DNA of 64,000 bases from Culicoidibacter larvae. Its GTDB lineage: Bacteria; Bacillota_I; Bacilli_A; Culicoidibacterales; Culicoidibacteraceae. Position numbers and translations under genes: made by a program. Where the stretch lies: assembly GCF_005771635.1 (NCBI RefSeq), contig NZ_VBWP01000001.1, positions 372,001 through 436,000 of the forward strand, read 5' to 3'. Below the pieces are notes generated by a model that was not told the origin of the DNA, ran no database searches, and saw only the letters and a list, made by a program, of their open reading frames with translations. Below, piece after piece: positions 1 to 64,000 of this stretch. Numbering within the stretch: the stretch's first letter is position 1; every line of letters starts with the position of its first letter.

Positions 1-2
1 TG

Positions 3-413
3 AAGAAGGAAGGGTACTCGGCAGAGAATATTGCTTTTGGAGTCGGTGGTGCTTTGTTGCAAGGTAATTATCAGTCGTCAATTAATCGCGATACCCATAA
101 GTTTGCGATGAAGTGTTCGGCAATTGGTTTAGGTGCTGGTGATGCGTTTAAGCTGCAAGATGTGTATAAGTCGCCGATTACTGATCGCGGTAAGGTGTCT
201 AAACGTGGGCGTTTGGACACGATTGTCAATGGGGACGGTCGCGTCGAAACCGTCAACATTGACCAGCTTCCTCTAGGGGAATATCATCCGGACACGATTT
301 TGCAGACGGTGTATCGTGATGGTGGCATTGTGAAGTTGTATGGTTGGGATGAGGTTAAGGAAAATGAGGATTTGGTGCCACATGCGTTCCCGTCTGGACT
401 GGAGGGAAAATAG
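3..413 (+). CDS. nadV: Nicotinamide phosphoribosyltransferase, C-terminal part
   Basis: The gene is cut by the left window edge; the open frame runs from base 3 to the TAG at 411-413. The visible 136 residues match the C-terminal region of the NAMPT/NadV family: a glycine-rich FGVGGALLQ stretch, then NRDTHKFAMKCSAI, and an SKRGRLD segment, all typical of the phosphoribosyl-binding end of these enzymes. The family makes nicotinamide mononucleotide from nicotinamide and PRPP, the salvage route to NAD. The neighbour at 619 is an NrtR-like Nudix protein, a family known to regulate NAD genes, which supports the call. The stop codon lies inside the outer arm of the structured repeat at 409-601. A nicotinate phosphoribosyltransferase is less likely because the motifs are those of the NAMPT branch. 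Confidence 0.85.
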   Translation, partial: KKEGYSAENIAFGVGGALLQGNYQSSINRDTHKFAMKCSAIGLGAGDAFKLQDVYKSPITDRGKVSKRGRLDTIVNGDGRVETVNIDQLPLGEYHPDTILQTVYRDGGIVKLYGWDEVKENEDLVPHAFPSGLEGK

Positions 414-601
414 ATTGTTGAAAAACGTTCGCAATCTATGCAAACTGACAAAAATTGCTCAATCACGTATCTTTGGATACGCTCAATCACAATTTTTGCC
501 AGTTTCCTACGATTTCCGACGCGCTTGTGCTAGTACCTTGCGTGAATCGTTTTTCGACGCAAATCTTTGATTTGCTAGTCCCTTGTGGAAATCAATCTAT
601 T
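409..601. repeat. Nested inverted-repeat element, copy 1
   Basis: This non-coding gap folds on paper into nested arms. The outermost arms are AATAGATTG (409-417) and its complement at 593-601; next are GAAAAACG (420-427) and 548-555. A 16-nt core stem at 442-457 pairs with 490-505 with a single A-C mismatch. An inner hairpin is CGTATC (466-471), loop TTTG, GATACG (476-481). Between core and inner stems both strands carry the same direct repeat GCTCAATCAC (457-466 and 481-490), so that part cannot pair and forms an internal loop. A second copy lies at 54269-54399. There is no run of T directly after the core, so it is not an ordinary terminator. It could be a structured RNA, a miniature mobile repeat, or a processing site between nadV and the Nudix gene. 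Confidence 0.7.
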
Positions 602-618
602 AATAAGGTGTGATAAAT

Positions 619-1383
619 ATGAATAATACTGAGAAAGATTTTTTGCAGGAGTATAAGATTACTGATTATGAGCAGCCGTCAGTGACGGTGGATATTGTGC
701 CGTTTGCGTATGATGATGCCCATGAACAGTTGCAGATATTGTTGGTGAAGCGGAAGCGTCATCCATTTCAGGATTGTTGGGCTTTGGCGGGTGGATTCAT
801 TAACTCGGATGAATCGGCGCCGGAGGCAGTGATGCGTGAAACGCTGGAAGAAACCGGGGTTGCGGTTTCGCGCGAGAGTATCGAGCAGTTGTATACTTTT
901 ACGCGTCCGGGGCGTGATCCGCGCGGTTGGATTATGTCGATTGCGTATTTAGCATTTCTGGAAGAGGCAAGTGTTGTTCGGGCAGCTGATGACGCGGCGG
1001 ATTCAGCTTGGTTTGCAGTGCGGGTGCGTGCTGATTATTTGGAGCTATATTCAGCTGAGAAGGATGTGCGCTTGGAGATTGCTTTTGAGGGTGCTGAGCA
1101 GACAGCGGTGCGGCCGGATGATGCGGCGCTTGCTTTTGACCATGACCGGATTGTACGGATGGCATATTTGCGGATTAAAAATAAGTTGTATTATGAGCCG
1201 ATTTTGTTGCATGCTTTGAAGGCACCTTTTGATTTGAAGACGACTAATCGCTTGTACCAGGCGTTCTTAGGGATTCCGGTTGAGTATGAAAATCATTGTC
1301 GGAAGTTGAAACCGTATTTGGAAAAAGTTGGCAAGGCTAAAGGAAATGTTGGCCGGGCAGCTTTTGTCTATCGGTTGAAGTAA
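619..1383 (+). CDS. Nudix hydrolase with C-terminal winged helix, NrtR-like
   Basis: About 254 residues. The N-terminal half is a Nudix domain with an intact Nudix box near residues 58-80 (GFINSDE, then RETLEETGV, fitting Gx5Ex7REUxEExGU). The C-terminal 80 residues (LLHALKAPFDLKTTNRLYQAFLG, broken here by no gap, ending GRAAFVYRL) resemble the winged-helix DNA-binding domain of NrtR, the Nudix-related repressor of NAD biosynthesis genes that senses ADP-ribose. Its position after nadV supports a role in NAD metabolism. The start is placed at ATG 619 because AAGGTG (605-610) is well spaced from it; a GTG at 610 is in frame but lies inside that site. The intact Nudix box means it could be an active ADP-ribose pyrophosphatase, a regulator, or both. 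Confidence 0.75.
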   Translation: MNNTEKDFLQEYKITDYEQPSVTVDIVPFAYDDAHEQLQILLVKRKRHPFQDCWALAGGFINSDESAPEAVMRETLEETGVAVSRESIEQLYTFTRPGRDPRGWIMSIAYLAFLEEASVVRAADDAADSAWFAVRVRADYLELYSAEKDVRLEIAFEGAEQTAVRPDDAALAFDHDRIVRMAYLRIKNKLYYEPILLHALKAPFDLKTTNRLYQAFLGIPVEYENHCRKLKPYLEKVGKAKGNVGRAAFVYRLK

Positions 1384-1395
1384 GTGGGTGCTTGC

Positions 1396-1656
1396 ATGGA
1401 GTTGTTAATTATATACGTCGTTATGATGAGTGTTGCGCTTTTGATTGCGATGGTTGTGGATAAGCGTCGGGCGATTAAGCATAAGTCACGTGTTGCTGAG
1501 CAGACTTTATTGTTCTTGGCGGTCGCTGGCGGAGCACCGGGTGGGCTGGTCGGCATGTATTTATGGCGCCACAAATGCCGGAAGTGGTATTTCGTGCTGG
1601 TCTATTGGCTGGCAGCAATCGTCTGGGTTGGCGGTTTGTTTTATATAGGAAAATGA
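1396..1656 (+). CDS. DUF1294 small membrane protein
   Basis: About 86 residues with a hydrophobic N-terminal helix, a basic stretch (DKRRAIKHKSR), a second hydrophobic segment (LLFLAVAGGAPGGLVGMYLW), the conserved RHKCRKWYF motif, and a final membrane helix. This order matches the DUF1294 family, whose function is unknown. It starts a few bases after the Nudix gene and is probably in the same transcript, ending at the terminator 1656-1687. A GTG at 1384 is also in frame; ATG 1396 is preferred but neither has a strong ribosome-binding site. Confidence 0.7.
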   Translation: MELLIIYVVMMSVALLIAMVVDKRRAIKHKSRVAEQTLLFLAVAGGAPGGLVGMYLWRHKCRKWYFVLVYWLAAIVWVGGLFYIGK

Positions 1657-1687
1657 AAGCGGTGCAAGTCTCGACTTGCACCGCTTT
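1656..1687. terminator. Bidirectional intrinsic terminator
   Basis: Stem AAAGCGGTGCAAGTC paired with its complement ending in a T run on the plus strand and an A-rich flank on the other. It separates the converging DUF1294 gene and the minus-strand nuclease gene and overlaps the DUF1294 stop. Confidence 0.9.
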
Positions 1688-1693
1688 TTTCTT

Positions 1694-3778
1694 TTATTCA
1701 GATTTACGAGTTTTGAACCAAACAGTAGTACCTAAGGCTACAATGATGATACCGACGATAATAGTTTCGGCCGGAGTGCCACCAGTTTGTGGCAGGTTTG
1801 AGTTACTGTTTGAACCGGTTTGGTTTTCAGTCGTTTTGTCAGTATTGTTGTTGCTAGAATCCTCAATGTCATTCGCTTTTACTTGCATACTGATAATCAT
1901 TGGGTCGTGGTCACTGACTTGACCGTTTTTCACAGTGAAATCAGCATTCATGTGGATAGCTTCAATTTGGGTTTGCGCCAGGTGTTTGCTGTTGACTAAG
2001 ATGTGGTCGAGGGTTTGCTGACGACCTTGATAGAGATAGCTGTACCGGGTTTCAGCGGGTAAGCTATTAGTCATATTAGTAAGTTCGTTGCCGCTTAATG
2101 TTTGTAATACGGGAGTGAATTCATAATCATTCATGTCGCCAAGAACGACAATGTGGGCATCGGGATTGATAGCTAACATTGATTGAACAAAAGCATTTAC
2201 TTCACGAGCCTGTTCAATACGTTTAGTTTCGCTATGTAAGGTTGGTGGTTGGTTGATGCCGAACATGCCTTCATCGCCGCCTTTAGATGAGAAGTGATTA
2301 CCAATAACGGTTACAACTTCATCATTAAAGCGGAATTGTCCGACTAGCGATTTACGGGTTGAAATAAAGTTAGTGCTGCCAACACCGATACGTGCCGGGT
2401 TCTGCACTAGCATTGCTTCTCCGTCAGTATCTTGAATTGTAGCAGCAGTTGTATGGTCACCGGCTTGTACATTGAGTGCTTCAACGCGGTCGGGGTTGTA
2501 AAGAATGACGACGCGAATGTTACCATTGGTAGCACCGCCGTCTTGATTGAATTCAGGATCAATGTTAAGGGCTTGATAATTTGGTCCGCCTACAGCAATG
2601 ATGTCATCAAGTAAGCGCTGAATACTTTGGTCAGCAGCAGAAGTACCATCACCTTTGTTATTACCGGAATTATCTTGAATTTCCTCGAGGCTGACAATGT
2701 CGGGAGCGCCAAGATTAGTAACAATTCCTTTGGCTACTTGCAATGACTTCTCATCGCTGGTTTTATTTGGCATTGCGCTGTAATTTTCAACGTTGAATGC
2801 GGCGACGGTTAAAACATCATTGCTAGAGCTTAAGCTGGTTACCATTTGTTGAATGTTTTTCTCGTTGAAAGTGGCAACTTCAGGTTTGAAGGTTTTGGTG
2901 CTGGAATTGAATTGGTTATAATCTAAAAATATTTTATACTGCGTATAATTATAAGTCATAACCCCGGTTAAAGAACCGTTAATGGTGTCCCCGGTTTGGC
3001 CAAGCATATTAGACATGCCGGCTTGATTAGAAAATGCGTAAGGAACTTGCAGATTTAAAATATCATAGTGACTTGAATCAGGGGTAGCAATAATGCCACC
3101 GTTAGCACTTTTCAATTGTCCGCCAGGGCTTTGCACCGTTACATTGTAAGTGTCATAACTTGGTGGCGCGACTAGTTGCGGGTCATTGACTTGTACTCGC
3201 ATACCTTCGAGCGCCTCAAAGAAATCCATTGCTGAAGTTATATCTAAGTCATCGCTCATACTTCCGTTTTTCACTGTTTGGTGAGGAATCGTCAAACCGC
3301 CGTCACCAAGTAGTTGAATTGAAACCTCATCTAAGTAGTCGCCGGAATCAGTGCTCACTATAGTGGCTGAACTGATCGCTGTTTGCGTCAGTTCAGCGGC
3401 CGCGCTGCCAGAATATGTAGCAGCTGGTAATTCTGCGACAATCCCATCAACCTCAACAAAGTTACCTTCTTTTGTTGTCCATCCGCTGGTAATTGGACTG
3501 GCTAATTTGACATAAATGCCTTCAGCCGTGCGCGGATCATTATCCTCATCAACACTTTTTGCTTGAATATAGAAGCCTTGCAAGCCTTTGTTGACATCAA
3601 GTGAGGTGACTACTCCCTGCACTGAAACGGTTTGACCAACTAAAGGTGACGTGTGGGTAGTACCTTGGATATCGTGGATAGCCGTAAAGGCCGCAGTAAC
3701 CGGAAATTGTGGCAAGGTAATAAATAATAATGCTATTGCAACAATGCTGCTACTTACAATCTTAAAAAATCTTTTCAT
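1694..3778 (-). CDS. Cell-wall-anchored extracellular nuclease, ExeM/NucH-like
   Basis: 694 residues. A signal peptide covers about residues 1-29 (basic MKRFFK, hydrophobic core, cut near VTA-A). Residues 35-290 look like OB-fold type nuclease accessory domains. Residues 325-630 form an endonuclease/exonuclease/phosphatase domain: AAFNVENY near 329, catalytic-type SLEEIQD near 362, GDMND near 550, LDHILVN near 600 and SDHDP near 622. The C-terminus has an LPQTGG sorting motif near 661, a membrane helix and the basic tail TRKSE, so a sortase should attach it to peptidoglycan. The likely role is degradation of extracellular DNA for nucleotides, phosphate or biofilm turnover. The start has a good site (AGGAGG about 8 bases upstream). 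No sortase gene is in the window. Confidence 0.88.
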   Translation of the reverse strand: MKRFFKIVSSSIVAIALLFITLPQFPVTAAFTAIHDIQGTTHTSPLVGQTVSVQGVVTSLDVNKGLQGFYIQAKSVDEDNDPRTAEGIYVKLASPITSGWTTKEGNFVEVDGIVAELPAATYSGSAAAELTQTAISSATIVSTDSGDYLDEVSIQLLGDGGLTIPHQTVKNGSMSDDLDITSAMDFFEALEGMRVQVNDPQLVAPPSYDTYNVTVQSPGGQLKSANGGIIATPDSSHYDILNLQVPYAFSNQAGMSNMLGQTGDTINGSLTGVMTYNYTQYKIFLDYNQFNSSTKTFKPEVATFNEKNIQQMVTSLSSSNDVLTVAAFNVENYSAMPNKTSDEKSLQVAKGIVTNLGAPDIVSLEEIQDNSGNNKGDGTSAADQSIQRLLDDIIAVGGPNYQALNIDPEFNQDGGATNGNIRVVILYNPDRVEALNVQAGDHTTAATIQDTDGEAMLVQNPARIGVGSTNFISTRKSLVGQFRFNDEVVTVIGNHFSSKGGDEGMFGINQPPTLHSETKRIEQAREVNAFVQSMLAINPDAHIVVLGDMNDYEFTPVLQTLSGNELTNMTNSLPAETRYSYLYQGRQQTLDHILVNSKHLAQTQIEAIHMNADFTVKNGQVSDHDPMIISMQVKANDIEDSSNNNTDKTTENQTGSNSNSNLPQTGGTPAETIIVGIIIVALGTTVWFKTRKSE

Positions 3779-3970
3779 TAATAAAATCCTCCTAAAATCT
3801 AACCATAACTCTATTCAATTTTCTGAACTTTCCTGACTCCTTTCTGAAAAATTTTACAACATCTATCTCATCTACACTGGGCAGTTGTCATTAAAACAGC
3901 GCACTACCATAAGTATATCAAGAACTGAATAAGTATTCACAAAATATAATAATCTTTCAGGAAAAATTTG

Positions 3971-4002
3971 AAACCGGGACGAACCAAGGTTCATCCCGGT
4001 TT
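3971..4002. terminator. Terminator-like hairpin in a divergent intergenic region
   Basis: A 14-bp stem with one mismatch (AAACCGGGACGAAC, loop CAAG) followed by T residues on the plus strand and also flanked by a T-rich tail on the minus strand. It lies in the 283-bp gap 3779-4061 between two divergently read genes, so no annotated gene ends into it. It could end an antisense or small transcript, or act as a leader hairpin of the nuclease mRNA. Otherwise the gap holds the nuclease ribosome-binding site near 3790 and AT-rich sequence. Confidence 0.6.
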
Positions 4003-4061
4003 TTATTGCATCTTGATTGAAAGACTGCGATTGCAAGTGTATATTTGGAGTATAAAGGGAG

Positions 4062-4733
4062 ATGGTAGCTTTGGGTGAGGCGTTTAGAGCAATATTGTTG
4101 CCGGCGATCGGGATTGCTGTTAGTCCGGTGCCAATCATTGGGCTTATGATTATTCTGCTTGGCGACAAACCGCGACGCAATAGTATTTTGTTCTCCATTG
4201 GCTGGGTTGTTGGTGTGAGTGTTGTATTTGCTATTGCTTATTTTTTAGGTTCGTTAACGGTCAATATTACTTGGGTGCCGACAATGGCCTATCGCATTAG
4301 TTTGTTTATATTAGGGGTAGCGCTAGTATTGTTGGGGATGCGGCAATTCAGTAAGCGGCCACGTTCTAAAGCTGATGTGCATACTTCGCGCTGGTTAAAA
4401 GCGCTGACTACAATTGGTCCTGCCGGAGCCTTACTTCTGGGTTTCGCGCTTTCAGCGCTGAATCCTGAAGATATGCTGCTGGCACTTGGTGCCGGTGTGC
4501 AAGTTGGGGCACTCAACTTGGCAGCCAATGCGGCGACGCTGATCATTGCCAGCTTCATTTTGTTGGCAAGTTCAACAATTCTTATACCGACAATTATCTT
4601 TATGGTGCTTGGCAACCGTTTAGAAGCAACGCTGCATAAAGTTTGGGATTGGCTGAAATATTACAACGTTATTATTATGGCGGTTCTGCTTGTTGTTATT
4701 GGCTTAGATATTATTGCTAAAGCGATTAGTTGA
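4062..4733 (+). CDS. GAP (Sap-like, LysE-related) family membrane protein
   Basis: 223 residues with six likely membrane helices: about 5-27, 40-62, 70-90, 118-140, 148-175 and 198-220. The start ALGEAFRAILLPAIGIAVSP, the GLMIILLGDKPRRNS loop and GFALSALNPEDMLLALGAG are typical of the GAP/Sap family, whose founder in mycobacteria is linked to surface lipid transport. The substrate here is unknown. The central basic loop (SKRPRSKADVHTSR) should be cytoplasmic. It is a single-gene unit ending at the terminator 4735-4765. ATG 4062 is nearly adjacent to AAAGGGAG, so TTG 4071 is a possible alternative start. Confidence 0.72.
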   Translation: MVALGEAFRAILLPAIGIAVSPVPIIGLMIILLGDKPRRNSILFSIGWVVGVSVVFAIAYFLGSLTVNITWVPTMAYRISLFILGVALVLLGMRQFSKRPRSKADVHTSRWLKALTTIGPAGALLLGFALSALNPEDMLLALGAGVQVGALNLAANAATLIIASFILLASSTILIPTIIFMVLGNRLEATLHKVWDWLKYYNVIIMAVLLVVIGLDIIAKAIS

Positions 4734-4734
4734 A

Positions 4735-4765
4735 AAAAACGGCTGACCCGAGGTCAGCCGTTTTT
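4735..4765. terminator. Bidirectional intrinsic terminator
   Basis: A 14-bp stem AAAAACGGCTGACC with its complement, T run on both strands, between the converging GAP-family gene and the minus-strand gene ending at 4766. Confidence 0.92.
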
Positions 4766-5221
4766 CTATTTTATCCGAAGACTTTCATAACCGCCTTCGC
4801 CACCAACAAGGATGGAATGAATATCCTCAACGGTTATCCAGTCATCCATGTTCTTTTGGCGGTCGTATTCCATTGGCTCAATTGGCTCAACATTTTCAAC
4901 TTCAATAATGCAGAGCACTTTTTTGCCGGCCCAACGGTCATATTGTTTGGGACTCAAGTTGAGTGCTGCCGCCTCAGCATCAATAATTGCAATTGATTCC
5001 TCGGGTGTCATTTTCTCTGAGTTGAAGACTGATTTTACTTGAGCTTTGGCTTTAATCATGCCCGAACCATCATTCTCAACAAAATATAAAGTTTCGCCGG
5101 CAAATACCCGGCTATGCGGCAATTTACGGCCGGCCGCACCACGAATTATTTTGGTTTTGCTGCCATCCAATAATTTATTCAGTACTTTTCCTTGCTTGTC
5201 ACAATAAACTAAATGTTCCAT
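4766..5221 (-). CDS. ASCH/PUA-like conserved hypothetical protein
   Basis: 151 residues, soluble, no signal peptide. The N-terminal part (LDGSKTKIIRGAAGRKLPHSRVFAGETLYFVEN followed by beta-strand-like VKAKAQVKSVF; positions about 18-70) has the pattern of ASCH/PUA-like small-ligand or RNA-binding folds: a G-K-T/K turn, then a G-x-x-L-Y-F strand. The middle contains KQYDRWAGKKVLCIIEVENV. I do not know a specific function; RNA binding is only a fold-level guess. The start has AAGGAG just upstream on the minus strand (near 5230). It appears to be a single-gene unit. Confidence 0.5.
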   Translation of the reverse strand: MEHLVYCDKQGKVLNKLLDGSKTKIIRGAAGRKLPHSRVFAGETLYFVENDGSGMIKAKAQVKSVFNSEKMTPEESIAIIDAEAAALNLSPKQYDRWAGKKVLCIIEVENVEPIEPMEYDRQKNMDDWITVEDIHSILVGGEGGYESLRIK

Positions 5222-5276
5222 AAGCTCACTCCTTTGTTACCTTTAGTATATCATGAGACTGCTAAGCTGTTATTGT

Positions 5277-5310
5277 AAAAAAGCGACGAAACCACATGTG
5301 GTGGTTTGTC
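5277..5310 (-). terminator. Intrinsic terminator of the CMD-like gene
   Basis: Read on the minus strand, a GACAAACCAC stem pairs with GTGGTTTCGTC and is followed by a run of six T. It overlaps the stop codon of the gene ending at 5309. Confidence 0.8.
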
Positions 5311-5680
5311 ATTCCACTGTTTTGAAGACTGTTTTTGCGACTTGAACGGCATTAAGAACTTTAGGAAAGCCGATATATGGAACTAATTGAATGAAAGTTT
5401 CGATAATTTCATGCTTTGTGGCGCCAACATTGAGGGCACCATGAATATGCACCTCAAGCTGTGCTTCGCATCCGCCTTGGGTTGCCAACGAAGAAATGGT
5501 GATAAGTTCGCGCTGGTGAAAATTAAGGTATTCACGAGAATATATTTCACCAAAAGCAAATTCAATAATGTAGGTTGCAATGTCGGGTGCTACATCTTGA
5601 AGTGAAGCAATCACCCTTTCTCCGGCCGCACCATCTATTCTGCTGAGATTTTCCTGACCAAGTTTAAAATTATATTTCAT
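5309..5680 (-). CDS. Carboxymuconolactone decarboxylase family protein
   Basis: 123 residues, all helical in character. The core (FHQRELITISSLATQGGCEAQLEVHIHGALNVGATKHEI, positions about 54-92) is the CMD/AhpD-like signature, with the EAQLEVHIHGAL helix of the gamma-carboxymuconolactone decarboxylase branch; there is a single Cys rather than the CxxC of AhpD peroxidase. Such proteins are usually hexameric and handle small reactive carbonyls or act in redox defence, but the substrate here is unknown. It is read divergently from a MerR regulator and its promoter has the MerR-type 19-bp spacer (5713-5743), so it is very probably that regulator's target. The start has AAAAGGAGCG about 9 bases upstream. 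Confidence 0.82.
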   Translation of the reverse strand: MKYNFKLGQENLSRIDGAAGERVIASLQDVAPDIATYIIEFAFGEIYSREYLNFHQRELITISSLATQGGCEAQLEVHIHGALNVGATKHEIIETFIQLVPYIGFPKVLNAVQVAKTVFKTVE

Positions 5681-5712
5681 TTTTATTCGCTCCTTTTATT
5701 TGGTATACTATT

Positions 5713-5743
5713 ACCATAAACTACGGAGTACACTCTATAGCAA
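5713..5743 (-). promoter_or_regulatory. MerR-type promoter with operator in a 19-bp spacer
   Basis: On the minus strand TTGCTA (5743-5738) and TATGGT (5718-5713) are 19 bp apart, the over-long spacing that MerR-family activators correct by twisting DNA. The spacer holds the imperfect palindrome CTACGGAGTACACTCTATAG (plus strand 5721-5740), centred on GAGTACACTC, which resembles the GGAGT-N2-ACTCC operators of the AdhR/NmlR branch. It drives the CMD-like gene and lies just upstream of the merR start. Confidence 0.75.
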
Positions 5744-5754
5744 GGAGTTTTAAA

Positions 5755-6114
5755 ATGTTTTTAATGAAAGAATTTTCTGAACAAACCGGATTTTCAATAG
5801 ATACTTTACGTTACTATGAAAAAATCGGCTTATTAAAGCCGGATAGAAATGAACATGGTTATCGAATATATAGTAAACGTGATTTGGAATGGGTTGCCTT
5901 TATTAAGAAACTAAAAGCAACACAGATGCCGCTCGCCAAAATAATTGAATATAGTGAATTGCGTTCTGCAGGAGAGGGTACTCTGACTCAACGAAAAGCG
6001 TTACTCATTGAACATCAAGAAAAAATGCAAAAAGAGCTGGCAATAATTATCGATGGTCAGACCGCAATAGCTAATAAGATTAAATTTTATGAAGAAATGG
6101 AAAAAGAGCAATAA
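5755..6114 (+). CDS. MerR family transcriptional regulator
   Basis: 119 residues. The N-terminal winged helix-turn-helix is clear (MKEFSEQTGFSIDTLRYYEK, then IGLLKPDRNEHGYRIYSKRDLE), followed by a helix with FIKKLKATQMPLAKI and a C-terminal coiled coil (about 80-115) for dimerisation. The protein contains no cysteine, so it is unlikely to sense metals or electrophiles by a thiol, unlike the AdhR/NmlR proteins whose operator its site resembles. ATG 5755 is preceded by AAGGAG (5742-5747); an in-frame ATG at 5764 is possible. It is divergent from the CMD-like gene, which it probably activates through the site at 5721-5740, and it may control its own expression. Confidence 0.9.
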   Translation: MFLMKEFSEQTGFSIDTLRYYEKIGLLKPDRNEHGYRIYSKRDLEWVAFIKKLKATQMPLAKIIEYSELRSAGEGTLTQRKALLIEHQEKMQKELAIIIDGQTAIANKIKFYEEMEKEQ

Positions 6115-6131
6115 CAAGTATTGCTCTTTTT
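6101..6131. terminator. Bidirectional terminator between merR and the kinase gene
   Basis: Stem AAAAAGAGCAATA with its complement around loop ACAAG and T runs on both strands. It includes the stop codon of merR and touches the stop of the converging kinase gene. Confidence 0.9.
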
Positions 6132-7141
6132 TAATCAAACATTTTACTGTTCTTATTAAAATGAATCGTTAGTGTTGTACCAACACCAACAGCAGATTCA
6201 ATTGTCAGCTGATGACCAAGTTTTTGTGCCAAAGTAGCACACATATAAAGTCCAATACCTGAAGTGTTTTGGACTTTACGTCCGGCGCTGCCGGTAAAAC
6301 TGCGTTGAAACACCCGAGGTAAATCAACGCTTGAAATACCAATGCCGGTATCACTGATGGAAAACGTAATTTCATGGTCGTTTTCAGCAGTAGCAAACGT
6401 TATGGTGCCGCCTTTAGAAGTATACTTTAAGGCATTGGTGGTAATCTGTTCAATGATGAACTCCAGCCATTTTTTATCAGAATATACTTGCAGATCGGCG
6501 GCATTGTTTTCAATGCGAATGTTTTTGTAAATGAAAATGTTCGCCAGTTTCTTGGTGACCATTTTCGTCATTTCTCCCAAATCAACCGCGGCAATCGCAT
6601 AATCTTGGTGGAAGTCATTAAGTCGCGAGTAGTAAAGTGCCATGGTGGCATACTGTTCAATCTTGTCGACTTCTTGCTCAAGTTGCAGAAATATGCGTTC
6701 ATTTTCGATATTACGATTGGTGTCCAAAATTAATCTGGTTGCAGTTATCGGGGTTTTTATTTGATGAATCCACGTGGTGTAGTAGTCAGCATCGTGATCA
6801 ATCTTCTGGTGTAATTTCTCTGTTTGCTTAGCAGTCTGAGCAAACGTATTTTGAATAATTTGCTGGTAGACCTTACTGTAAGCATCGCTGGTTTCCGGTA
6901 AAGTAAGACTGGTTGTTTCGGTGATGCTATCAGCAATTTTCTGAAGTTTGCGTGCTTCAATAATACAGCGAGCGAAATCAACAACGACAACAGAAATCAA
7001 GCCGAAATCTAAAACAAACATCAAATAAAGGAAGGTTGGTGTCATGCCGCTGATAATGCTGTAAACTGTTGTAAAAGCAATGATAAAAACAATGGCAATC
7101 AAAAAGAGAAAGCGTGAACGAAAATAAGTGGCTAGGGTCAT
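6131..7141 (-). CDS. Sensor histidine kinase, BceS-like
   Basis: 336 residues. Two membrane helices at about 10-30 and 35-57 are joined by a very short loop, the intramembrane-sensing layout. The phosphoacceptor motif YTTWIHQIKTPITATR places His near 126 and matches the WxHQIKTP box of BceS/VraS-type kinases. The C-terminus is an ATPase domain with an N box (EQITTNALKYTSKGG), ISDTGIGI and a GIGLYMCATLAQKLG G box. It overlaps the upstream response regulator by ATGA (7138-7141), so the two are co-translated. Such kinases usually work with a BceAB-type peptide-antibiotic transporter that is both sensor and pump, but none lies next to this pair. Confidence 0.9.
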   Translation of the reverse strand: MTLATYFRSRFLFLIAIVFIIAFTTVYSIISGMTPTFLYLMFVLDFGLISVVVVDFARCIIEARKLQKIADSITETTSLTLPETSDAYSKVYQQIIQNTFAQTAKQTEKLHQKIDHDADYYTTWIHQIKTPITATRLILDTNRNIENERIFLQLEQEVDKIEQYATMALYYSRLNDFHQDYAIAAVDLGEMTKMVTKKLANIFIYKNIRIENNAADLQVYSDKKWLEFIIEQITTNALKYTSKGGTITFATAENDHEITFSISDTGIGISSVDLPRVFQRSFTGSAGRKVQNTSGIGLYMCATLAQKLGHQLTIESAVGVGTTLTIHFNKNSKMFD

Positions 7142-7812
7142 TTTATAATATATCCTAAGCTTTTCTTCGTTTCGATCAAATCATCAAGATGAATTTGACT
7201 CAGTTTTTTTCGCAAACGATTAATATTAACCGTTAAGGTATTGTCATCGATAAAACTATCGGTATTCCAAAGTTCACGCATTAAATGGTCACGGCTGATA
7301 ATCTCACCGTGTTTTTTAATAAGAATATATAAAATCTTAAACTCATTTTTGGTCAATTCACATTGCAGTTCATTGTGGTGAACCGTGCTGTCCTTAATGT
7401 TGAGTAAAATATCGTTGTAAGTAATAACATCAGTATTGGTTTCCTGATATGAATAAGTTCGTCGCAAAATAGCTTGAATTTTTGCAATAACAACATCAAG
7501 CTCGAATGGTTTAGTGATGTAATCATCACCACCCATATTCATTGCCATGACAATATCCATATTGGTCGTCCGAGACGAGATAAAGATAATCGGGACATTA
7601 GAAACTTCGCGGATTTTCTGGCACCAATAAAAGCCGTCAAAACTCGGTAATTGAATATCAAGCAATACGAGTTGTGGATTAACCTCGGCAAACTCACCAA
7701 GAATATTATGAAAGTCCTTAATTACATGAGCTTCAAATCCCCAGCGATCAATATTCTCAGCCAGAATTTCTGCAATAGTTGGTTCATCTTCAATAATTAA
7801 TATTTTGAACAT
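7138..7812 (-). CDS. OmpR-family response regulator, BceR-like
   Basis: 224 residues: receiver domain about 1-115 with acidic pocket E8/D9, phosphoacceptor D52 (LVLLDIQLPSFDG), conserved S/T near 79 (IFISSR) and K near 101 (TKPFELD); winged-helix DNA-binding domain about 125-222 (LTKNEFKILYILIKKHGEIISRD). The motifs and the BceS-like partner suggest a cell-envelope or peptide-antibiotic stress response. The start has GGAGGG about 6 bases upstream. It is the first gene of a two-gene unit. Targets cannot be read from this window. Confidence 0.92.
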   Translation of the reverse strand: MFKILIIEDEPTIAEILAENIDRWGFEAHVIKDFHNILGEFAEVNPQLVLLDIQLPSFDGFYWCQKIREVSNVPIIFISSRTTNMDIVMAMNMGGDDYITKPFELDVVIAKIQAILRRTYSYQETNTDVITYNDILLNIKDSTVHHNELQCELTKNEFKILYILIKKHGEIISRDHLMRELWNTDSFIDDNTLTVNINRLRKKLSQIHLDDLIETKKSLGYIIK

Positions 7813-7858
7813 GTTATCCCTCCTTGTACATTCTTAAGTGTACCGAAAAACACATAAA

Positions 7859-7894
7859 AAAACAAGCCATTGAGGACTAAGAATGGCTTGTTTT
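7859..7894 (-). terminator. Intrinsic terminator of the MsmK-type gene
   Basis: A 13-bp stem AAAACAAGCCATT with its complement; on the minus strand it is followed by seven T. It lies about 55 bases after the stop of the ATPase gene at 7950. Confidence 0.88.
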
Positions 7895-7949
7895 CAGTTG
7901 ACGGGAGTGCATGCAATAAGTGGAGCGCAGCATTCCGCCCGAAGGTATT

Positions 7950-9089
7950 TTACTCAGCAGTAATGGCTGATACTTCTGATTTTAGACTTGGATGCACAAT
8001 CCGTTCCTCAGTTTCGGTATCAAAGAAATGTACTTTATTCATATCAAAAGTAATCTCAATAACATCATCGGCATGAATTAATGTACGGGTTTCAATAACC
8101 GCAACCATTTCCTGACCACCAACGGTAAAGTGCAGATTATATTCATGGCCTAATAATTCGGCAACTTCAACAGTTACTTCAATTGAAGCTTTAGGATATG
8201 TTTGTTGCATCAACGGCGCATTGCTTAAGTTTTCCGGGCGAATCCCCATAATTACTTCTTTGCCTTGATAATTGCCGGCATTCAAATCTTTCAACTTGCC
8301 TTCAGGAATGGTAAATTGATGCCCGCCAAATTCAAAGAAATCACCATTAATTGTTCCGCGAATAAAGTTCATCGCTGGTGCACCGATAAATCCAGCGACA
8401 AATAAGTTGTTTGGATTGTCATATAGATGTTTCGGCGTATCGATTTGTTGGACAATACCATCTTTCATAACCACGATACGATCGGCCATTGTCATTGCCT
8501 CAGTTTGGTCATGAGTTACATAGATAGTTGTTGCCCCAACACGTTTGTGCAATTTAATTAACTCAGTACGCATGTGTCCGCGTAACTTAGCATCCAAGTT
8601 TGATAAAGGCTCATCCATCAAGAACACTTTCGGCTCGCGCACTGCGGCGCGTCCCAAAGCAACCCGTTGACGTTGCCCGCCCGACAAAGCCTTCGGCTTT
8701 CTCTTCAACAAATCAGAAAGTCCAAGCATTTCTGCAGTTTCACGTACACGCTGATCAATTTCTGCTTTAGGAATCTTGCGTAATTTTAAAGCAAAAGCCA
8801 TATTGTCATAAACACTCATATGTGGATAAAGTGCGTATGATTGGAACACCATCGCGATGTCACGATCTTTTGGTTCAACATTATTCATCAGTTTATCGTC
8901 AATGTAGAATTCTCCGGCAGTAATTTCTTCCAAACCAGCAATCATCCGCAACGTTGTTGATTTCCCGCACCCAGACGGACCAACAAAAACGATAAATTCA
9001 CCATGTTCAATATTTAAATTAAAATCTTTTACCATATTCACTTTGCCATCATAAGATTTGTAAATATGTTCTAAACGCATTTCAGCCAT
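7950..9089 (-). CDS. Sugar ABC transporter ATP-binding protein, MsmK/UgpC type
   Basis: 379 residues. Walker A GPSGCGKST is at 37-45, the Q loop MVFQSYALYPHMSV near 82, signature LSGGQRQRVALGRA near 135, Walker B VFLMDEPLSNLDA near 158 and the switch His in YVTHDQTEAMTMADR. Residues 235-370 form the regulatory OB/TOBE domain (VIMGIRPENL) typical of carbohydrate importers such as MalK and MsmK. No permease or binding protein adjoins it, so it probably energises several sugar ABC importers encoded elsewhere, as MsmK and MsiK do. An extended -10 TGGTATACT lies near 9125 on the minus strand and an inverted repeat at 9156-9170 could be an operator. The symbol is left blank because the partner is unknown. 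Confidence 0.92.
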   Translation of the reverse strand: MAEMRLEHIYKSYDGKVNMVKDFNLNIEHGEFIVFVGPSGCGKSTTLRMIAGLEEITAGEFYIDDKLMNNVEPKDRDIAMVFQSYALYPHMSVYDNMAFALKLRKIPKAEIDQRVRETAEMLGLSDLLKRKPKALSGGQRQRVALGRAAVREPKVFLMDEPLSNLDAKLRGHMRTELIKLHKRVGATTIYVTHDQTEAMTMADRIVVMKDGIVQQIDTPKHLYDNPNNLFVAGFIGAPAMNFIRGTINGDFFEFGGHQFTIPEGKLKDLNAGNYQGKEVIMGIRPENLSNAPLMQQTYPKASIEVTVEVAELLGHEYNLHFTVGGQEMVAVIETRTLIHADDVIEITFDMNKVHFFDTETEERIVHPSLKSEVSAITAE

Positions 9090-9155
9090 TTCAATAGTCT
9101 CCTTTGTGATTAATATCTTACTGCTAGTATACCAACGCGACGCTATCGAAGTATA

Positions 9156-9170
9156 TGTGCAATGTGCACA
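9156..9170. promoter_or_regulatory. Inverted repeat upstream of the MsmK-type gene
   Basis: TGTGCA, 3-bp spacer, TGCACA. It lies just upstream of an extended -10 (TGGTATACT, minus strand) for the ATPase gene. It is a candidate operator; the bound protein is unknown and it does not match a catabolite-response element well. Confidence 0.4.
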
Positions 9171-9197
9171 AAAATGTTTTTTTGGGAGAGAAGATTG

Positions 9198-9230
9198 GAA
9201 CCGGCCGCGGGGGTGGCCCGCGGCCGGTTC
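9198..9230. repeat. GC-rich perfect hairpin, left of the 5-oxoproline operon
   Basis: A perfect 14-bp stem, GAACCGGCCGCGGG with its complement and a 5-nt loop. There is no T run on either side, and it lies between two divergent promoters, so no gene ends here. The stem shares 13 of 14 bases with the terminator stem at 12152-12184. Confidence 0.7.
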
Positions 9231-9275
9231 GTACTTTCTAAATAAGAAAATTTGCTAGCCATATGTGAAAATGTG

Positions 9276-9304
9276 TTGCTTTGTACTTCGAAATAATATA
9301 TAAT
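9276..9304 (+). promoter_or_regulatory. Sigma-A promoter of the DUF969 operon
   Basis: TTGCTT (9276-9281), 17-bp spacer, consensus TATAAT (9299-9304). Transcription would start near 9311, about 25 bases before the DUF969 start codon, so no long leader or riboswitch is possible. Confidence 0.8.
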
Positions 9305-9335
9305 TTTGAACAATAAAAAAATAGGAGGTAACTAT

Positions 9336-10046
9336 ATGAATTATTGGGTACTAATCGGAATTTTGATTATTGTCATTGGTTTTGCTTTGAAATTAGATTC
9401 ATTGGCGGTGGTTTTATTCGCCGGAATCGTGACAGCATTAATCGGTGCTTTCAACATTAACGATGTTTTAGGATCGTTGACGAATGGTTTTGATACCGCG
9501 CTGACGACTTTGGGTTCGGCATTTGTAAACAACCGTTTGATGAGTTTGTTTTTCCTGACGCTGCCGGTGATAGGTATCGGCGAGCGCTATGGTTTGCGTG
9601 AGCGGGCGATGACGATGATTAAAGGCATGAAGGTTGCAACCAGCGGCCGGATTTTAACTTTCTATCAGGCAATTCGTGAAGTTGCCGGGTTTTTCTCACT
9701 GCGTTTAGGCGGGCACCCGCAATTTGTACGGCCATTGGTCGAGCCGATGGCGCAAGCTGCAGCAGAAGTTGAAGGAACTGTTGATAGCAATCTTGAAGAT
9801 GAGATTAAGGGTGCAGCAGCAGCTTCGGAAAATTACGGAAACTTTTTTGCGCAGAATACATTCCTTGCTTCAAGCGGAGTATTGCTGATTGTCGGAACCT
9901 TAGCTGATTTAGGCTATGGTGAGGTAACTGCCTCTCAGGTAGCGCTTTGGAGTCTACCGGTTGCAATTATTGCTTTGCTTTTAGCGGGCGTTCAGTTCTA
10001 CTTATTAGATCGTAAAATTAAAGCAAACGGAAAGGGGCAAGAATAA
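9336..10046 (+). CDS. DUF969 membrane protein, putative transporter subunit
   Basis: About 236 residues with five to six hydrophobic helices (about 2-20, 22-45, 65-85, 180-200 and 205-225) around a conserved cytosolic or re-entrant section with RILTFYQAIREVAGFFSLRLGGHPQFVRPL and a GAAAASENYGNFFAQN motif. These are features of DUF969. This family is almost always paired with DUF979, and both look like halves of one permease. ATG 9336 is chosen because AGGAGGT (9322-9328) is 7 bases upstream; the TTG at 9306 is in frame but lies at the transcription start. Given the pcp and cyclotransferase genes downstream, import or export of 5-oxoproline or pyroglutamyl peptides is a reasonable inference, not a demonstrated role. 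Confidence 0.8.
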   Translation: MNYWVLIGILIIVIGFALKLDSLAVVLFAGIVTALIGAFNINDVLGSLTNGFDTALTTLGSAFVNNRLMSLFFLTLPVIGIGERYGLRERAMTMIKGMKVATSGRILTFYQAIREVAGFFSLRLGGHPQFVRPLVEPMAQAAAEVEGTVDSNLEDEIKGAAAASENYGNFFAQNTFLASSGVLLIVGTLADLGYGEVTASQVALWSLPVAIIALLLAGVQFYLLDRKIKANGKGQE

Positions 10047-10047
10047 T

Positions 10048-11049
10048 ATGGTATTGGATTTTAACTGGAATATTATTTTAGAAGCTTTCTATGCCCTCGC
10101 TGGCTTTTTGCTTATCGCCTGCGGGGTAATGGTTTTTCAAGATAAAGAAAACAAAACCCGTTTTGGTGGCTCGGCATTTTGGATTATTACCGGACTTATT
10201 TTTATTCTCGGTGGTTTTGTAGGCAAAGTTGACGCCGATGGCGTTATGGGTGCCGGCATTCCGCCGCAAGTAGTAGGGCTATTGGTAATTGTGCTGGGTA
10301 TTCTCTCAGCGTTTAAACAAGTAAATATGAGTCACTTTGAATCAATCAGCAACGCTTTGAAAGAAGAACGGGCTGCCAAACTTGGTAACAAAGTGTTCAT
10401 TCCATCAATTGTATTGGCACTTTCAGCAATGTTAATTGCTCAATTATTGCCAAATATTATGCCAGATGCTCAAAAAGGTCTCGGTGGACAAATCGCTATC
10501 GGTTTGTCAGCGGTTATCGGGTTAGTATGTGTATTGCTGTTAACCCGTTCAAAACTTTCAAATGTTGTTACTGACTCAAGTCGGCTATTACAACAAATGG
10601 GGCCGGCAAGCATCTTACCGCAGCTTTTAGCAGCATTAGGAGCATTGTTCACTGCTGCCGGAGTTGGTAATGTTATTGGTGATTTGCTTGCCGGGGTTGT
10701 ACCAGGCGGCAACTTGCTTATTGGTATTATTATCTACTGTATCGGTATGGCGCTGTTTACCATTATTATGGGGAACGGTTTCGCAGCCTTTGCGGTTATC
10801 ACTACCGGAATTGGCGTACCTTTTGTTATCATGCAAGGCGGTAACCCGGCTATTGTCGGAGCTCTCGGTTTAACTGCTGGATACTGCGGTACCCTGCTGA
10901 CACCTATGGCAGCCAACTTCAATATTGTACCGGCAAACTTGCTTGAAACTAAATCACAGTATACAATTATAAAGTATCAAGCACCAGTTGCTTTAGCAAT
11001 GTTGGTTGTCCATATTGCCTTGATGTATGGACTATGTTTAGTGTTTTAA
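10048..11049 (+). CDS. DUF979 membrane protein, putative transporter subunit
   Basis: 333 residues with about nine to ten membrane helices. Glycine-rich helices in the second half (PQLLAALGALFTAAGVGNVIG, GNGFAAFAVITTGIGVPFVI, LTAGYCGTLLTPMAANFNIVPA) are the DUF979 signature and resemble ion-coupled permeases. It begins one base after the DUF969 stop, implying coupled translation and a stable partnership. The ribosome-binding site AAAGGGG lies inside the end of DUF969. Context (pcp, cyclotransferase) points to 5-oxoproline or related peptides as cargo, by inference. Confidence 0.82.
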   Translation: MVLDFNWNIILEAFYALAGFLLIACGVMVFQDKENKTRFGGSAFWIITGLIFILGGFVGKVDADGVMGAGIPPQVVGLLVIVLGILSAFKQVNMSHFESISNALKEERAAKLGNKVFIPSIVLALSAMLIAQLLPNIMPDAQKGLGGQIAIGLSAVIGLVCVLLLTRSKLSNVVTDSSRLLQQMGPASILPQLLAALGALFTAAGVGNVIGDLLAGVVPGGNLLIGIIIYCIGMALFTIIMGNGFAAFAVITTGIGVPFVIMQGGNPAIVGALGLTAGYCGTLLTPMAANFNIVPANLLETKSQYTIIKYQAPVALAMLVVHIALMYGLCLVF

Positions 11050-11068
11050 ACCATAGGAGGTAGAAACC

Positions 11069-11719
11069 ATGACTAAAGTATTAATTACCGGCTTTGACCC
11101 ATTCGGCGGCGAAGCCATCAATCCTGCTTTTGAAGCAGTGAAAAAAATCCCTGAAACAATTGCCGGAGCGACAATTGTCAAAGTTGAAGTACCGACTGTT
11201 TTCGGTGCCGCAATCGACACTGTCGTTGCGGCGATGACCGAACACAACCCTGACATCGTCATTTGTGTCGGTCAAGCCGGTGGTCGCTTTGAAATGACGC
11301 CGGAACGCGTCGCCATCAATGTTGATGACGCCCGCATCGCTGACAACAAAGGCAATCAACCGCTCAACGTACCGGTTTATGCTGACGGCGCCGCTGCATA
11401 CTTCAGCAACTTGCCGGTAAAAGCAATGGTAGAAGCGATGAAAGCAGCTGGCGTACCAGCCGCTTTATCAAACACTGCCGGAACCTTTGTTTGCAACCAC
11501 ATCATGTATGGTGTTTTGTATCACATCAACACCAATCCGGCTTTTGCTCACATGAAGGGTGGCTTCATCCATGTTCCGTTCCTGCCGGAACAAGTACTTA
11601 CTAAACCAAATACACCATCGTTATCACTAGAACAAATGGCAACAGCATTAACTGCCGCAGTGGAAGCTGCAGTTGAAAATACTGAAGATATTAATGTGGT
11701 AGCGGGACAAACTCATTAA
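11069..11719 (+). CDS. pcp: Pyroglutamyl-peptidase I
   Basis: 216 residues, the normal length for this cysteine peptidase (family C15), which removes an N-terminal 5-oxoproline from peptides in the cytoplasm. The substrate-pocket motif [12 protein letters not shown] is at 8-19. The catalytic triad is visible: Glu 79 in [16 protein letters not shown], Cys 142 in [15 protein letters not shown] and His 168 in [12 protein letters not shown]. The start has AGGAGGT about 9 bases upstream. It is the third gene of the DUF969-DUF979 operon, a recurrent arrangement in Firmicutes. Its product, free 5-oxoproline, is the probable link to the two membrane proteins. Confidence 0.96.
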
Positions 11720-11731
11720 GGCGGTGCCAAA

Positions 11732-12151
11732 ATGGAAAATGCAATTTTTGTTTATGGCAGTTTAATGACTGGCTTTTGGAATTATGACAAAAGTCTGAAC
11801 GGTCATGTGAAACAAGTTATTCCCGCCAAAGTGCGCGGCAGTTTATACCACCTTGCTCACAAAGGGTACCCGGCTTTAATTAGCGGTGATGATTGGGTTT
11901 ATGGTGAGTATATGGAAGTCAATAATCTTGAAGACCTCAAGCCGATACTCAATAAAATCGAAAGTTACTACGGACCAAATGATCCGCGTAATGAGTACAA
12001 TCATATTTTGATGCCGATCTATAATCTTGAAAATGAGGTTATTGGTCAAGCACCGGTGTATCACTACAACGCTGACTTAGATGTTGAGTTCTTAAATAAA
12101 CGAATTTATATCCCCCATGGCTCTTGGCGCCAATTTATGGAGGAAAAATAG
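11732..12151 (+). CDS. Gamma-glutamylcyclotransferase-like (AIG2/GGCT fold) protein
   Basis: 139 residues. The N-terminal FVYGSLMTGFWNY (about 6-18) is the glycine-rich substrate loop of the GGCT fold, and the acidic KIESYYGPNDPRNEYN segment (about 87-102) carries the Glu expected as general acid/base. C-terminal WRQFMEEK is typical of the family. Enzymes of this fold turn gamma-glutamyl peptides or amines into 5-oxoproline. It starts 12 bases after pcp (site AAGGCGG) and ends the operon at the terminator 12152-12184. With pcp, the operon would have two routes that both release 5-oxoproline. Some AIG2-like proteins have other or unknown activities, so the reaction is inferred. Confidence 0.75.
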   Translation: MENAIFVYGSLMTGFWNYDKSLNGHVKQVIPAKVRGSLYHLAHKGYPALISGDDWVYGEYMEVNNLEDLKPILNKIESYYGPNDPRNEYNHILMPIYNLENEVIGQAPVYHYNADLDVEFLNKRIYIPHGSWRQFMEEK

Positions 12152-12184
12152 AAACCGGCCGCGGGCAGACCCCGCGGCCGGTTT
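12152..12184. terminator. GC-rich bidirectional terminator
   Basis: A perfect 14-bp stem AAACCGGCCGCGGG with its complement and loop CAGAC, T-rich on the plus side and A-rich on the other, between the converging cyclotransferase and PucR-type genes. Its stem is nearly identical to the hairpin at 9198-9230. Confidence 0.92.
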
Positions 12185-12760
12185 TTAATTCTGATAATAA
12201 AGATAGAAGACCAAAGCGCCTTCGAAGGTGCGAATATCAATACCGCTGTAGCTCACGATTTTGTCGAGGCGATAGTTGAGGGTGTTGCGATGCAGGTAAA
12301 GTGACTGGGCGGCTTGACTCGAATTTAGATTGTTGCTGATAAAAGCAATGGCCGTGTCAATGAGTTCATCGCTGAGGTCGATATAAAATGGGAGTTCGCT
12401 GACATCTTTTAATTGTGGAATTAAAACTTGCTCAAAGGTTTTTAGACTGTATTCTTGGTTGTGATCTTGGAAAATCATCTGATGTTGCATCAGCATGTCA
12501 TCAATATCGATGGTTTCAGGAAAAATTCTGCCAATCCAGAGCAGGATATTTGTATGGCTGTCTTGTTCGAGGGCGCCGTGTAGGCCCTGGTAATCAAAGT
12601 TGTGGAACTTTGAAAGTTCGCTGTGTTTTTGCAGGATGGTCAGATGAGTATCGGCGCTATGGATCAGACGGCTGGAAAATTCGTCGTTTTCAAAGAGCGA
12701 GATGAGTTCATCGCGTGAAAAAGTATTTTGAAAACGAAAGGTTAATAAGCGACAGTACAT
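12185..12760 (-). CDS. PucR-type C-terminal helix-turn-helix regulator
   Basis: 191 residues. The last 60 residues (DTAIAFISNNLNSSQAAQSLYLHRNTLNYRLDKI, then a GIDIRTFEGALVFYLYY end) are the PucR/CdaR C-terminal helix-turn-helix, in which the LHRNTLNYRL helix reads DNA. The N-terminal 120 residues show no recognisable sensor domain; length is well below a full PucR or CdaR (about 400-500). It is divergent from the L-serine dehydratase gene 120 bp away and may regulate it, or the converging 5-oxoproline operon. The start has AGGAGG about 6 bases upstream on the minus strand. Confidence 0.75.
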   Translation of the reverse strand: MYCRLLTFRFQNTFSRDELISLFENDEFSSRLIHSADTHLTILQKHSELSKFHNFDYQGLHGALEQDSHTNILLWIGRIFPETIDIDDMLMQHQMIFQDHNQEYSLKTFEQVLIPQLKDVSELPFYIDLSDELIDTAIAFISNNLNSSQAAQSLYLHRNTLNYRLDKIVSYSGIDIRTFEGALVFYLYYQN

Positions 12761-12852
12761 AGCAAACCTCCTGTAAAGTAGTTTCTTTTAGTGTATCAGA
12801 AATGGCAGAAAATTCAATGATTTGTGGTGTGGTATATTTGCCGCAGGAATAG

Positions 12853-12858
12853 TATAAT
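12853..12858 (+). promoter_or_regulatory. -10 element of the serine dehydratase gene
   Basis: A consensus TATAAT 30 bases before the start codon; the -35 region is weak (TGGTAT at 17 bp), which would fit a promoter needing an activator such as the divergent PucR-type regulator. Confidence 0.5.
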
Positions 12859-12887
12859 TAATATTGAAATGAAGCGGAGTGATGTTT

Positions 12888-14075
12888 GTGTACAGTATTG
12901 CTGATATATATAAGATAGGATTCGGGCCATCGTCGTCTCATACGATGGGGCCGCAAAGGGCAGCCGAGTTGTTTAGGGAACGCTTCCCCGAAAGCGTTCG
13001 TTTTGCGGTAGTTCTGTATGGTTCACTGGCATTGACCGGTAAGGGGCATTTGACGGATTATATTATTGCCAAGACTTTGGGTGAGGATCGGGTGGAGTTC
13101 GATTGGGAAGTTACGGTGAATATGCCGAGGCATTCTAATGCGATGCGGATTCGTGGTTTTGATGCTAATGATGAGTTGACCGGCGATTGGTTAGTTTATA
13201 GTGTTGGCGGCGGTGAGATTGAGATTGAAGGTGAAGTGACCCGGGAGGCAGCGATATATGTGTATCCGCACCGGACTTTTGCCGATATTGCTAAGTGGTG
13301 TTGCCATCAGCAGATTAGTTTGGTTGAATATGTTGATAACTTTGAGCCGGAGCTTGGCACATACTTGACAGAGGTTTGGCAGACGATGAAGCAGTCTATT
13401 GAACGTGGAATTCATGCTAATGGTAAATTGATGGGTGTGTTGCAGGTGCCGCGTAAGGCAGCGATGCTTTATAAGAAGGGTACGCCGAGTTTGCGTTTGT
13501 CAAGTTATGCGTACGCGGTAAATGAGGAAAATGCTTCGGCTTCCAGTTTAGTTGTGACCGCACCGACATGTGGTGCCAGCGGGACAATACCGGCAGTGTT
13601 GCGCTTTGCTCAGGAAGAAGCGGGATACAGCGATGCGGCAATTATTGATGCTTTAAAGGTAGCCGGACTGATTGGCAATTTGGTTAAAACCAATGCTTCG
13701 ATAAGCGGTGCCGAGGCCGGGTGTCAGGCTGAGGTTGGTACGGCGACGTCGATGGCGGCGGCGGCTTTGGCGCAATTGCGTGGCTTTTCGATAGATATTA
13801 TTGAAGCCGCGGCGGAGATTGCTATGGAGCATCAACTTGGTTTGACTTGTGACCCGGTTTACGGTTATGTACAAATTCCTTGCATTCAGCGGAATGCGGT
13901 AGCTGCTCATTTGGCGCAGACATCATGTGAGCTGGCAGAGCAGTTGTGTGAGACTGAATTGGTTAGCTTTGATACGGTTGTTCAGGTAATGTATGAAACC
14001 GGTAAAGACTTGCCATATGCTTATCGGGAAACGGCGCAAGGCGGACTGGCTAAGCATTTTAATAATTATGACTAA
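12888..14075 (+). CDS. L-serine dehydratase, iron-sulfur type, single chain
   Basis: About 395 residues. It deaminates L-serine to pyruvate and ammonia using a 4Fe-4S cluster. The N-terminal beta-type domain begins with YSIADIYKIGFGPSSSHTMGP, the classic GPSSSHT motif. The C-terminal alpha-type domain has APTCGASGTIPAVL, GAEAGCQAEVGTATSMAAAAL and LTCDPVYGYVQIPC, supplying the cluster cysteines. Both domains are in one chain, as in E. coli SdaA, but it is shorter than the usual 455 residues. ATG 12882 is only about 2 bases from GGAG (12876-12879), so GTG 12888, 8 bases from that site, is the better start. It is a single-gene unit opposite the PucR-type gene. Confidence 0.92.
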   Translation: MYSIADIYKIGFGPSSSHTMGPQRAAELFRERFPESVRFAVVLYGSLALTGKGHLTDYIIAKTLGEDRVEFDWEVTVNMPRHSNAMRIRGFDANDELTGDWLVYSVGGGEIEIEGEVTREAAIYVYPHRTFADIAKWCCHQQISLVEYVDNFEPELGTYLTEVWQTMKQSIERGIHANGKLMGVLQVPRKAAMLYKKGTPSLRLSSYAYAVNEENASASSLVVTAPTCGASGTIPAVLRFAQEEAGYSDAAIIDALKVAGLIGNLVKTNASISGAEAGCQAEVGTATSMAAAALAQLRGFSIDIIEAAAEIAMEHQLGLTCDPVYGYVQIPCIQRNAVAAHLAQTSCELAEQLCETELVSFDTVVQVMYETGKDLPYAYRETAQGGLAKHFNNYD

Positions 14076-14086
14076 ACGCCTATTAT

Positions 14087-14098
14087 GTAACAATGTTC
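14087..14098. promoter_or_regulatory. Operator-like site upstream of the DUF4234 promoter
   Basis: GTAACAATGTTC, with palindromic core AACA-A-TGTT, 9 bp before the -35. It is identical over 12 bases to one of the two sites around the promoter at 56599-56627. Confidence 0.5.
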
Positions 14099-14107
14099 CA
14101 ATATCCC

Positions 14108-14136
14108 TTGACAATTTGTTTAATTTTTCGTAAAAT
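14108..14136 (+). promoter_or_regulatory. Strong sigma-A promoter of the DUF4234 gene
   Basis: Perfect TTGACA (14108-14113), 17-bp spacer, TAAAAT (14131-14136), about 30 bases before the start codon. Confidence 0.85.
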
Positions 14137-14166
14137 GAATTCAAATTCTTAGGAGGAATATATATT

Positions 14167-14565
14167 ATGGGAAACTTAGCTATGAATAAGAAATCAATCG
14201 CAGCGGTAATCATCTTGTCGATTGTAACTTGTGGTATTTACTATTTTATTTGGATGGCAAGTACAACAAACCAATTAAAAATGTACAATGAAGATTATAA
14301 TGGAACAAGTGGTGGAATGGTTGTTTTACTTTCAATCATTACTTGTGGTATTTACGGAATGTACTGGTGGTACCAAATCGCTAAAAAAGTCACACTTGCA
14401 CAACAAAAAGCGGGTATGCCAACAAATGATAACTCAATCCTTTACTTGATCCTTGCGATCTTCGGATTCGGAATCATTGGTTCAGCAATCTTACAAAGCG
14501 ATTTAAATAACTTATGGGATTACGCTTCAATGAATACAGCAAACAATAATCCTTACGCTCAATAA
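14167..14565 (+). CDS. DUF4234 small membrane protein
   Basis: 132 residues with three membrane helices (about 8-32, 52-75, 95-120). The first two helices are internal repeats: ILSIVTCGIYYFIWM and LLSIITCGIYGMYWWYQIA share the S-I-x-T-C-G-I-Y motif that defines DUF4234 proteins. Function is unknown. It has a strong promoter (14108-14136) with an operator-like site upstream. ATG 14167 follows AGGAGG by about 10 bases; ATG 14182 is an alternative. The DUF2752 gene follows after a hairpin that may end part of the transcription. Confidence 0.82.
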   Translation: MGNLAMNKKSIAAVIILSIVTCGIYYFIWMASTTNQLKMYNEDYNGTSGGMVVLLSIITCGIYGMYWWYQIAKKVTLAQQKAGMPTNDNSILYLILAIFGFGIIGSAILQSDLNNLWDYASMNTANNNPYAQ

Positions 14566-14595
14566 TTAGTTATGAAAAATTCTTTATTGAAGAAG

Positions 14596-14635
14596 GAGGG
14601 ACTAGTGCTCGTCGTTGGGACGGCACTAGTCCTTT
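14596..14635 (+). promoter_or_regulatory. Hairpin over the SD and start codon of the DUF2752 gene
   Basis: GGACTAGTGC (14599-14608) pairs perfectly with 14623-14632; four more pairs (CGTC/GACG) form inside and G-U/A-U pairs extend into the AAGGAGG site. The 3' arm is followed by TTTT. It can hide the ribosome-binding site and GTG 14605, and also looks like an intrinsic terminator for the DUF4234 gene. Confidence 0.6.
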
Positions 14636-15000
14636 TCGCTTTTATAATCATGGGCAATGATCAATTGTGCATCATCCATAACATCACCGGCCTGCCATGC
14701 CCCGGCTGCGGTATGACCCGCGCCTACCTGGCGCTGCTCCATGGTGATCTCGCTGGTGCCTTTTACTACCATCCGCTTTTTTGGATGGTTCCTTTTGGTG
14801 CTGTTGTACTTATTTTTCATAAGTATAACAGCTGGCTGCAAAAAATATATTTAAGCGAGCGATTCTGGATTGTCATCACGGTTATTGTTTTGGTAGTTTA
14901 TGTAGTAAGAATGATTTTACTCTTCCCGCATAGCGAGCCGATGGATTTTAATCAGGATGCTTTCTTCCCAACAATATGGCGAATGATTTTTGGGTCATAG
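14605..15000 (+). CDS. DUF2752 membrane protein
   Basis: About 131 residues with three membrane helices (about 1-15, 48-68, 85-108). The motif TGLPCPGCGMTRAYLALLHGD (here from about residue 29) with its CPxCGxTRA core defines DUF2752, a family of unknown function; the cysteines suggest metal or redox chemistry at the membrane. GTG 14605 is chosen because AAGGAGG (14593-14599) lies 5 bases upstream; an in-frame ATG at 14572 has no visible site. A very stable hairpin covers this start. It is probably expressed from the DUF4234 promoter by readthrough. Confidence 0.75.
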   Translation: MLVVGTALVLFAFIIMGNDQLCIIHNITGLPCPGCGMTRAYLALLHGDLAGAFYYHPLFWMVPFGAVVLIFHKYNSWLQKIYLSERFWIVITVIVLVVYVVRMILLFPHSEPMDFNQDAFFPTIWRMIFGS

Positions 15001-15067
15001 AAATCATTTGTTTGTTAGGTGAAATTTGCCTAAAAATTAGAGCTGTAAAAAAATCAAATAAACTGAA

Positions 15068-15095
15068 AAAAAGCCTTGATTTATCGAGGCTTTTT
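15068..15095 (+). terminator. Intrinsic terminator before the ribosomal cluster
   Basis: A 12-bp stem AAAAAGCCTTGA with its complement (one G-U pair) and a T run, closing the DUF4234-DUF2752 unit. The gap 15001-15067 upstream is AT-rich with nothing else recognisable. Confidence 0.82.
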
Positions 15096-15100
15096 ATGAT

Positions 15101-15236
15101 AACATAGGAAGGTATGGCTGCGTTGAAGTGCGAGGTTGCCGATACACATGGAAGAGTTGTCTTGGTTTAGGCGGCTTGCCAGCCTGGTATCGGGGAATTC
15201 ACACGGAGCAAGTCCTAAAAATTGAAAGGAGGACAC
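15101..15236 (+). ncRNA. Putative S10-operon mRNA leader
   Basis: The 140 bases before rpsJ are clearly more GC-rich and structured than other gaps. CCGATAC (15139-15145) pairs with GTATCGG (15187-15193), enclosing a GGCT-TGCC-AGCC hairpin near 15172-15184. Ribosomal operons of this type often carry a leader that a ribosomal protein binds (L4 for S10 in several bacteria). That function is inferred from position and structure only. Confidence 0.5.
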
Positions 15237-15240
15237 AAAA

Positions 15241-15546
15241 ATGGCAAACAAAATTCGCATTCGCTTAAAAGCTTACGATCATAAGTTAATTGATCAATCA
15301 GCGATCAAAATCGTTGAAGCTGCGAAAGTTAGTGGTGCAGAAGTATCTGGACCAATCCCACTTCCAACTGAGAAATCAGTGTACACAATCTTACGTGCGG
15401 TACACAAATACAAAGATTCTCGTGAACAATTTGAGATGCGTACACATAAACGTTTAATCGAATTGAAAAGTTGGACACAAAATACAATTTCAGCGTTGGA
15501 GAACTTACAGTTACCAGCAGGTGTTGAAATTGACATTAAATTGTAG
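15241..15546 (+). CDS. rpsJ: 30S ribosomal protein S10
   Basis: 101 residues, full length. [25 protein letters not shown] at the N-terminus and the loop [39 protein letters not shown] are diagnostic of S10, which sits in the 30S head and also acts as NusE in antitermination. It is the first gene of the 30-gene S10-spc-alpha run, with AAAGGAGG 8 bases before the ATG. Confidence 0.99.
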
Positions 15547-15571
15547 AAAACAAATTTAGGAGGTGCCTTAA

Positions 15572-16285
15572 ATGGCAAAAGGAATCTTAGGACGCAAAGT
15601 CGGTATGACTCAAGTGTTCGACGTTGAAGGCGAATTGATTCCGGTTACTGTTATTCAAATCACACCTAACGTTGTATTGCAAAAGAAATCAGAAGCTACT
15701 GATGGATACAATGCAGTGCAACTTGGATTTGAAGACAAACCAGAACGCTTAGCCAACAAACCAGAACTTGGTCATGTTAAAAAAGCAAATACCAATCCTA
15801 AGCGCTTCATTCGCGAAATCAGAGACTTCGAAATTGATGCAGAAGTAGGTAGCGAAATCGCTGCAGACATCTTTGTCGCTGGTGAAATCATTGATGCAAC
15901 CGGAACTTCAAAAGGTAAAGGGTTCCAAGGGGCAATCAAACGTCACGGACAAAGCCGCGGACCAATGGCTCACGGTTCTCGTTATCACCGCCGCCCAGGT
16001 TCAATGGGTGCAGTTGCTGCGAACCGCGTATTCAAAGGTAAAAAATTACCAGGACATATGGGAAGCAAAACTGTAACAATTCAAAATCTTGAAGTCGTAC
16101 AAGTTGATCTTGAAAATAACATCATTCTTGTTCGCGGAAATGTGCCTGGGGCAAAACGTTCACTTGTAGTGTTGTCAAATGCTTCAAAAGCAGTGAACAA
16201 CAAAGAAGGACGTTCACTCGTTAACTATAACCCGGTTGTTGAAGTGCCAGCTGAATCAGCAGACGCACCAGAAACGGCTGAATAA
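15572..16285 (+). CDS. rplC: 50S ribosomal protein L3
   Basis: 237 residues. [17 protein letters not shown] and the central [16 protein letters not shown] followed by [17 protein letters not shown] are the L3 hallmark; that loop reaches the peptidyl-transferase centre. The C-terminus carries an acidic extension ([12 protein letters not shown]) of about 20 residues beyond the usual end, commonly seen in Bacillota. AGGAGG 8 bases upstream. Confidence 0.99.
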
Positions 16286-16314
16286 TTGATTACAGTCGAA
16301 AGGAGGAAACACAG

Positions 16315-16935
16315 ATGCCTAAGTTAACTGTGTATAAACAGGATGGTTCAAAAGGGAAAGACATTACTATTAGTGATGCAGTATTCGGAATTGAGCCTCA
16401 TCAACAAGCGATGTTTGATGCAATTATTATGCAACGAGCATCATTAAGACAAGGTACACACAAAGCAAAAAATCGTTCGGAAGTTCGTGGTGGTGGTCGT
16501 AAACCATGGCGCCAAAAAGGAACAGGACGTGCTCGTCAAGGATCTATTCGTTCACCGCAATGGCGTGGTGGTGGAATCGTATTCGGACCGACACCTCGTT
16601 CATACGGATTCCGTATCAATAAAAAAGTGTACCGATTAGCATTACGTTCAATGCTTTCAACGAAAGTACTTGAAAATAAATTGGTAGTCGTTGATTCTTT
16701 ATCATTAGATACACCAAAAACAAAAGCAATTATTGAAATGTTTAGTAAGTTTTCAGCTAACAAACCATTAATCGTTGCTAATGATGTAAACGAAAATGTT
16801 GCTTTATCAGTACGTAACATTGAAAATGCAAGTTTATTAAGCGGACATTCTACGAGTGTTCTGGACTTAGCAAACTACGATACAATCATTATGACAGTAG
16901 ACACTGTAAAATACTTTGAGGAGGTGCTTGCATAA
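16315..16935 (+). CDS. rplD: 50S ribosomal protein L4
   Basis: 206 residues. The conserved arm [26 protein letters not shown], running on to SPQWRGGG, lines the exit tunnel in L4. L4 is a likely candidate to bind the operon leader and regulate it. Its TAA shares bases with the ATG of rplW (TAATG at 16933-16937). Confidence 0.99.
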
Positions 16936-17219
16936 TGAAGAGCTACGCAGACATTATTAAGCGCCCAATCATTACTGAGAAAACCGCGTATATGAATCAA
17001 CTCGGAAAATATGTATTCGAAGTTGCTTACGGAACTAACAAAGTTGCCGTGCGTCAAGCAGTCGAAGCATTATTCCCAGGAGTAAAAGTTGCTTCAGTTA
17101 ACATTATGAATGTTAAACCGAAGACTAAACGCGTTGGACGCTATACAGGGAAAACAAATCGAAGCCGTAAAGCTATTATCACATTAGCTGCTGATAGCAA
17201 AGGTATCGAATTATTCTAA
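16935..17219 (+). CDS. rplW: 50S ribosomal protein L23
   Basis: 94 residues. [17 protein letters not shown] and the [22 protein letters not shown] segment identify L23, which sits at the tunnel exit and docks trigger factor and SRP. It overlaps the rplD stop by one base, implying coupled translation. Confidence 0.99.
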
Positions 17220-17246
17220 AATTTGTAGAGAAGGAGGGAATTATCC

Positions 17247-18083
17247 ATGGCTATTAAGGTTTACAAACCAACAACGAATGGTCGTCGTAACATGACAACA
17301 ATTGATTTCAAAGCAACATTAACGACTGACAAGCCAGAAAAAACGTTGTTAGCACCTTTAAGTAAAAAAGGTGGACGTAATAACCAAGGTAAAATTACCG
17401 TTCGTCATCACGGTGGAGGGCACAAACGCCAATACCGTATCATTGACTTCAAACGTAATAAAGATGGAGTGCCTGGTAAAGTGGCTACAATCGAATACGA
17501 TCCAAACCGCTCTGCAAACATCGCACTTATCCATTATTTAGATGGTGAAAAACGTTACATCATCGCACCTGAGGGATTAACAGTGGGAACACTTATTGAA
17601 TCAGGTGAAAGCGCAGATATCAAAGTTGGGAACGCTCTTCCGTTGGAAAAAATTCCTGTCGGAACTGTTATCCACAACATCGAATTGTACCCAGGACGCG
17701 GAGGACAACTTGTCCGTTCTGCTGGAACAAGCGCACAAATTCTTGGACGTGAAGGAAAATATGTTCTTGTACGTCTTCGTTCAGGAGAAGTTCGTTACAT
17801 CTTAGGAGCTTGCCGTGCTACGGTTGGTGAAGTTGGAAACGGATTCCATGAACTTGTAAATGTTGGTAAAGCTGGTCGCAGCCGTTGGAAAGGTATCAAG
17901 CCTACTGTACGTGGTTCTGTAATGAACCCTAACGATCACCCTCACGGTGGTGGTGAAGGACGTACACCAATCGGACGTAAATCACCAGTTACTCCTTGGG
18001 GTAAACCAGCATTAGGTCTGAAAACTCGCGACAAAAAGAAAGCATCTTCGGATTTAATCGTACGTCGTCGTAAACAAAAATAA
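17247..18083 (+). CDS. rplB: 50S ribosomal protein L2
   Basis: 278 residues, full length. The C-terminal [15 protein letters not shown] with the peptidyl-transferase-linked histidine is intact, as is the N-terminal [28 protein letters not shown] lies upstream of ATG 17247. Confidence 0.99.
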
Positions 18084-18131
18084 GGATGAAAAATCATCTG
18101 AAGCGCAAGATTCAGAAAGGAGGCAATTTCA

Positions 18132-18410
18132 ATGGCTAGAAGTCTGAAAAAAGGACCATTCTGTGATGATTACTTAATGAAAAAAGTTGAAAAGCTTGAA
18201 GCTGACAACAAGAAAGAAGTAATTCAAACTTGGTCACGCCGTTCAACGATCTTTCCTCAGTTTATTGGACATACATTTGCAGTCCATAATGGTCGCGAAC
18301 ATATTCCAGTATATGTAACTGAAGATATGGTAGGACATAAATTAGGAGAATTTGCTCCGACACGCACTTACAAAGGGCATGCGGATGACAAAAAAACTAA
18401 AAAGAAATAA
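18132..18410 (+). CDS. rpsS: 30S ribosomal protein S19
   Basis: 92 residues beginning [19 protein letters not shown] and including [21 protein letters not shown] and [14 protein letters not shown], which are diagnostic. It lies in the 30S head next to S13. AAAGGAGG upstream. Confidence 0.99.
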
Positions 18411-18457
18411 TAAAATTCTGTAATAATAATCATTAATTGCGGAAGGAGGCATATCTA

Positions 18458-18796
18458 ATGCAAGAGGCAAAAGCAGAAGCTCGCATGGTACGTGTTACCG
18501 CACGTAAGGCTCGCCTTGTTGTAGATTTAATTCGTGGTAAAAATGTTGGAGAAGCATTCTCAGTTTTATACCATACGAATAAAGCAGCAAGCCCAATTGT
18601 TGAAAAAGTTTTAAAGTCAGCAGTTGCAAATGCAGAACACAACTATAATATGAATATTGATGACTTGTATGTGAAGGCAGTATATGTCAATGAGGGACCA
18701 ACGTTAAAACGTTACCGTCCACGTGCTAAAGGACAAGCATCAAGTATTTTCAAAAGAACTAGTCATATCACAGTAGTGGTAGCTGAAAAAGAATAA
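18458..18796 (+). CDS. rplV: 50S ribosomal protein L22
   Basis: 112 residues from ATG 18458, which follows GGAAGGAGG (18441-18449). An upstream in-frame TTG at 18437 would place the ribosome-binding site inside the gene, so it is rejected. [22 protein letters not shown] and the tunnel-lining hairpin [16 protein letters not shown] identify L22, the macrolide-tunnel protein. Confidence 0.99.
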
Positions 18797-18818
18797 GTTT
18801 AGAAGGAGGCGAGAAACA

Positions 18819-19466
18819 ATGGGTCAAAAAGTAAGTCCGATAGGATTACGTGTTGGAATTATCCGCGACTGGGAATCACGTTGGTACGCAGACAAAGATT
18901 ATGCAACATTCTTACACGAAGATATTAAAATTCGCGATTTTATTTTCAATAAATTAAAACGCGCTGATGTAAGTCAAATTGAAATTGAACGTAAAGACGG
19001 TAATCGAGTGAATATTACAATTCATACAGCGAAACCAGGATTCGTCATTGGTAAAGGTGGAGCTGATATCGAGCGTTTACGTGCTGAAGTTAAAAAGCTT
19101 GTAAACCGTGAAGTCTTCATCGATATTGTAGAAATTAAAAATCCTGATTTGGTTGCACGTCTTGTGGCACGCCGCATAGCTGACCAGTTAGAACGTCGTG
19201 TATCATTCCGTATCGCCCAAAAACGCGCAATTCAATCGACTATGCGCGCCGGTGCAAAAGGAATTAAAACAGCTGTAAGTGGTCGTTTAGGTGGAGCTGA
19301 CATGGCTCGTACTGAAGGATACAGTGAAGGTAACGTACCTTTACAAACTTTACGTGCTGATATTGATTACTCTCATGAAGAAGCAGATACAACTTACGGA
19401 AAAATGGGAGTTAAAGTTTGGATCTATAAAGGAGAAATCCTTCCAACTAAAAAAAATAATAAATAA
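18819..19466 (+). CDS. rpsC: 30S ribosomal protein S3
   Basis: 215 residues. The KH domain [18 protein letters not shown] near 70-90 and the C-terminal domain with RMAGA-like [23 protein letters not shown] identify S3, part of the mRNA entry helicase. AGAAGGAGG precedes the ATG. Confidence 0.99.
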
Positions 19467-19492
19467 TCACCTTAGGAAGGAGGAGCAAAATT

Positions 19493-19924
19493 ATGTTAAT
19501 GCCAAAACGTACGAAATATCGTCGCCCTCATCGTATTAAATATGAAGGGAAAGCAAAAGGTGGAACAGAAATCGCATTTGGTGAATATGGATTACAAGCC
19601 TTAAATGGTGCTTGGATCACAAACCGTCAAATCGAAGCTGCCCGTATTGCTATGACACGCCATATGAAACGTGGTGGGAAAGTATGGATTAAAATTTTCC
19701 CAGACATGGCAAAAACTGCAAAACCCCTAGAAGTCCGCATGGGATCTGGTAAAGGTGCTCCTGATGGATGGGTAGCAGTTGTAAAATCTGGAAAAATTAT
19801 GTTTGAGGTTGCAGGAGTTCCTGAAGATGTAGCACGTGAAGCGCTTCGTCTGGCAATGCACAAACTACCAGTAAAATGTAAAATTGTAAAACGTGAAAAT
19901 GGTGGTGATGTAAATGAAAACTAA
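19493..19924 (+). CDS. rplP: 50S ribosomal protein L16
   Basis: 143 residues beginning [19 protein letters not shown] and including [24 protein letters not shown] and the [15 protein letters not shown] loop that reaches the A-site tRNA. Its last 11 bases overlap rpmC. Confidence 0.99.
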
Positions 19925-20114
19925 TGAGATTCGTAACCTTAGTAATGCTGAAATTACAGCAAAAGTAAAAGAATTAAAAGAAGAGTTATTCAATCTACGT
20001 TTTCAGTTAGCAACGGGACAGCTTGAAAATACAGCCCGTATTAAAGAAGTGCGTAAAACTATAGCACGCCTTTTAACCGTTTTACGTCAAAACGAATTGA
20101 GTGAAACGAAATAA
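19914..20114 (+). CDS. rpmC: 50S ribosomal protein L29
   Basis: 66 residues, two helices; [20 protein letters not shown] and [19 protein letters not shown] are typical. It starts 11 bases before the end of rplP, with the site GGTGGTGA inside that gene. Confidence 0.98.
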
Positions 20115-20135
20115 AACTGAGAGGAGGTTTCCTAC

Positions 20136-20396
20136 ATGGAGCGTAATAACCGTAAGGTTTTAGTTGGAAAAGTAGTTTCAGACAAGATGGATAAAACAAT
20201 TACTGTTCTTGTTGAAACATATGTCAAACATCCTCTTTATGGGAAACGTGTAAAATATTCTAAAAAATATAAAGCACATGATGAAAATCAAACAGCAGCT
20301 ATTGGTGATGTTGTTAAAATTATGGCAACTCGCCCACTATCAGCTACAAAACGTTATCGTTTAGTAGAAGTGGTTGAGAAAGCAATCCAAGTCTAA
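20136..20396 (+). CDS. rpsQ: 30S ribosomal protein S17
   Basis: 86 residues. [22 protein letters not shown] and [19 protein letters not shown], then [23 protein letters not shown], define S17, an early 16S-binding protein with an OB fold. AGAGGAGG upstream. Confidence 0.99.
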
Positions 20397-20431
20397 TCGG
20401 TTAACACCAAGACCGAAGGGAGGTATACAGT

Positions 20432-20800
20432 ATGATTCAACAAGAATCACGCTTGAAAGTAGCGGATAATTCTGGTGCGAGAGAGTTACTAGTTATTCGT
20501 TGCTTAGGTGGATCAAAACGTAAATTTGCAAACATCGGCGATGTCGTTGTATGCTCAGTAAAACAAGCAACTCCTGGTGGAGTAGTAAAAAAAGGAGACG
20601 TTGTTAAAGCAGTTATCGTACGTACAGTACGTGGTACACAACGTAAAGACGGTTCATATATTCGATTCGATGAGAATGCGGCAGTTATCATTAAAGATGA
20701 CAAAACGCTTCGTGGAACACGTATTTTCGGGCCAGTTGCTCGTGAACTACGTGATAAAGAATTTATGCGTATTGTCTCTTTAGCACCAGAAGTATTATAA
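20432..20800 (+). CDS. rplN: 50S ribosomal protein L14
   Basis: 122 residues beginning [27 protein letters not shown], with [18 protein letters not shown] and [17 protein letters not shown]14 forms part of the subunit interface. Normal length and a strong GGGAGG site. Confidence 0.99.
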
Positions 20801-20832
20801 TATACCGCTAAAACAAGGAGGTGCAGTGGAAC

Positions 20833-21144
20833 ATGCATGTTAAAAAAGGTGATAAAGTTCAAGTTATCGCTGGTAAAGATAAAGGACGTCAAGGTTTAAT
20901 CCTTCAAGTCTTACCAAAACAAAACAAAGTAGTTGTTGAGGGAATTAATGTTGTAAAAAAACATCAAAAAGCCAGTCAACAAAATGAAGTTGGTGGAATT
21001 GTAGAAATTGAAGCGCCAATTCATGCTTCTAACGTACAGCCACTTTGCCCTAAAACGAAAAAACCGACACGCGTTGGTTATGAAGTTCGTAACGGGAAAA
21101 AAGTACGTATCGCTAAAGTATCAGGTGAAGTACTAGATAAATAA
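20833..21144 (+). CDS. rplX: 50S ribosomal protein L24
   Basis: 103 residues from ATG 20833, about 10 bases after AAGGAGGTG (20815-20823); a GTG at 20821 is in frame but lies inside that site. [20 protein letters not shown] is the KOW motif; [20 protein letters not shown] is typical of L24, an assembly initiator of the 50S subunit. Confidence 0.98.
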
Positions 21145-21167
21145 TTCGATTGAAAGGAGGTCGCTTC

Positions 21168-21707
21168 ATGAATCGTTTGAAAGAAAAATATCAAAACGAA
21201 ATTGTAAAAACTTTAATGGATAAATACCAATATAAGTCAATTATGCAAGTGCCAAAGCTTGAAAAAATCGTTATCAACATGGGTGTTGGTGATGCAGTAA
21301 GCAATTCTAAGGCATTAGATGCAGCAGTTGAAGAATTGACACAAATCGCTGGTCAAAAACCAGTTGTTACTCGTGCCAAAAATTCAATCGCCGGATTCCG
21401 TCTTCGTGAGGGAATGCCTATCGGAACAAAAGTAACATTGCGTGGTGAACGTATGTATGAGTTTTTAGATAAACTAGTATCTATTTCATTACCACGTGTA
21501 CGTGACTTCCACGGTGTTTCAAAGCATGCCTTTGATGGTCGCGGAAACTACACCTTAGGAATTAAGGAACAATTAATCTTCCCGGAAATCGACTTTGATA
21601 AAGTTGGCAAAGTACGCGGAATGGATATTGTTGTTGTTACTACAGCAAATACTGATGAAGAAGGTCAGACATTGCTAACTGGATTAGGAATGCCTTTCGG
21701 TAAATAG
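21168..21707 (+). CDS. rplE: 50S ribosomal protein L5
   Basis: 179 residues from ATG 21168, which follows AAAGGAGGT; a TTG at 21150 is rejected for that reason. [23 protein letters not shown]-like [17 protein letters not shown] and the [19 protein letters not shown] loop are diagnostic. L5 contacts 5S rRNA. Confidence 0.99.
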
Positions 21708-21723
21708 TAAGGAGGCGAAAAGA

Positions 21724-21909
21724 ATGGCAAAAAAATCAATGGTTGTTAAACAACAAAGAAAACAAAAATTTGCTGTACGTGAATATACACGTTGTGAAGT
21801 TTGTGGACGTCCACATTCAGTAATTCGCAAATTTAAGCTTTGCCGTATTTGTTTCCGTAATTTAGCCTATAAAGGACAAATTCCGGGAGTACGTAAAGCA
21901 AGCTGGTAA
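21724..21909 (+). CDS. rpsN: 30S ribosomal protein S14, zinc type
   Basis: 61 residues, the short zinc-binding form. [20 protein letters not shown] holds the two CxxC pairs that bind one zinc. This form is usual in Gram-positive bacteria; a zinc-free paralogue may exist elsewhere for zinc limitation. AAGGAGG upstream. Confidence 0.99.
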
Positions 21910-21918
21910 AATAAATTC

Positions 21919-21939
21919 AAAATTGCGAAGAGCAATTTT
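21919..21939 (+). promoter_or_regulatory. Hairpin in the rpsN-rpsH gap
   Basis: AAAATTGC and its complement around GAAGA, in a 99-bp gap where neighbouring gaps are 15-50 bp. No T run follows, so it is probably not a terminator; it could be a processing or protein-binding site. Confidence 0.4.
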
Positions 21940-22008
21940 ATAACTTTCAATATAGAGAATTTTGACTGAAAATATTATGTCGAAGTTCAAGAAGGGAGGA
22001 AACGAGTC

Positions 22009-22407
22009 ATGGTCATGACTGATCCAATCGCAGATATGCTGACACGTATCCGTAACGCGAATCAAATGCGTCACGAAAGTGTTGATGTACCACAATCAAG
22101 CATCAAAAAAGAAATCGCTGAAATTCTTAAAAATGAAGGTTTCGTTCGCGATGTTGAGTATATTGAAGATAATAAACAAGGAGTTATCCGTTTGCACCTA
22201 AAATACGGCCGCAATAACGAACGCGTTATTACTGGATTAAAACGTATTAGCAAGCCGGGTCTTCGTGTGTATGCAAAAGCAGAAGAAGTACCAAAAGTAT
22301 TGAGTGGCTTAGGAATTGCTGTTGTTTCTACATCACAAGGTGTAGTTACTGACAAAAAAGCGCGTCAACTCAACGTTGGTGGCGAAGTTATCGCATACAT
22401 TTGGTAA
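22009..22407 (+). CDS. rpsH: 30S ribosomal protein S8
   Basis: 132 residues beginning [18 protein letters not shown]; the C-terminal [20 protein letters not shown] followed by GGEVIAYIW is diagnostic. In E. coli S8 represses the spc operon, so the structured gap upstream may be relevant. Confidence 0.99.
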
Positions 22408-22433
22408 AAAACTAGTTTAGGAGGTGTACACAC

Positions 22434-22976
22434 ATGTCACGTGTTGGAAATAAAGTATTGACGATTCCCGGAGAGGTTACAATCACTAATGAAGATAACT
22501 TTCTTACTGTGAAAGGTCCTAAAGGAGAATTAACTCGTCAATTCAGTAAAGCAATGAAAATCAACATTAATGACGGTCAAGTTACTGTAGAACGTCCAAA
22601 CGATGCTAAAGAAAACAGAATGCTTCATGGAACAACAACTGCTTTGATCAATAACATGATTGAAGGAGTTTCAAAAGGATTTGAAATCGCGCTTGTATTA
22701 ACAGGGGTTGGTTACCGTGCTCAAAAGCAAGGTACTAAACTTGTATTAAGCTTAGGATATTCACATCCAGTTGAAGTTGAACCGGAAGCTGGCATTGAAA
22801 TTGATGTTCCTTCACAAACTGAGATCATCGTTAAAGGTATTGATAAACAACGCGTTGGAGAGATCGCCGCAAATATTCGTAAGTATCGTCGTCCAGAACC
22901 TTATAAAGGTAAGGGTGTTGCTTACAAAGGTGAACGTATCCGTCGTAAAGAAGGTAAAACAGCAGGTAAGAAATAA
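22434..22976 (+). CDS. rplF: 50S ribosomal protein L6
   Basis: 180 residues beginning [42 protein letters not shown] and [29 protein letters not shown] are L6 signatures. It lies near the factor-binding site of the 50S subunit. Confidence 0.99.
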
Positions 22977-23018
22977 TAAAATAGCTTAAACTGCTAATTT
23001 TGGAAGGAGTGGCAATAC

Positions 23019-23381
23019 ATGATCAAGAAAGTAGCGCGTAATAAATTACGTCAAAAAAGACACTTTCGTATCCGTAATAAAGTGAGTGGAACTGCCGCAT
23101 GCCCACGTTTGAATGTATTCCGTTCAAATACACATATTTATGCACAAGTAATTGATGATAATGCAGGAGTAACTCTTGCAAGTGCATCAACTTTAGATAA
23201 AGATGCTAAATTAAAAAACACTTCAAACACTGATGCCGCAGCTGCAGTTGGAAAATTGGTTGCAGAACGCGCACTTAAAGCTGGGGTAAGTGAAGTTGTA
23301 TTTGATCGTGGTGGTTACATTTATCATGGTCGTGTTAAAGCGTTAGCCGAGGCTGCACGCGAGGCAGGATTAAAATTCTAA
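23019..23381 (+). CDS. rplR: 50S ribosomal protein L18
   Basis: 120 residues; [32 protein letters not shown] and [24 protein letters not shown] are diagnostic of this 5S rRNA-binding protein. Confidence 0.99.
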
Positions 23382-23404
23382 AAGCGATAGGAGGGAAAGA
23401 GATA

Positions 23405-23902
23405 ATGTTATTAGACCCAAATCAATTTGAGCTTGAGGAGCAAGTCGTAACGATTAACCGTGTAACAAAAGTTGTTAAAGGTGGTCGTCGTTTCCGTTTC
23501 GCAGCACTCGTAGTAGTAGGAGATCGTAACGGACATGTAGGATTTGGTACCGGAAAAGCAAACGAAGTACCTGATGCTATTAAAAAAGCAATCGAAGATG
23601 CTAAGAAAAATTTAATTGAAGTACCAATTATTGGTACAACTATACCACACCAAGTAACTGGTCGCTTTGGATCAGGTAGTGTATTATTGAAACCGGCTGC
23701 ACCCGGGACTGGAGTTATTGCCGGTGGACCAGTGCGTGCCGTATTAGAGCTTGTTGGAATTCATGATATTCTTTCAAAATCTTTAGGTTCAAATACACCA
23801 ATCAACATGGTACATGCAACAATTGAAGGATTACGTTCTTTACGTACCGTTAATGATGTTGCTGCATTACGTGGTAAAACAGTAGAAGAAATTTTAGGAT
23901 AA
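23405..23902 (+). CDS. rpsE: 30S ribosomal protein S5
   Basis: 165 residues. [19 protein letters not shown] begins the double-stranded RNA-binding-like domain, with [21 protein letters not shown] and the [20 protein letters not shown] loop. S5 shapes decoding fidelity and the mRNA entry. Confidence 0.99.
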
Positions 23903-23917
23903 GGGAGGTCAACTAAA

Positions 23918-24100
23918 ATGGCAAAAACAGTACTTGTTACCCTTAAGAAAAGCGTTATTGGCGCAAAAAAAGATCAAAAAGCAACAATTGAAGCATTAGG
24001 ACTTCGTAAGATGAATCAAACAGTAGAACATAAAGATTCAGCAACATTACAAGGGATGCTTCGCAAAGTTGCACACTTAGTTAGCGTAAGCGAACAATAA
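23918..24100 (+). CDS. rpmD: 50S ribosomal protein L30
   Basis: 60 residues; [32 protein letters not shown] is the compact L30 fold signature. GGGAGG upstream. Confidence 0.98.
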
Positions 24101-24119
24101 AAGAAGGAGGTGCACTAAG

Positions 24120-24560
24120 GTGAAGTTACATGAACTTAAGTATACAGAAGGTTCTCGTAAAAATAAAAACCGTGTAGGGCGTGGTCCTGCAAGTGGAAAC
24201 GGGAAAACTGCTGGGCGCGGTCATAAAGGACAAAACGCTCGTAGCGGTGGAGGTGTACGCCCAGGATTTGAAGGTGGACAAACTCCTTTATTCCGTCGTA
24301 TTCCTAAGCGTGGATTTACAAATGTCTTCCGTAAAGAATACACTATTGTAAATATTGATACATTGAATCGTTTTGATAACGGAACAGAAGTAACTCCTGA
24401 TTTATTATTATCAACAGGAGTTATAAGTAAATTATCTGACGGTATCAAAATCTTAGGCAATGGTCAATTAGAGAAAAAATTGACAGTAAAAGCGCATAAA
24501 TTCTCTGGAAGCGCAAAAACAGCAATTGAAGGTGCTGGTGGGAGTATTGAGGTGATTTAG
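24120..24560 (+). CDS. rplO: 50S ribosomal protein L15
   Basis: 146 residues starting at GTG 24120 ([22 protein letters not shown]), preceded by [32 protein letters not shown] followed by [12 protein letters not shown] is diagnostic. Its TAG directly abuts the ATG of secY. Confidence 0.99.
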
Positions 24561-25859
24561 ATGAAGACCTTTACTATTAGAGATTTATTCTTTAGTAAAT
24601 TGGCTAAACGGATCTGGTTTACAGTATTTATTCTGTTTATCTTCCGTTTGGGTGCGATGATTCCGACACCGCTAATCAATGGTGAGGCTTTGCGATCTTA
24701 TATGGAATCCAGTTCTGGAGCCGGAGGATTGTTTGACTTTATCAACTTAATTGGTGGTGGCTCATTTAAACGTTTTAGCGTTTTCGCTATGAGCGTTTCA
24801 CCTTACATCACAGCGTCTATCATCGTTCAACTTCTTTCACAAGATGTTATTCCAGTTTTATCTCGTTGGGGTAAAGAGGGGGTTAACGGGAAGAAGAAAT
24901 CACATATGTTAACTCGTGTTTTATCATTGATTCTGGCTTTCGTTCAAGCAATTGCAATTGCATTAGGATTTAATGCCTATACAAATGGGACATTATTGAC
25001 TATTACGAATGGAGATTATACACCAGTTATTTTGGTAGCAATCATATTAACGGCAGGTACCGCAATCTTAATCTGGCTTGGTGATTTGATTACTAAGCAT
25101 GGTATTGGAAATGGTATTTCAATTATCATCTTGGCGGGGATTATTTCCCAATTGCCAAATGAAATCTTGAATATCTGGAATACATATATGGTTGAGGGCG
25201 CAACTGCTACTAACTATGCTACGATGATTCTGGTATATCTGATTTTATTGTTGCTAGTCGTTATTGTCGTCTATATGCAAGAAGCAACAAGAAAAATACC
25301 TATTCAATATGCAAATGTAACTGCTAAAGAATCGGCAGTTAGTGATAAAAACTACTTACCATTAAAAATTAACTCTGCTGGGGTTATCCCGGTTATCTTT
25401 GCAAGTGCAATCATTTCATTACCGGTTACTGTTGCTGGATTTTTCGGCACAACAGACTGGGGTAAATGGGTTACTGAGAACTTAACCTTAACCGCAAACT
25501 GGGGATTCGCGCTTTATGTTGTAATGACTATTGCGTTTACGTTCTTCTATGCATACGTACAGATTGATCCAGAAAAAATGAGTGAAAATCTTGGTAAGCA
25601 AAATGCATTTATTCCAAATGTTCGTCCTGGCGAAGAAACTCGCAAGTATATTTCAGGAGTATTGGGCCGTTTGACATGCAGTGGTGCTATCTATCTTGCA
25701 GTTGTCGTGTCTATTCCGCTTATATTAAGCCGCGTTGCCGGTATTAATGTAATTATTGGTGGTACATCAATTATTATCTTGGCTGGGGTAGCATTAGAGA
25801 CTGTGAAACAGATGCGTATGCAATCGTCATCACGTTCTTATACTAACTTCTTGGAATAG
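24561..25859 (+). CDS. secY: Preprotein translocase channel subunit SecY
   Basis: 432 residues with ten membrane helices. FRLGAMIPTPLINGEAL, the plug region, VSPYITASIIVQLL, and the cytosolic loops TRKIPIQYA and NAFIPNVRPGEETRKYI mark the Sec61/SecY channel. Zero-base spacing after rplO suggests coupled translation; this is the usual spc-operon position. It forms the membrane pore with SecE and SecG and is driven by SecA. Confidence 0.99.
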   Translation: MKTFTIRDLFFSKLAKRIWFTVFILFIFRLGAMIPTPLINGEALRSYMESSSGAGGLFDFINLIGGGSFKRFSVFAMSVSPYITASIIVQLLSQDVIPVLSRWGKEGVNGKKKSHMLTRVLSLILAFVQAIAIALGFNAYTNGTLLTITNGDYTPVILVAIILTAGTAILIWLGDLITKHGIGNGISIIILAGIISQLPNEILNIWNTYMVEGATATNYATMILVYLILLLLVVIVVYMQEATRKIPIQYANVTAKESAVSDKNYLPLKINSAGVIPVIFASAIISLPVTVAGFFGTTDWGKWVTENLTLTANWGFALYVVMTIAFTFFYAYVQIDPEKMSENLGKQNAFIPNVRPGEETRKYISGVLGRLTCSGAIYLAVVVSIPLILSRVAGINVIIGGTSIIILAGVALETVKQMRMQSSSRSYTNFLE

Positions 25860-25881
25860 TGTTGGATTTGGAGGCAAATAA

Positions 25882-26541
25882 ATGTCAATGAATATTATTA
25901 TAATGGGGCCTCCCGGTGCTGGGAAAGGTACCCAATCAGCCAAAATCATTGAAGAGTATAAAATCCCGCATATTTCAACTGGTGATATGTTCCGGGCGGC
26001 TATGAAGGATAAGACGCCAATGGGCATTGAAGCACAGAAATATGTTGATCAAGGTGAACTTGTTCCTGATAGTGTAACGAACGAAATTGTTCGTGAACGT
26101 TTGGCTCAATACGATTGTGAAAATGGATTTTTACTTGATGGATTCCCTAGAAATCCAGATCAGGCAGCAGCATTAGATGTAATGTTGGCAGAAAAAGGTC
26201 GGAAGATCGATGTTGTTCTGAACATTGATGTTCCCACAGATTTACTCACAGAAAGATTGACCGGTCGCCGTGTTTGCCGCAATTGTGGCGCTACTTACCA
26301 TATCGTTTATAACCCACCAAAAGTTGATGGTGTTTGTGATGTATGTGGCGGTGAACTCTACCAACGCTCAGATGATACTGAAGAAAAAATTACCACTCGG
26401 CTTTCATTATATTTTGCAGAGACTAAACCAGTTATTGATTATTATCAAAAAAATGGTATTCTCCGCACTGTTGATGGAACGCTCGGAATGGAACATGTAT
26501 ACGAAGCAATTCAAAGTATACTTGGAGGCGGAAACAAATGA
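25882..26541 (+). CDS. adk: Adenylate kinase with zinc-binding LID
   Basis: 219 residues. P loop [10 protein letters not shown] near 10-19, the AMP-binding [18 protein letters not shown], and the LID with [20 protein letters not shown], then CDVC, giving a four-cysteine zinc site typical of Gram-positive bacteria. It converts ATP and AMP to two ADP. The end overlaps map by four bases (ATGA). Confidence 0.99.
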
Positions 26542-27284
26542 TTATTTGTAAAACGCCGCGAGAAATAGAAATTATGCGCCAGGCTGGCAAAATTGTTGCT
26601 ATTGCTCACCATGAGGTGAGTAAATACATCAAGCCGGGAATTTCTCTTGCCGAGCTTGACACTATTGTTGAGCAAGTGATTCGTAGCTGTGAGGCTACGC
26701 CATCATTTAAAGGCTATAATGGGTTTCCGGCAAGCAGCTGTATATCTGTTAACCAAGTTATCGTTCACGGTATTCCTGATGAATATCGTTTACAAGACGG
26801 TGACATAGTTACGATTGACATTGGAGCATATTATAAAGGATATCATGGTGATTCTGCTTGGACTTATGCAGTTGGTTCAATTAATGAAGAAAAACAGCAT
26901 TTGTTGGAAGTTACAGAGCAATCACTCTATGAAGGCTTAAAACTCATTGCACCAGGAGTACACTTATCAGATGTTTCACATGCAATACAAATGCATGTTG
27001 AAAAAAATGGGTGCTCAATCGTCAAGGAATTTACCGGCCACGGTATCGGGCAAGACCTTCATGAAGAGCCAAACGTTCCCAACTACGGAAACTCAGGCAA
27101 AGGTGTGATTTTAAAACCTGGTATGACGCTCGCAATTGAACCTATCGTTTGCAGCGGACAACCAATTTCACACACGCTGGAAGATAACTGGACAACAGTT
27201 ACTGTTGACGCGTCTCCAGCGGCACACTATGAACACACCATTGTGGTAACTGAATCAGGATATGACATCCTGACTATTCTATAG
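26538..27284 (+). CDS. map: Methionine aminopeptidase, type I
   Basis: 248 residues. It trims the initiator methionine. Metal ligands are visible in [35 protein letters not shown] and LAIEPIV, ending with the [12 protein letters not shown] strand. It overlaps adk by ATGA, as is common in this operon. Confidence 0.98.
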
Positions 27285-27296
27285 GAGGGAAACATT

Positions 27297-27515
27297 ATGG
27301 CAAAAGCAGATGTAATTGAAGTAGAAGCAAAGGTATTGGAAACATTACCAAACGCTATGTTCAAAGTCGAATTAGAAAACGGACATCAAATTTTAGCTCA
27401 CGTTTCTGGTAAAATCCGTATGAACTTCATTCGCATTTTACCAGGTGATACTGTAACGGTTGAACTTTCACCATACGATTTAACACGTGGGCGCATTATC
27501 TATCGTCAAAAATAG
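27297..27515 (+). CDS. infA: Translation initiation factor IF-1
   Basis: 72 residues, one OB fold: [61 protein letters not shown] in order (quoted here only to locate it across nearly the full length). It binds the 30S A site in initiation. AGGAGG precedes the ATG. Confidence 0.99.
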
Positions 27516-27568
27516 ATAATCAAACTTTTGCATAAGTTACTTAATTTGTGCATAGGAGGTAAAAAACT

Positions 27569-27682
27569 ATGAAAGTAAGAGTATCTGTAAAACCTATTTG
27601 CGATAAATGTAAAGTTATTCGTCGTAAAGGTCGGGTAATGGTGATTTGTGAAAATCCCAAACATAAACAAAGACAAGGATAA
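27569..27682 (+). CDS. rpmJ: 50S ribosomal protein L36
   Basis: 37 residues, starting [20 protein letters not shown], with the zinc-binding pattern C-x2-C ... C-x4-H ([12 protein letters not shown]), hence the zinc form. ATG 27569 follows AGGAGG (27554-27559). The gene is small enough to be missed by automatic ORF cut-offs. Confidence 0.98.
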
Positions 27683-27700
27683 TAACGGAGGTGCAAAGAA

Positions 27701-28066
27701 ATGGCACGTATTGCAGGAATCGATATTCCACGTGATAAACGCGTAGTAATCTCATTAACATACATTTTTGGTATCGGGCGTACTACTGCTGAAAAAATCT
27801 TAAAAGCAGCTGACGTAAGTGAAGATACACGTGTACGCGACTTAAGCGAAGACGAACTTGTTCGTATTCGTGCAGAAGTTGACAAAGTTAAAACTGAAGG
27901 CGATCTTCGTCGTGAAGTAGCATTAAATATTAAACGTCTTCAAGAAATCGTAAGCTACCGTGGTATCCGCCATCGTCGTAGTTTACCAGTACGCGGACAA
28001 CGTACGAAAACGAATGCTCGTACTCGTAAAGGACCACGTCGTACAGTAGCTAATAAGAAAAAATAA
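27701..28066 (+). CDS. rpsM: 30S ribosomal protein S13
   Basis: 121 residues; [33 protein letters not shown] and the C-terminal [19 protein letters not shown] are diagnostic. S13 contacts the P-site tRNA and S19. An unusually long gap follows. Confidence 0.99.
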
Positions 28067-28228
28067 TGTAAGCAATTAATGCTGAGCATTAAGACTTAGA
28101 AAAATCGTTTTGTTTGCTACAATAGTAGAGGCAGAAACGGTAATGAAGAAATTTGGATATATGATAAGATCATATATCTTACGATATCTACAAGATAAAG
28201 TGAATTAATGTAGAAGGAGGTCATGTAA
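28067..28228 (+). promoter_or_regulatory. Long rpsM-rpsK gap with a perfect inverted repeat
   Basis: 162 bases where other gaps in this cluster are 0-50, apart from the 99-base rpsN-rpsH gap. It contains GATATATGAT (28156-28165), a 3-base spacer and the exact complement (28169-28178), and a TACAAT -10-like box near 28119. It could be an operator, a mRNA-processing hairpin or an alpha-operon leader bound by a ribosomal protein. Confidence 0.5.
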
Positions 28229-28612
28229 ATGGCACGTCAAACACGTAAACGCCGAGTGAAAAAGAATATTCCTCTTGGAATGGCTCATATTCATTCAACG
28301 TTTAACAATACAATTGTTACACTTACTGATCAACAAGGGAACGCAGTTTCTTGGTCAAGTGCAGGAGCACTTGGATTTAAAGGATCACGTAAATCAACAC
28401 CGTTTGCTGCGCAAATGGCTGCTGAAGCAGCTGCAAAAGCAGCAATGGATCACGGAATGACTACAGTTGAAGTTGCAGTAAAAGGACCTGGACCAGGACG
28501 TGAAGCAGCAATCCGCTCTTTACAAGCTACAGGATTAGAAGTTACCGCAATTCGCGACGTAACTCCTGTTCCGCACAACGGTTGCCGTCCACCTAAACGT
28601 CCTCGTGGATAA
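28229..28612 (+). CDS. rpsK: 30S ribosomal protein S11
   Basis: 127 residues; [41 protein letters not shown] and the C-terminal [18 protein letters not shown] are diagnostic. S11 lines the mRNA exit on the platform. GAAGGAGG upstream. Confidence 0.99.
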
Positions 28613-28660
28613 TTTAGGGCACTCACTGTAATATTTGAGTAAATAAAGGAGGCTACTGTA

Positions 28661-29599
28661 ATGCTAGGTTTTGAAAAACCAGAAATAAAAGTTACTGAAT
28701 ATACCGAAAGTACTAATTTCGGAAAATTTGTTATAGAGCCATTAGAAAAGGGATTTGGAATTACTCTTGGTAACTCCCTTCGTCGCGTGTTGCTTTCATC
28801 TTTACCAGGTGTGGCAATTACGGACATCCAAATTGATGGTGTTGTACACGAATTCTCTACTATTGAAGGTGTACTTGAAGATGTAACGACAATCATTCTT
28901 AATTTGAAGAAAGTTATTTTAAAAGCAGAAGATACTGATTCGCATGTTTTGGAAATTACTTCTGAAAATGAAGGTGTAGTTACTGCCGGAGATATTGTTT
29001 GTGATGCTAATATTGAAGTTATTAATAAGGACTTACATATTGCAACACTTGCAAAAGGTGCGCGTTTCCACATGAAAATGTCAGTTCACCGCGGTCGTGG
29101 ATACGTTCGCGCTGAGTTTAACAAACATGATGGACAAGCACTAGGCGTAATCCCAATCGATTCAATCTATACACCGGTTGAGAATGTATCATATACAGTT
29201 GATACTCGTATCAGTAAAGATACAACATTTGATCGTCTGAACCTTGAAATTCGCACTGATGGCAGTGTCAGCCCAGTTGCTGCACTTGCAATGGCTGCAA
29301 AAATTATGTCTCAGCATCTTGAGGACTTAGTTGTTCTTGATGAGCGTGCAATCATGACAGATTTCATGATTGAAAAAGAGAATGTTGCTGCTATTAAATC
29401 AAGCGATATGAACATTGAAGAACTTGATTTATCAGTTCGTTCATATAATTCATTGAAACGTGCAGGAATCAATACTTTAAATGATTTACTTGCATATTCA
29501 GAAGATGAAATGAGTAAAATCCGTAACTTAGGGAAAAAATCTTTAAAAGAAATTTTAGAGAAACTTGTTGATATGGATTTAACACTTCGATCAGAATAA
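28661..29599 (+). CDS. rpoA: RNA polymerase alpha subunit
   Basis: 312 residues. N-terminal dimer and assembly domain about 1-230 (GKFVIEPLEKGFGITLGNSLRRVLLSS, split by no gap) and C-terminal helix-hairpin domain about 245-312 (ELDLSVRSYNSLKRAGINTL, IRNLGKKSLKEIL) that binds UP elements and activators. Normal length and position between rpsK and rplQ. Confidence 0.99.
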   Translation: MLGFEKPEIKVTEYTESTNFGKFVIEPLEKGFGITLGNSLRRVLLSSLPGVAITDIQIDGVVHEFSTIEGVLEDVTTIILNLKKVILKAEDTDSHVLEITSENEGVVTAGDIVCDANIEVINKDLHIATLAKGARFHMKMSVHRGRGYVRAEFNKHDGQALGVIPIDSIYTPVENVSYTVDTRISKDTTFDRLNLEIRTDGSVSPVAALAMAAKIMSQHLEDLVVLDERAIMTDFMIEKENVAAIKSSDMNIEELDLSVRSYNSLKRAGINTLNDLLAYSEDEMSKIRNLGKKSLKEILEKLVDMDLTLRSE

Positions 29600-29631
29600 A
29601 AGAAACCCTTTAGTAAAGGAGGCTATCAATA

Positions 29632-29982
29632 ATGAGAAAATTAGGACGTACTAGTAGTCAACGTAAAGCTATGCTTCGCGGTTTAGCGACAGATTTAGTT
29701 GTCTATGAGCGTATTGAAACAACTGAAACGCGCGCGAAAGAACTTCGTCGTGTTGTTGAAAAGTTGATCACCTTAGGAAAACGCGGCGATTTGCATGCAC
29801 GTCGTCAGGCTGCTTCAGTTTTATACAAAAAAGAAGCTGATGAGAACCAAGACGCATTGCAAAAATTGTTCAACGAAATTGGACCACGCTACGCTGACCG
29901 TAATGGTGGCTACACTCGTATTATTAAAGTTGGACCACGCAAAGGTGACGATGCGCCAGCAGCTATTATCGAGTTAGTTTAG
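29632..29982 (+). CDS. rplQ: 50S ribosomal protein L17
   Basis: 116 residues; [35 protein letters not shown] and the C-terminal [20 protein letters not shown] are diagnostic. It is the last gene of the cluster; the cobalt/ECF transporter genes that follow it in many Bacilli are absent here. Confidence 0.99.
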
Positions 29983-29989
29983 TTTTAAC

Positions 29990-30091
29990 ATATATTGGCT
30001 CCAGAAGTTTTGCCCACTGCCGAATGGCTAGTTGAAAGAATGTTTATGCTCCTCTCAAAAGCAAAACTTCGGCTTCTGGATGAGAATATAT
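29990..30091. repeat. Extended structured region after rplQ
   Basis: ATATATT (29990-29996) pairs with 30085-30091, CCAGAAG (30001-30007) with 30073-30079 and TTTTGC (30008-30013) with 30061-30066, with a small GCC-GAAT-GGC hairpin inside. It precedes a separate terminator, so it is not needed for termination. It could be a 3'-end processing structure or a small RNA. Confidence 0.45.
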
Positions 30092-30100
30092 CTTAAAAGA

Positions 30101-30128
30101 AAAAGAACATGATTTATCATGTTCTTTT
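30101..30128. terminator. Bidirectional terminator of the ribosomal cluster
   Basis: AAAAGAACATGA with its complement, A-rich on one side and T-rich on the other, between rplQ and the converging MFS gene. Confidence 0.9.
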
Positions 30129-30134
30129 TTTATT

Positions 30135-31307
30135 TCAAATTTTCTTCGGCTCGGGCCGGCCGTACTTCTTATAATAAATAAATGAGAGTCCAATTGAGAA
30201 AACACCGAATATAGCAACAAAGAAGAATAGGTTGGATGTGCCATATGCTTTTGAAATAATTCCCCCTACAATATTGGTAATTACTGAAGTAAACAAGAAT
30301 ACAGCACTGGTAGTGGTTTGCAGGGTTATGCTTAGCCGCTGTGGTACTAGCTCGTTAATTAGGAACTTAGTACTTATAGTTAAGAAAACAAAGGTTACTA
30401 ACTGGAATAGTCCGGAAAGGATAATCAGTAGCGGAGTAGCTGCAACGCCAATTAAAAGAATTCGGATTGTATAAAACAAAGCCGCCAATATTAAGGTAAA
30501 TTTAGCATTAATTCGGTGTGAAAAATGACTCATAAGGATGAAACCAGGAACTTCAATTAGTGCTTGAAGGCTCACATAATAGCCGACATCAATCTCAGTA
30601 CCACCAACATCTTGGAGGCGAACAATGGAATAAACATTCAGTGTTTGCATACAGATATATATTAAAACTAATGCGGCAATGAGCAAGAAAAATCTCGAGG
30701 TACGAATAACTTTACCGACCTCAGCACGTTGCACTTTGCTTCGCAGCGGACTTGGCTTAGGCGGATTAATGTCTTTAATGCCATATAAAATATAAACCAT
30801 TAGTGGAATTGATAGAATAAACATCACAGAAATGAAGTTCCAGCCAAACCATGTTAGGAGATATCCAGTAGCAAAAACTGATATCGACCACCCTAATGAA
30901 CCGAACGACCGGACGAAACCAAAGCGGTTTCGTACCGACTCGTCAGAAGCCATTACCCAGCTGTCCAAAAGAGCGGCAATTGTGTTGGAAAGAACGCCAA
31001 GCAAGCCCACCATAATAATTAGCAGAACTGGAAAGGCACCAATATTTAAAATGAGCGCAATAGTAATTGCTAATGCAATGTATGCACCAATATATAGCCA
31101 CTTGACGGACTTAGTCATACGAATAAATCGACCAGTCATAAACTGACCAACGCTTCCTAAAAGTGCTGCCAAAGCAATCGTAAAACCTAATATATCATCC
31201 GGCATACCGGTTGAACGTAAATAAACGACCTGATAGCCAAGATACATTCCAAAAAACATTTGCGAAACAAAATAGAGTATGGCAAACTGACGCACCGTTT
31301 TTTTCAT
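30135..31307 (-). CDS. MFS transporter, LacY/nucleoside-symporter-like
   Basis: 390 residues with about twelve membrane helices. The loop after helix 2-3 (GRFIRMTKSVKWLY) and the paired helix with LLDSWVMASDESVRNRFGFVRSFGSLGWS (about 113-141) match the MFS_1-like group that includes sugar and nucleoside proton symporters and related drug pumps. There is a cytosolic middle loop with KDINPPKPSPLRSKVQRAEV. Substrate cannot be told. Two TACAAT-type -10 boxes lie 50-60 bases upstream on the minus strand. It is a single-gene unit. Confidence 0.82.
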   Translation of the reverse strand: MKKTVRQFAILYFVSQMFFGMYLGYQVVYLRSTGMPDDILGFTIALAALLGSVGQFMTGRFIRMTKSVKWLYIGAYIALAITIALILNIGAFPVLLIIMVGLLGVLSNTIAALLDSWVMASDESVRNRFGFVRSFGSLGWSISVFATGYLLTWFGWNFISVMFILSIPLMVYILYGIKDINPPKPSPLRSKVQRAEVGKVIRTSRFFLLIAALVLIYICMQTLNVYSIVRLQDVGGTEIDVGYYVSLQALIEVPGFILMSHFSHRINAKFTLILAALFYTIRILLIGVAATPLLIILSGLFQLVTFVFLTISTKFLINELVPQRLSITLQTTTSAVFLFTSVITNIVGGIISKAYGTSNLFFFVAIFGVFSIGLSFIYYKKYGRPEPKKI

Positions 31308-31401
31308 GTGATAACCTCCAAAAACTCTTCCTGAAGTTATTGTACCTATTATTGTAGCTTAATACTACATGTATATGTCATTTTCATCTTTTGAAAATAA
31401 T

Positions 31402-31432
31402 AAAAACGCTGCGGGTTGCCCACAGCGTTTTT
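31402..31432 (+). terminator. Terminator-like hairpin in a divergent intergenic region
   Basis: AAAAACGCTG and GGG pair with their complements around TTG with one mismatch, then a T run. The genes on both sides read away from it, so what it ends is unknown; transcription from a small RNA or antisense to the MFS gene is possible. Confidence 0.65.
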
Positions 31433-31479
31433 TAACTTTTCCTCAAAATAAAGCGAACATGGTGTTCTGGATTGATTCA

Positions 31480-31490
31480 TGATATAATAT
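31480..31490 (+). promoter_or_regulatory. Extended -10 promoter of the polysaccharide cluster
   Basis: TGATATAAT (extended -10) about 35 bases before the flippase start; the -35 is weak. Confidence 0.55.
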
Positions 31491-31521
31491 GTTTTGAAAC
31501 TTTTTGATAAGGAGCTGTCAT

Positions 31522-33063
31522 ATGCGCTTTAAAAAGACGTTGTTGAATTATGTTGGGACATTATTGCCAAGCTTGTTAGTTATGGTGCTTTCTTTTGTTC
31601 GAACTTCAGTTTTTGCATCCGAACTGGGCTTAGGTGCTGGTGGGGTTGATGCACTTTTTGGAACAGTATCAGGATTTATTCACCTTGCTGAGGCTGGGCT
31701 CGGAACAGCAGTTATTACAACATTATATCGACTGGTTGCTGCAAATGATCACACTAAAATTAATCAGATTATGACCGGAGCTAGATATCAAATGCGCCGG
31801 GTAGGTGTATTGATATTATTTATGGGTATTGCGGTCGGTATTTTTGCACCCATTCTTGTAAACGAGAATCCGTTTAGTTTTGGCTATACATATTTAATTT
31901 GGGGTATTTATTTACTTCGTTCATTGATTGGGTATTTTTATTACTCGCCAGGACCAATTGTTCGGGCACATCAAAATGATTATAAAATGCAAGTGATTAA
32001 TATGCCTATTCAGGTTATTACAGTTATTGTTGAAATTATTTTAATGTTGAATGGCGCAGATTTAGTTATTCTTACTATTGCCGGGATGATTGTAAGTGTT
32101 ATTCAGATTGCTTTAAGCAGATGGTATATCAAGAAGTTGTACCCTTGGTTTCAATGGACAAGTAAGGATCAGATGGATTTAAGTACTAAAGATAAAACTA
32201 AAGATTTATTTGTTCATAAATTGTCACAGTTGGTTTTAACTAGTACTGACACATTAATGATGTCGGTGTTTGTAAGTGCGTCCGCAGCAGGTATTTTTAA
32301 TCTGGGTTACCGTAAAGTATTTGACGCGGTAACTAGGTACTTACAACAAATTTTATTTGCAGCAGATAGTTCGTTAGGAAATCTTTATGCCTCAGAAACC
32401 AAAGAAAAGAAATTACAGGTCCTTAATGAACAAATGGATATTACTTTTTTCCTTGGTGCTGTGGTAATAATACCTATGTATTTATTGGCACAACCGTTTA
32501 TTTTTATTCTGATTAAAGAAACTTTTGATCATTTATTTTTAACAGTAATGATTATATTAACATATTATCAAGTAACACGAGTTGCAGTCGGAACAGCAAT
32601 AGATCTTCATGCTATGTTTAAAGAGACAAAAATGGCTGCCATTATTGAGGCAATAGTAAACTTAGTATTATCATTAATATTGGTGCAATTTTTAGGTGTT
32701 ACCGGAGTTTTGATTGGTACATTAATTTCATTAGTGGTGACTAATTTTTGGTTTTATCCATATATTCTTTATAAGCAAGTCTTTGATATGAAGCCTTGGC
32801 GCTATTTTATGAAATATTTTAGTTTGTTTGGCATTACTGTTGTAGCTGCACTTATTTGGCAGTTCATATTAATGCCGGTCTTTATTACACCGTGGAATAG
32901 TTTGAATACATTGGGTAGTTGGTTTATAGGTGCTACAATAATTACCGCAATAAACGGAGTTGCCTTTTTAGTCCTATTCTGGTTTGGTTCACAAGGCTTC
33001 CGAACATTTATCGGTCGCTTTTTAAACCTTGCTAAGGAGGCAAAAAATCGTGTCAAAAGTTAG
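31522..33063 (+). CDS. Polysaccharide flippase, Wzx/MATE-like
   Basis: About 513 residues with twelve to fourteen membrane helices, beginning MRFKKTLLNYVGTLLPSLLV. The pattern of paired helices, the early ASELGLGAGGVDALFGTVSGFIHLAEAGLG region and the basic cytosolic loop near 220-235 (STKDKTKDLFVHKLSQLVL) fit the oligosaccharide flippase family, which moves lipid-linked repeat units across the membrane. It heads a cluster with four glycosyltransferases. ATG 31522 follows AAGGAG; the in-frame TTG 31504 lies before that site. Its last 14 bases overlap the next gene. Confidence 0.85.
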   Translation: MRFKKTLLNYVGTLLPSLLVMVLSFVRTSVFASELGLGAGGVDALFGTVSGFIHLAEAGLGTAVITTLYRLVAANDHTKINQIMTGARYQMRRVGVLILFMGIAVGIFAPILVNENPFSFGYTYLIWGIYLLRSLIGYFYYSPGPIVRAHQNDYKMQVINMPIQVITVIVEIILMLNGADLVILTIAGMIVSVIQIALSRWYIKKLYPWFQWTSKDQMDLSTKDKTKDLFVHKLSQLVLTSTDTLMMSVFVSASAAGIFNLGYRKVFDAVTRYLQQILFAADSSLGNLYASETKEKKLQVLNEQMDITFFLGAVVIIPMYLLAQPFIFILIKETFDHLFLTVMIILTYYQVTRVAVGTAIDLHAMFKETKMAAIIEAIVNLVLSLILVQFLGVTGVLIGTLISLVVTNFWFYPYILYKQVFDMKPWRYFMKYFSLFGITVVAALIWQFILMPVFITPWNSLNTLGSWFIGATIITAINGVAFLVLFWFGSQGFRTFIGRFLNLAKEAKNRVKS

Positions 33064-34027
33064 TGTAATTGTTCCGGTTTATAATGTTGAGAACTTTCTC
33101 GAAAAATGTTTGAATTCACTTGTTGAACAGAGTTTTGATGATTATGAGATAATTTGTGTAAATGATGGTTCAACAGATAACTCAGCAAATATTTTAGATT
33201 CTTATATAGAGAAATATCCAAGTAAAGTACAGGTTATTAATCAAGAAAATGCTGGACTTTCATCTGCCAGAAATACTGGAATAAGAAATAGTAATTCAGA
33301 TTGGTATATGTTTGTAGATAGTGATGACTGGGTTGCACCAGATTTTATTGAAAAGCTCTATCTATCTGTCATAGATAATAATGTTAAACTAGCAAAATGT
33401 AATATTATTTTCGTTGAAGAAAACAAAGAATTTGCTTTTTATAATTTGAATACAGGTATGTATTCCACAAAGTTTTTATTATCGAACTTACAACCATCGG
33501 TTTGGAATGGAATATATCATAAATCACTTTTCAATGATGTTGTTTTCCCTCAAGGACTACTATATGAAGATCTTGCAGTTTTTCCTTTAGTTTCAGCACA
33601 ACAGGATGATTTTTTCTATCTGGACTCAGGGTTATATTTTTATAATAGAACTAATGTAAACTCAATTATGAATACAGTAAGTCCAAGAGTGTTTCAAATG
33701 GTAGATTCGTTTAATTGGCTAATAGCAAATGCTAAAGTCCAAGGGATATACACACTATTTCATGATGAAATTGAGTTTTTGGCGGTGAGACATATATTCA
33801 TTTATCATCTTGATGTAATAAGAGGTAATTTTAATAAAGTGGAAATACGAAATCAGTTAGCACGTATTGCAGAAGTGTTTGCTACGGAATTTCCGAATGC
33901 TGTAGATAATAAATATGTACGAGAATTATTACCGCGAAAGGTACAGAGATGGGCACTCAAAAGGTTAGTGCCTTCAGATGGAAAATCAATTATTTGGTAT
34001 TGGCGATACTTAAAGATTCATGGTTAA
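33050..34027 (+). CDS. Glycosyltransferase family 2
   Basis: About 325 residues. GT-A fold: SKVSVIVPVYNVENFLEKCL at the start, EIICVNDGSTDNS (nucleotide binding), NAGLSSARNTGI and the DxD-type VDSDDW near 95. The C-terminal part is a helical acceptor domain. GTG 33050 is chosen because AAGGAGG (33034-33040) is 9 bases upstream; it overlaps the flippase end by 14 bases. Base composition is AT-rich with ATA, AGA and TTA codons common, unlike the ribosomal genes. Sugar donor unknown. Confidence 0.9.
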   Translation: MSKVSVIVPVYNVENFLEKCLNSLVEQSFDDYEIICVNDGSTDNSANILDSYIEKYPSKVQVINQENAGLSSARNTGIRNSNSDWYMFVDSDDWVAPDFIEKLYLSVIDNNVKLAKCNIIFVEENKEFAFYNLNTGMYSTKFLLSNLQPSVWNGIYHKSLFNDVVFPQGLLYEDLAVFPLVSAQQDDFFYLDSGLYFYNRTNVNSIMNTVSPRVFQMVDSFNWLIANAKVQGIYTLFHDEIEFLAVRHIFIYHLDVIRGNFNKVEIRNQLARIAEVFATEFPNAVDNKYVRELLPRKVQRWALKRLVPSDGKSIIWYWRYLKIHG

Positions 34028-34040
34028 TTAGGAGGAAATA

Positions 34041-35213
34041 ATGAAGAAACATTTGCGCTTTTATGTTTATGGGTTACCTACCGGTGGAACTACAATAGCG
34101 ATTATTCGATTAGCTAATGTACTCATTGAGTCTTTTAATGTTTCGATTTTTTCTGCTTGGGAACCGGATAAAGCAAGTGTTTATAAAATGCTTGATAAAA
34201 GGGTTAAGATAGAGACTTTCCATCCAAATGTTGAGATTAACCAAAAATATCCATTTGGAATTCGAGCTATAAGATGGCAGTTTTTACGTTTTTTTGGCAG
34301 ATTGGCTTTAAAAAATAAAGGTATGTTTAAATTAGCTCATCGATTTTTAGAAAAAGCTGATTGGGAAATTGGATTTACTGAAACAGAAGATGTATTACGC
34401 TTTTTGGCTTGGAGTCATTTAAAGAAAGAACAAAAAAAATTAGTAATTCATACTGATTTTTATCAAAATGCAGAAATGAATCATATTTGTAATGATATTC
34501 AACATACAATAGCCGAAGTTGTTGGTGAAACTGTTGCTGTATCGGATTACATTACTAAAACAATACATTCAAAGGTACCAAATGCAAATGTAGAAACATG
34601 TTATAATCTTGTTGATTTTGATAATTTAATCGAACAGTCCGTTGAATACGGAGTAACAAGAATAGACAATGCTCCGCATATAATATGTGTCGGGAGATTT
34701 TCGCCAGTGAAGGGACATATCCGTCTACTTGAAGCACATATGGAATTACTGAAAAGAGATTGTTTGCATCACTTGTTTTTCATCGGCCATGGTGGAGCCG
34801 ATGAAAAAAGAGTCGCAGATTTTATCGAAAATAATATGTTATCTAATACCGTGCATTTAACTGGATACAAGGATAATCCCTATCCGTATTTTAAAATGAG
34901 CGATGGATTGATTCAGGCTTCATTTACAGAAGGTTTGCCAACTACATTGATTGAAGGATTAGCTTTTCATTTACCCATGGCAGCAACAGCTGTTGGTGGA
35001 ACTAAAGAGATATTAGGGATTAGTGATGAGTTTGGAGTTGTTGTTGAAAATAATTCTGAAGGGGTAGAGTTTGCGCTTGAAAAATTGGTTACTGATAAAA
35101 AATGGCGCGAAGCGATGAGAGATAAAAATGCTGATAAACACATGAAGCAGTTTTATAATCCGCAAAAATGGATAAATTTATTTACAGAGAGTGGAGCAAC
35201 TAATAATGATTAA
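34041..35213 (+). CDS. Glycosyltransferase family 4
   Basis: 390 residues, GT-B fold. LPTGGTTIAIIRLAN near 12-26 is the N-terminal glycine loop; PHIICVGRFSPVKGHIRLLEA and the ASFTEGLPTTLIEGLAFHLPM motif with E-x7-E form the donor site. It is AT-rich like its neighbours. It begins 13 bases after the previous gene with AGGAGG and ends 8 bases inside the next. Donor and acceptor unknown; likely extends a surface polysaccharide repeat unit. Confidence 0.92.
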   Translation: MKKHLRFYVYGLPTGGTTIAIIRLANVLIESFNVSIFSAWEPDKASVYKMLDKRVKIETFHPNVEINQKYPFGIRAIRWQFLRFFGRLALKNKGMFKLAHRFLEKADWEIGFTETEDVLRFLAWSHLKKEQKKLVIHTDFYQNAEMNHICNDIQHTIAEVVGETVAVSDYITKTIHSKVPNANVETCYNLVDFDNLIEQSVEYGVTRIDNAPHIICVGRFSPVKGHIRLLEAHMELLKRDCLHHLFFIGHGGADEKRVADFIENNMLSNTVHLTGYKDNPYPYFKMSDGLIQASFTEGLPTTLIEGLAFHLPMAATAVGGTKEILGISDEFGVVVENNSEGVEFALEKLVTDKKWREAMRDKNADKHMKQFYNPQKWINLFTESGATNND

Positions 35214-36303
35214 ACTGTCTATTATAGTTCCAATTTATGGAGTTGAAGAATATTTAGAAAAATGTTTGAATTCATTAGTAAATCAAACATTAAGTGACAT
35301 TGAAATTATTTGTGTTAACGATGGTAGTCCCGATAATTCACAAGCAATTATTGAGCGATTTGTAGCTGAATATCCTGAAAAAGTAATTGGTTTATTAAAA
35401 GATAATGGTGGACTTTCTGATGCTCGCAACTACGGTATTCCTTATGCCAAAGGAGAGTACATTGCTTTTTTTGATAGTGATGATTGGGCTGACTTGACTA
35501 TGTATGAAAAGCTATACAATAAAGCTATCGAATATGATGCTGATATTGCTCAATGTCGAATTATGGATGTGTATGAGCGCGATGGTAGTCATCTTGCTGG
35601 GGCATTCGAAGTGAATGTTGATCCAGTAACCTTACAGGATAATCCGCTAATTTTAGTATCGTTGGCACCAGTTGCTTGGGATAAGATATACCGGCGCTCT
35701 TTATTTGTTGATTATGGCATTACTTATCCTAAAGGCTTAAAGTACGAGGATGTAGGGACAACGCCGATGTTATTTTTGCATGCTAATAAAATTGTTGGGG
35801 TTGATGAACCATTATATTACTATCTCCAAAGAGAGGCATCAATTACTAAAGTATTTGATCAACATATTTTTGATAAATTAGCTTCTCTAGAACGAGTGTA
35901 TGATTATTTTGCACAAGAAGATGCTTTAATTGAGTATCATGATATTATGGAGTTTTATTTTACCAAGCATGCAATTTTAAATATGTTGCATTTGGTTCGG
36001 TATATTGACCCGACAATTGGACGAAAAGAAGGAATCAAGCGTATATTCGGTTTTGTTAAAAGCTTTTTTCCACATTGGAACAAAAATGTTTATTTAGATG
36101 AAGATTACCGAGCAGTAGCGGAAAATTTTGGTTGGCTGGAAAAAATAAAGTATAAATTTTCAATTTGGCATATGTATCATACAAATGGAAATTCTATTCG
36201 CTTTATCTGGTGGCTAAAAGATTTATTATCACCGCCAAAGAGTGCTGTTGAGGCTCAGCAAGATCGGCATCAACAGAGCTTAGAAAAAACTCGGAAGAAG
36301 TAG
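35206..36303 (+). CDS. Glycosyltransferase family 2
   Basis: About 365 residues. LSIIVPIYGVEEYLEKCLNSL, EIICVNDGSPDNS, NGGLSDARNYGI and FFDSDDWAD are the GT2 landmarks. ATG 35206 overlaps the previous gene by 8 bases; GTG 35191 is in frame but lies within the ribosome-binding region. It is closely related in its first 110 residues to the product of 33050, so the two may have arisen by duplication. The C-terminus ends in a charged tail rich in Q, K and R. Confidence 0.9.
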   Translation: MIKLSIIVPIYGVEEYLEKCLNSLVNQTLSDIEIICVNDGSPDNSQAIIERFVAEYPEKVIGLLKDNGGLSDARNYGIPYAKGEYIAFFDSDDWADLTMYEKLYNKAIEYDADIAQCRIMDVYERDGSHLAGAFEVNVDPVTLQDNPLILVSLAPVAWDKIYRRSLFVDYGITYPKGLKYEDVGTTPMLFLHANKIVGVDEPLYYYLQREASITKVFDQHIFDKLASLERVYDYFAQEDALIEYHDIMEFYFTKHAILNMLHLVRYIDPTIGRKEGIKRIFGFVKSFFPHWNKNVYLDEDYRAVAENFGWLEKIKYKFSIWHMYHTNGNSIRFIWWLKDLLSPPKSAVEAQQDRHQQSLEKTRKK

Positions 36304-36313
36304 AGGTTTTTTT

Positions 36314-37327
36314 ATGGCGAAAGTAAGTGTGATTATTAGTGTTTATAATACTAGTTCAAGGCTGGCAATAGCATTGGATAGTTTGCTGGCGCAGACATTT
36401 GCTGATTTTGAAGTTATTTTGATTAATGATGGCAGCAGTGACGACTCTCTATCAATACTTGAAAAATATTCGCAAAAAGATGAACGCATTCAGCTTTTTG
36501 ATCGCACGAATCATGGTATTTCTGCCAGCCGTAATTTCGGACTTTCTAAAGCAACCGGAGAGTATATCTATTTTATGGATAGCGATGATAAGTTGGAATT
36601 GACAATGCTTGAGCAAATGGTTGACTTTATTGAGTTAAATAACCTGGATGCGGTTCGAGTGAACTTTTTGAATATTTATCGTAACGGTAAGCGAAAGATT
36701 AATCCTTACTTTTTCAAGTTGTATGAGGTAGTTATGCCGGGAATGCAATATTTTTGTACGGATGCTAAATTGCAACGTTGGAATATGCAAAATATGACTT
36801 GGATGTGGATGATTCGGCACGAGGTTATTAAGGCAAGTGGAGTACAGTTTCCGGAACAAGTGAAGGTTTTAGAAGATGTCGCTTTTATGGCCGGGTTACT
36901 GGCTCATTGTGAACGGGTGGGAACGATTGAAAAACCACTTTATCAGTATATTCAGTATGAACAGTCGCTAACTAATACACTCAGGTTAAAGCAAACAGAA
37001 GCTGATGCCAAGGCCGTTGCCGAAAATTTGGTACAGTTAAGTGATGACCAAATTGAACCGCATGCAACGACATTGCGTGTATACGCTTGGATGTTACGCG
37101 TATTGTCGCTGAAAATTTATCGACGCCAAGCTTTTGGGCAGAAAGTTTTTTGTAAGGATATTAGAAGTACAGCGAAGGAATTGCCACTGAAGAATTATAT
37201 ATCTTTTTGGCAGCGCTTTTTGTTAAGACTGCATCCAGCAATTTTGGTTGCGCACTTGTGGTTGCTGGAATATGCGGATCGATTGGGAGATAAGTTTAAG
37301 AAGGTTTTTCGGGTTTATTCGGAATAG
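36314..37327 (+). CDS. Glycosyltransferase family 2
   Basis: 337 residues. VSVIISVYNTSSRLAIALDSLL, EVILINDGSSDDS, NHGISASRNFGLSKATGEYIY and FMDSDDKLE identify GT2. It is less AT-rich and more divergent than the other two GT2 genes of the cluster. A helical C-terminal half with basic residues probably touches the membrane. It follows the previous gene by 10 bases. Confidence 0.9.
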   Translation: MAKVSVIISVYNTSSRLAIALDSLLAQTFADFEVILINDGSSDDSLSILEKYSQKDERIQLFDRTNHGISASRNFGLSKATGEYIYFMDSDDKLELTMLEQMVDFIELNNLDAVRVNFLNIYRNGKRKINPYFFKLYEVVMPGMQYFCTDAKLQRWNMQNMTWMWMIRHEVIKASGVQFPEQVKVLEDVAFMAGLLAHCERVGTIEKPLYQYIQYEQSLTNTLRLKQTEADAKAVAENLVQLSDDQIEPHATTLRVYAWMLRVLSLKIYRRQAFGQKVFCKDIRSTAKELPLKNYISFWQRFLLRLHPAILVAHLWLLEYADRLGDKFKKVFRVYSE

Positions 37328-37342
37328 CGGAGGAGTTAGTAT

Positions 37343-39229
37343 ATGATTGGGTTTATATTTCTACCAATAATTTTCTTTATATTATATGGATTGGGTAATG
37401 GCATAACAAGCTTTTTAGATTTAAAGGTGAAACATAAGACTTTATATGGTTTTATTATTCTATTTGTTCCATTGTCAATTTTAATGTCAATAACCGCGGT
37501 ATTACATCTATCGTGGCCACTTTTCTCAATATTATTTTCTTTAATATTATTTGTAGCAATAGTTAGTGCTGGATATTTTATTTACAAGTTAAAGTTATAT
37601 AAAAAAATAAACCTTGGGGAGCTTTGGGGTTATGTAAAGTCAAATTATTTTTTGTGGTTATTAATAATTCTAATTATTGGATTAGTGATTTTTGATATTG
37701 GTACAGTCTATTGGGATTCAATAAGTGGAAGTAATTGGGATGACTATTTATATGGGGCAAAAGCTTTAAAGGCTATTGGCAGTTCTGCTATCTTTTCTGA
37801 ATCACCATCAGTTTTTGGTGTAGGACTAGGGCTGCATGAACTAATTCCTAGTTGGGAGCTGTTCACATCATATTTTTCGAGTGTTTTTTCAGTTGCCCCA
37901 GCGCTGTTTAATCGATTAATAGTACCGTTTTTCACTGTTCCAATAATTATGTTTTCATTGAGCGAATTTCTTTATCAATTAAATGAGCGGAGAGAATCAA
38001 AATATCATTCATTTTGGCTAATTGGTTTAGCTTGTCTTATTTTAACAATGTACGGATTTGAGTTTAATAAATTATTGACATCACCGTGGTTTGGGAATGT
38101 ACTAGTGACGGTTATGTACTTACCCTTAATTTTTTCTTTATTTTTTCAGAGTATTAAGAATAAAAAAGCTCTCTGGCTGTGGATTTTACTTCCGATAGCA
38201 TTTTTAAGTTTTTCTTCAGTTATGCTTCTATACAGTGCTATTTCCTATATTGTTTTGATTTTTATTTGGAATATGAAAAAGCAATATGAAATAAAAATTG
38301 CGCCTGTAGTATTAATCGTGGTGTCAATATGTTGTCTAGTTGCGATTGGCTATTCAATTTGGTTAATGCATGTACCGTTCAACGAAATTTTAAGTATAAA
38401 CTCGGCAACAGAACAGCTGAATTTTATTGATAGCATTAGAAGCAAGACACTATTCTTAGTCATTGCGTTGTTGTTATTTGTTTATCGAGTGGCTAAAAAT
38501 AAAGCAAGTTTTAATGAGAAGTTGTTTGTAGGATTCATGTTAGCATTCATATGTGTATGTGCTTATGTTCCGATATTTAGTAATATTTTGTTTAATTTGA
38601 TGAATTTTCCTTTCAGACGTTTTTTGGAAAGTCTATTAATATTATTAATGGCATATTCTGGGTTTGTAGTTGTGGATACACTATTCTCTGAACTAAAAGT
38701 AAAATACCTAATTCCTATTATGTTATTAGTACTTGTAATCGTTCAAGACCAAAACGAATTTCCAATTACTACAGAACGTTATCAAATGAGTACGGTGAAG
38801 TTTCCAAATTTGATGTCGGAAACAGTGAATGACATTGCAGAAATGTTTGACCAGCGCAATTCTGTGATTAGATTTGTAACGGTGGCTGATGTTGATAATG
38901 ATAATATTGAAATGCCTGAGGACGGTATAGGGGAATCATATTTTTTTAATGGCAATAATTTATTTTTATCAACATACTATTCGAGATATATTGATATTGG
39001 TGATGGTATTCTGGCTCTAAGTAAAAATGCATATTATGCAGTTCCTCGCGGAGATATCGGAATACCAGATGAGGCACTTCATGTCATTAATCCAGATAAT
39101 ATGGATGCAATAATCACGGATTCAATTGAATTGCGTAATCAGGTAATGGATGATTATTCAACAGCAGAAATGTATGAAATAATGAATACTGAATTGAGAA
39201 AGCCTGTTTATGTTATTTTTATAAATTAA
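37343..39229 (+). CDS. Large polytopic membrane protein of the polysaccharide cluster
   Basis: 628 residues with about twelve to thirteen membrane helices to residue 480, then a soluble extracytoplasmic domain of about 140 residues. I do not recognise a named family with certainty. The first large external loop has YWDSISGSNWDDYLYGAKALKAI with an acidic pair after a Trp, the position where GT-C glycosyltransferases carry catalytic Asp, so a GT-C type transferase or polymerase is plausible. A polymerase would otherwise be missing from this cluster. The gene is strongly AT-rich. GGAGGAG precedes the ATG; it ends at the terminator 39234-39264. Confidence 0.55.
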   Translation: MIGFIFLPIIFFILYGLGNGITSFLDLKVKHKTLYGFIILFVPLSILMSITAVLHLSWPLFSILFSLILFVAIVSAGYFIYKLKLYKKINLGELWGYVKSNYFLWLLIILIIGLVIFDIGTVYWDSISGSNWDDYLYGAKALKAIGSSAIFSESPSVFGVGLGLHELIPSWELFTSYFSSVFSVAPALFNRLIVPFFTVPIIMFSLSEFLYQLNERRESKYHSFWLIGLACLILTMYGFEFNKLLTSPWFGNVLVTVMYLPLIFSLFFQSIKNKKALWLWILLPIAFLSFSSVMLLYSAISYIVLIFIWNMKKQYEIKIAPVVLIVVSICCLVAIGYSIWLMHVPFNEILSINSATEQLNFIDSIRSKTLFLVIALLLFVYRVAKNKASFNEKLFVGFMLAFICVCAYVPIFSNILFNLMNFPFRRFLESLLILLMAYSGFVVVDTLFSELKVKYLIPIMLLVLVIVQDQNEFPITTERYQMSTVKFPNLMSETVNDIAEMFDQRNSVIRFVTVADVDNDNIEMPEDGIGESYFFNGNNLFLSTYYSRYIDIGDGILALSKNAYYAVPRGDIGIPDEALHVINPDNMDAIITDSIELRNQVMDDYSTAEMYEIMNTELRKPVYVIFIN

Positions 39230-39233
39230 TTTT

Positions 39234-39264
39234 AAAAACGCAAACTTGAGGAGTTTGCGTTTTT
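39234..39264 (+). terminator. Terminator of the polysaccharide cluster
   Basis: A 13-bp perfect stem AAAAACGCAAACT with its complement and a T run, 5 bases after the stop codon. Confidence 0.92.
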
Positions 39265-39374
39265 TTATTTTTCTCTAAGCGGAATTCAGGTGAATTCGGT
39301 TTATTTAAGTGGGTTTTTATGTTAAGATTATACTAACTTCTACGAAATTATATATGAATGGCGGTAGCATAGAT

Positions 39375-40526
39375 ATGTTTGGGAAAATTTTTAACCAGAA
39401 GGACTTAGGGCCCCTGCTGCTTATTTTAATAAAGGTTACAATTGTGTTGCTTGGGATTGGTGCTGTGATGCTGGCTTTATTTGGCATTCAGTGGCTTTGG
39501 CCAACAGTCAGTTTTATTTTGAATGGAATTTCAGCATTCATTATTGGCTTCATTATTGCCTTTTTAGCACATCCGGCAGTAGTCTTTTTACAGAAGCGAA
39601 TTTGTTTTAATAATCGTGGCGCAGCAATATTTTTATTTATTGTTTTATTGGTGGCTTCGTTAGTATTTTTAGTGTTACCATTAATTCCGCAAATATATGA
39701 ACAAATCATTATGTTGAAGGATGCTATTTTTAATTTGCTATCTTATTTGCAGGAGACCTTTAAAATTGATTTGTTCGGTGAGCTTGCAACATTCTGGCAA
39801 AAGAATGTTGATAGTTTTGTTAACTACCTGAAAGAGTCACCGAATCAGGCTCTGAGTGCAGTGAATAGTATTGCTGGTTGGTCAATCGCAGCGATGATGA
39901 CTATTATCGCCGCTTTGTTTTTCTTATTTGATTTTGAGAATTTGCTTGGACGGATTAGCGGAACATTGCCTTATCGCCGACGAGAATCATTTACTAAGTA
40001 TTTTACAGGGTTATCGAAAGAGATTTATGCTTATTTTAAAGCATTAGTGTTAAGCACCGTAATTTCATCAATTGTGTTCGCTATTGTATTGTTCGCAAAT
40101 GGGGTTCAAAATGCTTTGCCGTTGGCAATTGTTATGAACTTGTTTAACTTTATTCCGATTATTGGTTCGTTTATTACTACAGTGTTGTTAGGGCTGGTAA
40201 CAGTTCCTGTTTCTTTACAACTGACGTTGTTTGCTTTTTTGCCACTGACAATTTTCATGCAGATTTTCATTAATGCAATTGCACCGCGTATTTATGCTCG
40301 GGCAATCAGTGTCCCTAATATTTTAGTTATTTTGGCTATTTTAGCTGGCGGTAATATTCTTGGATTTGTCGGTATTTTAATGGCAATTCCGATTTTAGTA
40401 ATAATTTTATATACAATGCGATATATCAAAGTGAGAATGTGGCGCCGAGTGCGAAAGCAAGCGGAGGTTTTACGCCAACGTAAACATGATATTTTAGTGT
40501 TTGAGAATGATCGAACAATATTGTAA
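39375..40526 (+). CDS. AI-2E family (PerM/YtvI-like) membrane protein
   Basis: About 383 residues. Eight membrane helices with a cytosolic or peripheral helical stretch (about 100-170, YEQIIMLKDAIFNLLSYLQETF) and the late motifs FNFIPIIGSFITTVLLGLV and GGNILGFVGILMAIPILVI, all typical of AI-2E/PerM proteins. Members have been linked to autoinducer-2 export or to Na+/H+ antiport, so the substrate is open. ATG 39375 is preferred; ATG 39354 and a more distant GTG 39309 are in frame, with only weak ribosome-binding sites. Confidence 0.85.
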   Translation: MFGKIFNQKDLGPLLLILIKVTIVLLGIGAVMLALFGIQWLWPTVSFILNGISAFIIGFIIAFLAHPAVVFLQKRICFNNRGAAIFLFIVLLVASLVFLVLPLIPQIYEQIIMLKDAIFNLLSYLQETFKIDLFGELATFWQKNVDSFVNYLKESPNQALSAVNSIAGWSIAAMMTIIAALFFLFDFENLLGRISGTLPYRRRESFTKYFTGLSKEIYAYFKALVLSTVISSIVFAIVLFANGVQNALPLAIVMNLFNFIPIIGSFITTVLLGLVTVPVSLQLTLFAFLPLTIFMQIFINAIAPRIYARAISVPNILVILAILAGGNILGFVGILMAIPILVIILYTMRYIKVRMWRRVRKQAEVLRQRKHDILVFENDRTIL

Positions 40527-40538
40527 AGGATGGCAAAT

Positions 40539-41780
40539 ATGGAATTATTGCTTTTAGTTGTAATTGCGATTAATTGTTTGTTTGGGATAATTATCATTTT
40601 GATGATTATACGAAGCAATAACAATAAAGGAGCAAGTCGTGAGCAGATACAAAGTTTACTTGCTCAAAGTAGTCAGTTGCAAATGCAACAAACCCATCAA
40701 GTAGAGACTAATTTAGTTGAAAGATTCATTAAGTTAGAACAAGCGACAAGCAAAGACTTGTTTGTCTTTAAAGATAATATTACGAAGGAACTTAATGCTG
40801 ATTTCAATCGTTTGAATGAACAACTTGAGCGTCGATTATTGGCGATTAACGAAAAAGTTGAGCAACGTTTGGATAAAGGATTTGAAAAGACGAGTCAGAC
40901 TTTTCAGAATGTTATTGAGCGTTTAGGTAAAATTGATGAGGCGCAGAAGAAGATTGATGCGCTTTCGACTAATATTATTTCATTACAGGATATTTTGACC
41001 GACAAGAAGACCAGAGGGACTTTTGGCGAGGTGCAGCTAGCACATATTTTTGATACAGTTTTTGGTGCTAATGATCAGATTTATCAGTTGCAATATCGGT
41101 TGAAGAATGGGACGCAGACGGATTTGATGTTATTTGCTCCAGATCCTCTAGGCTCAATTGCTATTGATTCTAAATTTCCTTTGGAAAATTATCGTCGCTT
41201 GACTGATCGAACTTTGTCTGAGGTTGAGGCAGCAAGTGTTGCCAAGCTTTTTGTCAGTGATGTTAAAAAGCATATTGATGCAATAGCAGATAAATATATT
41301 TGTCCGCCGGAAACCGCGGATCAGGCGATTATGTTTATTCCGGCAGAAGCTATTTTTGCTGAGATACATGCTTACCATAGCAATTTGATTGATTATGCCA
41401 GTAAGCGTAACGTTTGGATTGCTTCGCCAACTACATTGATGGCATTATTGTCTACATTGCAAGTGGTTCTGCGTAATATGGAACGAGATAAATACGCTCA
41501 GGTGATTCGTGAAGAGCTTGAGCGACTAGGTTTAGAATTTGCCAGATATAAAGAGCGCTGGGATAAGTTGTCGCGCAGTATTGATACGGTGTCGAAAACA
41601 GTTAAGGAAGTTCATACAACTACGAATAAGATTACTCGTCGGTTTGATGAAATTTCCAATGCGAAGTTTATTGAGGCAGCTGAGAATAATCCGGATTTAC
41701 TGTTGAATGATCGGTTGAGTGATTCAATGGTTACTGAATATAATTGGGACGATGATGAAGACGTTGAAGATGATGAATAG
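40539..41780 (+). CDS. rmuC: DNA recombination protein RmuC
   Basis: About 413 residues. N-terminal membrane helix (about 3-25), long coiled coil to about 130, then the RmuC nuclease-like domain with KTRGTFGEVQLAHIFD and LDSKFPLENY-type AIDSKFPLENYRRL, and ETADQAIMFIPAEAIFAEI. It limits recombination at inverted repeats and may degrade stalled-fork DNA. AAAGGATGG precedes ATG 40539; ATG 40530 is in frame. It ends in an acidic DDDEDVEDDE tail. Confidence 0.93.
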   Translation: MELLLLVVIAINCLFGIIIILMIIRSNNNKGASREQIQSLLAQSSQLQMQQTHQVETNLVERFIKLEQATSKDLFVFKDNITKELNADFNRLNEQLERRLLAINEKVEQRLDKGFEKTSQTFQNVIERLGKIDEAQKKIDALSTNIISLQDILTDKKTRGTFGEVQLAHIFDTVFGANDQIYQLQYRLKNGTQTDLMLFAPDPLGSIAIDSKFPLENYRRLTDRTLSEVEAASVAKLFVSDVKKHIDAIADKYICPPETADQAIMFIPAEAIFAEIHAYHSNLIDYASKRNVWIASPTTLMALLSTLQVVLRNMERDKYAQVIREELERLGLEFARYKERWDKLSRSIDTVSKTVKEVHTTTNKITRRFDEISNAKFIEAAENNPDLLLNDRLSDSMVTEYNWDDDEDVEDDE

Positions 41781-41808
41781 AGCTAAATAGTTTTGGAGCG
41801 TGAGCAAC

Positions 41809-42696
41809 ATGGATTTTATCGCTAAAATGAAACAATTTGATAAACGGACTTTTTTTGAGGGGCTTGTAGCAGTTATTGTTGGCTCTTGTATATATGTTGC
41901 GGGGTTTAAGTTGTTTGCTATTCCTGCCGGTGTGTATAGTGGTGGTATTACGGGTCTTAGCCAGATTCTTGAAGGTTATTTAGCTAGTAACTTTGGGATA
42001 AGTCTTTCCCTTGGGATGCTGACCATTCTAGCTAATATTCCGCTGCTTATTTTTGGTTGGTTGAAGGTAAGTCGGAGTTTTGTAATTTTGAGTATTGTTT
42101 CAGTTGTGACTACTGGGGTTTTGTTGAGTGTAGTGCCTACCTATTCAATTGCTGATGAGATTTGGATTGATGTTTTATTTGGTGGGTTGTTAATTGGTGC
42201 TGGAACCGGGATTAGTTTGCGCTATGGTGGCTCAACTGGTGGTATTGATATTATTTCGATGTATGCTTCTTTACGCCGCGGTGGTGCTTTTGGCAACTAC
42301 TCATTGTATATCAATGCCGGAGTTATTTTGTTGGCAGGTTTGGTTAATAATCTTGAGGTTGCTTTGTATACTTTGATTATGATTTATGTTTCAACTCAGG
42401 TGGTAAATACAATTCATACTCAACATCGGAAGTTGACAGCCTTTATTGTTACTGCTAATCCTGAGCCGATTTTGCATCAGTTGCACGTTCGCTGTAAACG
42501 TGGCGGAACGGTTATTGATGCGCAGGGGTCGTTTTCTGGGCAAGAACGTAAGATGATTATGACGGTTGTATCAAGCTATCAGCTGCATATATTGCGTGAA
42601 ATTGTGTCGGTTTATGATGAACATGCATTTGTGAATATTGTGCCAACAAGGGATATTTATGGGAACTTTGCCTCGATTTTTGGTCGCCAGAAATAG
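41809..42696 (+). CDS. YitT family membrane protein (DUF161/DUF2179)
   Basis: About 295 residues. Five to six membrane helices (FKLFAIPAGVYSGGITGLSQIL and GTGISLRYGGSTGGIDIISMY are the repeated glycine-rich motifs of the family) and a C-terminal cytosolic DUF2179 domain from about 215 (RGGTVIDAQGSFSGQERKMI). The transport role is unknown. ATG 41809 is preferred over GTG 41800, which lies only 3 bases from GGAG. Confidence 0.9.
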   Translation: MDFIAKMKQFDKRTFFEGLVAVIVGSCIYVAGFKLFAIPAGVYSGGITGLSQILEGYLASNFGISLSLGMLTILANIPLLIFGWLKVSRSFVILSIVSVVTTGVLLSVVPTYSIADEIWIDVLFGGLLIGAGTGISLRYGGSTGGIDIISMYASLRRGGAFGNYSLYINAGVILLAGLVNNLEVALYTLIMIYVSTQVVNTIHTQHRKLTAFIVTANPEPILHQLHVRCKRGGTVIDAQGSFSGQERKMIMTVVSSYQLHILREIVSVYDEHAFVNIVPTRDIYGNFASIFGRQK

Positions 42697-42705
42697 TGAT
42701 TAATT

Positions 42706-42734
42706 TTGATTTTCAATGACTTTTTCAGTATAAT
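42706..42734 (+). promoter_or_regulatory. Sigma-A promoter of gdpP-rplI-dnaB
   Basis: TTGATT (42706-42711), 17-bp spacer, TATAAT (42729-42734), 32 bases before the gdpP start. Confidence 0.78.
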
Positions 42735-42766
42735 TAAGGGGTAACTCAAAAAGGAGGCAATGCGGG

Positions 42767-44779
42767 ATGAAAAGATACACACCACAACGAATCAAAAATA
42801 TAAGACGTATTGGATATATTATCATTGCGATAATCGGTGTTGTATTGCCACTGATTATTTTGTTGTTTTCAACCTCAGGAAATCCTTTTGACGAGCCACT
42901 AGGCTTTTTAAAATCATATTTAGGATTGCTGGCTATTGTATTTTTTGTTTTGCTGATTGCAACAATCGGAGTCAGCTTTTTCTTTATGCATATAGTGGAA
43001 CGCCGCTATGAGGAGTATGTGAAAGGACTTGCTGCAGATATTGATAACACTTCATTTGAATTTATTAATGAGATGAATATTGGTGTTCTTGCCTATGATG
43101 AGCTTAAGAAGATTAGTTGGACTAATAATCAACTAAATGATTTACTAGGTGAGGTTATTGTTGATCGCACCTTAAGTGAAGTATTTCCTCATGTTAATTT
43201 ACAACAATCTGAGGATAACAATGATGGTTGGCTTACTTTTGAGCAAGTACCGGTTGGAACAAAAGTATTTAAGGTTTTACATAATGTACAAAAGCATATT
43301 ATATACTTAATTAATGTTACAGAAGAGTATGAATTGAGAACTCATTATGAAAATGAAAAAACTGTTATTGGTTATATTTTCATTGATAACTATGATACTT
43401 TATCGTCAATGGAAGATCGTTTGGGTATTGATATTTACTCACATATTCAACGAGCTATTTCGGTTTGGGGACAGCAGTTTAACATTTATTTGCGGCGCTA
43501 TTCGTCATATCGCTGGATTATTGTTGGAGACCAAGAAACATTAGCAACAATTCTTGATGATAAGATGAGTATTCTTGACCGGGTGCGGGAGATTGGTAAG
43601 GAGTTTGCTGCGCAAACAACCGTTAGTATTGGTTTTGGTAACGGTGATGCGCGTTATGTTGATTTGTCTCGTCAGGCTTTGGAGGCTTTGGAACTTGCGC
43701 AAAGTCGTGGTGGTGACCAGGCGGTTGTTAAAGATGAGAAAAACAATGTCCAATTTATTGGCGGAAAAACAAATACTATTGAACGCCGTTCTCGAGCACG
43801 TGCTCGGGCGATGGCGAACACTTTGCATGCGTTTATTGAACAAGCAGAGCATGTGTTAATCATGGGGCATCGCTATGGTGATTTGGATTCGCTGGGAGCA
43901 TCTATGGGTGTGTTGGAAATTGTTGAGGCCCATAAGAAGAAGGCGAAAATTGTTATTGACTTTGAAACTTGGAGTGAAGATACGGTTCAACAATGCAAAG
44001 AGCTATTGAGTGACCATAGCGATATTTTTATTGCTCCGGTAGACTTGGACTTCCGAAACTATAATAATGATAATACTTTAGTTATTGTTGTTGATGTGAA
44101 TACTCCGGCATTGGTAGAATTCGATAGAATTTTATCTTATCCGACAATTGTTATTGACCACCACCGTCGTGGCGCGGAAACAATTGAAAAAACATTGGTT
44201 ACTTATATTGAACCATATGCATCGTCGGCTGGTGAATTGGTGACGGAACTTATTTCTTATCAGCCAATGCATATTAATCTGCGAAATTCTACGGCAACGT
44301 TATTGTTTGCAGGGATTGTTTTAGATACGCAGAACTTTATTGTTCGTACAAGTGCCAGAACTTTTGATGCCGCATCGTTATTACGGACTTATGGTGCTGA
44401 TGGTGTTTGGGTGCAAAATATTTTTAAAGAACAATTCGACAGTTTCTTTGAGAAATATCGAATTATTGAGCAGGCAATTATCTTCCATAATCATATCGCA
44501 ATTGCTCCTTGTCGAGAGAAGGATAATTATACTCGCCAATTCTTAGCGGAAGTGGCTGACCGCATGCTGAGTTTTCAAGGTGTCCAGATGGCCTTTGCAG
44601 TTGGTGAGCTTGATGATGGCACTGTTGGTGTCAGCGCACGTTCAATAGGTAGTGATAATGTTCAGATTATTATGGAAAAATTAGGTGGAGGCGGCCATTT
44701 TAATAATGCTGCCGCACAGATCAAAGATACTAATATAGATGAAGTAATTAAACAAATTAAAACAATTATAGAAGAATAG
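42767..44779 (+). CDS. gdpP: Cyclic-di-AMP phosphodiesterase GdpP
   Basis: 670 residues. Two membrane helices (about 14-37 and 49-74), a degenerate PAS domain (about 88-160), a degenerate GGDEF domain (about 170-300), then DHH (GHRYGDLDSLGASMG near 366 and VIDHHRRGAE near 464) and DHHA1 (GGGGHFNNAAAQ near 643). It hydrolyses c-di-AMP and so affects potassium balance, wall stress and beta-lactam tolerance. The DxD and DHH motifs are intact. GGAGG precedes the ATG. The order gdpP-rplI-dnaB is conserved in Bacilli. Confidence 0.96.
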   Translation: MKRYTPQRIKNIRRIGYIIIAIIGVVLPLIILLFSTSGNPFDEPLGFLKSYLGLLAIVFFVLLIATIGVSFFFMHIVERRYEEYVKGLAADIDNTSFEFINEMNIGVLAYDELKKISWTNNQLNDLLGEVIVDRTLSEVFPHVNLQQSEDNNDGWLTFEQVPVGTKVFKVLHNVQKHIIYLINVTEEYELRTHYENEKTVIGYIFIDNYDTLSSMEDRLGIDIYSHIQRAISVWGQQFNIYLRRYSSYRWIIVGDQETLATILDDKMSILDRVREIGKEFAAQTTVSIGFGNGDARYVDLSRQALEALELAQSRGGDQAVVKDEKNNVQFIGGKTNTIERRSRARARAMANTLHAFIEQAEHVLIMGHRYGDLDSLGASMGVLEIVEAHKKKAKIVIDFETWSEDTVQQCKELLSDHSDIFIAPVDLDFRNYNNDNTLVIVVDVNTPALVEFDRILSYPTIVIDHHRRGAETIEKTLVTYIEPYASSAGELVTELISYQPMHINLRNSTATLLFAGIVLDTQNFIVRTSARTFDAASLLRTYGADGVWVQNIFKEQFDSFFEKYRIIEQAIIFHNHIAIAPCREKDNYTRQFLAEVADRMLSFQGVQMAFAVGELDDGTVGVSARSIGSDNVQIIMEKLGGGGHFNNAAAQIKDTNIDEVIKQIKTIIEE

Positions 44780-44794
44780 ACGAGGTGAACAACA

Positions 44795-45241
44795 ATGAAG
44801 GTTATTTTTTTAAAAGATGTAAAAGGAAAAGGTAAGGCTGGCGAAGTGAAAAATGTTGCCGATGGGTATGCTCAAAACTTTTTGATTAAAGGCGGGTATG
44901 CAGTTGAGGCGACAGCAGCCAATTTAAAGCAGCTTGAACGCAATAATGACCGTAAGGCTCAAGAAGAAGCGGATTTGGTTGCGGAATTAAAGGCTGTTGC
45001 TAAGCAGTTAGAGAAGCTTACATTGCAATTTCCGGTAAAAGCTGGAAGCGGCGGAAAAGTTTTTGGATCAGTTTCTTCGAAACAGATTGTTGAGCAATTA
45101 CAAAAAAAGCATAATATAAAAATTGATCGTCGTAAGTTGCAACTTGACCATGCTATTAATACTTTAGGTATTACTGAGGTGCCAATCGGTTTGCATAAAG
45201 ATGTGAATACGAGTATTCGCGTACAATTAGTTGAAGAATAA
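44795..45241 (+). CDS. rplI: 50S ribosomal protein L9
   Basis: 148 residues. [31 protein letters not shown] is the N-terminal L9 domain; a long connecting helix and the C-terminal domain ([31 protein letters not shown]) follow. It spans the surface of the 50S near L1. Confidence 0.98.
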
Positions 45242-45253
45242 GAGGGAAAAATA

Positions 45254-46606
45254 ATGGAGAACAGAGTTTCAGTTCCACATAATATTGAAGCAGAGCAAGC
45301 TATTTTAGGGGCTATGCTTATTAGTAATGACGCGGTAATCACCGCGAGCGAACAGTTAACTGAGTTCGCCTTTTATTATCCAAGTCATCAAATGATTTTT
45401 GGGACTATTTCCGGCATTCATCTTGATGGTACGCCAATTGATATTACAACAGTTAGTGCAGCCTTAAAGGAGCGCGGCGAGCTTGACAAGGCAGGTGGCG
45501 TGAGTTACTTGTATGAATTGATTAACAGTGTGCCTACTGCGGCCAATGTTGAGTATTATATCAACATTGTTGAGAAGGAAGGCTTGCGTCGTCAATTGAT
45601 AGAAGCAACGATGGCAATCAATAAGGGCGCATTGACTGAAAGTGAAGATATTGAGGAACTGTTGCAGCAAGCTGAACAAAAAATTTTACAGGTTGCCAAT
45701 AACCGGCGAATGGGACAGTTTGAACGAATTGATAAGGTATTGAATCAGACTATTGATTATATTGAAAGTTTGAAAGCAAATGCCGGTAGTGTTACCGGTT
45801 TGAAGACAGCTTTTCGTGATTTGGATAAGATGACTGCTGGTTTGCAACGTGGTGACTTGATCATTGTTGGTGCCCGTCCTTCGATGGGGAAAACCGCATT
45901 TGCCTTGAATATTGCCCGGAATGTTGCTTTGCATAATGATGGCGCCAGTGTGGCAATTTTCAGTTTAGAGATGAGTGCTCAGCAGTTGGTTATGCGTATG
46001 CTTTCAGCCGAGGCCCGAGTAGAAGCTGAGAAGCTTCGGAACGGGCAATTGACGAATCAGGACTGGAGTAAGTTGTCAATTGGAACAAGTATTCTTGGAA
46101 AGACTAATGTATTTATTGATGATACGCCAGGGCTTACGATTCAGGAGATTCGTTCGAAGACCCGGCGTTTGAAAAACGAGAAGGGTCTGGATTTAATTAT
46201 TATTGACTACTTGCAGTTGATTCACGCGCATGTGCCGGGAAATAGTCGGCAGGAGGAAGTTAGTTATATTTCGCGCTCTTTGAAGGCATTGGCGCGGGAA
46301 TTGGAAGTGCCGGTAATTGCCTTGAGTCAGTTATCGCGGGCAGTTGAGTCCCGGCAAGAGAAGAAGCCGATTATGTCGGATATTCGTGAGTCGGGAAGTA
46401 TTGAGCAGGATGCTGATATTGTTGCTTTCTTATACCGTGAAGATTATTATGATCGTGATTCGGAGAAGGATAATATTATTGAAATCATTATTGGTAAACA
46501 GCGGAATGGACCGGTTGGCAGTGTTGAACTTGCCTTTATAAAAGAGTTCAACCGTTTTGAAGATTTGACGCAAATTACCGATGGTTATGTACCGCCGAGT
46601 GTATAG
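45254..46606 (+). CDS. dnaB: Replicative DNA helicase
   Basis: 450 residues. N-terminal primase-interacting domain (about 1-150, VPHNIEAEQAILGAML), linker, and RecA-like ATPase with Walker A GARPSMGKT near 206-214, LEMSAQQLVMRML, Walker B LDLIIIDYLQLI and DIRESGSIEQDADIV. It unwinds DNA ahead of the fork as a hexamer. In Bacillus the same gene is called dnaC and lies next to rplI near the chromosomal origin. Confidence 0.98.
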   Translation: MENRVSVPHNIEAEQAILGAMLISNDAVITASEQLTEFAFYYPSHQMIFGTISGIHLDGTPIDITTVSAALKERGELDKAGGVSYLYELINSVPTAANVEYYINIVEKEGLRRQLIEATMAINKGALTESEDIEELLQQAEQKILQVANNRRMGQFERIDKVLNQTIDYIESLKANAGSVTGLKTAFRDLDKMTAGLQRGDLIIVGARPSMGKTAFALNIARNVALHNDGASVAIFSLEMSAQQLVMRMLSAEARVEAEKLRNGQLTNQDWSKLSIGTSILGKTNVFIDDTPGLTIQEIRSKTRRLKNEKGLDLIIIDYLQLIHAHVPGNSRQEEVSYISRSLKALARELEVPVIALSQLSRAVESRQEKKPIMSDIRESGSIEQDADIVAFLYREDYYDRDSEKDNIIEIIIGKQRNGPVGSVELAFIKEFNRFEDLTQITDGYVPPSV

Positions 46607-46610
46607 AAAT

Positions 46611-46646
46611 TGAAACCTCTGGCTGCTTTTGCAGCCAGGGGTTTCA
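46611..46646 (+). terminator. First of two tandem hairpins after dnaB
   Basis: 16-bp stem TGAAACCTCTGGCTGC with loop TTTT; one G-U pair. No T run follows directly. Confidence 0.6.
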
Positions 46647-46651
46647 GCTTG

Positions 46652-46688
46652 AAAAGCAGCGTTTCCCCGATGAAGAAACGCTGCTTTT
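46652..46688 (+). terminator. Second tandem hairpin, terminator-like
   Basis: Perfect 14-bp stem AAAAGCAGCGTTTC with its complement ending in TTTT, 9-nt loop, directly upstream of the next promoter. Confidence 0.7.
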
Positions 46689-46694
46689 GTGGTT

Positions 46695-46723
46695 TTGCAT
46701 TTTTAAAATTAATTTGATATAAT
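46695..46723 (+). promoter_or_regulatory. Sigma-A promoter of the M23 peptidase array
   Basis: TTGCAT (46695-46700), 17-bp spacer, TATAAT (46718-46723), 28 bases before the first M23 gene. Confidence 0.78.
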
Positions 46724-46751
46724 ATAAGCTTACTGGAGGTGCTTAATCTTT

Positions 46752-48179
46752 ATGCACACTGGCAATAAAATAAGATTAGTTTTGAAGTCTATAGCATTAG
46801 CTTTCGTTTGTATAGCTGCTGTTATGGTTATATATATTTTTCAACATCAGGTTCTAGCATATGATTCGGGGGTTAATAAGCCATCGTCACAAGTGGTTAG
46901 TCAAATATACGTAGACAATACTTACGTGGGAAGTGTTCGTAATGTGGATGAGTTTAAGACATATCTGGCAACGATTCATTTAGGGGCAACTACTAATAAT
47001 GGTGGTAAGATTTATCTTCCGGATAATGTGAATATTATTAAGGATTTTGATGATGAATTAGGTGCTGATACCATGGAACGTTATGAAGAGCTTGCAGAAG
47101 TTGTTCCGGTAGAGGCTGATGCGATAAAGGTGACAATTGAAGGTGGTAATGAGTTGATTGTCAGTGATCGTTCAGTTTTCAACGAAGCGGTTGCAGAGTT
47201 AAAGGAAGATTACCGAATTGCTAATAACATTAGTGAGACTGAGGCCGGCTTAATAGATCCGGTTTTAGTTGAACAGAATATTGGTTTTAGTAAAGTAGTT
47301 GCTAACACAAATGATATTCTTTCAAAAGAGGATTGTTTGAAGGTTATTATTGCTAATGTTGATCAGGAATCAACATATCATCCTAATCCTAATGAGACGA
47401 TTAGTCAGGTTGCTGATAGCAATAATATGGATGTTAATCAGTTGCTTATTTTAAATCCAGATATTACTGAACAGACGTTAATGACACCTAGTCTGGATGT
47501 CACGGTTGCACCGATTGAACCTAAGATTACTTTTTCAATGTTACAGATTATTCAAAAAGAAATGGATATTCCTTATGAAATTGAGTACATTGATGATGAT
47601 AGTAGTTATCAGGGTGAAGATACAGTCGTGCAGGCCGGAGTGCCGGGACGGGAACTTGCTCAATTTTTAGTACAAAACAAAAATGGAGAACAGATTATTC
47701 GTTTTAAGCAGGAGTCAACGATTTTATCAACACCAACAAAAGCTATTATCTTGCGCGGAACGATGGAGAAACCGGATCGCGGAACCGGTAATTTTATTTG
47801 GCCTAACGGCAGCCGCCGGGTTTCAACAGAATTTGGTGATGATGATTTGTTTGGTTCTTATCGTTGGCATGGTGCGATGGATATTAATGATTATTCCGGA
47901 TCACCAATATGGGCTTCAGATAATGGCGTAGTTGTTGAGGCTGGATACAACGGGTCATATGGTTATACAGTTGTTATTGATCATAATAATGGTTTCCAAA
48001 CCCGATATGCACATATGCTTGCTGATAGTATTACGGTGCATGTTGGTGAGATTGTTACCCAAGGAACAACAATTGGGCAAATGGGCTCAACCGGACTTTC
48101 AACCGGAACACATTTGCATTTTGAGATAATATTAAATGGAACGAAAGTAAATCCGCGCAATTATTTGCCGGCGGAATAG
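46752..48179 (+). CDS. Membrane-anchored M23 peptidase with LysM and G5 domains, paralogue 1
   Basis: 475 residues. N-terminal anchor helix (about 10-34), an extracellular region, a LysM-like peptidoglycan-binding motif (TISQVADSNNMDVNQLLILNP near 217), a G5-like domain (about 270-340) and a C-terminal LytM/M23 metallopeptidase. Zinc ligands are present: HGAMD near 372, TRYAHML near 418 and THLHFE near 455. It should cut cross-links in peptidoglycan. It is the most divergent of the three tandem paralogues. Site GGAGGTG upstream. A family member without catalysis is unlikely as all ligands are intact. Confidence 0.9.
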   Translation: MHTGNKIRLVLKSIALAFVCIAAVMVIYIFQHQVLAYDSGVNKPSSQVVSQIYVDNTYVGSVRNVDEFKTYLATIHLGATTNNGGKIYLPDNVNIIKDFDDELGADTMERYEELAEVVPVEADAIKVTIEGGNELIVSDRSVFNEAVAELKEDYRIANNISETEAGLIDPVLVEQNIGFSKVVANTNDILSKEDCLKVIIANVDQESTYHPNPNETISQVADSNNMDVNQLLILNPDITEQTLMTPSLDVTVAPIEPKITFSMLQIIQKEMDIPYEIEYIDDDSSYQGEDTVVQAGVPGRELAQFLVQNKNGEQIIRFKQESTILSTPTKAIILRGTMEKPDRGTGNFIWPNGSRRVSTEFGDDDLFGSYRWHGAMDINDYSGSPIWASDNGVVVEAGYNGSYGYTVVIDHNNGFQTRYAHMLADSITVHVGEIVTQGTTIGQMGSTGLSTGTHLHFEIILNGTKVNPRNYLPAE

Positions 48180-48197
48180 ATACCTGTGAGGTGGAAC

Positions 48198-49649
48198 ATG
48201 ATACTTAAAGAAGAACATAAACAGAAAACGGAATTTGCAATAGTTATTGCTGCAATAGCTATTGTTGTCGCTCTGGGAATTCTTTTTAGTGTGCTTGTAT
48301 TGCAAAACACGACTCTTTTACATGCTCAATCAGGCAGTGAAGTAAAGGTTTACGAAATTTATGAAAACGGTAAAAAAGTCGGTACGGTGAGTGATAAAGA
48401 AAATTTCACAGCATATGTTTGGAAAGAACAGAGCAAGAATATTAATGAAACTGGAAAATTGTATTTCGGTGATTCGGTGCAGATTATGACTAATTATGTG
48501 CCGGTTTCAGCGTTGCCTGAAGATAACGATAGGTTGTATAAAGAAATTATGGATCAGCTCACAATCGAAGGTACGGCATACCAAGTTCATTTAAGTAATG
48601 GTAATACTTTCCATGTGCGTAGTCGTCAAGAGTTGCTTGATGAGATTGAGCGTCTCAAGGATATGCATGCGGTAAAAGATGTTGATCAAAATGATGCTTT
48701 AGCAGTTGCTGAGGCAAAAAGTAAGATGACTTTAGGTGTTGAGTACACGCTTAAAGAAACAACAATAAACATTGAAGAGTCTTTAAGCGGCAGTGATCTG
48801 ACTCATTATTTACTTACATCAAAGCCAGTAGCTGATAGTACTTATGATACTAAGGCTGGGGATACTTTAGCAACAATTGCCGGTAAAAATGAAATGTCGG
48901 TTGTCGAGTTGTTAGAGTTGAATCCGGGATTAAACGAAAATACTTTAGTAACTCCTGAATTAGAAGTAAATGTTACTTCTTTGAATCAGGTGCTTGAGTT
49001 TACTAAAATGGAAACCAAAACTTATACCGAAGAGATTCCTTATGAAATTGAGTATAAAGATGACGCTACAATGAGTAGCGGTGAAGAGAAAGTTGAACAG
49101 CAAGGACAGAATGGTTCGGCAATTGTTGAATACTTGGTTCGTACGGTAAATGGTGAAGAAGTTAAGACTGAGCAACTTTCAAAAGTTGTGGTAACTGAAC
49201 CGGTCAAGGAAGTTCGATTGCGTGGAACCGGAAGCAGTGCTTCATTAAATCCGGGAAGTCCGAACTTAGATCCTGGAAATGGTCGCTTTATTTGGCCGGC
49301 AGCTGGGATAGTGACTTATGAGTTTATGGATCCGGCATATGGTGGACCGCATTATGGTATTGATATTGATGGTGAAACCGGTGATCCGATTTGGGCTGGT
49401 GATAGTGGTTCGGTTGTACAAGCTGGCTGGAATGGTGCTTTCGGATACTCGGTGATGATTGATCATGGTGATGGAATTCAAACTCGCTATGCGCATTTAA
49501 GTGCTATCTATGTTAATGTTGGTCAGTCAGTGAGCAGGGGAGAAACAATTGGTGCAATGGGCGATACAGGGTTAAGTTTTGGTTCGCATTTACACTTTGA
49601 AGTGCATATTTATGGTGAGCGGGTGAATCCACGACCATATTTACCATAA
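48198..49649 (+). CDS. Membrane-anchored M23 peptidase with LysM and G5 domains, paralogue 2
   Basis: About 483 residues. Anchor helix (about 12-36), a domain with VYEIYENGKKVGTVSDKENF, LysM (AGDTLATIAGKNEMSVVELLELNPG near 222), G5 (EIPYEIEYKDD to VRLRGTG, about 285-350), a proline/glycine linker and an M23 domain with HYGID near 385, TRYAHLS and SHLHFEV near 465. ATG 48198 follows AGGTGG; the GTG at 48186 lies before it. It is strikingly similar to paralogue 3 over its whole length, which points to recent tandem duplication. Confidence 0.92.
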   Translation: MILKEEHKQKTEFAIVIAAIAIVVALGILFSVLVLQNTTLLHAQSGSEVKVYEIYENGKKVGTVSDKENFTAYVWKEQSKNINETGKLYFGDSVQIMTNYVPVSALPEDNDRLYKEIMDQLTIEGTAYQVHLSNGNTFHVRSRQELLDEIERLKDMHAVKDVDQNDALAVAEAKSKMTLGVEYTLKETTINIEESLSGSDLTHYLLTSKPVADSTYDTKAGDTLATIAGKNEMSVVELLELNPGLNENTLVTPELEVNVTSLNQVLEFTKMETKTYTEEIPYEIEYKDDATMSSGEEKVEQQGQNGSAIVEYLVRTVNGEEVKTEQLSKVVVTEPVKEVRLRGTGSSASLNPGSPNLDPGNGRFIWPAAGIVTYEFMDPAYGGPHYGIDIDGETGDPIWAGDSGSVVQAGWNGAFGYSVMIDHGDGIQTRYAHLSAIYVNVGQSVSRGETIGAMGDTGLSFGSHLHFEVHIYGERVNPRPYLP

Positions 49650-49691
49650 ATTGGATATGAGATGGATATTGGAATGGAGTGATTAAATAGT

Positions 49692-51158
49692 ATGGCAGAT
49701 AATAGTAACAGAAGTAATTTAGAGAGAATTATTGTTTTTGCAGGGGTTGCGGTTGTAACTATTGTTGCGGTGCTTTTAAGTGTTTTAGTTATTCAAGACA
49801 CTAATATTCTTCAAGCCCAATCAGGTGCAGAAGTTCAAGTTTACGAAATATATGAAAATGATAAAAAAGTTGGGGTTGTTGCTGATAAAGATGCTTTTGA
49901 GTCGTATGTCTGGAAAGCACATAGTCAAGATATCAGTGAAACCGGTAAACTTTATTTTGGTGAGCAGGTAAGTATTATTCCAAACTATATTCCTAAATCA
50001 GAATTACCTCAAGACAGTGAAGAAAGTTACCAGGAGATAATGGAACAGGTTACTCTAGATGGCACGGCATATCAGGTACATCTTAGTAATGGTAATACTT
50101 TTTATGTGCGCAGCAGAAGTGAGTTATTGGCAGAGATTGATCGCTTGAAAGATATGCAGGCGGTTAAGGGTGTTGACCCAAATGACCTTTTAGCTGTTGA
50201 TGAAGCCAAAAGCGCAATGACATTAGGGGTAGAATACACATTGCAAGAGGCAACAATTGATATTAATCAAGCGTTGAGCGGGACGCAGTTAACGCATTAT
50301 TTGCTGACGGCAAAAACGGATGCAGATAAATTGTATGAAACGCAAGCAGGTGATACGGTTTCAACAATTGCTAAGAGTAATGATATGACAGTAGATGAAT
50401 TTTTGGAACTGAATCCAAGTATCTCTGCAAATACATTAATTACCCCAGAAGCAGAAGTGAATGTCACACCGCTTGACCAAGTGCTTGAGTTTACCAAAAT
50501 GGAAAAACAAGAGTTAGTTGAAGATATTCCATTTGAAATAGAATATAAAGATGATAGCTCATTAGCAACCGGTACTGAGATCATTGAGCAAGAGGGTAAA
50601 AAAGGTTCAGCAATTGTTGAATATTTGGTACGGACAGTTAACGGACAACAAGTAAAAACAGAACAACTTTCTAAGGTTGTTTTAAGTGAACCAGTGAAAC
50701 AAATTGTTAAACGCGGAACAGGTAGTATTTCAGGCGGAACCGGTGGTTCAACAATATATGATGGACCAATTTATACGGCTGGAACCGGTAAACTGATTTG
50801 GCCATATAATGGACGACTTGGATTTGGTTATATGGAAGAAGGTTACGGTGGCGCTCACTGGGGTATGGATATCCTTGGGAATGCCGGAGATGCAATTGTT
50901 GCGGCAGACACTGGAACAGTTGTTGAATCAGGTTGGGGTGGATCATTTGGTTATACGGTAGTAATTGACCATGGACAAGGGTTCCAGACCCGATATGCCC
51001 ATATGATTGAGATGCCGGCGGTGTCTGCCGGTCAGGCAGTAAGCCAAGGTCAAGTTATTGGCTATGTCGGCAGTACCGGTTATAGTACCGCGAACCACCT
51101 TCATTTTGAAGTTATTGTTTATGGTCAGCGGGTGAATCCTCGTCCATACTTGCCATAA
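49692..51158 (+). CDS. Membrane-anchored M23 peptidase with LysM and G5 domains, paralogue 3
   Basis: 488 residues with the same order as paralogue 2: anchor helix (about 12-36), VYEIYENDKKVGVVADKDAF, LysM near 225, G5 about 283-350, a Gly/Ser-rich linker (SISGGTGGSTIYDG) and an M23 domain with HWGMDI near 389, TRYAHMI and NHLHFEV near 470. The linker and surface loops differ most from paralogue 2, so the copies may act on different wall regions or at different times. It ends the array; a hairpin follows at 51187-51219. Confidence 0.92.
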   Translation: MADNSNRSNLERIIVFAGVAVVTIVAVLLSVLVIQDTNILQAQSGAEVQVYEIYENDKKVGVVADKDAFESYVWKAHSQDISETGKLYFGEQVSIIPNYIPKSELPQDSEESYQEIMEQVTLDGTAYQVHLSNGNTFYVRSRSELLAEIDRLKDMQAVKGVDPNDLLAVDEAKSAMTLGVEYTLQEATIDINQALSGTQLTHYLLTAKTDADKLYETQAGDTVSTIAKSNDMTVDEFLELNPSISANTLITPEAEVNVTPLDQVLEFTKMEKQELVEDIPFEIEYKDDSSLATGTEIIEQEGKKGSAIVEYLVRTVNGQQVKTEQLSKVVLSEPVKQIVKRGTGSISGGTGGSTIYDGPIYTAGTGKLIWPYNGRLGFGYMEEGYGGAHWGMDILGNAGDAIVAADTGTVVESGWGGSFGYTVVIDHGQGFQTRYAHMIEMPAVSAGQAVSQGQVIGYVGSTGYSTANHLHFEVIVYGQRVNPRPYLP

Positions 51159-51186
51159 AATTGAGACGAAATAAAATTATTGGAGA

Positions 51187-51219
51187 CTGTGGTTTCGAGA
51201 GTTGTTCTCGGAGCCACAG
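51187..51219 (+). terminator. Terminator-like hairpin after the M23 array
   Basis: A 14-bp stem with two G-U pairs (CTGTGG ... CCACAG outer, CGAGA/TCTCG inner), then C-AAATTTTT. Partial termination before walJ is likely. Confidence 0.6.
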
Positions 51220-51255
51220 CAAATTTTTGTGAAATAGAATTGGAGGTAGACATCA

Positions 51256-52035
51256 GTGCAGTTTGCAGTTTTATTTAGTGGCAGCAGCGGTAATTCAAGT
51301 TATGTTCGCGTTGGTGATGATGTTTATCTGATTGATGCCGGAGTGAGTACAAAGCGGCTTTTGGCAGCTTTAGCCGAGCATAATATTGATGCACAGCAGA
51401 TTAAAGCGGTGTTTTTGACCCATGAACATAGTGATCATATTGCTGGTTTGCGAGTGCTTTGTGATAAATATAATATTCCGCTTTATACCAATGAGCAGAC
51501 GTTTAACCATATTCCGGTGAAGAGCCGGCCGGTTAGCAGTCAAGTTATTTTCATGGAACACAATTTTTTGTATCTTGATCAGTTATATATTAAGACAGTT
51601 CCGATTTCACATGACGCTAAGGATGGATTAGGTTATGTGTTTGAGACTAATAATAAGAAAGTAGTTTATCTTACTGATACCGGCTATGTCAGCGAAGCTG
51701 TAAAGCATGAAATTGCCGGCGCTGATGGTTATATTATTGAATCAAATCATGACCCGGAGCTTTTATTGCAGTCAGCTTATCCATGGCATGTGCGGCAACG
51801 TATTTTGTCGGATCAGGGACATTTATCGAATGAAAGTTGCGGATACTTGTTAGCCAATATCATTTCAACTTCAACTCGTTTTGTTGTTCTCGCTCATTTG
51901 AGCGAAAACAACAATCTAGCGGAACTCGCCCTAAAAACAGTTGAAAATATTCTAGTGGAAAAGCAAGTTCGTAATGGTCTGGAGCAATTATGTGTGGCTT
52001 ATCAGGATCGGCGAACTGCTATTTTTACGGTTTAA
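51256..52035 (+). CDS. walJ: Metallo-beta-lactamase-fold hydrolase WalJ/YycJ
   Basis: 259 residues starting at GTG 51256 after GGAGGT. VLFSGSSGNSSYV is the family's N-terminal motif; HEHSDHIAG near 56-64 binds metal, with SHDAKDGLGY and YLTDTGYVS. YycJ-type proteins are linked to the WalRK wall-homeostasis operon and to DNA repair or exonuclease activity. Next genes are htrA and rlmH, the usual tail of the wal operon in Bacilli, but walRK is not here. Confidence 0.92.
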   Translation: MQFAVLFSGSSGNSSYVRVGDDVYLIDAGVSTKRLLAALAEHNIDAQQIKAVFLTHEHSDHIAGLRVLCDKYNIPLYTNEQTFNHIPVKSRPVSSQVIFMEHNFLYLDQLYIKTVPISHDAKDGLGYVFETNNKKVVYLTDTGYVSEAVKHEIAGADGYIIESNHDPELLLQSAYPWHVRQRILSDQGHLSNESCGYLLANIISTSTRFVVLAHLSENNNLAELALKTVENILVEKQVRNGLEQLCVAYQDRRTAIFTV

Positions 52036-52040
52036 TGTGG

Positions 52041-52068
52041 AGAACACTTGTATAAAGTGTTCTTTTTT
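52041..52068 (+). terminator. Intrinsic terminator of walJ
   Basis: AGAACACTT, loop GTATA, AAGTGTTCT and a T run. It separates walJ from htrA, which then has its own promoter. The rest of the 245-base gap is AT-rich. Confidence 0.9.
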
Positions 52069-52236
52069 GTGAGTTTATTGTGTAGTTTTATATATTGAGA
52101 TGTGTTTTTTTAGTGAAGCGGAAAAGGTGGTTTTACAATCATGCATGTATTATTAAGAAAAACAAGAAATTATATTGTGGTAAATAATGGTATTTATATG
52201 TGTAAAAATGTGCGATAATTTTCAGGTTTGAAAAAG

Positions 52237-52245
52237 TGTTATAAT
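52237..52245 (+). promoter_or_regulatory. Extended -10 promoter of htrA
   Basis: TGTTATAAT (TGn plus consensus -10), 36 bases before the htrA start; no good -35. Confidence 0.65.
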
Positions 52246-52280
52246 ATATAGGAATAGTAATAAAGGAGGCAGATGTAATA

Positions 52281-53768
52281 ATGTCTGAACATTTACATAA
52301 TCATGATGAACTGGATACTAATCCGGAAACTGAGGAACAAACTATTGAAAAAAATGGAACAGTCAGTGATGTCACAACAGATGTTCCTGTAAGTGATACT
52401 GTTATTGATGTTACCCCAAGCCGGGTAGTGGTGAATAATGAGGTGCCGGTGGCAGATACTAACAACAGTGGGGCATCGAACCCGGGTGTGGTTGGTGAAG
52501 CACATAGTGCTACTCAAGCAGAGCCAAGTATTGAAGAGCTCTTAGCCGGCAAGAAAAGCAGTAGCGGCAATAATGGCAATGGTGGCGGAAATGTGCCGCC
52601 GCAGCCACCACATCAAGCGCCGAAGAAATCAGGAAACGGTAAGAGTTTCTTATTTGGACTATTAGGTGGATTGTCAGGAGCGTTAGTAATCGTTCTATGC
52701 GCGGCATTAATTTTTGGAACTTTAGGGTTTATGAATGCTGGTTCAGGAACACCGACGAATGGTAATGGTGTTTCGATTTCCGGAAAGGTTGAGATTGAAA
52801 CTGATTTGACAGCTGCAGTTGAAAAAGTACAGTCAGCAGTTGTGCAAGTGGTTACTTACGATGCCGCAACTTCAAACACGATGTTTGGTGGTAATAGCAG
52901 TTCAGGAGAACTTGAGGAAAGCGGCAGCGGCTCAGGCGTTGTTTATAAGTCAGAAGGTAATGATGCTTATGTTGTAACGAATAATCATGTTGTTGATGGT
53001 GCTAAAAAAGTGAAAGTAGTGTTTGCAGGTGGTGCTGAATCTGAGGCAACTGTTGTTGGCACGGATTCAGTTCAGGATTTGGCTGTTCTGAAGATAGATA
53101 ACGAACATGTCACAACGGTTGCAACCTTCGGAGATTCCGAAGCGCTAAAACTTGGTGAACCGGTTGCAGCAATTGGTAGCCCGCTTGGTTCAGAGTATTT
53201 TGGTACAGTGACGCAAGGGATTATTTCCGGAAAAGAACGGACTCTTGAAACTGATAATGCCGAAATTACTGTATTACAAACTGATGCAGCTATCAACCCA
53301 GGTAATAGCGGTGGGGCATTAATTAATATGGCTGGTCAAGTTATTGGTATTAACTCCGCAAAAATCAGCACTGAATATGCTGAAGGTATGGCTTTCTCGA
53401 TTCCGTCTAATACGGTTGTTGATGCAATTTCAGTATTGGAAACCGGACAAACTATTGAACGTCCATATCTTGGTATCCAAGGGATTGCTATTGAAGATTT
53501 ATCAGCAAGTCAACGTCAGCAATTGAATATTCCGGATAGTGTAACCAGTGGTATTTATATTGCGGAGGTTAACTCGGGATCTGCGGCAGCAAGTGCCGGG
53601 GTACAAAAAGGTGATATTATCACTTCAATTGATGGAAAAGACGTTGGTACGGTAACACAATTAAAAACGGTCTTGAATACTAAGAAAAAAGGTGATAAAG
53701 TAACTGTTGAGTATTTCCGTAATGGAAACAAACAATCAACAGAGGTCACTTTAAACCAAGTGCAGTAG
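52281..53768 (+). CDS. htrA: HtrA-like serine protease with PDZ domain
   Basis: 495 residues. A cytosolic N-terminal 115 residues (His-rich start EHLHNHDE, then Asp/Glu/Val-rich and a Gly/Asn/Pro stretch), one membrane helix (about 118-148), a trypsin-like domain with His 236 (NNHVVDG), Asp 266 (DLAVLKID) and Ser 342 (GNSGGALIN), and a PDZ domain (about 400-490). It should degrade misfolded proteins outside the membrane. The position between walJ and rlmH is as in Bacillus. Confidence 0.96.
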
Positions 53769-53778
53769 AGGAGCGTTT

Positions 53779-54258
53779 ATGCAGATACAGATTATCGCCG
53801 TTGGCAAACTGAAAGAAAAATATTTACAGATGGCTATGAGTGAGTATCTGAAGCGTATGAGTGCATATGCAAAAATGCAGGTTGTGGAAATTGCTGAGGC
53901 AAAAGTGAGCGAGAATGGTCGGGAGGCCGACATCCTCGCCGCTAAGCAAAAAGAAGGCGACATGATTCTAGCTAAGATTAATAACGATGTGCATGTTATT
54001 GCCCTTGCGATTGAAGGCAAGCAATGCAGCAGCGAAGCGTTTGCAGCAAGCCTTGATCAATTAGCAACATATGGTAAAAGTAAAGTAGCTTTTATTATAG
54101 GTGGTTCGCATGGTCTCGCTGATACGGTGTATCAGCGTGCGAATCAGTTGCTTTCGTTTTCGGAAATGACTTTCCCGCATCAGCTGATGCGGGTCTTCCT
54201 CATCGAACAAATATATCGTGGTTTTAAAATTAATATGAATGAACCATATCATAAGTAA
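53779..54258 (+). CDS. rlmH: 23S rRNA (pseudouridine1915-N3)-methyltransferase RlmH
   Basis: 159 residues, SPOUT knot fold. [23 protein letters not shown] at the start, [10 protein letters not shown] (SAM site) and the ending [22 protein letters not shown] with EPYHK are diagnostic. The start has GAGGAG 8 bases upstream. The second structured repeat lies just after its stop. Confidence 0.98.
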
Positions 54259-54268
54259 AAAACGGCGC

Positions 54269-54399
54269 TTCAGATTAATGAGAAACGCCCGCAATTCCAT
54301 AAAAACCGGCAAAAATTGCTCAGTCACGTATGTCAAGATACGCTCTATCACAATTTTTGCCGGTTTTTTGTAATTTCAAGCGTTTTCAATTAGTCTGAA
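54269..54399. repeat. Nested inverted-repeat element, copy 2
   Basis: Outer arms 54269-54288 and 54380-54399 are complementary at 16 of 20 positions. The core is a perfect 18-bp stem, 54301-54318 with 54351-54368, and ends in a T run, so here it may also act as a terminator. An inner hairpin CGTAT/ATACG sits at 54327-54342, and the direct repeats GCTCAGTCAC and GCTCTATCAC occupy the internal loop, as in copy 1. The 64-nt cores of the two copies match at 55 positions. Confidence 0.75.
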
Positions 54400-54505
54400 T
54401 TTTATGTTGAAAATAATAGCTATAATCTTATACAGTTGATAATGTTGAAATATCGAGCGCCGATTTTTAATCTTACAAAAGGGTTATGCAAAAACAATAA
54501 AACAG

Positions 54506-54514
54506 TGGTATAAT
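54506..54514 (+). promoter_or_regulatory. Extended -10 promoter of pepA
   Basis: TGGTATAAT, 32 bases before the start codon; weak -35. Confidence 0.65.
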
Positions 54515-54546
54515 GGTTAAGACAATTAAAAAGGATGTGAGAATTA

Positions 54547-55977
54547 ATGTTTTTAAATATTTATGAATTTTGTGCCGGAACCAGTGAGTATAATACAATC
54601 CGTGCTACGTTTAGCGGTGAAGAACTTTGCAAAGGATTGCAAGGCCGTTTAGAGGCGAACTTGGAGGATTACGTAAGTAAGGATCTCGGGGCAATTACAC
54701 CAATTAATACTTTAGGGAAATTGAATTTTGAGACGCTTTATTTTGTTGGTTTAGGTGAACGCAAAGAGTTGACTACAGCGAAATTACGTACTGTGTTTGG
54801 CGAATTGGCTAAGATGATGGAAAAAGATTTTGTGTTGCATGCTGAAAGTTTTGCAACAGAAACAATTCCTGGAACCACAGTAGCTCAAATTTTTGTTGAG
54901 AGCTATATTATGGCGCGTTATGTTTTCAAAAAATACCGGGCTGATCGCAAAGAAAATGCTGAACTGACCGTGCGAATTTTCACTGCTGATGATGCCAGTG
55001 CGGCAATTGAAAAGGGAACAGTATATGGTGAGGCGACAAATCACGCTCGTGATTTGTCAAATGAGCCGAGTAATAAATTGATTCCTGCTGATATTGCGAC
55101 ATATGCGCAACAATTAGCGAAAGATTTAAACCTCGAGTGTGAAGTATTAGCGAATTCGCAGTTGAAAGAATTAGGTGCCGGAGCCTTATTGGCAGTAAAC
55201 CGTGGCAGCCGTCATGAAGCGCGAATGATTACGATTAAGTATCAAGGATTGCCAACTTGGGAAAATCCTACTGCATTAGTTGGTAAGGGTATTACTTTTG
55301 ACACTGGCGGATATAGTTTGAAACCACCAACAGGTATGGTTGGTATGAAACACGATATGAGTGGTGCTGCCAATGTGCTCGGTGCAATTGAAGCAATTGC
55401 TCGTTTAGGATTGAAAGCAAATGTTATGGCAGTAATTGCATCTACTGAAAATATGGTGAGCGATTATGCTATGAAAGTTGATGATGTAATTACATCGTTG
55501 GCAGGAAAAACAATCGAAGTCAATAATACTGATGCTGAAGGACGTTTGATTTTAGCTGATGCGGTAACTTATGCACAACAACAAGGGGCAACCCGTATTG
55601 TTGATATTGCGACTCTAACCGGTGCATGTTTAGTGGCTTTGGGTACTGATATTTCCGGAGTTGTTTCAAATAATGATAGCTTCTACAATGACTTTGTAAA
55701 AGCGGCGGCAGCAACCGATGAGAAACAATGGCGTTTACCAACCGATCAATGGTTTGTTGACCAAGTGCGCTCAAGCAAGGTAGCAGATTTATTGAATGGT
55801 CCGACTCGTTTTGGCGGGGCTTCAATCGCAGCAGCATTCATTGGTGAATTTATTGAGGTGAAAGATTGGATCCATCTTGATATTGCCGGTACCGGTAATG
55901 TTGATAAGGATACTGCGCTTTGTCCGTATGGTGCAACAGGAGTATTTGTTCGCGCCATGGCAGAATTATTTGCATAA
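54547..55977 (+). CDS. pepA: Leucyl aminopeptidase, family M17
   Basis: 476 residues. The two-metal site motifs are VGKGITFDTGGYSLKP near 246-261, MKHDMSGAANVLGAI, and the family signature NTDAEGRLILAD near 326-337. The N-terminal 165 residues are the less conserved macro-like domain. It is a cytosolic hexameric peptidase for peptide turnover. AAGGATG lies upstream of the ATG. Confidence 0.96.
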   Translation: MFLNIYEFCAGTSEYNTIRATFSGEELCKGLQGRLEANLEDYVSKDLGAITPINTLGKLNFETLYFVGLGERKELTTAKLRTVFGELAKMMEKDFVLHAESFATETIPGTTVAQIFVESYIMARYVFKKYRADRKENAELTVRIFTADDASAAIEKGTVYGEATNHARDLSNEPSNKLIPADIATYAQQLAKDLNLECEVLANSQLKELGAGALLAVNRGSRHEARMITIKYQGLPTWENPTALVGKGITFDTGGYSLKPPTGMVGMKHDMSGAANVLGAIEAIARLGLKANVMAVIASTENMVSDYAMKVDDVITSLAGKTIEVNNTDAEGRLILADAVTYAQQQGATRIVDIATLTGACLVALGTDISGVVSNNDSFYNDFVKAAAATDEKQWRLPTDQWFVDQVRSSKVADLLNGPTRFGGASIAAAFIGEFIEVKDWIHLDIAGTGNVDKDTALCPYGATGVFVRAMAELFA

Positions 55978-55991
55978 AAGGAGTAACCTGA

Positions 55992-56564
55992 ATGTTTAAT
56001 TTTATTGATGGCTTAGATCAAGCATTCATGCTTTGGTTGCATCAATTTGGTGGTAACATTGTCTTGGATTACTTGGCAATGATGATGGCATTTCTTGGTG
56101 ACAAGGGGCTTATCTGGTTGTTACCGGCAATTATTATGTTATTTTTTAAAAAATATCGTCATATTGGAATCTTGATTATTATCAGTATGGCAATAACCGC
56201 TTTAGAAGTTGAACTGTTGAAAAATATTGTGGCACGACCAAGACCGTATGTTACATTGGGATTTGATGATATGCTGGTAAATGAAAATCCCTTTAAATCA
56301 TTTCCATCAGGTCATGCCTCATCGGCTTTTGCAGCAGCAATTATCTATGCGAAGTTCTTCAAAAAATATCGCTGGGGATTTATTGGATTTGCCATCTTAA
56401 TGCTGGTTTCAAGGCTGTACCTTTTCGTTCATTATCCGAGCGATGTACTGGTTGGCACTGCAATCGGAATAATAAATGCTTTGCTGGTGTATACAATATA
56501 TCAGCACCGGGCTAAGATAAAGCAGATTATTTTTAGAGAAGATTTGAAAAACACGGAAGTTTAG
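55992..56564 (+). CDS. PAP2 family membrane phosphatase
   Basis: 190 residues with five to six membrane helices. The three phosphatase motifs are present: KNIVARPRP near 75-83, PSGHASS near 105-111 and SRLYLFVHYPSD near 138-149. Likely substrates are undecaprenyl diphosphate or phosphatidate, placing it in wall-lipid recycling or lipid metabolism. It starts 14 bases after pepA with AAAAGGAG and shares its terminator. Confidence 0.93.
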   Translation: MFNFIDGLDQAFMLWLHQFGGNIVLDYLAMMMAFLGDKGLIWLLPAIIMLFFKKYRHIGILIIISMAITALEVELLKNIVARPRPYVTLGFDDMLVNENPFKSFPSGHASSAFAAAIIYAKFFKKYRWGFIGFAILMLVSRLYLFVHYPSDVLVGTAIGIINALLVYTIYQHRAKIKQIIFREDLKNTEV

Positions 56565-56577
56565 CTTCCGTGTTTTT
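56547..56577 (+). terminator. Terminator of pepA-PAP2
   Basis: AAAAACACGGAAG with its complement around TTTAG and a T run; it includes the PAP2 stop codon. Confidence 0.9.
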
Positions 56578-56598
56578 TTCTTTTTTTCAACATAAATA

Positions 56599-56654
56599 TT
56601 GACAGCGTAACATTGTTCTGTTATTATTGTTTTATAAATAGAACATTGTTACGC
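56599..56654 (+). promoter_or_regulatory. Promoter with two operator sites for the bactofilin-like gene
   Basis: Perfect TTGACA (56599-56604), 17-bp spacer, TATTAT (56622-56627). A 15-nt site fills the spacer (56605-56619), and its inverted copy lies at 56640-56654 just after the predicted start point; 14 of 15 positions are complementary. Each site has the core AACA-N-TGTT. This is the layout of a tightly repressed promoter. A single site also occurs at 14087-14098. Confidence 0.8.
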
Positions 56655-56671
56655 AGAATGGAGCGAATGGT

Positions 56672-57274
56672 ATGAATAATTTGAACTTTGAAGGTATCGG
56701 TAGTGCACAAGGCGGTGAATATGACCGTGTTTCGATTGAAGGATTGTGTACCTGCAAGGGTGATATTAAAGCGCGTTCAATTTCGATTGAGGGTATTTTT
56801 CATGGCAAAGGTATGATTGAGGCGGGTGATTTTGATTGCACCGGTGTTGCTGAGATGAGTGGTGATATTCGGGCACGCAAGATGAATGTCAGCGGTGTTG
56901 TTTCTGTGAAAGGAACAAAGGTTGAGGCAGAAGATATAGAATGTGATGGTACAATTAATATCGATGGTGAAATTTCGGCTGATCGTATTTACGCTAATGG
57001 ATTTGTTAATGCTTCTGAAATAGTTGGTGATGAAGTGACTATTAATTCTGAGTTTGGTGGCTTCTCGCGGATTATTATCCGTAAGTTTTCAAAGATTGAG
57101 TTAATTGAAGCAACTAAGGTAAATGTTAGTAATGTTAAAGCTAAGAAGGTAAGTGGAGCGGATCTTATTATTGGGCCAAAATGCAAGATTGATGTTGTTG
57201 ATTGCAGCGGAACTTTGCGAGTAGATCCAAGTGCAGAGATTGGCGAGATTATTGGTGAGTATGAAATGAGATAG
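56672..57274 (+). CDS. Bactofilin-like polymer-forming protein
   Basis: 200 residues with no signal peptide, made of short beta-strand repeats rich in G-x-I/V and alternating charged and hydrophobic residues (SIEGLCTCKGDIKARSISIEG, MSGDIRARKMNVSGVVSVKG, ECDGTINIDGEISADRIYANG). This is the right-handed beta-helix pattern of bactofilins and the related polymer-forming proteins of Firmicutes. Function may be a scaffold or a regulated envelope-stress factor. The promoter is surrounded by two operator sites, so expression is tightly controlled. GGAG about 10 bases upstream. Confidence 0.72.
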   Translation: MNNLNFEGIGSAQGGEYDRVSIEGLCTCKGDIKARSISIEGIFHGKGMIEAGDFDCTGVAEMSGDIRARKMNVSGVVSVKGTKVEAEDIECDGTINIDGEISADRIYANGFVNASEIVGDEVTINSEFGGFSRIIIRKFSKIELIEATKVNVSNVKAKKVSGADLIIGPKCKIDVVDCSGTLRVDPSAEIGEIIGEYEMR

Positions 57275-57275
57275 G

Positions 57276-57305
57276 AAAAGGCAGGTTCGGACCGACCTGC
57301 CTTTT
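57276..57305 (+). terminator. Terminator of the bactofilin-like gene
   Basis: AAAAGGCAGGT with its complement and a T-rich tail, immediately after the stop codon. A TATAAT at 57325-57330 downstream is the probable -10 of gltX. Confidence 0.88.
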
Positions 57306-57364
57306 CTTTTTTTCTCAAAAAGAGTATAATTAGAGGTGCAAATTATTGTTAGAGGAGAATTTTG

Positions 57365-58807
57365 ATGAAACGAGTTCGAGTTCGTTACGCGCCGAGTCCA
57401 ACCGGGAATTTACATATCGGAAATGCGCGTACCGCTTTGTATGTGTATTTATTTGCTCGTCATTTTGATGGCGACATGGTTTTGCGGATTGAAGATACTG
57501 ATATTGCCCGTAATGTTGAGGGCGGTGAGGAGAGCCAGGCAGAGTTTTTGCATTGGTTAGGCATTGAATGGAATGAGGGGCCGGATGTTGGTGGCAACTA
57601 TGGACCGTACCGCCAATTGGAGCGTCTTGATATTTATACTAAACATACTGAGCAATTGATTGCTGATGGTCATGCTTACAAGTGTTTTTGTACCGAAGAG
57701 GAGCTTGCGGCTGAGCGTGAGCGGCAGATGCAAGCGGGCTATCCGTCGACTCGTTATAGTGGCCATTGCCGGAATTTGACGGCGGAGCAAATTGCTGAAT
57801 ACGAAGCCGAGGGGCGTGCGTATTCAGTGCGCTTTAAAGTGCCAACAGATGTTGAATATAGCTGGAATGATATGGTGCGTGGCACAATAAAAATGGAGTC
57901 AAAGGATATTGGCGACTGGGTTATTGTTAAGCAAAATGGTATTCCGACTTATAATTATGCTTGTGTTATTGATGATTCGTTAATGGAAATCAGTCATGTG
58001 CTTCGTGGTGAAGAACATATTTCAAACACACCGCGACAATTAATGGTGTATCAAGCATTTGGTTTTGAAGAACCAACTTTTGGTCATATGTCGGTAATTG
58101 TTAATGAGAATCGTAAGAAGTTATCAAAACGTGATGAAGCAGTTATTCAGTTTATTGAGCAATATCGTGATTTAGGTTATCTGCCTGAAGCGATGTTTAA
58201 CTTCATTACTTTGCTCGGTTGGTCGCCAGGCGGGGAAGAAGAGATTTTCACCAAAGAACAGTTCATTGAAATATTTGATCCGGCTCGCCTTACCAGCTCG
58301 CCGGCCATGTTTGATCGCGACAAATTAGCATGGATTAATAATCGTTATGTAAAAGCAGCTCCTTTGGAAACAATTGTAGCGCTTGCGCAACCGCATTTAG
58401 CGAAAGCATATGATTTAGGCAAACATAACCAAGCTTGGATTGAAGCATTAATCGCTTTATATCATGACCAAATGTCTTATGGTGCTGAGATTGTGCCACT
58501 TTCAAGTTTATTCTTTAAAGATAAGATTGAACTTGGCAATGAAGAAAAAGAATTTTTAGCACAAGAAGGTATTGATGCAACTTTAGCATTATTCGCGGAG
58601 AAGTTGGCAGCTTTACCGGAATTTACTTTTGCTGAGATAAAAGCGGCAATGCAAGCTACCGGCAAAGAACTTGGTGTTAAAGGGAAATTCCTGTTTATGC
58701 CAATTCGTATTGCGACAACCGGACAAATGCATGGTCCTGAGTTACCGCAAACTCTTGAATTGCTTGGACGCGAGCAAGTTATTGCGCGGCTAAATGATGC
58801 AATCTAA
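57365..58807 (+). CDS. gltX: Glutamyl-tRNA synthetase
   Basis: 480 residues, class I synthetase. [19 protein letters not shown] holds the HIGH-like motif, and [16 protein letters not shown] the KMSKS-like motif. LRIEDTD is present. The C-terminal anticodon-binding domain is full length. In Firmicutes this enzyme often also charges tRNA-Gln for later amidation. ATG 57365 follows AGAGGAG; the TTG at 57362 is not preferred. Confidence 0.98.
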
Positions 58808-58828
58808 AGAGCGTTGAGAAACGCTCTT
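58807..58828 (+). terminator. Hairpin after gltX
   Basis: AAGAGCGTT with its complement around GAGA, touching the gltX stop codon. No strong T run follows, so termination may be weak. Confidence 0.6.
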
Positions 58829-58864
58829 GGGTTAGTAAGACAATAAAAAATAATGTTTTATCAT

Positions 58865-58893
58865 TTGTTAAATTGTTCAAAGTAGGATAAAAT
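58865..58893 (+). promoter_or_regulatory. Promoter of the universal stress gene
   Basis: TTGTTA (58865-58870), 17-bp spacer, TAAAAT (58888-58893), 32 bases before the start codon. Confidence 0.65.
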
Positions 58894-58925
58894 AAAGGTA
58901 GAGATATAGAATGGAGGTCCTTACT

Positions 58926-59393
58926 ATGAAAAATATGTATAAACATGTAATCGTTGGTATTGATGGCTCAGATCAGGCAGACAAAGCATTTCAAAAAGCA
59001 ATTCGTATTGCTCGTGAAAGTGATGCCACATTATATATTGTTTCAGCATTACAATTTGTTTCAGATTCGGACTTTATGTACACAACTATGGATGTAGGAA
59101 TTACCCCGTTGGTAACTGACTCAAGTGACGCATCGTATCAAGCATTGGATGCGCGCAAAGAATTAGCGAATGATTTGGCAGAGCAGGCAAGTCGTGCCGG
59201 GGTTGCTAAAGCAGTTGTTATCGTTGATTTTGATGACCCGAAACAATTATTGATTGATACTGTTGATAAACATGAAGATGCAGTTATTGTTCTGGGTGCA
59301 ACTACGAAGAAAACTTTCGAACGCTTTATGGTTGGTTCAGTTGCCCAGCACGTGGTGAATAATGCGCCGTGTGACGTTTTAATTGTAAAATAA
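58926..59393 (+). CDS. Universal stress protein, UspA family
   Basis: 155 residues. HVIVGIDGSDQADKAFQKAIRIA at the start and the ATP-binding ending GATTKKTFERFMVGSVAQHVVNNAPCDVLIVK fit G-x2-G-x9-G-S. Usually induced on starvation or stress. GGAGGTCC lies 8 bases before ATG 58926; ATG 58911 is in frame but overlaps that site. Single-gene unit. Confidence 0.95.
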   Translation: MKNMYKHVIVGIDGSDQADKAFQKAIRIARESDATLYIVSALQFVSDSDFMYTTMDVGITPLVTDSSDASYQALDARKELANDLAEQASRAGVAKAVVIVDFDDPKQLLIDTVDKHEDAVIVLGATTKKTFERFMVGSVAQHVVNNAPCDVLIVK

Positions 59394-59398
59394 GGACA

Positions 59399-59427
59399 AA
59401 AAAGCCGGTCGAGCCGACCGGCTTTTT
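59399..59427 (+). terminator. Terminator of the universal stress gene
   Basis: AAAAAGCCGGTCG with its complement and a run of seven T. Confidence 0.92.
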
Positions 59428-59452
59428 TTAATTTCAGTGAGGAGAAAAAAAT

Positions 59453-59929
59453 ATGGAAGCAGTTAGATATTATCAGGCTCCATTTGGATGGTTGCGTTTA
59501 GCGGCTAATGAGCAGGGAATTTTCCGTTTGGATTTTGTTGATGAAGCAGGGGAGGAGACAATGACGAGTTCGAAATATTTGGAGCAAGCAATTCGCGAGC
59601 TTGATGAGTATTTTGCCGGTACCCGGCAACGGTTTGAGGTGCCGTATAATTTTACTAGCGGAACTGAGTTTCAACAGCAGGTTTGGCATGCGCTGGCAGA
59701 AATTCCTTATGGGCAGACAGCATCGTACAAAGATATTGCTATTGCCGTTGGCAATGAAAAAGCGGTGCGTGCGGTTGGCGGTGCTAATAACAAAAATCCG
59801 ATAGCAATTATTGTGCCGTGCCACCGGGTCATCGGCAAAGATGGCAAGATGGTTGGTTTTGGTGGCGGAATTGCCACCAAGATTTGGCTGCTTGATCATG
59901 AGAGGGGCTGGACGATTGATGAACGCTAA
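59453..59929 (+). CDS. ogt: Methylated-DNA--protein-cysteine methyltransferase
   Basis: 158 residues. FQQQVWHALAEIPYGQTASYKDIA is the helix-turn-helix-like DNA-binding region; AVRAVGGANNKNPIAIIVPCHRVIG holds the active PCHR cysteine near 122. It removes O6-methyl groups from guanine by a suicide reaction. The end overlaps the next gene by 11 bases. Confidence 0.96.
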   Translation: MEAVRYYQAPFGWLRLAANEQGIFRLDFVDEAGEETMTSSKYLEQAIRELDEYFAGTRQRFEVPYNFTSGTEFQQQVWHALAEIPYGQTASYKDIAIAVGNEKAVRAVGGANNKNPIAIIVPCHRVIGKDGKMVGFGGGIATKIWLLDHERGWTIDER

Positions 59930-60188
59930 GTTGAAAGCTTTGCAACAGATTCCCGGCATCGGTAAAACGCTTGCTGTGGATTTGTATGCTATCGGTATTG
60001 AACAGGTGACTGACTTAGTTAAATGTGATCCGCAGGATTTATATGAACGGTATGAGTTGATGAAAGGTTTTCCGGCAGACCCTTGCGTGTTATATACGTT
60101 TAGATGTGCAATCTATTTTGCTCGTACCAAACACCCAGATCCGGAGTTATTAAAGTGGTGGAACTGGAAGGGAAAAGAACTTCACTGA
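59919..60188 (+). CDS. Helix-hairpin-helix protein, Cdd1/pathogenicity-locus family
   Basis: 89 residues. LKALQQIPGIGKTLAVDLYAIGIEQVTDL is a helix-hairpin-helix DNA-binding motif; the C-terminal RYELMKGFPADPCVLYTFRCAIYFA and the closing LLKWWNWKGKE match the small family annotated as pathogenicity locus (Cdd1). The start at ATG 59919 overlaps ogt and has GAGGGG upstream, so it is probably translated with ogt and may act in DNA repair. Function not demonstrated. Confidence 0.8.
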   Translation: MNAKLKALQQIPGIGKTLAVDLYAIGIEQVTDLVKCDPQDLYERYELMKGFPADPCVLYTFRCAIYFARTKHPDPELLKWWNWKGKELH

Positions 60189-60209
60189 CATGAAAAGTGA
60201 AGTTCTTTT
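60173..60209 (+). terminator. Terminator of ogt and the HhH gene
   Basis: AAAAGAACTTCACT with its complement, loop of 9, and a T run; it overlaps the stop of the HhH gene. Confidence 0.9.
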
Positions 60210-60264
60210 TTTGTGTTTTTCATCAAATTCACATATGTTTTTTATGTGTTTATTTGGAAAAGGT

Positions 60265-60294
60265 TTGTAAAAATACACAAATCTATGGTAAAAT
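60265..60294 (+). promoter_or_regulatory. Promoter of the second two-component system
   Basis: TTGTAA (60265-60270), 18-bp spacer, TAAAAT (60289-60294) with a TGG extension. Confidence 0.6.
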
Positions 60295-60328
60295 AAGAAA
60301 TCGAAAATAGATTGTGAGGGGGGTCACG

Positions 60329-61000
60329 ATGAAAAAAATATTGTTTATCGAAGATGATTTGCAGTTTCAGAGTGTTATTGCTGAGGTGTTGCGTTTCGAA
60401 GAATATAATGTTGATGTTGCTAATAATGCTGCCGAGGGACTGCAGCTGTTTAAGCAAAATGTTTATGATCTTGTTATAAGTGATGTTAAGATGGAGGGCG
60501 TTGACGGGATAACGCTTTTATCGGTTCTACAGAAGTTTGATGCTCAGGTTAAGGTGATTCTGTTGAGTGCCTCAAATGATGAAGATGATGAAGTTCGCGG
60601 GTTAGAGTTAAACGCAGTAGATTTTATCAAAAAGCCGGTTTCGATACGAGTATTGCTAACAAGAATTGATCGTGCTTTGCATAAAAGCAAGTTTTATAAG
60701 AAAGATAGTTTGTTGGAGAGTAAAGGACAGCATATTAGGGTTGACTTACTGGCGCGCAAGGTTACAAAACATGATGAAGCAGTTGGTCTGACAGCCATGG
60801 AATTTGAGTTATTGGTTTATTTAATGAAGAATAAACAAAAGGTGCTGAGTCGAGAGCAGATTGTTCGTAAGGTGTGGCAAGTAAATGAATTAGCAATGGA
60901 TTTGAGGAATGTTGATACTCATATTAAGAAGTTGCGTAATAAATTACAATTGACTTGTGTCCATTCAATAAGAGGTGTTGGTTATGAATGGGCGGAATAA
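60329..61000 (+). CDS. OmpR-family response regulator
   Basis: 223 residues. Receiver: E8/D9/D10, phosphoacceptor D52 (LVISDVKMEG), ILLSAS and KKPVSIR (K near 102). Winged helix from about 125 (LTAMEFELLVYLMKNKQKVLSREQ). ATG 60329 has GGGGGG upstream; TTG 60314 is not preferred. It overlaps the kinase gene by 17 bases. Targets are unknown, but the surface-protein gene at 63229 is an obvious candidate. Confidence 0.92.
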   Translation: MKKILFIEDDLQFQSVIAEVLRFEEYNVDVANNAAEGLQLFKQNVYDLVISDVKMEGVDGITLLSVLQKFDAQVKVILLSASNDEDDEVRGLELNAVDFIKKPVSIRVLLTRIDRALHKSKFYKKDSLLESKGQHIRVDLLARKVTKHDEAVGLTAMEFELLVYLMKNKQKVLSREQIVRKVWQVNELAMDLRNVDTHIKKLRNKLQLTCVHSIRGVGYEWAE

Positions 61001-62378
61001 AAAGCAACTATGGCGGACAGCGTTTTATTTGATAGTTGTTTTTTATATTGTAATTGTTATTGGATTAGCAGTTTTAATTTTTAATATTCCAATGCTTTAT
61101 CAGCGTAGTGAGCAACAATATATTGATGATACAAAAGAACGAATCAATATGATTTTACAAACCGGTGATGATGTAGCCGGAGAATTGCGGCAGCTTAAAG
61201 GGAGTGCTGACTTTGATATTGTAGTGAAAGATGGCGAAATGGTTGTGTTTTCAACTGTTGTTGAGACTGATTTTTCTGAGTTGAAAATTATTGCGGATAA
61301 TAATTTGCTTAATTATTATTCGGTATATGAAGTAAATAATGGTACTGATGATTATCAAATATGGTTAGCAATTTATAAAATGGCACCACAATATTTTTTT
61401 GAACTTACAATGAGTGTTATTGTTTTTGGTGTAACCATATTAAGTCTAATTATGACAGTACTGATTATAATTATGTTTCGTAAGTTAATTATGCCAATTC
61501 GGCGGTTACAAACTAACATTCTGAATTTAAAGGATTATCGTTTAGCTGAAGTAAGCAGCAAGAGCAATCAGGTTGAATATGATAATCTGTCTGCAGAACT
61601 CAGTGAATTCAGTGATGATTTACAGGAGAAGATGCAGCTTGTTAATGATAACTACTCGAGTTTGGAGCGCAGTTTACAGAAGCAAGAAGAAAAAAATATT
61701 TATCAAAAACGTATGGCAAGCGCTATTGTTCATGATTTAAAGACGCCGATCAATGTTGCAATGATTCAGGCGGAGCGATTAAATAAATATTTGGCAGATA
61801 ATCCTGAAGCACAAAAGATTTTAACTGATTTAGAAAATCTGGAAATTCGTTTAATGGGTCAAGTGAATGATGTTTTACAAATCATGAATGAAGAAACAGG
61901 CTTTAATGATCATGTGCAACGCATTGATGTTGTTAAAGTTGCCAAAGGTATCCTTGAACTTTTTACGACGATGTTTGAAGAGCGTCAATTATCGGTTGCG
62001 ATTGATGCACCGGAACATTTATTTGGGAATTTTCGGCCGATTGAATTAAAGCAGATACTGCATAATATAATTTCGAATGCTTGTCAATATGCTGATACTG
62101 GTGGTGAGTTTATATTATCTTTTGATGAGATTGATCATCAATTAGTGATTGCGGCATACAATGATAAGCAAAATACTTCATTGATAGATTTTAATCATGT
62201 TTTTGATTTGTTTTATCATATGAGTGATGATGATATCCATTTTGGCAGTGGCATTGGTATGTATACAATTAAGAGCATGGTACAGCAATATAATGGTTCT
62301 TGCCAATTCATGCCAGTAGAAAATGGAGTATTATTGAAGATAATATTGCCACTTAATTGGGGGCAAGAAGATGAGTAA
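60984..62378 (+). CDS. Sensor histidine kinase
   Basis: 464 residues. Membrane helix about 13-35, external sensor domain about 36-130, second helix about 140-165, a HAMP-like linker and coiled coil, then His near 249 (SAIVHDLKTPINVAMIQ), N box HNIISNACQYADTGGEF and G box GSGIGMYTIKSMVQQ. It overlaps both the regulator upstream and the membrane protein downstream by a few bases, so the three are produced together. Confidence 0.92.
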   Translation: MNGRNKKQLWRTAFYLIVVFYIVIVIGLAVLIFNIPMLYQRSEQQYIDDTKERINMILQTGDDVAGELRQLKGSADFDIVVKDGEMVVFSTVVETDFSELKIIADNNLLNYYSVYEVNNGTDDYQIWLAIYKMAPQYFFELTMSVIVFGVTILSLIMTVLIIIMFRKLIMPIRRLQTNILNLKDYRLAEVSSKSNQVEYDNLSAELSEFSDDLQEKMQLVNDNYSSLERSLQKQEEKNIYQKRMASAIVHDLKTPINVAMIQAERLNKYLADNPEAQKILTDLENLEIRLMGQVNDVLQIMNEETGFNDHVQRIDVVKVAKGILELFTTMFEERQLSVAIDAPEHLFGNFRPIELKQILHNIISNACQYADTGGEFILSFDEIDHQLVIAAYNDKQNTSLIDFNHVFDLFYHMSDDDIHFGSGIGMYTIKSMVQQYNGSCQFMPVENGVLLKIILPLNWGQEDE

Positions 62379-63096
62379 CTTTATATCTTGTATTGTAATG
62401 GGTTTAGTTATGAGTTTTTACAGTGTCTTTGGACTTACACCAACAATTTATGAGTCACCAGAAGAGGCTTTGCAGAGTGAAGTGTTTGAACTGCAAAAAG
62501 AAGATTATCGAACCGGAACTTATCCGGTAACCATTCGTTATCGTGAAGAGGGAAAGATAATTGAGAAACAAATTCGGGTAACTGTTGATGGCCCATACAC
62601 GGTGATAGAAAATAAAATTGCGATTGATGCTAATGCAATAACACTCAGTGAAGGTGTAGTTAAAAAAATGACTGACGAAGATTGGATTCGATTAACTGAT
62701 GCACACGCCTGGCGTACAGATACGGCTGAAGAACTTATGGTTTATGTTGCTGATAAACAACAAGTAAAAGATGAAGCAGGAAAGTATTTAATCAGCTTTG
62801 GAACTGAACAAGGTGTGACAACGACTGTACCGGTAACAGTTCTTGCAGGTACAACTGTGGCTCCAAGCAATCAACAAAGTAAAATAAATGTTTGGTATGA
62901 GCAAAATCCTACAGATACTGGTCTTGGTTTTATTGGGTTTTGGAATGATTTCTTAACAGTTTTAAGAATTGGACTTTTATCAATGCTGGTGCTACCGATA
63001 TTATTGTTATTATGGCAGTTTTTCTGGTCATCGCGGATTGAACATCATCTACAGATTTTTATTGCTAATCGGAGAAGCCGAAGAAAAAAAGACTGA
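62371..63096 (+). CDS. Membrane-anchored extracellular Ig-like domain protein
   Basis: 241 residues. A leading hydrophobic helix (about 4-22), an external part with two beta-rich segments (TYPVTIRYREEGKIIEKQIRV and ISFGTEQGVTTTVPVTV, about 48-168) similar to the Ig-like repeats of LPxTG surface proteins, a second helix (about 190-215) and a basic cytosolic tail RRSRRKKD. There is no LPxTG motif. It overlaps the kinase gene by 8 bases (ATGAGTAA), so it may be an accessory sensor or modulator of that kinase. I do not know a named family. Confidence 0.6.
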   Translation: MSNFISCIVMGLVMSFYSVFGLTPTIYESPEEALQSEVFELQKEDYRTGTYPVTIRYREEGKIIEKQIRVTVDGPYTVIENKIAIDANAITLSEGVVKKMTDEDWIRLTDAHAWRTDTAEELMVYVADKQQVKDEAGKYLISFGTEQGVTTTVPVTVLAGTTVAPSNQQSKINVWYEQNPTDTGLGFIGFWNDFLTVLRIGLLSMLVLPILLLLWQFFWSSRIEHHLQIFIANRRSRRKKD

Positions 63097-63119
63097 CAAC
63101 ACAAGTGTTGCCAGTCTTT
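63088..63119 (+). terminator. Terminator of the two-component unit
   Basis: AAAGACTG and CAACAC pair with their complements with one mismatch and end in TTT; it overlaps the stop of the preceding gene. Confidence 0.8.
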
Positions 63120-63228
63120 CTTACGAGAACACAAAAGGACACAAAAATATCGGGAAAATATGTTGAGTGGATAGAGGAGTTTGTTAGAATTAATGTATAA
63201 ACTTATTTTACTAGGGGGTAAACTAAAA

Positions 63229-64000
63229 ATGATATACAAGTGGAAAAAAGTAATAGCGACAACAGGACTAGCAGTACTTTTAATGGTTTGTTCAGTAAAC
63301 ATGCAGGTATTTGCAACAACCGCAAGTAATGATAATGTAGAAAGTATTGAGAACATCAAAGTCGAAGAAACAGGAGATACGGTTATTAACGAGAATGGGA
63401 GTTCAACAGATAACCAGGATGCAGAGCCGGAACCAGCTCAGCGTCTCAGCGGAGTAAATGGAAGTCATGTATTATCAAGTGCTGAATTTGCTAAATATAA
63501 TGGTATTGATTTAAGCGGGACGACTCAATTAACGACTGCAAGCAACGAAATTGTTAACAAGGATATGACGATAGCAGTCAATGCAGCTTTTGGTGATGTA
63601 ACCAGTAATGGGAAAAAAGTTACAATTGAGTTGGCAAAAGAATTTTATTTTCAAAGTGTACCTGGTTTGAAGAAAAGCGGGAGTAATTACGTCTTTGATA
63701 GTGCTACATTACCTAAAAACCTACAAGATTTTGTAACAAACATTAGCTATACACCAAATCCAAAAAGTGCATCGTCATGGAATGGATATGGAAATGCTTT
63801 TTCAGGAACAATTATTTATGAATTTACCAATCAAACAGCAGATGCGGCATTAAGCTTTACTGTTCGTTTGGATACAACGTATGGAGTTAATAATAATTCG
63901 GCATTTGTTGTCAATGATGCTGTAACAGTAACCAGTGAGAAAAGCGCGACTATTATTGAGCAGGAAAAACTGGAACAACTGACTGTTGCTCAGACAGTTG
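63229..64000 (+). CDS. Secreted surface protein, 5' part
   Basis: The gene runs off the right window edge, so only about 257 residues are visible and no stop is seen. A signal peptide is clear: basic MIYKWKKV, hydrophobic core to about 28, likely cut after VFA. Then comes an acidic Asn/Glu-rich linker and a beta-rich domain from about 75 (GSHVLSSAEFAKYNGIDLSG). The start of another repeat-like segment (EQLTVAQTV) is at the edge. It is probably a large multi-domain surface or adhesin-like protein. AGGGGG lies 10 bases before the ATG. It may be a target of the adjacent two-component system. Confidence 0.75.
   Translation, partial: MIYKWKKVIATTGLAVLLMVCSVNMQVFATTASNDNVESIENIKVEETGDTVINENGSSTDNQDAEPEPAQRLSGVNGSHVLSSAEFAKYNGIDLSGTTQLTTASNEIVNKDMTIAVNAAFGDVTSNGKKVTIELAKEFYFQSVPGLKKSGSNYVFDSATLPKNLQDFVTNISYTPNPKSASSWNGYGNAFSGTIIYEFTNQTADAALSFTVRLDTTYGVNNNSAFVVNDAVTVTSEKSATIIEQEKLEQLTVAQTV

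Follow-up and report, generated by a model that had tools for sequence, protein, structure and literature searches.

A long imperfect palindrome with a conserved apical loop in Culicoidibacter larvae, probably a non-autonomous mobile repeat built like ERIC

MITEs are held together as families by conserved terminal repeats that are tied to a parent transposase. Bacterial examples such as RUP, NEMIS/Correia, bcr1, and YPAL are intergenic, multi-copy, non-coding sequences with strong hairpins (PMC2229807). The REP, BIME, and REPIN repeats with RAYT are palindromic and extragenic and lie mostly downstream of genes; REPs are 20-40 bp long and have a foot that reads GTAG or CGTC, the GTAG type having been linked to Y1 transposases (PMC3733652). 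ERIC, also named IRU or RU-1, is a long imperfect intergenic palindrome of 127 bp that is non-autonomous, is present in tens of copies, and has been reported also at the 3' ends of genes, while its mobiliser has not been established (PMC10969869, PMC2759123). Its reported hosts are Enterobacteriaceae and Vibrionaceae (PMC10969869).

Here we describe a palindromic repeat of Culicoidibacter larvae, two copies of which lie in the window (the whole analysed stretch of 64,000 nucleotides). Copy 1 occupies positions 409-601, with the minus strand as the better-folding one, as delimited by reading of the sequence and by a match of covariance model R1 at G000:C1:372407-372537 (G000 being the C. larvae genome). 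Its outer arms, also recognized by reading, are AATAGATTG at 409-417 and CAATCTATT at 593-601, and the left one contains the TAG stop codon (411-413, plus strand) of the upstream open reading frame (54-413). The core stem and apex (442-505, minus strand) consist of a variable stem, an internal loop of CTCAATCAC and GCTCAATCAC, and the hairpin GTATC-TTTG-GATAC; on the minus strand this loop reads GTGATTGAGCGTA...TACGTGATTGAGC and forms tandem G·A pairs. The right arm carries two nested hairpin modules, at 517-544 (CGAC-stem-TAGTACCTTGCGTG) and 555-588 (CGAC-GCAAATC/GATTTGC-TAGTCCCTTGTGG). Copy 2 (54269-54399, minus strand; R1 match G000:C1:426267-426402, E=3.9e-37) is an insert-free form flanked by rlmH (53779-54258) and a leucyl aminopeptidase gene (54547-55977), which match Pfam PF02590 and PF00883.

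The first-pass annotation of this DNA had paired the two cores at 55 of 64 positions. This identity holds between 442-505 and 54303-54366 (minus strand), which are in register; the interval it gave for copy 2, 54304-54367, is off by one base and yields 20/64. The base changes it described were found as claimed, with T-A in copy 1 and C-G in copy 2 at core position 5/60, and A-C and G-C, respectively, at position 7/58. So was the direct repeat in the internal loop, which has GCTCAATCAC twice in copy 1 and GCTCAGTCAC and GCTCTATCAC in copy 2. The cores also align better than chance: among 200,000 pairs of 64-mers drawn at random from the window and compared without gaps, the highest identity was 36/64. 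Set against their dinucleotide shuffles, both loci fold much more stably, copy 1 with z = -4.67 and copy 2 with z = -7.67.

These copies belong to a large family in the same genome. BLAST with the core recovered 20 strong copies and model R1 about 40 loci, with E-values down to 1.3e-39; a copy is ~130 bp long and has no coding capacity. A consensus hairpin and covariation statistics were derived from an alignment of 13 insert-free copies. Double changes occur in 21 of 42 stem pairs, a number matched by none of 500 shuffles, and account for 67 pair cells (shuffle mean 23.9), while standard pairs make up 91.6% of pair cells (shuffle mean 80.7). The covariation score of 0.328 (shuffle mean 0.134) was likewise reached in 0 of 500 shuffles, and every slid register scored far lower. 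Some 63-nt cores are identical between different loci, and few decayed copies were seen. A second subfamily is present at G000:C2:58404-58533, C2:210994-211121, and C2:178553-178635 (CCAAGCACATATATTGG ... CTCAATCTATGCGCTTGG); its outer module resembles the outer arms of copies from Clostridia, CATATCGGGCG ... CACCCAATCTGTG.

The element is a long imperfect palindrome in which the stems vary and the apex is fixed as CTCRRTCAC-GTA-N8-TAC-GCTCNNTC(G). From the outside inward, it begins with variable arms of the type AGACTGTTGAAAACGC ... GCGTTTTCAATCAGTCT. Next come a conserved segment containing an internal loop (GCAATCTATG / CCTACGATTTC), a stem of ~16 bp that varies but stays paired, and the apex, which in C. 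larvae is CTCRRTCAC-GTAT-N6-ATAC-GCTCNNTC. The terminal arms pair yet differ from copy to copy, and are sometimes altered on both sides even between near-identical copies. Copying of the outer arms from the target was considered and rejected because the arms have a consensus among copies. In several copies, the arms contain additional nested hairpin modules such as CGAC-hairpin-TAGTMCCTTGYG; TAGTMCCTTGYG has 12 exact matches in the genome, compared with 0 for a reversed-pattern control.

Outside this genome, the relatives of the element are found in distant phyla and not among the relatives of its host. The search with a covariance model that the first-pass annotation had proposed succeeded within the genome but gave no match to the full model in 39 relatives, and the apex pattern was absent from another 294 genomes in the class. 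When 84,980 species were scanned for the apex (21 specified bases; chance expectation about 0.1 by our own estimate), 14 stretches matched, in MAGs labelled Alphaproteobacteria, two Bacillota MAGs, a Clostridia genome, a Chloroflexi MAG, a cyanobacterial MAG, and one further bacterium. Nearly all 14 lie within long imperfect palindromes whose stems are unrelated, and the internal loops are conserved across phyla without having been corrected to perfect palindromes. R2, a 63-position model built across the apex-bearing taxa, gave 34 and 29 matches at E<=0.1 in two Alphaproteobacteria MAGs, 9 in a Bacillota MAG (G302), 47 in the Clostridia genome (G304), 1 to 4 in four other genomes, and 0 in three close relatives of C. 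larvae included as controls. From their isolate names, we take the Alphaproteobacteria MAGs and G302 to be of termite-gut origin. Within the Clostridia family of G304, copy numbers are 35, 13, 2, 0, 0, and 0. No exact apex match was found in IMG/VR; eight viral matches to a looser pattern lack complementary flanks and were judged to be chance. In Alphaproteobacteria MAGs (loci L214, L226, and L227), differing palindromes form arrays at intervals of ~120-130 nt, some with shortened apex loops, and at a contig end of Bacillota UR.bin2 (L083, 13-167) the two apex elements of a tandem pair are 124 nt apart.

The structure belongs to the strand complementary to that folded in the first-pass annotation. 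On the strand as first read, C·T and A·C mismatches follow one another through the apex loop. In its complement, two tandem G·A / A·G units enclose two pairs that are Watson-Crick or U·U, and a G·U and the CGUA hairpin follow, which can be written as C-[GA/GA]-NN-[GA/GA]-G·U-CGUA. The inner helix of the C. larvae copies has 26 A·C and 3 G·T on the strand as read (29 and 4 in a larger alignment), and the complement therefore carries G·U wobbles; the outer helix is without strand bias (22 G·T and 19 A·C). The wobble bias of the inner helix is clear in the C. larvae genome only, and the idea that it is general to all genomes was rejected. The complement folds better in 23/23 cores and 30/30 full elements of C. 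larvae, in 29/30 copies of G304, and in 22/30 copies of genome G301, although these counts are not independent since the copies are related.

Copies are frequently placed at the ends of genes. By simple ORF calling, 16 of 42 C. larvae copies have an upstream gene that reads in the same direction and whose stop codon is -12 to 0 nt from their left end, and placement at stop codons recurs in G301, G302, and G304. Orientation relative to genes is mixed, at about 26 to 10 in C. larvae and unbiased in G304, and in most C. larvae copies the strand that folds stably runs antisense to the neighboring genes. Two copies (L131, before pheS, and L162) follow a T-box-like leader terminator and precede the gene apparently under its control. 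Of the TA termini with TA target duplication that characterize ERIC, TAR...YTA ends are seen in many C. larvae copies, but not all.

The junction between purH and purD provides direct evidence for gain or loss of a whole element at one site. An element is present there in G304, while the gap measures only 24 nt in G310 and 21 nt in G312, genomes of the same family. The empty site that had been suggested as a check was found, at this single site and in related Clostridia carrying related elements rather than in C. larvae; the target-site duplication sought alongside it was not, none being clearly readable in the C. larvae copies or at purH-purD. The same junction holds unrelated palindromes in other genomes, namely an inverted repeat with arms of ~45 bp in G309 (L250, ~2890-3060) and a long palindrome in G302 (L253, ~2400-2560), and appears to be a hotspot for palindromic repeats of several kinds.

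Among the described systems, the element shares with ERIC the form of a long imperfect intergenic palindrome in tens of copies, together with an apical loop of the type GGAGC-hairpin-GTGAC, which in E. coli ERIC is also on the better-folding strand. The loop likeness was noticed post hoc, with the E. coli ERIC center taken from standard ERIC-PCR primers and checked against real E. coli loci. However, the terminal hairpin of ERIC has TTAC (TTAC...GTAA) where the element has GTA...TAC, ERIC is without the outer tandem G·A pair, and the stems (by inspection), outer arms, and total sequence are unrelated, the element departing from the 127-bp consensus. On E. coli ERIC loci, R2 gave off-target matches only (3.4-4.4 bits, E of 2.6 to 5). 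Given this mismatch and the differing remainder, the element behaves like ERIC, but an identity with ERIC does not follow, and the shared apex could be a convergence on the same loop. Bacterial MITEs resemble it in size class, intergenic location, copy number, strong hairpins, and lack of coding capacity (PMC2229807), and non-autonomous insertion by filled and empty sites is seen at purH-purD, a single site in Clostridia. Unlike MITEs, the element has variable termini and a conserved center, and searches of the C. larvae genome for Y1, RVT_1, and DDE_3 found no parent transposase. REP-type repeats are also palindromic, extragenic, and mostly downstream of genes, but the element is ~130 bp long and the C. 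larvae genome has no Y1 protein.

We consider the element to be, with a probability of roughly 0.7, a non-autonomous mobile palindromic repeat that is MITE-like and built like ERIC. This reading draws directly on the dispersal, covariation, strand preference, stop-codon position, and patchy distribution of the copies and on one filled/empty pair. It also agrees with the first-pass proposal of selection on an RNA or DNA structure, in a mobile repeat or a structured RNA; the mobile structured repeat is supported by the further copies, the covariation, the patchy distribution across phyla, and the filled and empty sites. One strand folds into an extended hairpin in which the stems change freely yet remain paired and the apex keeps a fixed non-canonical loop. 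At this apex, a trans-acting protein would recognize the folded strand, either single-stranded DNA or RNA, and would copy or move the element by a transposition chemistry that we infer. Surviving insertions would be found chiefly where genes end, in many cases across the stop codon. A protein that reads structure would impose conserved non-canonical loops inside freely varying stems; the simplest reading is a non-autonomous mobile repeat recognized, as a folded strand, at the apex. As for the mover, the C. larvae genome has no Y1/RAYT transposase (PF01797), no reverse transcriptase (RVT_1, found in only four element-bearing genomes), and no IS630-type DDE_3 (found in one Chloroflexi MAG only). 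No part of the window matched Rfam at the gathering score, and at E<=1 nine loci gave only tRNAs and one chance miRNA match far below the gathering score. A text search of the literature with the apex sequence returned only unrelated papers among the matches listed.

Selection by the host would account for several of the same observations. Structured RNAs used by the host, for instance antisense RNAs or elements for mRNA processing or stability located where genes end, would be selected copy by copy, consistent with stems that are very strongly maintained in diverged copies, with a strand-specific structure, and with sites that lie at the ends of genes, directly ahead of downstream genes, and behind T-box-like terminators; selection at the host level also fits because few decayed copies were seen. 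Such RNAs would not be expected to show mixed orientation relative to genes, a stable strand that is mostly antisense to its neighbors, a patchy presence between sister genomes with absence from relatives, and no match to an Rfam family, and we regard this explanation as unlikely. The symmetry of the outer arms, which show no strand bias and sometimes change on both sides even between near-identical copies, together with the arrays in Alphaproteobacteria, would instead suit an element acting in the chromosome as DNA, such as a BIME-style binding site for nucleoid proteins or topoisomerase that forms cruciforms and whose arms are kept symmetric by template switching during replication. This is very unlikely in our judgment, given that the internal loops have not been corrected to perfect palindromes across phyla, that the inner helix and the folding energies favor one strand, and that the filled/empty site indicates insertion. 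AT-rich intergenic hairpins are common, and the two window copies might be put down to coincidence, but that idea has next to no chance of being right and is refuted by the R1 matches in the same genome, while the covariation and the core identity, far above that of random pairs, also contradict it.

A family in which the apical loop of ERIC recurs across several phyla offers a direct route to the missing machinery by which ERIC-type repeats move. The multi-copy, few-copy, and empty sister genomes allow a search for genes that are present in carriers and absent from element-free sisters, and the tandem G·A apex is a strand-specific structural signature with which protein binding can be tested. 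More speculatively, ERIC and these elements might form one bacteria-wide superfamily of mobile hairpins, with ERIC as its enterobacterial branch and the tandem-G·A apex recognized as a folded single strand by one mobilization machinery; we lean against this proposal, under which ERIC and these elements would have one common mover.

The window also contains a near-identical pair of GC-rich hairpins at 9199-9230 and 12152-12183 (AACCGGCCGCGG...CCGCGGCCGGTT). They are probably intrinsic terminators, and their near identity at two loci is unusual.
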